A DNA stretch of 32,418 nucleotides from Candidatus Abyssobacteria bacterium SURF_5 (GTDB lineage Bacteria; Abyssobacteria; SURF-5). The stretch spans positions 1 through 32,418 of the forward strand of contig QZKU01000034.1 in the NCBI GenBank assembly GCA_003598085.1, written 5' to 3'. The first letter of the stretch is position 1. The number at the start of each line of letters is the position of its first letter. Positions 1 through 32,418 of the stretch are shown piece by piece. The translations under genes were made by a program, and so were the position numbers. The notes under the pieces were generated by a model that saw only the letters and a list, made by a program, of their open reading frames with translations, was not told the origin of the DNA and ran no database searches.

Positions 1-2
1 AC

Positions 3-902
3 AGCCCCGCCTGGCGCGCGTTCCTCGAGCGGATCATGGGCGGAAACATCGAGCTGATGGCGTTCCTCCAGCGCATGTGCGGATATGCGCTCACCGGCCG
101 TACGTCCGAGCAAAAGCTCTTCTTCCTCTACGGCACCGGCGCGAACGGGAAGAGCACGTTCCTTAATACGCTCCTGCACGTGTGGGGCGACTACGGCCGC
201 AGGATGCCGTCGGACCTGTTGTTTGACGACCGGCGCGACTCGCATCCGACCGCGCTCGCGTCGCTGCAGGGGGTGCGATTGGCCGTGACGGCCGAGATCG
301 AGCAGGGCAAGCGCATGGCCGAGGTGCTCGTCAAGGAGCTGACCGGCGGCGACCGCCTGGCCGCTCGCAAGATGCGGCAGGACTACTTCGAGTTCGAGCC
401 GACCCACAAGGTCTTCTTGGCGGGAAACCATCTGCCGATCATCCGGGGCGCGGAGCATGCCATCTGGCGGCGGATCGATCTTGTTCCGTTCCGCGTGCAG
501 ATTCCCGAGTCCGAGCAGGACCGCTCACTGGCCGCGAAACTGGTATCCGAGGCGGCGGGCATTCTTCGGTGGTGTGTTGACGGCGCGCTCGATTGGCGTC
601 ATTTCACGTTGATGGAGCCCGACGAGGTCACGGCCGCCACCGGCGCCTACCGCTCCGACATGGACATCCTGGGCGACTTTCTGGCTGAATGCACGAAGGT
701 GGAGCCCGGTGCTCAGAACACGAGCTCCGCGCTCTCGAAAGCGTATAACCGCTGGTGCGAAAAGAACGGCGAACGGCCCCTCTGCGCCAGAACGCTCGGT
801 ATGCGGCTGAAGGAGAGGGGATACGAACAGGACCGGTCGGGCCACAACAGAACGCGAATCTGGAAGGATATCGTTCTGATTGAGGAGGACGCGTTACTAT
901 GA
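3..902 (+). CDS. P4-type phage/plasmid primase-helicase, C-terminal part (5' end outside window)
   Basis: This is the C-terminal part of a D5/P4-family primase with a superfamily 3 helicase domain, which unwinds DNA and starts replication of phages, satellites and integrative plasmids. The frame is open to the left edge, so the N-terminal primase half is missing from the window. The first ATG is at 36. Counting from it, Walker A GTGANGKST lies at about residues 33-41, a Walker B-like stretch RLAVTAEIE at 81-89, the SF3 motif C/sensor region KVFLAGNHLP at 125-134, and a paired-arginine finger AIWRRIDLVPF near 143-153. A C-terminal winged-helix-like tail follows (about 215-285). A long inverted repeat starts right after the stop codon. 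No integrase or phage structural gene is visible, so this is a remnant or one edge of an integrated element. The family call is firm; whether the complete gene is intact cannot be seen. Confidence 0.9.
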   Translation, partial: SPAWRAFLERIMGGNIELMAFLQRMCGYALTGRTSEQKLFFLYGTGANGKSTFLNTLLHVWGDYGRRMPSDLLFDDRRDSHPTALASLQGVRLAVTAEIEQGKRMAEVLVKELTGGDRLAARKMRQDYFEFEPTHKVFLAGNHLPIIRGAEHAIWRRIDLVPFRVQIPESEQDRSLAAKLVSEAAGILRWCVDGALDWRHFTLMEPDEVTAATGAYRSDMDILGDFLAECTKVEPGAQNTSSALSKAYNRWCEKNGERPLCARTLGMRLKERGYEQDRSGHNRTRIWKDIVLIEEDALL

Positions 903-1011
903 TGCGGACACATGCGGACGCAAGAACGCATATTTCCTATATAACGCCCACATGAAAATAAAATAGAGAATATAATACAACATTGCGTTCTTGCGTCCGC
1001 ATCCGTCCGCA
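903..1011. repeat. Long inverted repeat just after the primase stop codon
   Basis: Arms 903-930 and 984-1011 are reverse complements at 26 of 28 positions. The inner 18 bases (TGCGGACGCAAGAACGCA at 913-930) are a perfect match to 984-1001. The 53-nt loop is very AT-rich (tatttcctatataac...aatataatacaaca). The heptamer TGCGGAC occurs twice in the left arm, and its complement GTCCGCA occurs twice in the right arm, so each arm also carries short direct repeats. The structure could be a replication origin or iteron site for the primase-helicase, or a cruciform or terminator. It lacks a U-run directly after the stem. Confidence 0.85.
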
Positions 1012-1098
1012 GGGGCGCTGGTTATCGGGCCTGACGCTCTTATTTAGGCACAAAAGTGATTGGGCTATCATACACCGGATTTTTCCTTGGGTCTAAGT

Positions 1099-1128
1099 TT
1101 GAAAATAGTCGTCAAAGCGTGATAGGAT
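1099..1128 (+). promoter_or_regulatory. Possible promoter for the HipA-like/DUF3037 pair
   Basis: TTGAAA (1099-1104) and TAGGAT (1123-1128) are separated by 18 bases. A TAAGGA ribosome-binding-like sequence follows at 1195-1200. The match is moderate and nothing else supports it. Confidence 0.3.
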
Positions 1129-1223
1129 GTTCTTGGTGGAAGTATCCCGCAGTCGCTTGAACTCTTCTGATCACCTATCCCGCGGGGTGTCACATAAGGA
1201 AAGCGGATGCCTACATAAGGCCT

Positions 1224-2018
1224 ATGGGAGCAGGGGATTCCGACCCTCGCTTGTTTCGCGTCCAGGGAGGAGATCTCTTCGTGATCAGGTATAAGAATAA
1301 TCCCCATAGGCTCAGATCACTGGTGAATGATTATGTCGGAAGCAGGATTGCCGAGGAATTGGGGCTGCCTTGTCTGCAGGTGGAGATTGTAGAACTTTCC
1401 AAAGAACTCATTGAAGCCAATGACCTGTGCAAGAGATATCATGCCGCAACCTGTGAATGGACTACGACAAATGAAAGGCTCCAGGCCGGACTTCAATTCG
1501 GTTCTCCTTTTGTCAAGGACGGACAAAACGGCGTTCCTGAACTGATAAAGAAGGTGACCAACCTCAGCGACATACCCGGGAGTATACTCTTTGACACTTG
1601 GACCATGAATGATGACAGGAAGCGTGACAGAAATCTTTTCGTCAGTTGGGTAGGCACCGGAAAGAAAAGACGCTACAAATATCTGATGATCGATCACGAC
1701 CAGTGCTTTACAGGATCGTCATGGAATGAGAATATTATAAGAGAAAGCGGATATACAGACAGGTTATTTGGCATGCATCCTGCTCTTGTGGAGACAGTTG
1801 AAGAGCCATCCGATTTTGATGAGTGGTTTGAGGCTATTAATGCTTTTCCAGAATCAGCAATAACAAGAATATTGGAAGACGTGCCGGATGAATGGAGTCT
1901 TTCCGCCAATGAAAAGGCAGCATTGAGGGCATTCCTTATTGAAAGGCGGAAGGTTCTTCGTGCTTGCTTTCACAAAAACCTGCGGCATTTTCCATTTAAA
2001 CAAAGGAGAGGGAAATGA
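1224..2018 (+). CDS. HipA-like kinase (HipA_2-type)
   Basis: A compact HipA-like Ser/Thr kinase-fold protein of 264 aa, about half the size of E. coli HipA. The nucleotide-binding N-terminus reads LFVIRYKNNP (residues 18-27), the catalytic-loop-like segment is N129-D-D-R-x-x-D135-R-N137, and the metal-binding DxD is D157-H-D159. In relatives, as I recall them, the lysine in the y-V-V-K-F segment aligns with Arg22 here, an unusual substitution, although Lys24 is close by. The homology seems to begin upstream of the only ATG: the same frame is open from 1161 and reads AYIRPM just before it. However, no standard start codon lies there, and the best RBS (TAAGGA, 1195-1200) points to an ATG at 1207 whose frame stops after three codons. 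The start is therefore uncertain. The stop overlaps the next gene's ATG by 4 bases, so the two are probably co-translated. A toxin or defence role is inferred from the family and neighbours only. Confidence 0.75.
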   Translation: MGAGDSDPRLFRVQGGDLFVIRYKNNPHRLRSLVNDYVGSRIAEELGLPCLQVEIVELSKELIEANDLCKRYHAATCEWTTTNERLQAGLQFGSPFVKDGQNGVPELIKKVTNLSDIPGSILFDTWTMNDDRKRDRNLFVSWVGTGKKRRYKYLMIDHDQCFTGSSWNENIIRESGYTDRLFGMHPALVETVEEPSDFDEWFEAINAFPESAITRILEDVPDEWSLSANEKAALRAFLIERRKVLRACFHKNLRHFPFKQRRGK

Positions 2019-2839
2019 ATAGCAAGTGCAAATATGTTATCGTTCGATTCGTTCCCGATTTCGTGAAGGGCGAGTTCGTGAATGTCGGCATTGTCCTGGA
2101 ATGTCGGGAGCGGCGGTTTGTTGATTTTCATTTTTCCTCGGATCTTGCTCGGATATCGAGAATCTTCCCAAACGCAAATGTGGACATAGTGCGTGGAATA
2201 GCAAAAGACCTTCGTAAAAGGCTAGGCAGATCCGGTGAAGAATATTATGCCGATCTCTTTCGAAGTTCAAGTACACAAGAAGCCGATACTTTTTTGGCGA
2301 AGCTGTTGCATGACTACAGCAATCATATTGAAATCTCTCAACCCAAGGCTTCCCTTTGTGATGATCCTGAAGAAGAATTGAAGAAGCTCTTTCAGATGTA
2401 CGTGACTTCAAAAACCAAACCTGAGGAAAAAGCTCCAACTCATCAGAGAATCGTGAGAGAATTCAAAAGGCAATTTCAAGAAGAGAAGGTATTGACCCTT
2501 CTAATGGAGCAGGAAAGAGTTTCAGGAAAGGGATATGAATATATAGTTGATTTTGCTTATCGCAATGGAATTCCGAACTACATCGAAACGCTCAACCTTG
2601 CTGTGTCCGATGACCACAAGAAAAACAATACCCTACGCTTGATAGCCGAATCGCTCGACATCAGGCGGAAGCATAAGAAAGCTCAATTTTCTGCACTTAT
2701 CTATGCTTCTGAAGACATGGGTCCTGAAGAAAAAAAGGCAGTAAAATCACTTCAGGATTTCGAAATCAATCCTTATCCGAAAGACAAGCTTGGCCTGCTC
2801 GCCAAGAAGATCAAAAAGGATGTTGGAGATAAGATCTGA
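2015..2839 (+). CDS. DUF3037 family protein, partner of the HipA-like kinase
   Basis: A 274-aa soluble protein starting with the DUF3037 signature KYVIVRFVPDFVKGEFVNVG (about residues 6-25). The first 120 residues match this family of unknown function. The rest is charged and helical (KPEEKAPTHQRIVREFKRQF region, then a basic C-terminus). It starts inside the stop codon of the kinase gene (ATGA, 2015-2018) with a strong AAAGGAGAGGG ribosome-binding site, so kinase and DUF3037 are translationally coupled. DUF3037 genes are commonly found beside HipA_2-type kinases. By analogy it could be the cognate antitoxin, substrate or adaptor, but this is inference. There is no HipB-like HTH in either protein. 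It ends 12 bases before the convergent DUF4238 gene. Confidence 0.8.
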   Translation: MNSKCKYVIVRFVPDFVKGEFVNVGIVLECRERRFVDFHFSSDLARISRIFPNANVDIVRGIAKDLRKRLGRSGEEYYADLFRSSSTQEADTFLAKLLHDYSNHIEISQPKASLCDDPEEELKKLFQMYVTSKTKPEEKAPTHQRIVREFKRQFQEEKVLTLLMEQERVSGKGYEYIVDFAYRNGIPNYIETLNLAVSDDHKKNNTLRLIAESLDIRRKHKKAQFSALIYASEDMGPEEKKAVKSLQDFEINPYPKDKLGLLAKKIKKDVGDKI

Positions 2840-2851
2840 AAGTAGACGCCT

Positions 2852-4111
2852 CTAGCCTTTCCTTTTCCTCTTGGGCTTATGTCTGAACTTGCCATACTTT
2901 TGTTCTAGCTTTAGGTTATAGGAGTGATACTCCTGGCTATCTTCCTCGTTATCTAATTCCATGCCTTCAAAAGCCCTCCCCCGGCGTTTTGGGCCAAAGA
3001 GCCTTGCATACTCTCCTTTGAAGGCTTGGAAGGTCTCCCATTCCCTTTCTTGTTGTTCCTTGTTTTGATATCCTTTTTGCCAAGGTTTCCTTCCGTACTC
3101 GTCAAAACCGATGGAGGTCCCGTCTTGATAGCCGACATACATGCCGGTGGTAAAGGTAACCGAACGGGGATCTGGCATGAGTAGGTAGCCATCTCCGAAT
3201 TTACTCCAATGTTGAGTAGATAGACTTTTCTCCGGATATAGCCATTCTTCTTTTGCGGCGGCGAGATACCTGTATGCTCTTTTCTTTATTATATAGTTGA
3301 TTTCGATGACCTCTCTTTCAGTGAGAGACCTCCTTGTCTGGATCTGCAGAAAGTTAAAGATCGCTGTCCGAAACGGGGCCGGATTTGGGCGTGACTCTAA
3401 TGGATTCGCGTATGGATTTCGTACCCACGATAGGTTCGTGAAAATGAGCATCTTCTCCAGATTCAGAGGAAATAATGTATGGGTGCCGGTAAGCCATACG
3501 CCAGGATCGCGATGTCCTTGGCACCATTTGGAGCCAGGAAAGCAGCCGCCATTGTACACAGTTACAGGATGGTCCGAAAGGAGGAATTTGGTCTCGGACT
3601 GAGAAGCATCGACGATGCTCCAAACGCTTTCAGTCCAGAAAGCACAGAAGAGTTGCTGCAATTCCTGCACTTTCAGTAAGACAAGGTTTTTGTCCGACAG
3701 CTTTACCAAATCAGCCAGCGTTGCCAGTCCTTTGGGGGTCCGGAGCTTTTGAATGCTGAGAAACAGTAGTAGGTTATGAAACGATGGCTCGTCAACACTC
3801 GGATGTTCAAAGGTGGAAAAATGCTCCACCGCAGGCTTACCCAGCGAATCAATCCGTCCGAAAAATTTCTGCTCTATCTCCGTCGACTCCCACTGTCCAA
3901 ATCTGGTTGTATAGAGATCCTCCTCCCTGAAACATCTGGGAGGACCCCATCTGAGTAAAGACCTCCGCTGGTATTTTCGCTTTCCATTAACAACCTTATC
4001 AGGATGCAAATCAAGATAATAGAATTTCTTTTCCCGAACATCATTCAACAAAAAACGATGCTGATACCACTCGGGTACATAATGATTTCTTCTGTAGTCA
4101 GTCGCTGGCAT
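2852..4111 (-). CDS. DUF4238 domain-containing protein
   Basis: A 419-aa protein with the DUF4238 hallmark RRNHYVPEWYQHRFL at residues 7-21 and the later family motif FLLSDHPVTVYN (around residues 175-187). No signal peptide or membrane segment is visible. The C-terminal third is highly charged and ends in a K/R-rich tail (KPKRKRKG). The family's activity is unknown to me. Members occur often in mobile and defence islands, as here, downstream of a type I restriction-modification operon on the same strand (105 bases after the YgjP-like gene stop). No convincing Shine-Dalgarno precedes the ATG at 4111, so it may depend on read-through from the upstream operon. Confidence 0.8.
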   Translation of the reverse strand: MPATDYRRNHYVPEWYQHRFLLNDVREKKFYYLDLHPDKVVNGKRKYQRRSLLRWGPPRCFREEDLYTTRFGQWESTEIEQKFFGRIDSLGKPAVEHFSTFEHPSVDEPSFHNLLLFLSIQKLRTPKGLATLADLVKLSDKNLVLLKVQELQQLFCAFWTESVWSIVDASQSETKFLLSDHPVTVYNGGCFPGSKWCQGHRDPGVWLTGTHTLFPLNLEKMLIFTNLSWVRNPYANPLESRPNPAPFRTAIFNFLQIQTRRSLTEREVIEINYIIKKRAYRYLAAAKEEWLYPEKSLSTQHWSKFGDGYLLMPDPRSVTFTTGMYVGYQDGTSIGFDEYGRKPWQKGYQNKEQQEREWETFQAFKGEYARLFGPKRRGRAFEGMELDNEEDSQEYHSYNLKLEQKYGKFRHKPKRKRKG

Positions 4112-4216
4112 GCGCTCGGAGAGTAGAAGGCAAAAGAGTTTCTGGGAATATGAGGTTATTGGGGAGGTGATTCATAGTCAAAATATCAACTTTGCTTCAA
4201 CTCTGCATCCTCCCAG

Positions 4217-4540
4217 CTACTTTGAGTCAAACTGTACACAAGTGCATCTCCGCCACTCCGGCACGTATGCGGAAAGAACGCTCTTGAAAAGTCTTCCGTG
4301 ATTTGGGATTCTCATATGCAGCAGTTCGTGGACAATGACATAATCTTGAAAACGGTCCGACTCGTTCAAGAGATCAGTTGAAAACGTCATTCGGCCACTT
4401 GTCGAGTGGGAAGCCCATTTGCGGGTCATCTTTTGCAGGCGCACCTGCTCCGGCTGAACCTTTATCCTTTTGGCCCAGGATACCACTTTTTCCTTGAACT
4501 GTTGAGCTTCCTGGGCATTTTTCTCTTTCTGCTTTTTCAT
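4217..4540 (-). CDS. YgjP-like (DUF45/M48-type) zinc metallopeptidase domain
   Basis: A 107-aa protein with the zinc-protease motif HELLH at residues 71-75 and a candidate third ligand in NHGRLF (H81). The RKWASHSTSGRMTFS segment (40-54) matches the conserved R-W-G-S-x-S strand of YgjP/DUF45 proteins. It is about half the size of E. coli YgjP and amounts to the catalytic domain with a short charged helix in front. Its ATG overlaps the hsdR stop by 4 bases (ATGA), so it is the fourth cistron of the type I R-M operon. Small metallopeptidases of this kind are recurrent partners of type I R-M systems. Its substrate is unknown; turnover of HsdR is one speculation. Confidence 0.85.
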   Translation of the reverse strand: MKKQKEKNAQEAQQFKEKVVSWAKRIKVQPEQVRLQKMTRKWASHSTSGRMTFSTDLLNESDRFQDYVIVHELLHMRIPNHGRLFKSVLSAYVPEWRRCTCVQFDSK

Positions 4541-7458
4541 TGACGGCGTAATCTCAAAATCGCTTCAGTCAGGTCAACCATGCGCTTCGGACTGACGACG
4601 CGAAGCAAAGAGTTGTAAATCTCAATTTTCAATTGACGCTGCTCGTCGGTGTTCGTGGCATAGTTCGGAAAGCGTTCGTAAGCAGCCGTAATTTCCTTTG
4701 CGATTGCTTCGGCGTCCGGCAACTTCTCCTGTTTCAACAGCCAGAACACTTCGAATGTGTCTGGATCAAGGCCACTTTCCTTGCGCGCTTTTTCAGCTTC
4801 AAACTTCTCCCGCATTAAGGCTTCTATTCTCTCCATGGCGTCTTTTGTCGATACCTGGCGATCCTCCAAAGCCGCCATGACAGCCTCGGCGCGGTCGGAA
4901 ATGGAAATTAGATACGGCTCCTTCTCGCCCCGCTCGTTGGCCGCTTGCGTCAGGCTCTTCACGAGGTTGACGATCTTCGGATTGTCCGGTCCCTTCTTCT
5001 TTTTCAATGCTTCCAGCGCCGCCGCGTCGAATTCGACGGTTTTGGTCATTTCGTTCAGATATGCTTCGGCGCTGTCACGAACCAGCATCTCCGTCTTGTG
5101 CGCTATGTCGCCGTAAAACATGGTCTTCTTGCCATAGGCATTTCGCAGCATGACGTAAATATCCACCAGGCGGTTGTAGTCCTCTATATGGTCTCTCAGT
5201 TCCGGGTCTGGCGACAGAATCTCATACAGTGTCTCCAGTTCTTTGAAGAAATCGGCGAACTGCTGTCGTTTATCCTTGTCCATGAATTCCTCGTACAGCA
5301 GCCTGTCCAGCTTCTCGTCGTTACCGCCTCCTTTGCCGGCTGCTTCCAAATATTTTTTGCCCGGACCGGCCATCAATTCCTTGAAGCGGGCAAACAGCAC
5401 GTCAAGGTCTTCGATCACACCGCTCACTTCATCGGAATCGAACGCGAGCGCCTTATTCAATTCCTTGAGAACACCCACGAAGTCGATTACGAGGCCACAG
5501 GGTTTCTCGACGCCCTCAGCATCCACGTACGGGCGGTTAACCCGCGCGACGGCCTGCAGCAGCACATGGTCGCGCATCGGCTTATCCAGATACATGCAAT
5601 ACAGGATGGGCGCATCATAGCCGGTCAGAAGCTTGTCAGTGACAATGAAAATCTTCGGCATCTGGTCAGGCTTCGGGAACTTCTTGCGCTCCTTTTTCTC
5701 GCTGCTCTCGTCCAACTGCATATCCGCGACAAGAGGACGGTCAATAGCGTCCGCGGCATTTTTCGTATAGATCGGGGTGGAATACTCCGGAGGCAGATGC
5801 TTGTCAAGCGCGCGTTTGTAGAGCGCGCATGCTTCGCGGTCAACCGCAACAACGAAAGCCTTATAACCAAGCGGTTCGACGAATTTCTTGAAATGATCGG
5901 CAATGAACGCCGCCACCTTTTCGACGCGGTCATTTCCCTTCAGGAACGCCTTCAAATGCACCGCACGATCAAGAATGCGGTTCAACTCATCAATGTCGCT
6001 GACGCCTTCGGTTTCGATCAGGCTAAAGAACTCCTTTTCGAGCAGGTCGTCGGGAAGCCGAACATCGCTCGGCGCAAGCGTGTGCCGAAGCTTGAGCGTC
6101 GTTCCATCTTCGATGGATTCCCTGATGGAATACTTGTCGAGGTACCCTTTATCGTCCTCCTTGCCAAATGTCTTGAAAGTACCCTTGCCGTACGCTGTCT
6201 TGTCTATCGGCGTGCCGGTGAAGCCGATCAGCGTGGCGTTCGGCAGCGCACCCATGAGGTAATTGCCAAGGTCGCCACCCATCGAACGATGCGCCTCGTC
6301 GATGAGGACGAAAAAGTCCGACCGCGTACACGAGTCTTTGCGGATATCCTTGAACTTGTGAACCATCGAAATGATGAGTCCCCGGAAATCCTGATCGAGA
6401 ATGTCCTGAAGCCTGGCGCGGCTGTCTGCGGTGGCAATCTTTATATCACGCCCCTGCATCTCGCCCACAAGCCGTTCAATCCAGCCGGACAACTGGCCTT
6501 CGAGCTCGTTCCGGTCGACAACGACCATTACCGTGGCGCCGGGGAAATCTTTCTTGTTCTCCAGAATGAGCCGCGCAGCCGTAATCAGCGTGAACGTCTT
6601 GCCGGAACCCTGCGTATGCCAGATGAGACCTGTCTTCTTCTGCAGATCGCCGCAGCGCCGCACCACTTTTACCGCCGCCCGCGTCTGGTGCTGACGCAGG
6701 ATGGTTTTCTGTAATTCATCGTCTTTCAGGAAGAAAAGAATCCACTCCTTCAGCATTGCCAGGAACAGAGAGCGATCAAAAAAAGCCTGGACGGCTTGCT
6801 TATACGTTTCGGATGGCTGCTCTTTCCAGCGGAAGATATTTTTTCGCGAATAGTTCCATGTGACGCCGTAGAAATATTCGATCAGGTGCGTGACATTGAA
6901 GACCTGCGGCATCGTGAGCAATTCAGGTGTTTCCAATTCATACCGCCGGAGTTGCTTTACTGCGCGTTCCATCGCGTCCGGCAGTTTCGGGTTCTTGTTC
7001 TCGACAATGGCAACCGGGACTCCATTCACGAGAAACATCACATCCGCACGATTGCCTTTCTTGTTCAAGGCTCGGAATGTCCATTCGTAGGTAACGTGGT
7101 AGACGTTTTTTATCAGCTCCCCAAAATCCACCAGGGTTACGTTCCGATACCGTTTCTCGCTTTCATCATAAATTGTCCTGTTGCCGCGCAGCCATTCGAG
7201 GATTTCGCGGTTGCCTTCGATGGTGTTCGGGACACTCTCCATGCGCTGAATGATGGATTGCACGTTATCTGTGGTGACAACTCCTGGATTCAGCCGGAGC
7301 AGAGCCTCCTCCAACTCTTTTTGAAAAAAGAGCCCTGCCTCGCCACTGCGCAGACGTAAGGCCTCCGTGTCGGATACGGCCGTCCAGCCGATTTCCTCAG
7401 CATGCTTGATCAGCGGAAACTGCACTGTGCCTATTTCGCTTGCGAGTGTTTTAGTCAT
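4537..7458 (-). CDS. hsdR: Type I restriction enzyme R (restriction/translocase) subunit HsdR
   Basis: The motor and nuclease subunit of a type I restriction-modification complex, which translocates and cuts DNA lacking host methylation. At 973 aa it has the usual size. The N-terminal PD-(D/E)xK nuclease residues are visible as D139 and the E-N-K of VAIVENKNP (E153, K155). The SF2 translocase follows, with Walker A HTQGSGKT (281-288), DEAH box LIDEAHRSMGG (387-390) and motif III GFTGTP (412-417). The helical C-terminal region is rich in charged residues. It begins in the ATGA overlap with the hsdS stop and ends in an ATGA overlap with the YgjP-like gene. All catalytic motifs look intact. Confidence 0.97.
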   Translation of the reverse strand: MTKTLASEIGTVQFPLIKHAEEIGWTAVSDTEALRLRSGEAGLFFQKELEEALLRLNPGVVTTDNVQSIIQRMESVPNTIEGNREILEWLRGNRTIYDESEKRYRNVTLVDFGELIKNVYHVTYEWTFRALNKKGNRADVMFLVNGVPVAIVENKNPKLPDAMERAVKQLRRYELETPELLTMPQVFNVTHLIEYFYGVTWNYSRKNIFRWKEQPSETYKQAVQAFFDRSLFLAMLKEWILFFLKDDELQKTILRQHQTRAAVKVVRRCGDLQKKTGLIWHTQGSGKTFTLITAARLILENKKDFPGATVMVVVDRNELEGQLSGWIERLVGEMQGRDIKIATADSRARLQDILDQDFRGLIISMVHKFKDIRKDSCTRSDFFVLIDEAHRSMGGDLGNYLMGALPNATLIGFTGTPIDKTAYGKGTFKTFGKEDDKGYLDKYSIRESIEDGTTLKLRHTLAPSDVRLPDDLLEKEFFSLIETEGVSDIDELNRILDRAVHLKAFLKGNDRVEKVAAFIADHFKKFVEPLGYKAFVVAVDREACALYKRALDKHLPPEYSTPIYTKNAADAIDRPLVADMQLDESSEKKERKKFPKPDQMPKIFIVTDKLLTGYDAPILYCMYLDKPMRDHVLLQAVARVNRPYVDAEGVEKPCGLVIDFVGVLKELNKALAFDSDEVSGVIEDLDVLFARFKELMAGPGKKYLEAAGKGGGNDEKLDRLLYEEFMDKDKRQQFADFFKELETLYEILSPDPELRDHIEDYNRLVDIYVMLRNAYGKKTMFYGDIAHKTEMLVRDSAEAYLNEMTKTVEFDAAALEALKKKKGPDNPKIVNLVKSLTQAANERGEKEPYLISISDRAEAVMAALEDRQVSTKDAMERIEALMREKFEAEKARKESGLDPDTFEVFWLLKQEKLPDAEAIAKEITAAYERFPNYATNTDEQRQLKIEIYNSLLRVVSPKRMVDLTEAILRLRRQ

Positions 7459-8675
7459 GGTTGGATTTCGCTCACATCAATATCGAGATCTGCGAGACGG
7501 ATTTGGCCAGTCATCAAGTGGTGAAGCATCGTTTTGAATAGTTCCTGCAGTATTGCATACTTGTGGTTATGAATGCAGAACTTGAGGTCAATTGCCTCCA
7601 GAATGGAAACAATTTCATTCTGCTCAGGCAGTGCAGGTACAGGCACGAGAACCGAATCAATTGTCTTTGTGTTTATGTTAAATTTGCCATCAGCTGCTGG
7701 AGATGCGCGACCAGCTAGCTGTAAGGATCCGCCTGAGGTCATTGAAAAATACTGAAAGAAGGCGGCGGTAATATCTTCCGGTTTCAAACGAGCCCGTATA
7801 AGGTATGAGGCAAATAGAGCTTTTTTTGGTTGTCCTCTATAGACGGCACATCCTCCGACTCGTTCCCGCACTCCATTTGTACGGATGAATATCAGATCAT
7901 CCAATTCAAGTTCGTACGAGACGATCTCTCGCTTATTCAGCTCGCACCATTTCACGTCTCCAGTATTCACCCGGCCCTCTGCAATATTTGGTATGCGCAG
8001 AACAGGATTTCCCTTGCCATGATATCCGCACTTAGCAGATGTTCCATATTGTAAAAATTCACGAAGTGTCTCGAATGGCCGAAGTTCCCAGCTTTCCGGC
8101 AGCGGGCCGATCTCGGTTTCCTTCTGCGATTCCCCGCGAAGACCGCGTGTGAAAAGCTGATGCATCACCGATTGTTTCAACTCCCGTGCTGTCTCAATCA
8201 GCTTTTCTTCTGTTTCTATTGCGCGCTGAATCTTCCAAAGTACCGCGGCAATCCTTTCCTGTTCGGGTTTGGGAGGGCGACGAATTTCTTGTTCTTTCAA
8301 GATGCTGAAGTGTCGGTTATACCCACGACTTGGCAATGGTAGGTGCAGACAAGCATAGTAGAAGAATCTCGGATTGAAATCGCTACTCGGCTTGAGAAGC
8401 TGAGTTCCATCTGCACCAAGTGCAAACGGAAAATTTACGTATTTGAATGCACGTGTATGGTCGCCAAAAAGGATAAACGGTAACTGTTCTCGAATTGAGA
8501 CGGAATCATCATTTGTCCAGCCAGCGATATATTTCTGGCCCTGATCGATAATTGGGATTTTGCCACTCGGTTTATAATCCCTTGCTAGCAATTTCCGAGG
8601 CTTTTTCATTTTGATCTTGTCAAGGCAGTCCTGAAAAGGAATCATCTGCCACTGCTTATCGTCCGAAATGCTCAT
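7455..8675 (-). CDS. hsdS: Type I restriction-modification specificity subunit HsdS
   Basis: The DNA-recognition subunit, 406 aa, with the standard two-repeat layout. Target recognition domain 1 covers residues about 1-135. The first conserved helical spacer begins [19 protein letters not shown] (about 136-153) and continues to about 180. Recognition domain 2 covers about 195-350. The second spacer begins [18 protein letters not shown] and runs to about 395. Two different target domains imply a bipartite asymmetric recognition site, whose sequence cannot be read from the protein. It overlaps hsdM and hsdR by 4 bases each. No inverted-repeat cassettes or extra hsdS fragments are seen nearby, so there is no sign of phase-variable shuffling. 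Confidence 0.95.
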
Positions 8676-10489
8676 AATTGTACAATCTCATCAAAGATCT
8701 TTTTGATTTCAATATCAATGTCTCGTGCATCAGCATTTAACCTGTTTAGGTCTTCAATAATCGCGCGAATATCTCTCATTCGCTCGTTGTCTATGGTGGA
8801 CAGGTAACGCGAAGGCGACAGGTTGTAGTCGTTCTTTTCGGCCTCTTCGTTTGTGATTGCCCTTACGAAGCCATCTTGAGGCTTTGCTTTCAGGAAGGCG
8901 TCAGCAATCTTCTTAACTGCTTCGTCGGGCAGATAATTCTTCGGTGAACCTTTCAGAAATTCCTGGCTGGCATTTATCAGGGTAATTTTGCCCTTGCGTT
9001 CTTTCGGCTTGTTCTTCCGCAGGACAATGATAATGCCGGCAGCGGTCGTGTTATAGAAGAGATTATCCGGCAGCAGGATTACTCCATCAATAAGGTCCCG
9101 TTCCACAAACCACCTGCGGATATTTCGCTCCTTGTCCTCATGCTTGCTGCCGCTGCCGCGCGTCACCGCGCCGGTATCGAGAACTATGGCGGCTCTCCCG
9201 GTTTCCTTCATTGTCGCCAGAGTATGCTGCAGCCATGCCCAATCGCCCTTGCTCGTGGTGACGCCGCCCTGCTCTTCAAAACGCTCAAAGGGGTCATCTT
9301 CATAAACATCCGGCCTGAACGGCTGGTTCCACATGGGATTCGCCACCACGACATCGAATTTTTTCAGCCGGGTGTCGCTGTCCTTGAATTTCGGATTCCG
9401 CATGGAGTCGCCGCGCACAACTTCACCCTCCATGTCATGAATGATCTTGTTCATGCATGCGATAGCGTAGCTTGAGCCGGTAAACTCCTGCCCGTAGAGA
9501 CGGAGCGGGACCTTTGAGAGCGGATCGAGGCGGCGAGAGACAAGCTGTAACTTGATAAGCAATCCATACGAGCCGCACGCGTAATCGTAGCACTCTTCGC
9601 CGGGACGCGGGCGCATGATTTCGGCGATGAGAAAACCGACCTCGGTAGGAGTGAAGAACTCTCCCGCGCTCTGCCCCTGTCCTTCGGCGAATTTCCGCAA
9701 AAGATACTCATAGCAGCGCCCGAGGAAATCCGGCTCAACATCGTGCAAGCCGAGCCGGTAACGAGGATCGGAAAAGGTCTGAATTACTCCGCTCAAGGCG
9801 GCATCGCTGATTTCACGTTCGCCGTTCCGGGTCTCGTTGTAGTCCACAATATCTATTACCCCGGCGAGAGACGGATTATGTTTCACAATGGCGCGGATGG
9901 TCGTGGTAAGCTGCTCGCCAAGCGATTTCGGTTCCTTGTCTTTCGGCCATTCGAAGGGAACGCGTCTGCTCACGACCGGCCAGCGGGCTTCGGGGGGCAG
10001 ATAAAAACGAACAAGAGAATGGTCGGCTTCCAGAATCTCATGGGCCGTCTTCTCATCGCCGAACCTCTCAACAAGCCGCTGGATTTCATCATCGAAAACG
10101 TCGGACAGCCGCTTGATGAAGAGCAAGGGGAGAATATAGTCTTTGAATTTCGGAGCGTCCTTTTCCCCACGTATTGAGCAAGCCGCATCCCACAGCATCT
10201 GTTCCATGCTCTTGTTGCCGAGGACCTTGCTCTTGGCGACGCCGCGCCTGCGACGAGGCAAAGCTTTCACCGCTGATTCCTCTTTCTGTTCATCCCCGAA
10301 CAAGTCATTCTCATCCATCAGCTTCTGAATGGCCTCCATTTGCGCCCTTTGCGGCTTTACGTTCCCTGACTCCCATCTGTTAACCGTTGCAAATGAAACA
10401 TTTAGAAGCGAAGCAAGCTGCTCCTGACTTAGATTCAACCTTTGCCGGAGCTCGCGAATCATTTCACTGAAAGCTTTTGCCTTTTCCAT
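8672..10489 (-). CDS. hsdM: Type I DNA methyltransferase subunit HsdM fused to an N-terminal XRE-type HTH
   Basis: An adenine-N6 methyltransferase subunit of 605 aa. Residues 8-45 form an XRE/Cro-type helix-turn-helix ([20 protein letters not shown], then RWESG), joined by a basic linker ([13 protein letters not shown], about 76-88) to the HsdM helical bundle (95-260) and the catalytic domain. Motif X is GEFFTPTEV (276-284), motif I is YDYACGSYG (301-309) and motif IV is NPMW (384-387). Motifs I and IV differ from the textbook DPACGSGG and NPPF/Y, although the fold context is complete. The HTH resembles controller proteins and suggests autoregulation of the operon promoter directly upstream. 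The start codon is only about 2 bases from the predicted transcription start. First gene of the hsdM-hsdS-hsdR-YgjP unit. Confidence 0.93.
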
Positions 10490-10497
10490 GATTATGC

Positions 10498-10526
10498 AGT
10501 ATATGCTATAACAAACATAATGTCAA
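10498..10526 (-). promoter_or_regulatory. Promoter of the hsdM operon, probably giving a (nearly) leaderless mRNA
   Basis: Read on the minus strand, TTGACA (10526-10521) and TATACT (10503-10498) are separated by 17 bases, a near-consensus sigma70 promoter. Transcription should start near 10491, and the hsdM ATG is at 10489-10487, leaving almost no 5' leader. A weak dyad TATG-N10-CATA (10502-10519) fills the spacer and could be the operator for the HTH fused to HsdM; this is inference. Confidence 0.75.
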
Positions 10527-10590
10527 GGGAACCCTCCTTACACGTTCCTCCTGCTAACCTGTTTACGAGAGGCTAGGAAAGCAGAAAAGA

Positions 10591-10881
10591 TTACCTTTGC
10601 TTGTAAGGCTTCTGCAATTCCTGCAATTTCTTTTCTGTTTCTTTAGCGATACAATCTAACTCGTGTTTAAATCTATCTATCTGGTACTGTAACTCCTTCA
10701 AATTCACGCAACTTGGGGAAATTAACTTGGCATCCAATCCATCAATACTGGATGTTAGTGCTTCGATAAACATATGAACCGTTTTGTACTCTCCATTCGG
10801 TCCGGTCGGAATAATCACTCCCAGCAATCTTCCACCGTCTTTTCCCACAACGACAGGAGGTTTCTTCTTTTGCTTTTTCAT
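10591..10881 (-). CDS. Small hypothetical protein, charged, C-terminal coiled-coil-like
   Basis: A 96-aa protein not recognised. The start was chosen at the ATG at 10881 (MKKQKKK) because a strong GGAGGGGG lies about 5-7 bases upstream; a longer frame to 10923 has no such site. It has a basic N-terminus, a short beta-like stretch (GRLLGVIIPTGPNGEYKTVH, then MFIEAL) and a C-terminal helix rich in E, K and L (ELQYQIDRFKHELDCIAKET) that looks coiled-coil forming. No signal peptide or membrane segment is seen. It lies about 100 bases upstream of hsdM on the same strand but ends before the hsdM promoter, so it is probably a separate unit. Confidence 0.6.
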   Translation of the reverse strand: MKKQKKKPPVVVGKDGGRLLGVIIPTGPNGEYKTVHMFIEALTSSIDGLDAKLISPSCVNLKELQYQIDRFKHELDCIAKETEKKLQELQKPYKQR

Positions 10882-11007
10882 GTATTCCCCCTCCAGTTTG
10901 AAGATCTCCAGAATGTCTATCATGGCAGCTGTTGCTAATCACATCCTAATTCATGTAAAAGGTTCAATTATCCCTCATCCTCACCCTTTTGCTTGATGCG
11001 CGTATTT

Positions 11008-11373
11008 CTATTTCATCTTTAAAACGAGGCGATTTTCTGAGCGCTCGAATTCCTTGTACCTACGCAACCTGTTTAAAGCAGCAAAGCCACCCGCTGCAAC
11101 ACCTATGGAAGTAGCGGCGATTGCCGCGGGTAGTCCTAGGATTCCAACAGTTGTACCACCGACTAATGCTGCTACCGGTGCTGCAGTTCCGGCGCTGGAG
11201 ATGACGATTGCTATCGCAATGGCAATAGCTCCACCAGCAATTAACCAAGCTACTTTCCCAGTAGCTCGTATGCGGATGACTTTGTCTTTAAGGCTGCCTT
11301 CAATGATAATGGTGCTCACTTTTTCCTTGAGCGCTTGTCCAAGATCCTTCTCTGTCGTCACCGTCTTTTCCAT
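11008..11373 (-). CDS. Small two-helix, glycine/alanine-rich membrane protein of unknown function
   Basis: A 121-aa protein with a soluble N-terminal part (residues 1-40) followed by two hydrophobic segments (about 42-70, and 72-96 with GG, GxxxG-like and AAxxA spacing) and a short basic tail (RLRRYKEFERSEN). The Gly/Ala spacing resembles glycine-zipper membrane hairpins. A good ribosome-binding site (AGAGGAGAC) precedes the ATG at 11373. It sits upstream of the other small gene on the same strand, 84 bases away from its longest frame. No family is recognised. It could be a small pore or membrane anchor, but I see nothing that proves a function. Confidence 0.6.
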   Translation of the reverse strand: MEKTVTTEKDLGQALKEKVSTIIIEGSLKDKVIRIRATGKVAWLIAGGAIAIAIAIVISSAGTAAPVAALVGGTTVGILGLPAAIAATSIGVAAGGFAALNRLRRYKEFERSENRLVLKMK

Positions 11374-11417
11374 GGTAGTCTCCTCTGGTCCCTTCCTTTT
11401 AGGCTAAGGAGCCCTCA

Positions 11418-11609
11418 TCATAACTCCAACGTAATTTTTATTTTTCCGGTGAATTCAAGCAGTGGCAGCATCAGGCTCTGATAATTGGGAAGGACGTTTT
11501 TCTGCTCCTCATCATTTTCCGGGAGGTCGCCCAGTGCGATGACATCATACCACTGAGTGTGAAGAAAATCAATCGCAATGCAGACCACAGGTGACAGTCT
11601 ACGGTCCAC
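11418..11609 (-). pseudogene. Possible gene remnant with a Mrr-N-terminus-like end
   Basis: A 63-codon frame whose end reads LPNYQSLMLPLLEFTGK and then stops. This resembles the winged-helix start of Mrr-type restriction proteins (P-x-Y/F-Q-S-L-M-L-P-x-L), but nothing of the nuclease domain follows downstream and the N-terminal half is not recognisable. No ribosome-binding site is seen. It may be a decayed fragment in a defence island or a chance frame. Confidence 0.22.
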
Positions 11610-11701
11610 AGGGAATCAAACAAAAAGGCGGAACGAGAAGGATAGTCTGGAGGGAGGAGTCGGGAGACTGGGGTGAAAATGGGTTCAAGGTCCAAGGCAT
11701 G

Positions 11702-11721
11702 CCCCGGACCCCGATCCGGGG
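11702..11721. repeat. GC-rich hairpin repeat
   Basis: CCCCGGA (11702-11708), a 6-base loop, then TCCGGGG (11715-11721). It is embedded in ggttcaaggtcc...ggttcaaggtct direct repeats (about 11682-11732). Confidence 0.7.
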
Positions 11722-11811
11722 TTCAAGGTCTGAAGATAAGAGAGATTCTTCGCGGTCGCTCAGAATGACACGCGGGGCGGGCGTTTCCGATAAAGCAGAG
11801 GTTAGTGCGTA

Positions 11812-11928
11812 TTTTCGTGTCGTTTCGTGCGCTTTCGTGGCGAACAGTCTTCGTCTTCTTTGTGCCTTTGTGTCTTGGTGGTTAGATTTCGTCTTTCCTC
11901 CGTGGGTCTCAGTGGCCTCCGTGGTGAG
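11812..11928. repeat. Cluster of degenerate T/G-rich spacer repeats
   Basis: Three related low-complexity units follow each other: ttttcgtgtcgtttcgtgcg... (11812-11840), tttgtgcctttgtgtcttgg... (11859-11887) and cctccgtgggtctcagtggc... (11898-11928). Units of this style recur in the window's other spacers (29771-29824 and 31033-31086). Confidence 0.55.
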
Positions 11929-11934
11929 AAATTA

Positions 11935-11967
11935 GTTCAAGGTTCAATGTTCAAGGTTCAAAGTTGA
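11935..11967. repeat. Tandem 'gttcaaggttcaa' repeat
   Basis: Four successive GTTCAA-type units (gttcaaggttcaatgttcaa, then ggttcaaag). Similar words occur at 11682-11698 and 12050-12077. Confidence 0.7.
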
Positions 11968-11982
11968 GGAGAGATCCTTCCC

Positions 11983-11997
11983 CCCGCGAGGCGCGGG
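11983..11997. repeat. Short perfect hairpin CCCGCG/CGCGGG
   Basis: CCCGCG (11983-11988), loop AGG, CGCGGG (11992-11997). It is flanked by CTTCC and GAAG, which can extend the stem imperfectly. Confidence 0.6.
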
Positions 11998-12049
11998 AAG
12001 ATAAAAAAACACAGGCGAGACGCCTATGCTACCGGAAAAAAGAGTTCCA

Positions 12050-12077
12050 GGTTCAAAGTTTTCGGTTCAAAGTTTTC
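12050..12077. repeat. 14-bp tandem duplication
   Basis: GGTTCAAAGTTTTC occurs twice in a row (12050-12063 and 12064-12077), followed by a partial third copy (GGTTA). Confidence 0.85.
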
Positions 12078-12395
12078 GGTTAGAAAGCGGGGTCAGTAGA
12101 AAGCCGAAAGCATGCACCGCAATATACTGTGTATGTGTGCAATGCCGACCACAAGCTTGTACCGAACGTACTCCACACAAAGCCGGTTGTGTTTCATAAA
12201 TTGCAGTTTTTGATATGCAAAGGGGTTTATGTTGAATTAGAGTATTGCTGAATCTCTTTTCAACACCGGCAGCATCAGATGAAATAAGTGATTTCCTTTT
12301 CCCCATTCTTCCTCTTGCTCTCGCAGCGCCATCAGTAATCCGTCTTGCGCAGTCTCACGCTGTCATGCGCGTTCCCAAACGCAACTGATTAATTT

Positions 12396-12415
12396 GCGTT
12401 CATTCGCGTTCATTC
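12396..12415. repeat. 10-bp tandem duplication
   Basis: GCGTTCATTC occurs twice in tandem (12396-12405, 12406-12415), followed by GCGGTTCC. Confidence 0.85.
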
Positions 12416-12463
12416 GCGGTTCCTTATCTTCTTTGAGATAGCATGGCCGCGTCAATTTCTCGC

Positions 12464-14341
12464 CTATGTTGTAATTATCACCTCATACCGCACGGTGTAC
12501 TGGCCGAGCAGCGAATTGATCTCGTTGCGCAGCTTCTCTATCGATGCGCCGGCTGCAGGCTTGACGGTCACAATGGCCAGCGTGCCGTGCACCTTGTCCT
12601 CTTTCACAACGACATCCACCGACTGCGCCAAATCTTTTATCGCCTGCAAATCCGCCTGGAACACGTCCTTAATCGCGTCATACCGCAGCGCCGGCTTGAA
12701 AATCTTGCCGACGCCTGTCAGCGGCATCGTATCGATGACCTTGATTTTCTTCGGCATCGCCGCCCGCTCGACGATATGCTCGCGGCAAAAGTTCTCGATT
12801 TCCGCCGCCTCAAGTTTTGCGCCCGGCTTCGGCACGACATACGCCACCGGCACCTCGCCTGCGTGCTTGTCCGGCCGTCCGACCGCTGCCGCAAGCGCGA
12901 CATCATCGATCTTGTAGAGTACCTCTTCGATAACCGCCGGATCGATGTTGTGGCCGCCGCGAATGATAAGCTCCTTCTTCCGCCCGGTCAGCCACAGGTA
13001 CTCGTCCTTGTCCATGCGGCCCATATCGCCGGTATTGAGCCAGCCGCCGGGCAGCCAGGCGCCCTTGTTATGCGCCTCCTCGACGTACCCCTTGAACACG
13101 TTCGGGCCGCGCACCGCGACCACGCCGATCTCGTCGGTCTTGCAATCGCGCACATAGCTGCCGTTCTCGTCGAGGACGACCGTCTTCATCTCCTGGTACG
13201 GAATGCGCAGGCCGACCGAGCCGATTTTTCGCTCGCCGTCACGGGGGTTATTCGACGAGACAACTGTCCCCTCCGTGAGTCCGTAGCCTTCGAGCAGTTT
13301 CAAGCCTGTCCTCTTCTCGAATTCGCGGAACACCTGCACCGACAGCGGCGCGGCGCCGCACATCGCGTAGCGCAGCGACGAGAGGTCGATCCCGTCGTTC
13401 GGGATGTCGAGCAGCATCGAGAGCACGGTCGGCACGGTCATGAACGAATTGACGCGATATTTTTGCGCGATCTTGAAGAAATTCCTGATAATGCCGGGAT
13501 CGCGGTAGCCGGTCGGGCTCAGCATCACGACCGACGCGCCCACCGAGAACGGCGCCAAGCCCGTCAATAACGGAGCGTTTGCGTGGAACAGCGGCAGTCC
13601 GAACATCATCGTTGTGCCGCGCGCCATGTCGAGCCCCAGCGCACACACCACCGCCGAGAACATCTCGTTCATGTGCGTGCGCATCGCCAGCTTCGGCGTG
13701 CCGGTCGTCCCGCCTGTATGATACAGCGAACATACTTCATCAGCCTGGAATGAGCGTCCCGAATCGAGCTTGTCCGCGTTGTATTTTTCGATTACCTCAT
13801 CGAATCCATAGATGCCGTTCGCTTCGTCGGACGGTCCCATCACCCTGATGATTGCCTCGAGTGTGGGCACTTCCTTTCGGATCGCCTCGACCTTCTGCCA
13901 GATGTCGGAGCCGGGATACTCGCCGAGCGTAATGAGCGCCTTCGATTTCGCCGAGTTCATGATATCCCGTATCTGCGCCGGCTCGAGCATCGGATTGATC
14001 GGGTTGACAATGCCGGCGGCTTCGCCACCCCATATGGCGAAATGAGTGTGCGGCAGGTTCGGCAGAATGAACGTGGTGACGTCTCGCGGCCGAATTCCCA
14101 GATCGTTCAGCAGATTCGCGGTCTGCGTTATGCGTCCGAGAAACTCGCGGTAGGTAATCGGCATCGGGGATTCCCACGTCTCGCCGGACATCAGGAAATA
14201 CAGAGCGACCGTGTCGAGATTATCCTGCGCCCCCCTCTGAATCAGCTCGTATGTGCTGTTTGTCGTTACTCGCTCACGGAGCGGAACTTTCTCGATGTTC
14301 TTGATATCTTCAATGTTGCGAATGACAATCTGTTCTTGCAT
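12464..14341 (-). CDS. Acyl-CoA synthetase, AMP-forming (ANL superfamily)
   Basis: An adenylate-forming enzyme that activates a carboxylic acid with ATP to acyl-AMP and then to acyl-CoA. The start is placed at the ATG at 14341 (MQEQIV), 8 bases after GGGGAG; a start nine codons upstream is less well supported. This gives 625 aa. P-loop YHTGGTTGTPK is at about 207-217, motif GYGLTEG at 352-358, GWLNTGD at 433-439, the hinge region GRKKELIIRGGHNIDP at 453-468, and the catalytic lysine at about 546 (TGVGKIFKP). A C-terminal extension of about 75 residues follows the lysine. The layout is close to medium- or long-chain acyl-CoA synthetases, but the substrate cannot be read from sequence. It is transcribed alone, divergently from queD. 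Confidence 0.93.
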   Translation of the reverse strand: MQEQIVIRNIEDIKNIEKVPLRERVTTNSTYELIQRGAQDNLDTVALYFLMSGETWESPMPITYREFLGRITQTANLLNDLGIRPRDVTTFILPNLPHTHFAIWGGEAAGIVNPINPMLEPAQIRDIMNSAKSKALITLGEYPGSDIWQKVEAIRKEVPTLEAIIRVMGPSDEANGIYGFDEVIEKYNADKLDSGRSFQADEVCSLYHTGGTTGTPKLAMRTHMNEMFSAVVCALGLDMARGTTMMFGLPLFHANAPLLTGLAPFSVGASVVMLSPTGYRDPGIIRNFFKIAQKYRVNSFMTVPTVLSMLLDIPNDGIDLSSLRYAMCGAAPLSVQVFREFEKRTGLKLLEGYGLTEGTVVSSNNPRDGERKIGSVGLRIPYQEMKTVVLDENGSYVRDCKTDEIGVVAVRGPNVFKGYVEEAHNKGAWLPGGWLNTGDMGRMDKDEYLWLTGRKKELIIRGGHNIDPAVIEEVLYKIDDVALAAAVGRPDKHAGEVPVAYVVPKPGAKLEAAEIENFCREHIVERAAMPKKIKVIDTMPLTGVGKIFKPALRYDAIKDVFQADLQAIKDLAQSVDVVVKEDKVHGTLAIVTVKPAAGASIEKLRNEINSLLGQYTVRYEVIITT

Positions 14342-14379
14342 ATTTCTTGCTCCCCATAAATTGCCCAAAAAGCGGCATT

Positions 14380-14408
14380 ATCCTATGTCATGCGGGGGGA
14401 TAAGTCAA
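14380..14408 (-). promoter_or_regulatory. Promoter of the acyl-CoA synthetase gene
   Basis: On the minus strand TTGACT (14408-14403) and TAGGAT (14385-14380) are 17 bases apart. This leaves a leader of about 30 bases with the GGGGAG site before the ATG. Confidence 0.55.
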
Positions 14409-14453
14409 GCGTCCAGACAGGGCAAGATCCTGCTTCCTTTACCGGTCACACTG

Positions 14454-14482
14454 TTGAACGTCCCCCCCGCCTGTGCTACAAT
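14454..14482 (+). promoter_or_regulatory. Promoter of the queD-queE-queC-folE2 operon
   Basis: TTGAAC (14454-14459) and TACAAT (14477-14482) with a 17-base spacer. It sits about 44 bases upstream of the queD ATG. The leader is too short for a preQ1 riboswitch and none is seen. Confidence 0.7.
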
Positions 14483-14525
14483 TGAAATTGACTGAAACAC
14501 CGGAAAAAAGCAAAAAGGCCAAAGG

Positions 14526-14894
14526 ATGTACGAGCTTACCATCAAGACCACCTTCTCCGCCGCCCACAGTTTGCGCGATTACGAGGGCCCGTGCAGCAAG
14601 GTGCACGGGCATAACTGGGTGGTCGAGGTGATTGTTTCCGGAGAAAACCTCCAGCCGAACGGCATTCTCATCGATTTTGGCGAGGTGAAAGAGGCCGCTT
14701 CCGAGGTGCTTGCGCGCCTCGATCACGCGAATCTCAACGAGGTCCCGCCGTTCGACCGGCTCAACCCGAGTTCGGAAAACCTCGCCCGCTGGATTTTCGA
14801 AGAGGTCGGGAAGCGGGTGAACTCGAAAGAGCTGAGGGTTTCACGCGTGAATATTCGAGAAGCTGAAACATCCTGCGCCAGTTATTTCTTATAG
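14526..14894 (+). CDS. queD: 6-carboxy-5,6,7,8-tetrahydropterin synthase QueD
   Basis: Converts 7,8-dihydroneopterin triphosphate to 6-carboxytetrahydropterin, the second step towards preQ0 (queuosine and related 7-deazapurines). It is 122 aa, full length. The zinc ligands H14 (SAAH), H27 and H29 are seen in CSKVHGHNW, which also carries the catalytic Cys23. D66-H67 (DHANLNE) and E113 complete the active site. AAAGG (14514-14518) is 7 bases before the ATG. The queE ATG follows the stop directly with no gap, which suggests tight coupling. First gene of a four-gene pathway operon. Confidence 0.97.
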   Translation: MYELTIKTTFSAAHSLRDYEGPCSKVHGHNWVVEVIVSGENLQPNGILIDFGEVKEAASEVLARLDHANLNEVPPFDRLNPSSENLARWIFEEVGKRVNSKELRVSRVNIREAETSCASYFL

Positions 14895-15548
14895 ATGTCC
14901 CTGAAAATCAACGAAATTTTCTTCAGCATACAAGGCGAGGCGCGCTACGCAGGTTTCCCCTGCGCCTTCGTCCGGCTTACCGGCTGCAACCTTCGCTGCG
15001 CCTACTGCGACACGCGGTATGCATATGACGAAGGCCGCGAGATGAGCCTCGACCAGATTCAGCGAGCCCTCGGGCGGTATCCTGCGCGTCTGGTAGAGAT
15101 CACCGGCGGCGAACCGCTCCTTCAGGCGGAGACGCCCCAACTCATCACCAGGCTCGCCGATGACGGATACACGGTTCTGCTCGAAACCAACGGGACCGTC
15201 TCGATCGAAGCCGTGGATAGCCGGGCAGTGATCATCATGGACATCAAGTGCCCCGACAGCGGCATGGCCGACCGGACGCTCTGGGAAAATATCGATATCC
15301 TGAAGCCGGCCGACGAGGTGAAATTTGTAATTGGAAGCCGCGCCGATTATACTTGGGCGCTCGACGTGATCGACCGGTACAGGCTGGCCGAGCGTCATGC
15401 GGTGATTCTTTCGCCCGCAGCCGGTATCCTCGAGCCGCGCGAGTTGGCGGAATGGATGCTCGCGTCGCCTGAGACGGCCCGCGGCAATATTCGCCTCCAG
15501 CTTCAACTGCATAAGCTGATTTGGCCTCACGTCGAGCGGGGAGTCTGA
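14895..15548 (+). CDS. queE: 7-carboxy-7-deazaguanine synthase QueE (radical SAM)
   Basis: A radical S-adenosylmethionine enzyme that rearranges 6-carboxytetrahydropterin into 7-carboxy-7-deazaguanine. It is 217 aa. The 4Fe-4S cluster motif C31-x3-C35-x2-C38 is in TGCNLRCAYCDT, with the SAM-binding stretch EITGGEPLLQ at about 73-82. The N-terminal FFSIQGEARYAGFPCAFVRL is typical of the family. Its ATG immediately abuts the queD TAG, and queC starts 3 bases after its stop. Confidence 0.97.
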   Translation: MSLKINEIFFSIQGEARYAGFPCAFVRLTGCNLRCAYCDTRYAYDEGREMSLDQIQRALGRYPARLVEITGGEPLLQAETPQLITRLADDGYTVLLETNGTVSIEAVDSRAVIIMDIKCPDSGMADRTLWENIDILKPADEVKFVIGSRADYTWALDVIDRYRLAERHAVILSPAAGILEPRELAEWMLASPETARGNIRLQLQLHKLIWPHVERGV

Positions 15549-15551
15549 TTT

Positions 15552-16229
15552 ATGTCCCGAGACTTGGCGATTGCGCTTGTGAGCGGCGGAATGGACAGTT
15601 GCGTCGCAGCGGCCGTAGCCGCCGTAGAATATGAACTCGCGCTTCTGCACGTTAATTACGGCCAGCGGACACAGCGGCGCGAGCTCCAGTCTTTCGAGGC
15701 CATTGCGCAGTTCTTCCAGGTTCGCCGGAAACTGATCGCCGACATCGGATATCTTAGCAAGATCGGTGGTTCGAGCCTCACCGACAAGACGATGCCGGTC
15801 GAACAGGCCGACTTGGATCGCCAAACGATCCCTTCGAGCTATGTCCCGTTTCGGAATACTCATTTTCTCGCGATCGGTGTCTCCTGGGCGGAGGTTATCG
15901 GCGCAACCAAAATTTTTATTGGAGCGGTCGAGCCGGACAGTTCCGGGTATCCCGATTGCCGCGAGGCGTTCTATACCGTGTTTAATGGATTGATTCGGGC
16001 CGGGACAAGACCGGAAACGAATGTGGAAGTGGTCGCTCCGCTGATCAAGCTGAAGAAGGCCGAGATCGTCAGGCTCGGCATGAAGCTCGGCGCTCCCTTG
16101 CATCTGACGTGGTCGTGCTATCAAAACGAGGACGTCCCGTGCGGCGAGTGCGACAGTTGCGCGCTCAGGGCCAAAGGATTTGAGCAGGCCGGAGTTGCCG
16201 ACCCGATCCTGGCGCCCGGGCGTAAATAG
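15552..16229 (+). CDS. queC: 7-cyano-7-deazaguanine (preQ0) synthase QueC
   Basis: An ATP-dependent enzyme that converts 7-carboxy-7-deazaguanine plus ammonia to preQ0. It is 225 aa. The PP-loop SGGMDSC is at residues 11-17, and the four zinc cysteines C189, C197, C200 and C203 are in CYQNEDVPCGECDSC. The middle region (YVPFRNTHFLAIGVSWAE) matches the family. It lies 3 bases after queE and 17 bases before folE2, so it is part of one transcript. Confidence 0.97.
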   Translation: MSRDLAIALVSGGMDSCVAAAVAAVEYELALLHVNYGQRTQRRELQSFEAIAQFFQVRRKLIADIGYLSKIGGSSLTDKTMPVEQADLDRQTIPSSYVPFRNTHFLAIGVSWAEVIGATKIFIGAVEPDSSGYPDCREAFYTVFNGLIRAGTRPETNVEVVAPLIKLKKAEIVRLGMKLGAPLHLTWSCYQNEDVPCGECDSCALRAKGFEQAGVADPILAPGRK

Positions 16230-16246
16230 AGAGGAAGAGAAATACC

Positions 16247-17041
16247 GTGCCCCGGAAAAAATTGAAAGATGTACAGAATGAACCCGCCAACCACCACGTT
16301 GAAGTGGATAAGGTCGGCGTGAAGAACGTCAAGTATCCGATTGTCGTGCGGGACAAGGCGAAGCGCGAGCAGCATACCATCGCCGACATCAACATGTACG
16401 TCAACCTGCCGCACCGATTCCGCGGAACCCACATGAGCCGGTTCATCGAGGTCCTCAACAAGCACCGCGGCCGCATGTCGATGCAAAACATGGACGACCT
16501 GTTGCACGAGGTTGAAAAGGCGCTCGATGCCGATAGCGCCTACCTCGAAATGAGTTTCCCCTACTTCGTCGAGAAGGCCGCCCCCATTTCCGGCGCCAGG
16601 AGTCTGACGGAATACCAGTGCAAATTCATCGCCTTCCACAAGGAATCGCTCGATTTCGTTCTCGAAGTGAACGTGCCGGTTACCAACTTGTGCCCATGCT
16701 CGAAAGAGATAAGCGAGCACAGCGCGCACAACCAGCGCAGCCTGGTGACGGTGCAATTGAAGTTCAAGGAATTTGTCTGGATCGAGGACGTAGTAGCGCT
16801 GGTGGAAGATTCCGCGAGTTGCGAGCTCTATTCGCTGCTCAAGCGGGAGGACGAAAAGTATGTGACCGAGAAGGCGTATTCACGCCCCATGTTCGCCGAG
16901 GACGTCGTGCGTGAAATTGCCCAGAAACTGGATTCCGACCCAAATATAACCTGGTTCACCGTCGCGTCGGAGAACTACGAGAGCATTCACAACCACAACG
17001 CCTACGCCTTTATCGAGAAGAAGGCCCCGAAGCTCGCTTGA
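16247..17041 (+). CDS. folE2: GTP cyclohydrolase I, type IB (FolE2)
   Basis: Converts GTP to 7,8-dihydroneopterin triphosphate, the entry step for both folate and 7-deazaguanine synthesis. It is 264 aa with a GTG start at 16247 preceded by GAGGAAGAGA. The FolE2 signature VPVTNLCPCSKEIS (about 143-156) contains the active-site cysteine C149, and the AHNQRS segment (160-165) carries the metal-ligand histidine H161. FolE2 enzymes use various divalent metals and often replace the zinc-dependent FolE. Its place behind queDEC shows it feeds that pathway. The 3' end overlaps the convergent murJ gene by 32 bases. Confidence 0.96.
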   Translation: MPRKKLKDVQNEPANHHVEVDKVGVKNVKYPIVVRDKAKREQHTIADINMYVNLPHRFRGTHMSRFIEVLNKHRGRMSMQNMDDLLHEVEKALDADSAYLEMSFPYFVEKAAPISGARSLTEYQCKFIAFHKESLDFVLEVNVPVTNLCPCSKEISEHSAHNQRSLVTVQLKFKEFVWIEDVVALVEDSASCELYSLLKREDEKYVTEKAYSRPMFAEDVVREIAQKLDSDPNITWFTVASENYESIHNHNAYAFIEKKAPKLA

Positions 17042-18644
17042 GCCGGCGCCTCCACACCGACCGTATCTGCTGCGCTTCCTCCATGTCCATCGCAGAGGCC
17101 GCCGCAAGATAGAAGATCGCCCCTCCTGATACTGGCAGCAAAACGACCAGTAATCTGCCCCATATCGCCGCCGTATCCGCAAACCGGCTCGAAATGACAT
17201 AGAGAACGTAAATCCACACGCCCATTGAGGTTGAGAGAACTACCGTCTTTCCGGCGGCGGTGCCGATAGAGCGCATATCCAGCCTGCCGATCCTTTTCTT
17301 GAGCAGCGCCCACAGCAGGACCATATTGATTGTGGATGAAAGAGAGGAAGCCAGCGCAAGCCCCCCCTGCTTGAGCGGCATCATCAGCAGAAGGGCCAAA
17401 ATGATGTTGGCTACCATAGCCGCGGCGGCCACCAGCACCGGCAGTCTGGTCTCTTTCACAGAATAGAAGGCGAATGTGAGCACTTTCGCGCCGGCGAATG
17501 AAAACAATCCCAGCGAGTAGAACAACAGCGCGTAAGCCGTGTTTGCCGTTGCAATTGAACTGAATTCCCCGTATTCGAACAGGAGCCGGATGATCGGCGT
17601 GCGCAGGACGATCAGTCCGACCATCGCAGGAACCATGATGAAGAAGACCGACCTGAGCCCGAGCGAGAGCGTGTGTTTCATTTCATCCAGGTTCCCGCTG
17701 CTCGCCGAGCGAGACATCATCGGCAGCAATGCCGTCGCCGTGGAAAGCCCGAAAACCGCCAGCGGCAGATGCACAAGCCGGTACGAGAAATACAGCGCCG
17801 ACACCATGCCCACTCCCAGGTACCACGCAAGCATCGTATCTGCGATGATGTTCACCTCGCGCACCGCCTGTCCAAAGAACGTCGGCACCAGCAGCTTGAA
17901 GACGCGCCGCACCCCCTCATGACGCGGGTCCCAACGCGCCCGCAGCGGTATCCGGCTTCTGATCAGGAACGGGAGCTGCAGCAGGATTTGGAGGACCCCT
18001 CCAATGATTACGCCCACCGCCATCGCATACACCGGCTCGTCAAATCTCTCGCGCAATCCGTATGCCCCGCCTATCATTGCGAGGTTCAGCAGCGCGGGAG
18101 CGTACGACGAAGAGAAAAACCTCTGCAGCGAGTTGAGGACAGCCATCAACAGCGAGGCCACTCCGATCAGGAGGATATAGGGAAACAGTATCCTCGTCAA
18201 CCGAATCGCGAGCAGCAGTTGCTCGTCCGCCGGTCCGAACTCGAGCGTTATCAAGCGAATCAGAAGCGGCGCAAAAACCACTCCTAACGCCGAAACCACC
18301 ATCAGGACGGCGACAGCCACACCGATCGAAACGGCAACGAGCTGTTCGGTCTCCTGCCGGGATTTTCTCGCCAGATAATCGGAGAAAACCGGCACAAAAC
18401 CCGCATTCATCGCGCCTTCGGCGAGCAGCTCGCGCAGCATGTTCGGCAGTCGGAAGGCGACAAAGAAGGCGTCGCTCACGGGTTTCGGATACAGGTAGGC
18501 GATCACGATGTCACGGAGAAGCCCGAGCACGCGGCTTAACATCGTCCCCGACCCGATCAAAGCGGTGAACCGGGCCAGGCTGCCGCGCGCCACCTGCGGC
18601 GCAGCTTCAACGGAGGCGCTTCGGGTCGGATTCGTCATTGACAT
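17010..18644 (-). CDS. murJ: Lipid II flippase MurJ (MviN)
   Basis: A polytopic inner-membrane protein of the MOP superfamily that moves lipid II across the membrane for peptidoglycan synthesis. It is 544 aa with about 13-14 hydrophobic segments. The family N-terminus is visible as SLARFTALIGSGTMLSRVLG...RDIVIAYLYP, followed by DAFFVAFRLPNMLRELLAEG and the GxxxAFVPVF-like AMNAGFVPVFSDYL. The start may be M1 or M3 (18644 or 18638); neither has a clear Shine-Dalgarno. The start region overlaps the divergent rpsT promoter, and the end overlaps folE2 by 32 bases on the opposite strand. Confidence 0.96.
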   Translation of the reverse strand: MSMTNPTRSASVEAAPQVARGSLARFTALIGSGTMLSRVLGLLRDIVIAYLYPKPVSDAFFVAFRLPNMLRELLAEGAMNAGFVPVFSDYLARKSRQETEQLVAVSIGVAVAVLMVVSALGVVFAPLLIRLITLEFGPADEQLLLAIRLTRILFPYILLIGVASLLMAVLNSLQRFFSSSYAPALLNLAMIGGAYGLRERFDEPVYAMAVGVIIGGVLQILLQLPFLIRSRIPLRARWDPRHEGVRRVFKLLVPTFFGQAVREVNIIADTMLAWYLGVGMVSALYFSYRLVHLPLAVFGLSTATALLPMMSRSASSGNLDEMKHTLSLGLRSVFFIMVPAMVGLIVLRTPIIRLLFEYGEFSSIATANTAYALLFYSLGLFSFAGAKVLTFAFYSVKETRLPVLVAAAAMVANIILALLLMMPLKQGGLALASSLSSTINMVLLWALLKKRIGRLDMRSIGTAAGKTVVLSTSMGVWIYVLYVISSRFADTAAIWGRLLVVLLPVSGGAIFYLAAASAMDMEEAQQIRSVWRRRLKRASGPSSR

Positions 18645-18666
18645 TTATGGCCGGATTTGCTAACAT
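18638..18666 (+). promoter_or_regulatory. Promoter of rpsT, overlapping the murJ start codon
   Basis: TTGACA (18638-18643) and TAACAT (18661-18666) with a 17-base spacer. The -35 box lies over the first codons of the divergent murJ, so rpsT and murJ transcription could interfere. Confidence 0.75.
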
Positions 18667-18707
18667 ATGGAAGCTTCAAACTATGCAGAAGGAGGTGAAA
18701 AAGGTTC

Positions 18708-18971
18708 GTGAAGAAGAGCAAGTCGGTCCTGAAACGTGTTCGACAGAGCGAGCAGCGCCGTCTGCAGAACAGGTCGAATGTGTCCCGGTATAAAACCGAG
18801 ATCAAAAAGCTCGAGCACCTCATCGAGGAAAAAAACGCAGAAGCGGCGCGCGCTACGCTTCCCTCCGTTGTGGCTACCATAGATAAAGCCGCCTCCAAAC
18901 AAGCGCTCAGCAAAAACTCAGCCTCGCGAAAAAAATCCTCGCTGACGCGGCGGGTCAATTCCCTCGCGTAG
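18708..18971 (+). CDS. rpsT: 30S ribosomal protein S20
   Basis: A small, strongly basic helical ribosomal protein that binds 16S rRNA. It is 87 aa, the usual length, with a GTG start at 18708 after a strong GGAGGTG about 10 bases upstream. The S20 pattern is clear: KSVLKRVRQSEQRRLQNRSN, a central helix, ATIDKAASKQALSKNSASRK and a final SRRVN-like TRRVNSLA. It is monocistronic between the divergent murJ and the convergent holA, whose 3' end it overlaps by 17 bases. Confidence 0.95.
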   Translation: MKKSKSVLKRVRQSEQRRLQNRSNVSRYKTEIKKLEHLIEEKNAEAARATLPSVVATIDKAASKQALSKNSASRKKSSLTRRVNSLA

Positions 18972-19962
18972 TACAGAGATCCATCACCAGCAGTTCCAGA
19001 TCGATGTCGGGATGCCAGCGTGAGGTTGACTTGAACTTATTGTCCCAGACCAATATTGAATGGTACATCTTTCGCAGATCGTCCAGCGAAAAGGAACGTA
19101 CCTGCTGAAGGAAACGTGCCTTCAGAAACGGCCTTACCTGCAGGGTCTTGACTATGGCGTCCTCGTTCACGCCGTCGTCCAGCAGGCATCTCGCGCGCAG
19201 AAGCCTTTTTACCGTCATATCCAGGTGCCACAGGATCCGCAGTTCAGATTCACCCTCGGCAATCAACTGCCGCAGTACCATCCACGCCAAAATAAATTCC
19301 TTTTCGGCCACGGCTTCGGTCAGCATGTAGATGGGCTCTTTTCTTCGAGACACGATTAGCGCTTCGACGTCTTCCTGCGTGACAGAGGTGCGCTCTCCCA
19401 GATACTCCAGCAGATTATTCACTTCGTTTGACACGTCGGACAGATCGGAGCCGGTCAACTCGAAAATCGCGTCAATCAATCTCGGCTGGACCTGTTTCCC
19501 GCGCTCCTGCAGCATTTCCCGAATCCATGCTTTGACCTCGAACGGCGGGAGCGGCCCCAGATCGACGACAACGCCCGCTTTCGCGATCTCCTTGTACAGT
19601 GTCTTGCGGCGGTCCATCCGGTCGGCGGCCAGGACAAGCGTCAGAAAGTCGGGGAGATTTTTTACGGCATCTTGCAGCGCCTGTTCCGACGAGTCCGATA
19701 AGGAGCCCAATTGCCGGATGACGACCACCCGCCGTGAAGTCCCGAGAGGATACGCATTGAGCTCGTGCAGGAGAGAAGATGCGTCAACGCTCGGGGCATC
19801 GAGCTCGGCAAAGTTGAAATCCTTCAGACCGTCCTCGAGCGCGAGTTCCATTATCTGAGCGATCAACCGGCGAGCCAAATACTCTTCGGGGCCTAGCAAA
19901 AGATACAGGTTGGCAAGGGTATCCTTGCGCAACCTCTTTTTCAGTTCCGTATATGTGGGCAT
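18955..19962 (-). CDS. holA: DNA polymerase III delta subunit (clamp loader)
   Basis: The subunit of the clamp loader that opens the sliding clamp. It is 335 aa, the usual length. The N-terminal LYLLLGPEEYLARRLI and the later DFLTLVLAADRMDRRKTLYKEI are typical of HolA, and the three-domain layout ends in the helical collar region (LLRARCLLDDGVNEDAIVKT, then LQVRP). It lacks a functional Walker A, as expected for delta. It follows lptE by 44 bases in the leftward bamD-lptE-holA unit; lptE-holA adjacency is conserved in many diderms. No clear Shine-Dalgarno precedes the ATG. Confidence 0.95.
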   Translation of the reverse strand: MPTYTELKKRLRKDTLANLYLLLGPEEYLARRLIAQIMELALEDGLKDFNFAELDAPSVDASSLLHELNAYPLGTSRRVVVIRQLGSLSDSSEQALQDAVKNLPDFLTLVLAADRMDRRKTLYKEIAKAGVVVDLGPLPPFEVKAWIREMLQERGKQVQPRLIDAIFELTGSDLSDVSNEVNNLLEYLGERTSVTQEDVEALIVSRRKEPIYMLTEAVAEKEFILAWMVLRQLIAEGESELRILWHLDMTVKRLLRARCLLDDGVNEDAIVKTLQVRPFLKARFLQQVRSFSLDDLRKMYHSILVWDNKFKSTSRWHPDIDLELLVMDLCTTRGN

Positions 19963-20006
19963 GAATGATATCCGGCAGTTGCAGGCCGGATGAAAATCGC
20001 GCCTTA

Positions 20007-20546
20007 CTACCAGTAATTGTCGAGGGCGCCGTGAATTATATTCTCGGCCAACTCCTCGAGCGCCTCATCGATTGCGTCTTCCCTCATTCGCCCGCCGCTC
20101 GTCAGATAGAAATCGGACCCCCACACGGCTTCCTCTTGCCACAGGGTCTCACCCTCCCTCACTGCCTCCAGCGCAGCCGTTGCGGCGATAGAAATCCTGA
20201 ACTGTCCTATTTCATCATCCGCAACAAAACTTATGGCATGCGGGTCGAAAACAGTAAGCACACCGCTCAAAACCAGGTCGGCCGTCGCCGGGTCGTCCAC
20301 GATTCGCAGGCGGCCGTCGTTTTCCAATTCGCGAACGAGGATGTTATTAAACCGTATTTGCAGGTCGGGTTCGAAAGTCTGATTCTTGAAGGCGGGAACC
20401 GCAATCGTTCGATACTCATCCGAAAGGGGGGTAGTGGCAAACGTATATCCGCATCCCCCAGCCGTCAGACAGCACAAGACGGCGCCGCAAAGGATCAGAA
20501 TTAATACGACATTCTGTCCAATGTTTCTTGGGCCTTCTCTGCCCAT
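20007..20546 (-). CDS. lptE: LPS-assembly lipoprotein LptE-like
   Basis: The outer-membrane lipoprotein that plugs LptD and helps place lipopolysaccharide on the cell surface. It is 179 aa. The signal peptide hydrophobic core (VVLILILCGAVLCCLTA) ends in a lipobox AGG-C with the candidate lipidated Cys32. The mature start CGYTF and the core TIAVPAFKNQTFEPDLQIRF, then NNILVRELENDGRLRIVDD, match LptE. The start overlaps bamD by 46 bases and has its ribosome-binding site (GAGG, 5-6 bases upstream of the ATG) inside bamD. Position upstream of holA supports the call. Confidence 0.88.
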   Translation of the reverse strand: MGREGPRNIGQNVVLILILCGAVLCCLTAGGCGYTFATTPLSDEYRTIAVPAFKNQTFEPDLQIRFNNILVRELENDGRLRIVDDPATADLVLSGVLTVFDPHAISFVADDEIGQFRISIAATAALEAVREGETLWQEEAVWGSDFYLTSGGRMREDAIDEALEELAENIIHGALDNYW

Positions 20547-21463
20547 TGAGTCCTCGGGTATTGGTCTACGATTGATTTGAAGTAAAGCCGCGCGGAGTCG
20601 TACTGCAAATTATCGTGGTAATACATGCCGATCTGATACTCATGCCTGGCTGCCGTCTCGAGCAGTTCGCGCATGTGCTCCTGTGCTTCCTCGATTCGAG
20701 AACTCTCGGGGTACATCCTCAGGAAAGTCTCGTATTTGGAAACGGCTTTTTCAACTGCGGTCTTATCATATTCATGGGGAAGCGCCTGACATGCCTGGCT
20801 GTCGGCGCATGCGTAAGCGGCTTCGGCCGACCAGGAGGAAGCGGGATAGAAGTCGAGCACTTTTTGAAATTCAACGCTCGCCTCCTCGTAGAGCTCGAGT
20901 TTCATGTAGCAGAGACCTATTCGGTACTGCGCTTCGGCGGAAAAATCGGTGAATGGTTGGTTGTTGATCACCTTTCGATAAATCTCGATGGCCTTGTCAA
21001 AATTGCTGCCGCGGAACAGGATGAAGCCTTCTTCCCGTTCCACGCCCAACTCGAAAAACCGGTCGGCGATTTTTCGCTGTTTCTCAAGCACATGTCCGAA
21101 TAGCTGCGAATTCGGGTAATCATCGATCACTTTCTGATATTCTTCAATCGCATCCTCGTATTCGCCCTGGGCCTCCAGAGCCCTCCCAATGGAATATTGG
21201 GCGAGATCGCAGTAGTTGCTTTCCGGAAAATACCTCAGAACCTTTCGGTACTCATCCATTGCGCTCTCGATATCGCCCTGCGCCAACAGCTCCTCGGCAT
21301 ATTGAAACTGCAGGGCGGCCGTCTCTCTCGGCTGGCGCTTCGGGTTGAGCCATCTACCCATCTGCGGCGTCCACACCCACGCCGCTTCGGCATTCGAGCC
21401 GATGAAAACGAGTATGATCACGCTGATACAGAAAGAAATGCGAAGATTTTTTCCTCCCGACAT
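20501..21463 (-). CDS. bamD: BamD-like TPR protein of outer-membrane assembly
   Basis: A TPR-repeat periplasmic protein resembling BamD, which helps insert beta-barrel proteins into the outer membrane. It is 320 aa. The signal peptide (ISFCISVIILVFIGSNAEA) is followed by AWVWTPQMGRWLNPK. Five or more TPR-like helical hairpins follow: about 45-85 (AEELLAQGDIESAMDEYRKV), 86-122 (ALEAQGEYEDAIEEYQKVID), 150-185, 188-222 and 283-318. Unlike classical BamD it shows no lipobox cysteine at the cleavage site, so it may be a soluble periplasmic variant or a related CpoB/YbgF-type protein. It heads the leftward bamD-lptE-holA operon, with GGAGA 6-9 bases before the ATG. Confidence 0.8.
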   Translation of the reverse strand: MSGGKNLRISFCISVIILVFIGSNAEAAWVWTPQMGRWLNPKRQPRETAALQFQYAEELLAQGDIESAMDEYRKVLRYFPESNYCDLAQYSIGRALEAQGEYEDAIEEYQKVIDDYPNSQLFGHVLEKQRKIADRFFELGVEREEGFILFRGSNFDKAIEIYRKVINNQPFTDFSAEAQYRIGLCYMKLELYEEASVEFQKVLDFYPASSWSAEAAYACADSQACQALPHEYDKTAVEKAVSKYETFLRMYPESSRIEEAQEHMRELLETAARHEYQIGMYYHDNLQYDSARLYFKSIVDQYPRTQWAEKAQETLDRMSY

Positions 21464-21507
21464 GTCCGATCTCCATCATGCCTCTTGCTTCGTGAAGATG
21501 CCGGATT

Positions 21508-21537
21508 ATTTTATCAGATGAAGAAGTGGACTGTCAA
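21508..21537 (-). promoter_or_regulatory. Promoter of the bamD-lptE-holA operon
   Basis: On the minus strand TTGACA (21537-21532) and TAAAAT (21513-21508) with an 18-base spacer, about 45 bases upstream of the bamD start. Confidence 0.65.
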
Positions 21538-21710
21538 AGAAGAAGTGAATCGAAGATTCATCTTTGCAAAGCAAGGCGCCGATCGCTAAATGAGAAGAAA
21601 TCGCCGCGATCATCATTACGATTACGCAGAATCTCCCTTGCCTTTTCTCGATTTCATGCCACTACTGTATTAGAGCTAACGAAAATCCCCACTTTTTCCC
21701 GCTGAATGAC

Positions 21711-22883
21711 ATGAAAAAAAGAACGAACAGCGATTTATCAAAAATCTCTCTCCCCTTCTCGGCCACCCGCGCCGTCGATAAGTCGAGCGTTTTTGATATG
21801 CGCGCTGCAGCGTGCCGGAAGGACGCGGGAAAAAAGGGGGCTTCCCGAAGGGAGGAACGGCTTGACCTGTTACGAATCATGGGGCTCTTGCTCATTATTG
21901 TCGCTCATACCGACCCACCCGATTGGTTGGGCCAGTTGCGGAACTTTGATGTCCCCCTGATGGTCATGATCTCCGGCGCGGTCTACGGCTTATCCGCAGG
22001 CGCCGGCGATCCGGAGTTTGGGAGTTATCTGAGAAAAAGGATTCCGCGGCTTGTGGTGCCGACATGGACCTTCCTGTTTACCTTTTTCGTTTTCTCCTCG
22101 ATCCTTTTCCAGCTTGCGGGCAAAGAACTGCCGTTTCCCCCGAAAACGATGGTTGCCAGCTTTCTTGTCTTCTCCGGGATCGGTTACATCTGGATTATTC
22201 GCGTGTTTCTCCTGATCGCGATTGCGGCCCCTCTTTTCCTGCTGCTTCACCGGCGGATTACCACCAACGCGGTTTTCTTCTGCATCCTTTTGTCAATTTA
22301 CTCCCTTTATGAATTGACTTACAGGCTTTATTCGAATGCCGGCTCCTCTTTTCTTGCCCCTTTCTTTAACGATTTCCTGTTCTACCTCATTCCCTATGGC
22401 TGCGTATTCGCGCTCGGCCTGCGACTGCCTTCCATGCGAAAAAGGCTGGTCGGTTTCCTTTTCCTGACGTTTTTTTGCCTCTTCTGGTTGCTTGCCTTCG
22501 CCAGCGGATTCGAAGCGACTCAGTATTCCAAGTATCCTCCGCAAACCTACTACCTTTCGTACGCCCTCAGCGCGTCCATCTTCCTGTTTATCGCTTTACC
22601 GAAACGTTTGGCTTCATACCTGCTCTCGTTCCGGCTGATTAGCTTCATAAGCGCTTCAACCCTTTGGATTTACCTCTGGCACATCCTCTTCCGCTACTGT
22701 TGGGAGTGGTACTTCCCCCTCGTGCCCGCGCAGCTCGATGTCTTTGCGGGCAGATATCTCATGATCCTTTCGCTCGCCCTCGCGATGACGTACATGCAGA
22801 AATACATGATAGAGAAGATTATTATCCGCAATCAACTTCAGCCTGCAAAAAGAAAGCTCCTTGAACTCATCTTCTTGAGTTAG
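21711..22883 (+). CDS. Membrane acyltransferase (Acyltransferase_3 family)
   Basis: A polytopic membrane protein of 390 aa from the family that O-acetylates or acylates cell-surface sugars and lipids. The family start RREERLDLLRIMGLLLIIVAH (residues about 46-66, split here by position only) places the conserved catalytic-type His at 66. About ten hydrophobic segments follow, ending with LWIYLWHILFRYCWEWYF and a basic tail. The first ~45 residues are polar and poorly conserved, and no ribosome-binding site precedes the ATG at 21711, so the true start may be internal (e.g. the ATG at 21798). The gene stands alone between the bamD and pyr units. The substrate is unknown. Confidence 0.85.
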   Translation: MKKRTNSDLSKISLPFSATRAVDKSSVFDMRAAACRKDAGKKGASRREERLDLLRIMGLLLIIVAHTDPPDWLGQLRNFDVPLMVMISGAVYGLSAGAGDPEFGSYLRKRIPRLVVPTWTFLFTFFVFSSILFQLAGKELPFPPKTMVASFLVFSGIGYIWIIRVFLLIAIAAPLFLLLHRRITTNAVFFCILLSIYSLYELTYRLYSNAGSSFLAPFFNDFLFYLIPYGCVFALGLRLPSMRKRLVGFLFLTFFCLFWLLAFASGFEATQYSKYPPQTYYLSYALSASIFLFIALPKRLASYLLSFRLISFISASTLWIYLWHILFRYCWEWYFPLVPAQLDVFAGRYLMILSLALAMTYMQKYMIEKIIIRNQLQPAKRKLLELIFLS

Positions 22884-23012
22884 GCCTTCCGTCCGGATCC
22901 AGGCAGGCGGATTCGACTGGCCTCCATAATGCCGCACATGGCAGCGTGTTACGAAGAAAAAACCGGGATACCACCAGTCGCCGTTTTTTCTCGCCTCTGT
23001 ATAAACCGATGC

Positions 23013-23041
23013 TTGACAGGATGCGGCGGGGGCGGTATAAT
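23013..23041 (+). promoter_or_regulatory. Perfect-consensus sigma70 promoter of the pyr operon
   Basis: TTGACA (23013-23018) and TATAAT (23036-23041) separated by exactly 17 bases. Transcription would begin near 23048 and run through the attenuator leader into pyrR. Confidence 0.92.
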
Positions 23042-23095
23042 AGCTGGAAAGGCTGGCCCTTTAAATCGGTTCGGTGAAATCGGTAAGGGTCGATG

Positions 23096-23727
<632 letters not shown>

Positions 23728-23788
23728 CGCGGGAAGAAACGAGAGCGGCTGAAGAGGAACATGGGACATTATCGGATTAAGGAGAGCG

Positions 23789-24730
23789 ATGCGCTGGAAC
23801 CGGAAAGACCTCCTCGGGATTGAGCCGCTTTCAGCCGAGGAAATCAATCACCTGCTCAATACCGCCTTCTCTTTCCGCGAGATCTCCACGCGCCCGATCA
23901 AGAAAGTGCCCGCGCTCCGCGGAAAGACGATCGTCAACCTTTTCTTCGAGCCAAGCACCCGTACTCGCACCTCATTCGAATTGGCCGGAAAACGACTAAG
24001 CGCCGACATCCTCAATATAACCGTTTCCGCCAGCAGCGTAGTCAAAGGCGAAACCCTTATAGACACCGCCGCAAATCTCGAAGCCCTCAAAATCGATATG
24101 ATCATCATGCGGCATTCGGCCTCGGGAGCGCCCCATTTTCTCGCCTCGCATACGAAGGCCAGCATCATCAATGCCGGCGACGGCTGGCATGAGCACCCGA
24201 CTCAGGCGCTGCTCGATATGCTTACGATCAAGGACAAGCTTGGTCGCATCGAGGACGTAAAAGTAGCCATCATCGGCGACTTGCTTCACAGCCGTGTCGG
24301 GCGCTCAAATATCTGGGCTCTCACCAAACTCGGGGCCGACGTGAGGGTATGCGCTCCACGAACTCTGATCCCGAGCTCCCTCGAAAAACTTGGAGTCAAA
24401 GTATACTGGGACGTCGGAGAGGCGATTCGCGACGCGGACGTGATCTACCTGCTCCGGATACAGCTCGAGCGTCAGAAAGCGAATTACTTCCCCTCGATCC
24501 GCGAGTATGCGCGCCTGTTCGGCATCGACCGCGAAAAACTCAGGCGCGCCCGCAAAGACGCCATCATCATGCATCCCGGCCCGATCAATCGAGACGTCGA
24601 ACTCGCGTCCGATGTTGCCGACTCGCAGAACTCGGTGATCCTCGAGCAGGTGACGAACGGACTCGCCGTCAGGATGGCCGCACTTTACCTCTGCTCCGGG
24701 GGAGACATAGAAAGTGAAGATACTTATTAA
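23789..24730 (+). CDS. pyrB: Aspartate carbamoyltransferase catalytic subunit
   Basis: Condenses carbamoyl phosphate with aspartate in step 2 of pyrimidine synthesis. It is 313 aa. The carbamoyl-phosphate site [11 protein letters not shown] is at 53-63 and the HPTQALLDM segment at 136-144. The C-terminal aspartate-domain stretch [12 protein letters not shown] and the HPGPINR loop are present. AAGGAGAGCG directly precedes the ATG. No pyrI regulatory subunit follows; instead the end overlaps pyrC by 17 bases, as in organisms where a PyrB-PyrC complex forms. Confidence 0.97.
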
Positions 24731-26039
24731 AGGGGGACGCGTCGTCAATCCCCAGGCGCCAGCTTCACGGCTCGAACCGAAATCGGCTGAGCCGGCGCTG
24801 GATGCCATCATGGACGTGCTTATCGAGGACTCGACCATCATCAAGATCGGCAAGAACATCTCCGACGCGAACGCGAGAAGAGTCGACGCCGACGGCATGG
24901 TTGTCGCGCCCGGTTTCATCGATATGCACACGCACCTGCGCGAGCCGGGCAGGGAGGACGAGGAGACCATCGAGAGCGGCAGCCGCAGCGGCGTCAAGGG
25001 CGGCTATTGCGCGCTGGCCCCCATGGCGAATACCGAGCCGGTCGCCGATAATGTCGAGGTGATCAATTTCCTCAACGCGCAGGCGGAGAAATACGCGTGG
25101 ACCCATATCTATCCCGTCGGCTCGGTCACCCGCGGCCTCAAGGGAGAGACAATCACCGAAATCGGCGAATTCAAGGAGGCAGGCGTCGTCGCGCTCTCCG
25201 ACGACGGCCGCCCAGTCACCAACAGCAGGATTTTCATGCTGGCGCTGCAATATGCCGGCATGTTTAATCTTCCCGTCATCTCGCACTGCGAGGACGTTCA
25301 CCTGACCGAGGGCGGCTGTATGAACGAGGGGCTGAATTCCACAATCCTCGGGCTGCCGGGAATGCCCGCCGCGGCCGAAGAGGTGATGGTCGCTCGCGAT
25401 ATCGCGCTCGCGCGATGGACCGGTGGGCGCGTGCACGTTGCGCACGTCAGTTGCGCGAACACCGTCGAGCTCGTTCGCCGCGCAAAATTCGAGGGCGTAA
25501 ATGTGACCGCGGAAACCGCTCCACATTATTTCAGCCTCACCGATGACGCTGTCAAAACATACGACACAAACGCAAAAATGAATCCGCCGCTGCGGACGGC
25601 CGAGGACGTCGAGGCGGTCAGGCAGGGCTTGCGAGACGGCACGATCGACGCGATCGCGACCGATCATGCGCCGCACACGCACGTCGAGAAGCAGGTGGCC
25701 TTCATCGAGGCGCCGTTCGGCGTGATCGGGCTGGAGACGTGCCTTCCGCTCGTCATCACCAAACTCGTGGATGAAGGAGTGCTCACGCTTCCCGAGGCGA
25801 TCGCAAAGCTCACGCTCGGACCGGCGCGAATCCTCGGGCTGTCCATGGGCAAAATCGAGACCGGCGCCCGCGCCGACATCACCGTATTCGATCCCGCCTC
25901 CGAATACAAAATCGACGTCAATACCTTCGAATGCAAGTGCCGCAATTCGCCGTTCAACGGCTGGCGCCTCAAGGGCAAAGCTGTCCACGTTATCGTCGCC
26001 GGCCAGCCGAGGCTCCTCGATGGGCGGCTGGTCGGATAG
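24714..26039 (+). CDS. pyrC: Dihydroorotase (type I, PyrC)
   Basis: A zinc amidohydrolase closing carbamoyl-aspartate to dihydroorotate (step 3). It is 441 aa with a GTG start at 24714 inside pyrB. The metal motif MHTHLREPG is at about 71-79 and the catalytic TDHAPHT at about 316-322, with [12 protein letters not shown] in the middle. The N-terminus carries a short insertion ([16 protein letters not shown], about 16-31) relative to the usual sequence. The large gap and repeat before carA suggest pyrC may be the last gene of the tight pyrRBC block. Confidence 0.97.
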
Positions 26040-26173
26040 AGGTTCAAACGCCGATCAGGACCTTGAAAATCCCTTGGCTGTCAAAACGCAATGAGATGAA
26101 TCGATTTTGGGTGAGGAGTAATCTATGTATGCAGAGAACCACTTTACGTTGGCGGAGACCAATTTACTATGTA

Positions 26174-26195
26174 GGGGCACGGCGTGCCGTGCCCT
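26174..26195. repeat. GC-rich hairpin in the pyrC-carA gap
   Basis: GGGCACGG (26175-26182), loop CGTG, CCGTGCCC (26187-26194), preceded by gtag. This 'gtaggggcacggcgtgccg' type of hairpin is a familiar intergenic repeat in metagenomic genomes. It is followed by only three T, so it is at best a weak terminator. Confidence 0.75.
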
Positions 26196-26248
26196 TTCCT
26201 GATAAACAGCAGGGCCCGATTTCATAAAGGCCACGTGAAGGAACCATT

Positions 26249-27346
26249 GTGACAGAACGACAAAAAGCCATTCTCGCTTTTTCCGACGGCCGATTCTTCG
26301 AGGGCGTCTCGTTCGGCGCCCGCGGCGAGCGCTCGGGCGAGGTCGTCTTCAACACCAGCATGACCGGCTACCAGGAAATCCTGACCGACCCCTCCTATAA
26401 GGGGCAGATCGTGACGATGACGTATCCGCTGATCGGCAACTACGGCGTGAACGAGGAGGACTTCGAGTCGCTGAAGCCGCACGTCGAGGGCTTTGTCGTC
26501 CGCGAATGCTGCCGCACTCCGAGCAACTGGCGCGCCACCCGCACGCTATCAGAATTCCTCGTCGAAAATGATATAATCGGTATCGAGGGCGTCGATACGC
26601 GCGCGATCACCAGGCATATCAGGCAGGCGGGCGCTCTCATAGCGGTGATCTCGACCGAGGATCTCGAGGCGGCAAGCCTGGTCGCAAAGGCGAAGGCTTC
26701 GCCCGGCTTGATCGGGCGCGATCTCGTGAAAGAAGTAACTTGTTCCGAAGAGTACCGAGTCGCCCCGCAGGGAGAGAGCCGGTTCCGTGTCGTCGCGTTC
26801 GATTTCGGGATCAAGCGGAACATCCTGAACAGTCTTTCGCGGCGCGGCTGCGAGATTATCGTTGTTCCCGCGCAGACGACGGCGGCCGAGGCGCTCGCAC
26901 ATCAGCCCGACGGCATTTTCCTGTCGAACGGGCCGGGCGATCCCGAAGGCGTCCCGAATGTGGTGCAGACGGTACGCGAGCTGATCGAGCGGCGCCCCAC
27001 GTTCGGCATCTGTCTCGGCCATCAGATGCTCGGGCTGGCGTTCGGCGCAAAAATTCTCAAGCTCAAGTTCGGACATCACGGCGGCAACCAGCCGATCAAG
27101 AACCTGCGGACCGGCAGAGTCGAGATCGCGGCCGAAAACCACGGATTCGCGGTCGTGGCCGATACTGTGCCGGCGGACGTGGAGGTAACCCATCGAAATC
27201 TTAATGATAACACGGTCGAGGGCATGCGCCACCGCTCGCTCCCCGTCTTCTCGGTGCAGTACCATCCCGAGGCCTCACCCGGCCCGCACGACGCCTCGTA
27301 CCTGTTCGACCGGTTCATCGAGGCGATGGAGAACAACCGGCGGTAA
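26249..27346 (+). CDS. carA: Carbamoyl-phosphate synthase small (glutaminase) subunit
   Basis: Releases ammonia from glutamine for the large subunit (CarB), step 1 of pyrimidine and arginine synthesis. It is 365 aa with a GTG start at 26249 after GAAGGA. The N-terminal CarA domain ([29 protein letters not shown]) is complete. The class I glutaminase triad is Cys255 in GICLGHQM plus His339 and Glu341 in QYHPEASPG. carB does not follow, so the large subunit must be encoded elsewhere. It lies 209 bases after pyrC with a hairpin repeat between, so it may have its own promoter. Confidence 0.97.
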
Positions 27347-27385
27347 TAGTGTGGCCGTCGAGGTACATTCAGGAGATTTGGAATT

Positions 27386-27412
27386 CCGGCAGGGCCGAAT
27401 TCATTCCGCCGG
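27386..27412. repeat. Imperfect hairpin centred on GAATTC
   Basis: CCGGC...GG and CC...GCCGG arms surround a GAATTC core, with a small asymmetric bulge. A REP-like unit. Confidence 0.5.
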
Positions 27413-27487
27413 TTTTGCAGTGCAATATGAAGGGGCAAAGGTGCACCTGCCGCGAAACATCAAACGCTCTGCACTGCATGACGCGTG

Positions 27488-27504
27488 CCCTCTTTGGCAA
27501 AGGG
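27488..27504. repeat. Hairpin CCCTCTTTG-GCAAAGGG
   Basis: An inverted repeat with one unpaired C (27488-27504), similar in design to the following CCCCCTTT/AAAGGGGG unit. Confidence 0.55.
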
Positions 27505-27533
27505 AACCCTCTCTTGCACAACGTGACGCATTC

Positions 27534-27552
27534 CCCCCTTTGACAAAGGGGG
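27534..27552. repeat. Perfect hairpin CCCCCTTT/AAAGGGGG
   Basis: CCCCCTTT (27534-27541), loop GAC, AAAGGGGG (27545-27552). It forms the left flank of the MITE-like insertion, and the matching AAGGGGGATTT continues on the other side (from 27691). Confidence 0.85.
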
Positions 27553-27557
27553 ACTAA

Positions 27558-27688
27558 GAGACTGTCCTATAATGGGGTCGGTGCCGACGACAGAGCGGTA
27601 TCGACAAGTCAGAGTGACCGTCATTCCTGCGAAAGCAGGAATCCAGGGTCTGGCAGAAGAAGACAAATCTCAATTATGGGACAGCCTC
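27558..27688. mobile_element. 131-bp MITE-like element with terminal inverted repeats and CTAA target duplication
   Basis: The left end GAGACTGTCCTATAAT (27558-27573) and the right end ATTATGGGACAGCCTC (27673-27688) are inverted repeats at 14 of 16 positions. CTAA directly precedes (27554-27557) and directly follows (27689-27692) the element, a 4-bp target duplication of the YTAR type used by the IS5 subgroup. No coding frame is inside. The interior holds a perfect 8-bp hairpin with a GAAA tetraloop, ATTCCTGC/GCAGGAAT (27623-27642). The element seems to have landed in the CCCCCTTT/AAAGGGGG palindromic repeat. Its right end supplies an ATG (27676) in frame with the downstream flippase gene. 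The transposase family is inference. Confidence 0.7.
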
Positions 27689-27735
27689 CTAAGGGGGATT
27701 TCAAAAATCAGCACACGCGTTTTGAAAGGAGTATT

Positions 27736-28791
27736 TTGAGAAACACAAAACTCTGGATTCAGTTTTCCATCGGCATCGCAATCGCGGTTTTCTTCATGTG
27801 GCTGTTCCTGCGAAAAGTGGACTGGGACAACCTGAAGCTGGCGCTCGCATCCGCTCGATACATTTACCTCATTCCCGCAATCCTGCTCGCACTCATGACC
27901 TACGTCTTTCGCGCTTTCCGATGGTATTACCTGCTTCACGAGCTGAAACGCATCCATTTCAACCGGCTGCTGCCGCCGATCATGATCGGGTTCATGGGGA
28001 ACGCGCTCCTGCCGGCGCGCGCGGGCGAATTCATCCGGGCCTACCTTCTTTCGCAGAAGGAAAAGGTGAAGCTGACGGCCTCGCTCGGCACGCTTGTGGT
28101 CGATCGCCTTTTCGATACGCTGGTCCTGCTGATTTTGATAGCCGGCGTGCTCATGTTTTACCCGTTCGATGAGGAACTGTTCCTGCAGGCGACGGGGCGC
28201 TCGCTCGAGCAGGCGACCTTTTTCCTCGGACTGATCGCGACGTCCGGCTTCGCGGTGCTCGCCGGATTCACGGTGCTTCTGTACCACAAGAAGGATCTCG
28301 CCGCGCGAATTCTCGAGAAGGTATTGTTCTTTCTCCCCCACCGCATGCGGAGCGGAATCATCTCGCTGTTCATGTCCTTCACCGACGGCCTCCATATCTT
28401 CAAGAACTGGCGTCATATGGTCATCGCCGTGCTCATCACGATTGTCCAGTGGATATTCAACGCGCTGGCGTTCTATCCGCTCTTCTACGCGTTCGGCATC
28501 GGCGACAAGTTGAACGTCGTATCGACCGCGGTCGTCCTCGCGTCCGCAGCCGTCGGCGTCTGCATTCCGACCCCGGGCTATGCCGGTCCCTTCCATTTCT
28601 TTGTGCAGATCGGACTGCAGCTCTCTAACTCGAGCATCAGCAGTTCGGTCGGCGCCGCGTTCGCCCTCGTCGCGCACGCGGTCATTTTCTTCCCGGTCGT
28701 CATTATCGGAATCCTGTATGCGTTCAAGGAAGGCGTCTCGCTCGGCCAGATCGAGCGGACCTCGGAATCGCTCCGCGCAGCGGTGGAATAA
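27736..28791 (+). CDS. Flippase-like membrane protein (lysylphosphatidylglycerol synthase TM domain family)
   Basis: A polytopic inner-membrane protein of the TIGR00374/UPF0104 flippase-like family. Known relatives carry or flip lipids, but this one lacks any catalytic synthase domain. The TTG start at 27736 is chosen because GAAAGGA sits 5 bases upstream; the longer frame from the ATG at 27676 begins inside the MITE. This gives 351 aa with about 8 hydrophobic segments. The family signature is seen in FRAFRWYYLL, NALLPARAGEFIRAYLL and LGTLVVDRLFDTL, and near the C-terminus CIPTPGYAGPFHFF. Substrate unknown. Confidence 0.88.
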   Translation: MRNTKLWIQFSIGIAIAVFFMWLFLRKVDWDNLKLALASARYIYLIPAILLALMTYVFRAFRWYYLLHELKRIHFNRLLPPIMIGFMGNALLPARAGEFIRAYLLSQKEKVKLTASLGTLVVDRLFDTLVLLILIAGVLMFYPFDEELFLQATGRSLEQATFFLGLIATSGFAVLAGFTVLLYHKKDLAARILEKVLFFLPHRMRSGIISLFMSFTDGLHIFKNWRHMVIAVLITIVQWIFNALAFYPLFYAFGIGDKLNVVSTAVVLASAAVGVCIPTPGYAGPFHFFVQIGLQLSNSSISSSVGAAFALVAHAVIFFPVVIIGILYAFKEGVSLGQIERTSESLRAAVE

Positions 28792-29011
28792 TACCCGACT
28801 GACAAGGAAGCAGGCTCAACCGAATCTTTGCTGTCGGCATTTTTTCACGAAACGCTCCGGCTGGTAACCCACTAGACCGGTCTGACGGAGCAACTGATGT
28901 GGTAAAATCAACCATCGAGTCAGGCCAGACTCCTTCGAGTGCGTTCCATGCTTTTTCACTGAAAGATCATTCGTGATAAAATGAAAAAACGCTGGTCAAA
29001 GGAGGCCTCGA

Positions 29012-29302
29012 TTGGCCATTGATCCTCTTCTAAAAGAAAAGCGCGAAGAAATTCTCCAAATTGCCGAGCGACATGGAGCCCGGAACGTGCGGGTCTTCGG
29101 GTCGGCGGCGCGAGGCGAGAGCGGGCCGCAGAGTGACGTGGATCTGCTGGTGGACGTCGGCCCTGACAGAACCCCTTTTTTCCCGGGCGGTCTTTTGGCC
29201 GACCTCGAGGAGTTGCTCGGTCGAAAAGTGGATATTGTGACCGAAGAGGCGCTGCATTGGTACATTCGGGAGCGAATACTCGAGGAGGCTTTTCCCCTGT
29301 GA
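29012..29302 (+). CDS. mntA: MNT-domain nucleotidyltransferase antitoxin (MntA-like)
   Basis: A minimal nucleotidyltransferase of the MntA/HepT toxin-antitoxin family, 96 aa. In the studied Shewanella system MntA adds AMP units to a tyrosine of the HEPN toxin and so silences it. The GS-x10-DxD motif is exact (G30-S31...D42-V-D44), with a further acidic residue in RKVDIV (D74). The start is TTG at 29012 with GGAGG 6 bases upstream. Its TGA overlaps the ATG of the HEPN gene (TGATG), so the pair is co-translated antitoxin first. TTTCAC and TAAAAT with 17 bases between lie upstream (about 28950-28980) as a weak promoter. Confidence 0.9.
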   Translation: MAIDPLLKEKREEILQIAERHGARNVRVFGSAARGESGPQSDVDLLVDVGPDRTPFFPGGLLADLEELLGRKVDIVTEEALHWYIRERILEEAFPL

Positions 29303-29646
29303 TGGTTCCCGACGATCGGCTCTATCTGATCCATATCAAGGAATGTATACGTTCCATCGAGGATTATACTGCTGAAGGGAGAGAAGCTTTTTTCGCAGAT
29401 AAGAAAACTCAAGATGCAGTTCTGCGCAATCTGCACATCCTTTCGGAGTCGACCCAACGTGTATCCCGGCCGCTGAAGGAAAAACATGCTGAGATAGATT
29501 GGCGCAGTATTACCGCATTTCGGAACGTTGTCGTTCACAATTATCTCGGGGTTGACCTGAAAGTCGTTTGGGATATTGTGCAACAAGATTTGCCCGATTT
29601 GAAACGCAAAGTTGATTTTATCTTGCGGCAGCTTGAGGGCTCATAG
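29302..29646 (+). CDS. hepT: HEPN-domain RNase toxin (HepT/DUF86-like)
   Basis: An all-helical HEPN ribonuclease toxin partner of MntA, 114 aa from the ATG at 29302 (a GTG at 29299 is also possible). The catalytic R-x4-H is R74-NVVV-H79, followed by Tyr81, so the full R-x4-H-x-Y motif is present. In the characterised system this tyrosine is the residue AMPylated by the antitoxin. All key residues appear intact, which points to a functional pair. The start overlaps the mntA stop by one base. Confidence 0.92.
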   Translation: MVPDDRLYLIHIKECIRSIEDYTAEGREAFFADKKTQDAVLRNLHILSESTQRVSRPLKEKHAEIDWRSITAFRNVVVHNYLGVDLKVVWDIVQQDLPDLKRKVDFILRQLEGS

Positions 29647-29700
29647 ATTGAAACACAGGGCTTCTTAATCCTACCGGCGTAATATCAATACCTCTGTAGC

Positions 29701-29719
29701 GGCGGGTTTCAAACCCGCC
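29701..29719. repeat. Perfect palindrome GGCGGGTTT-C-AAACCCGCC
   Basis: Two 9-base arms around one C, in the spacer after hepT. This 'gcgggtttcaaacccgc' unit is a common intergenic hairpin repeat in environmental genomes. Confidence 0.85.
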
Positions 29720-29770
29720 CGCGGCCTATTGAATCGCGCCCCTGCAACACAATCACGAGTCGCAGGACAA

Positions 29771-29824
29771 ACTACCCGTTCTTGAACGCCATATCTTTGC
29801 GCCATCTGCGCCTCTGCGGTTAAA
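29771..29824. repeat. 54-bp dispersed repeat, copy 1
   Basis: It matches 31033-31086 at 45 of 54 positions in the same orientation. The two copies bracket the alpha/beta hydrolase gene. Confidence 0.8.
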
Positions 29825-29890
29825 AAGTGACGCTTTTGAGAGAGTCTTCTCCTACATTCGGGCACGTCGTTAATTAGTGACAGCGCGCCG

Positions 29891-30991
29891 TCAGGAATCC
29901 GACTTGGGGGTGGTCTCCTTCAGGACCCGGAGCAGTTCGGCGCAATATTTCTCCGGTTCTTCATACGGGATCATGTGACCCGAATTTTCAAACCACACGA
30001 GCTGTTTTCCTTGAGGCGCATCGAGTTGCTGATAATAGCGTTCCGCAAGCTCGAACGGCGTGTTGTAGTCGTATCGGCCCACAAAGAAATAGACGGGAAC
30101 TTCAATACGGGGCGCTTCCTCGAACAGATTGCAGTTTATGCGCTCCGCCCACATACTTTTCGCGGAAAACTCACCTCCGCGGAAGAAGCGGAGGCCATCG
30201 AGCAAAGAATAATCCGGAGAGGTCAGCCCGATCTTAACGAAATTGGCGAACGTGAGGCTCTTGTTGTGCGAGACACCGCCGAAGCGGTCGAGCCATTTGC
30301 GCTGTATCCCCAACTCGCTGTGGCTGTCGTACGGCGGCGGCCCGATTCCCTCAAGCTCCTTGAGGGCGTTTTCGTCTGCGGATTTCCTCGCCATGTCCAT
30401 AACGAACCGGTAAGAAATCTCTTCCTGCTCCCCTTTCTCAACAACCTGGCCGACGCCGACAAACGCGTAAAAAAGCTCGGGATGGCGCGCCGCCGTGAGA
30501 ACCCCGATCTCGCTTCCCCACGAGTGTCCCACAAGATATATCTTCGGGACATGAAAACGCTCTCTCAACATCTCCGACAGCTCGCGGACATCGGAAACGA
30601 ATTGGGTGCGATTCATTGAATCCACGGGAATGCGCCGGCTGTAGGATTTGCCGGCGCCTCGCTGGTCCCAATGCGCAACAATAAAATGCCGCGGAAGCTC
30701 GCCGTCGAAGTGGCGGGCAATACAAATATCGGCCGAACCCGGTCCGCCGTGAAGATGGAGCAAGACGGGATTCGCCGTGTCCATCCCGCGAATGAGAATC
30801 CATTGTTTCACGCCGCCGAGAACCACCTCTTCGAGCGAATCGATCCCATTCGGCGTCTGAATCCTTGTTTCTTCCCGGACCTTGTGCTGGAGGAAAGCCC
30901 TGTAGAGAAGGAGCGAACACAGGACGATTACGCACAACGACAGGAGCGGCGCGATGAAGTATTTCAGGATGAGTTTGAGAGTCTTCTTCAC
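29891..30991 (-). CDS. Membrane-anchored alpha/beta hydrolase (proline iminopeptidase-like)
   Basis: A serine hydrolase of 366 aa with an N-terminal membrane anchor (about residues 8-32) and no obvious signal cleavage site. The motifs are HGGPG (81-85, oxyanion hole), DQRGAGKS (109-116), nucleophile elbow GHSWGS with Ser157, the acid Asp308 in VGRYDYN, and His339 in ENSGHMIP. HGGPG plus DQRGxGxS is characteristic of proline iminopeptidase-type (S33) enzymes, but the substrate is not determined by this. The start is GTG at 30991 behind GAGGGA. The gene is flanked by direct repeat copies (29771-29824 and 31033-31086) and stands alone. Confidence 0.9.
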   Translation of the reverse strand: MKKTLKLILKYFIAPLLSLCVIVLCSLLLYRAFLQHKVREETRIQTPNGIDSLEEVVLGGVKQWILIRGMDTANPVLLHLHGGPGSADICIARHFDGELPRHFIVAHWDQRGAGKSYSRRIPVDSMNRTQFVSDVRELSEMLRERFHVPKIYLVGHSWGSEIGVLTAARHPELFYAFVGVGQVVEKGEQEEISYRFVMDMARKSADENALKELEGIGPPPYDSHSELGIQRKWLDRFGGVSHNKSLTFANFVKIGLTSPDYSLLDGLRFFRGGEFSAKSMWAERINCNLFEEAPRIEVPVYFFVGRYDYNTPFELAERYYQQLDAPQGKQLVWFENSGHMIPYEEPEKYCAELLRVLKETTPKSDS

Positions 30992-31032
30992 GGATCCCTC
31001 TTCGAAACCGCATAAACGAATCGAAAGAACAG

Positions 31033-31086
31033 ATTACCCGTTGTTGAAAGCCATATCTCTGCGTCCTCGGCGTCTCAGCGGTTAAA
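31033..31086. repeat. 54-bp dispersed repeat, copy 2
   Basis: 45 of 54 positions are identical to 29771-29824 in the same orientation, ending in a shared CGGTTAAA. Confidence 0.8.
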
Positions 31087-31151
31087 TATTCACTTCAGTG
31101 AATGACTTGCCTTTGCCGCCGACGAATAGTATCATCGCATATCTTGCGCTG

Positions 31152-32174
31152 TCAACTTCTCACCGCCTCGAGCACGCTGACTTCCGTAGCCGTCGGAACT
31201 ATGCGGTTCAGCTTCAGGCCCGCCTCCGAGAACAAGCGCCGGTATTGCTCCTCCGTGCGCTCGCGACCGCCGACAACGAGCATCATCAGATCGAGCCATT
31301 TCCCGAAACACGGGCTGTTCCCGCGCGGGATCGCGATCTCGGCAACCAGCACCCTTCCCTCCGGGTTCATCGCCTCTTGGCAGTTGCGCAGGATTTTGAC
31401 TGCATCGTCATCGTCCCAGTCGTGAATGATGTGCCGCAGCACATAGGCATTGGCGCCCTCGGGCACCGACGAAAAGAAGTCCCCGCCCACGATCCGGCAG
31501 CGGCCGTCCAGATTCAGGCCCGAGAAAATGGTTCGGGCGCGGTCGGCTACCGGCGGCAAATCGAACAGGATCCCCTTCACTGCCGGATGCCGCCGGAGAA
31601 TCGATGCCAGTACCAGGCCGTTTCCGCCGCCGACGTCGATCACCGTTTCGAACCGAGAGAAATCGTACGCGTCGATCATCGGTTCGGTCTCAGCGACCGC
31701 GAAGCCCTCCATCGCGGCGTCATATATCTTGTGACGGTCGGGATGCTCGGTCATGTACTGAAAAAACGTCACGCCGAACGTCTTGCGGAACGCCTCGTTG
31801 CCCGTTTTGACGGCATGCAGCAGATTGCCCCAGGATTGGTAAAACTCCGCCCCCATCATGACCGCGAATGACTTGTGCAGGTCCGCCCTGTCGCTCCTCA
31901 GATGCTCGGCCAGCGGCGTAAGCGAGAATCGGCCGTGCTCGTCTTCCGCAAAAATGCCGATGCTGCCCAGTGCGCGCAGCACGCGATAGAGAGAGTTCGC
32001 GTGCGCGCCCGCGCGTTTCGCCAGCTCTTCAGCCGTCAGCGGCTTCTCAACGAGCAGGTCCGCAATTCCGAGTTCAGCGGCCACGTAAATGGCCTGCGTT
32101 ATCCATGCGCCGACCAGCATCTGGCTCAGCGCCTGTTTAGTCGCTTCTTGTTCCTGAATTCCTGTGGTGCTCAA
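31152..32174 (-). CDS. SAM-dependent O-methyltransferase with N-terminal dimerisation domain
   Basis: A methyltransferase of the hydroxyneurosporene/plant-type O-methyltransferase family, 340 aa. The N-terminal winged-helix dimerisation domain is at about 15-100 (YVAAELGIADLLVEKPLTAE, then SLYRVLRALGSIGIFAED). The SAM-binding DVGGGNG is at 180-186 and the catalytic-type histidine in HIIHDW at 248-253 (H251). The start is TTG at 32174, with GGAGG about 11 bases upstream. The acceptor is unknown. It stands alone on the minus strand with the spacer 32175-32418 upstream. Confidence 0.93.
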   Translation of the reverse strand: MSTTGIQEQEATKQALSQMLVGAWITQAIYVAAELGIADLLVEKPLTAEELAKRAGAHANSLYRVLRALGSIGIFAEDEHGRFSLTPLAEHLRSDRADLHKSFAVMMGAEFYQSWGNLLHAVKTGNEAFRKTFGVTFFQYMTEHPDRHKIYDAAMEGFAVAETEPMIDAYDFSRFETVIDVGGGNGLVLASILRRHPAVKGILFDLPPVADRARTIFSGLNLDGRCRIVGGDFFSSVPEGANAYVLRHIIHDWDDDDAVKILRNCQEAMNPEGRVLVAEIAIPRGNSPCFGKWLDLMMLVVGGRERTEEQYRRLFSEAGLKLNRIVPTATEVSVLEAVRS

Positions 32175-32243
32175 TTCGTCTTAGCCTCCTTTTCCATAGG
32201 TGTCTCTTGTCAGCCGGTCCGGTCGTACGTACACGGCGTCTGT

Positions 32244-32278
32244 GGCGGGCGCATCAAAAAGTGCGCCTGCCCTTTTTT
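32244..32278 (+). terminator. Intrinsic-terminator-like hairpin in plus orientation without an upstream plus-strand gene
   Basis: GGCGGGCGCA (32244-32253), 8-base loop, TGCGCCTGCC (32262-32271), one G-U pair among ten, followed by CTTTTTT. It reads as a terminator rightwards, but the nearest gene on the left is leftward. Confidence 0.6.
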
Positions 32279-32309
32279 CTTTGGCCTCATAACGGACGAG
32301 ACCAAACAA

Positions 32310-32323
32310 CCAAAAATTTTTGG
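32310..32323. repeat. 14-bp perfect palindrome CCAAAAATTTTTGG
   Basis: A self-complementary A/T-centred palindrome about 140 bases upstream of the methyltransferase start; a possible regulator-binding site. Confidence 0.5.
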
Positions 32324-32418
32324 GTCCTCGCGAGAATTTGTGGGTAAGAGAAAGTCATAAATAATTGAAAAGCATGAACTAAATCCTGTATATCGAGTGT
32401 CTGATCAGGATGCTCGAA

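Follow-up and report, generated by a model that had tools for sequence, protein, structure and literature searches.

Type I modification subunits with an N-terminal helix-turn-helix domain as candidate repressors of their own, predicted leaderless operons

INTRODUCTION

The Type I modification subunit encoded in the stretch of DNA analysed here (32,418 nucleotides, hereafter the window) carries an XRE-type helix-turn-helix (HTH) domain at its N-terminus, and its gene starts a few nucleotides behind a promoter. This raises the question of whether the methyltransferase of a Type I restriction-modification system could control the operon that it heads. An earlier note on the window had read this HsdM as a combined methylase and controller protein binding over its own promoter, and had suggested counting HTH-HsdM fusions in databases and searching relatives for a conserved operator.

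A comparable layout is known from Type II systems. M.EcoRII, M.SsoII and M.Ecl18kI are m5C enzymes that likewise bear an N-terminal HTH on the modification enzyme, and the flexibility of the M.SsoII linker is reportedly the topic of a study. According to two papers (PMC12707154; PMC3874152), these methylase-repressors have an operator over their own promoter and limit their own gene; the restriction promoters are divergent in the examples described there, whereas the Type I M gene studied here heads an M-S-R operon. Regulators of Type I operons have also been described. HsdC of Mycoplasma gallisepticum regulates an hsd operon (PMC5282649; PMC12707154) and is a separate protein with direct repeats, (GTGTTAN5)2, unlike the HTH fused to HsdM. 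RptR, from an E. coli defence island, represses a Type I operon and is reported to lack close structural homologues (PMC12255303); it too is a separate protein, not fused to HsdM. Among the titles listed from an open-licence library, none was on an HTH-HsdM autorepressor, which does not prove that such work is absent, and a term search of a review of Type I systems (PMC3874165) did not find 'helix-turn-helix'.

RESULTS

On the minus strand of the window, the genes follow in the order hsdM (8672..10489, 605 aa), hsdS (7455..8675) and hsdR (4537..7458). Neighbours overlap by 4 bp each, so repression would hit three genes and not restriction alone. Pfam searches found HsdM_N and N6_Mtase, Methylase_S, and HSDR_N and SWI2_SNF2 domains in the M, S and R genes, respectively. 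The locus also gave a PADLOC MTase_I match (E 1.7e-154), and hsdR scored above the cut-off of NCBIfam TIGR00348; HsdM (P0001) stayed below that of TIGR00497 (194 vs 242.75). Judged by its genes and family domains, this is a Type I restriction-modification operon. Two small minus-strand ORFs upstream of hsdM (10591-10923 and 11008-11373) had no Pfam or NCBIfam match at E 0.001.

The gene boundaries, domain searches and an AF2 model together define hsdM as an HTH-HsdM fusion. The XRE/HTH_3 domain spans aa 11-56 (10322..10459, minus strand; Pfam E 3.1e-10) and is followed by a linker (aa 61-93; 10211..10309), the HsdM_N domain (aa 95-239; 9773..10207) and the N6_Mtase domain (aa 253-568; 8786..9733), all on the same strand and the last two assigned by Pfam. 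In the model (mean pLDDT 83), helices form the HTH at aa 2-60, and a linker that is mostly modelled as disordered (pLDDT <50 at aa 65-93) and contains a conserved basic run, PRRRR, connects it to a Type I M fold. Across the window and 79 relatives, R80 is kept in 66 and R81 in 69 of the 80 sequences, and R15, Q22, V31, N37, R38, W39 and E40 are invariant. The Cro-like HTH and basic linker described in the earlier note are thus borne out by Pfam, by the model and by the conserved Arg run. As in the Type II methylase-repressors, the HTH lies N-terminal to a methyltransferase; this one is of Type I, with N6_Mtase, hsdS and hsdR.

Modelled alone, the HTH forms four helices (pLDDT 88). Foldseek likened it to C.Esp1396I and to C.BclI, P22 c2, C.AhdI, C.Kpn2I and HipB, these five weakly (TM about 0.65-0.8, E 7e-3 or weaker), with P22 c2 about as close as C.BclI (7e-3) and the best E value, 1.6e-3, going to a designed protein. 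The closest solved M subunits were those of PacII M1M2S (7vs4, 7vru; 31-35% identical); these alignments cover the M part, beginning at query aa 88 and 91, and leave the HTH outside.

We scanned 84,980 species genomes for relatives, confirmed 197 of 237 candidate stretches and used the best 80 of the 197. The HTH is in frame in 79 of these best 80, the other (L051) being cut by a contig end; HTH_3 was matched in all 56 aligned members scanned singly (window and 55 loci). The best 80 of the 197 loci fall into 18 named phyla, with 4 loci unplaced. In one relative's phylum, 97 of 398 genomes matched at E <= 1e-40 in a survey that scored at most three candidates in most genomes, and only two, including the seed genome, held the HTH-fusion kind; the other matches listed from those 398 genomes begin at aa 72 or later and are at most 41% identical. 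Judged by these sequences, the HTH-HsdM fusion is a widespread yet rare family. Plasmid members were sought and dropped as a candidate group: all 436 matching records stayed below 60% identity, and the 60 of the 436 that were listed begin at aa 74 or later. One HsdM on a viral contig (L100, 3400-5503; 65% identity) is without the HTH and retains the basic linker and the methylase.

The family also differs in catalytic motif IV, which in N6-adenine methyltransferases usually reads NPP(F/Y). In the window the alignment places NPMW here (aa 384-387; 9329..9340, minus strand), and the same letters occur in all 80 family sequences (window and 79 loci) and in the first 10 viral relatives to be identified. 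In each control locus, that is, in each of 31 loci with an HTH-less HsdM, the best HsdM gene reads NPPF (31/31, 7 of these via an alignment gap), and further genes in these loci read NPPY; a count over all aligned control pieces had given 24 NPPF, 7 NPPY and 7 gapped before we recounted one gene per locus. Because NPMW retains the Asn, the first Pro and an aromatic residue, the predicted methyltransferase may still be active. Scanning viral contigs with the pattern NPMWNQ gave 47 stretches, of which 13 had an HsdM relative, and two of these (L154, L157) begin without the HTH. Since both have NPMW, this motif possibly predates the HTH, unless these two have lost the HTH. The titles of literature matches for NPMW and methyltransferase concerned leukaemia, other blood diseases and glioblastoma.

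The operon promoter named in the earlier note was confirmed by sequence and promoter scoring: on the minus strand, the -35 TTGACA (10521..10526) and the -10 TATACT (10498..10503) are separated by a 17-bp spacer, and the -10 ends 8 nt ahead of the hsdM ATG at 10489. No Shine-Dalgarno-like site was found in this 8-nt gap (10490..10497), inside which the transcript start is predicted. A start 6-8 nt past the -10 would give a leader of 1-3 nt, so the earlier estimate of about 2 bases is fair as a prediction.

We then compared 87 family promoters, namely those of the window, 79 of the 80 genome loci and 7 of 10 viral loci (L091-L096 and L098), leaving out L051 (contig end), L097 (accepted range without a start), L099 and L100 (no HTH), L102 and L164. 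The predicted gap between -10 and start codon is 4-11 nt in 58 of the 87 (6 or 7 nt in 48), longer in 26 and of another kind in 3; in shuffled sequences a 4-11 nt gap was reached by a mean of 8.3 and a maximum of 16. The window, with its 8 nt, falls in this leaderless set. A Shine-Dalgarno-like site was seen in 1 of the 58 promoters with a 4-11 nt gap vs 16 of the 26 with a longer one. TTGAC stands 34-38 nt ahead of the start in 42 of the 87 vs none of the 31 HTH-less controls, of which 29 could be read (L117 and L119 yielded no start, and in several controls a GTG or TTG was guessed to be the start). Scoring of -35/-10 pairs in the 87 did not find a near-ATG promoter in L021, L028, L070, L075 and L079; in L028, another in-frame ATG follows 18 nt downstream of the first, preceded by CATAGCAAAC. 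On this evidence the hsdM message is predicted to be leaderless, with the transcript starting at, or within a few nucleotides of, the ATG.

In a quick, unrooted FastTree built without the HTH columns, leaderless-type members flank the deepest split on both sides, and the 17 rows with a Shine-Dalgarno-like site all lie inside one clade of 20 (support 99). One change between the leaderless and Shine-Dalgarno states is enough, or 10 if the 10 unclassed rows are taken as a third state. Because leaderless-type members occur on both sides of the deepest split and one change suffices, the leaderless form is probably older than the form with a leader, as far as an unrooted tree can tell.

The upstream regions of the relatives share an element built on TATAGCA half-sites. 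It reads TTTGnTATAnCAAA or TGYTATAGCA, corresponds in the window to the core dyad TTTGTTATAGCATA (10502-10515, minus strand) and continues as repeats towards the ATG. Aligned at the ATG, 40 leaderless-type members read approximately TTGC-ATATAGCAAATATAGCAAAC-ATG-ACAAA, a 9-bp repeat extending into the coding sequence. The repeats reach codons 2-3: Thr2 is ACA in 41 of 44 genes vs 4.4 expected from each gene's own usage, and an ACA after the ATG could, on another reading of this bias, help leaderless translation instead. Of the clade that has a leader and Shine-Dalgarno-like sites, many members still carry TGCTATAGCA at the -10. The dyad TATG-N10-CATA, which the earlier note had put forward as the conserved operator, is present in the window, but what the relatives conserve is the TATAGCA-based element.

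Several counts tie this element to the family's promoters. The 14-bp dyad TTTGnTATAnCAAA, allowing at least 10 of 12 matches, occurs in 28 of the 87 promoters vs 0.85 expected from shuffles. Three dyad patterns, picked after viewing the promoters, lie within -80..+10 in 41 of 80 loci, miss the other 39 and occur once elsewhere in 953,340 bp. Half-sites were found in 70 of the 87 family promoters vs 1 of the 31 HTH-less controls (29 of which could be read), and none was found within 300 bp upstream of hsdM in L154 (54% identity) or L157 (48%), two near relatives on viral contigs that are without the HTH. A conserved operator in relatives, looked for as the earlier note had suggested, therefore exists as a predicted element that many of them share over the promoter and that co-occurs with the HTH.

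A held-out test used a matrix from 44 distant-clade promoters, taking only the bases before the ATG. In the window, this matrix ranked 10492-10516 (minus strand) first of 64,788 positions, with 17.0 bits and the next position at 10.75; we take this stretch, which overlaps the spacer, -10 and predicted transcript start, as the predicted HsdM operator (10492..10516). Applied to the other near-clade loci, 35 in all, the matrix placed the best site of the promoter first in 7, among the top three in 13 (0.4 expected), among the top ten in 22 and worse than tenth in 13.

A wider regulon in the window's genome was considered and rejected. TGYTATAGCA was found at 5 places, and its 7 hits on both strands stand against 41 for a backward control pattern, so the pattern is not enriched. 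Two of its occurrences (L089, 265-274; L090, 780-789; both on the same contig of the window's genome) each precede an ORF of about 100 aa by about 15-26 bp; the two ORFs are similar, and the placement may be chance.

DISCUSSION

The fusion, the common operator element, its co-occurrence with the HTH and the conserved distance between promoter and ATG, all read from sequence, make it likely that HsdM represses its own M-S-R operon, whose promoter would be leaderless, as a Type I counterpart of the Type II methylase-repressors that would, like them, act from an operator over its own promoter. The N-terminal HTH, on its flexible basic tether, would bind TATAGCA half-sites arranged as a dyad and repeats, and the bound half-sites would cover the spacer, -10 and transcript start. 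HsdM that has accumulated would then exclude RNA polymerase. We infer repression and not activation because a repressor fits a site in this position better than an activator does; the whole operon would accordingly be limited by HsdM. A transcript that begins at the ATG, or a few bases from it, would be a leaderless message and would need no host-matched Shine-Dalgarno site. On entering a new host, the operon might thus first be transcribed at full rate and later be throttled, which would make it a portable, dose-compensating module. The combined methylase and controller of the earlier note stands in so far as a conserved predicted operator lies over the promoter and goes with the HTH, and falls in the dyad that was proposed for it.

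We consider it unlikely that the HTH acts as a biphasic controller in the manner of C proteins, activating at low dose and repressing at high. The modelled HTH does resemble C.BclI, C.AhdI and C.Esp1396I, several half-sites stand in series, and the C genes of two Type II families are commonly leaderless (PMC4824078). C proteins, however, are as a rule separate and small, and activators as well, whereas here the HTH is fused to HsdM and the predicted operator sits on the -10. The conserved half-sites occupy the spacer, -10 and start, a logo drawn to -45 shows little conservation upstream of the -35, and both hexamers are near consensus, so an activator should be unneeded.

It is very unlikely that the HTH is an extra DNA-binding arm that aids methylation or restriction while a host factor reads the promoter motif. 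The basic, mostly disordered tether could lend non-specific affinity for DNA, but the motif tracks HTH-hsdM over many phyla and was not found in the two HTH-less near relatives, and a host factor common to all these bacteria yet acting at this promoter is improbable. That the conserved bases near the ATG are promoter and leaderless-translation signals only is likewise very unlikely: the -35, the -10 and the ACA after the ATG do belong to them, but the motif is dyadic and extends well past the -10 hexamer, and many members of the leader-bearing clade retain the palindrome at the -10.

The earlier note had suggested that methylation state could be coupled to expression of the restriction subunit, and EcoRII-like methylation dependence is known in Type II systems (PMC12707154); at the hsdM operon such dependence is unsupported. 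Between relatives, mean identity is 35% for HsdS vs 66% for HsdM (5,256 ordered pairs; 4 without an HsdS hit). Conservation of the operator alongside an HsdS that sets the target and varies far more than HsdM makes it unlikely that the operator is, as a general rule, a methylation site.

An improbable extension of autorepression is that the operator reads free HsdM and that attack induces the operon, perhaps with NPMW as part of a changed catalytic cycle. If this were true, HsdM would be pulled into M2S or R2M2S complexes by foreign DNA that is unmethylated, or by antirestriction proteins of phages that mimic DNA; it would leave the operator, and the operon would be induced from a leaderless message that needs no host-specific ribosome site.

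In the HTH-HsdM family, candidate regulator and candidate operator are both defined, and the prediction that they give is clear. Its distribution suggests that a leaderless, self-limiting promoter has been kept with one gene over many phyla, which matters for the way in which Type I systems become established after transfer.

In the relatives, further genes may lie between hsdS and hsdR. In 39 of the 59 loci in which both were located, the hsdS match and hsdR are at least 450 bp apart, measured from the end of that match, a distance that partial hsdS matches may inflate; examples are 9122-11859 in L036, 9043-11123 in L012, 3694-4542 in L044 and 10045-11037 in L031. Ten ORFs from such gaps were checked; one had no match, and the others include Fic, RhuM-Fic, protein kinase, patatin, Bro-N, DUF3800, HATPase_c_4 and AAA_21/DUF4435 proteins.
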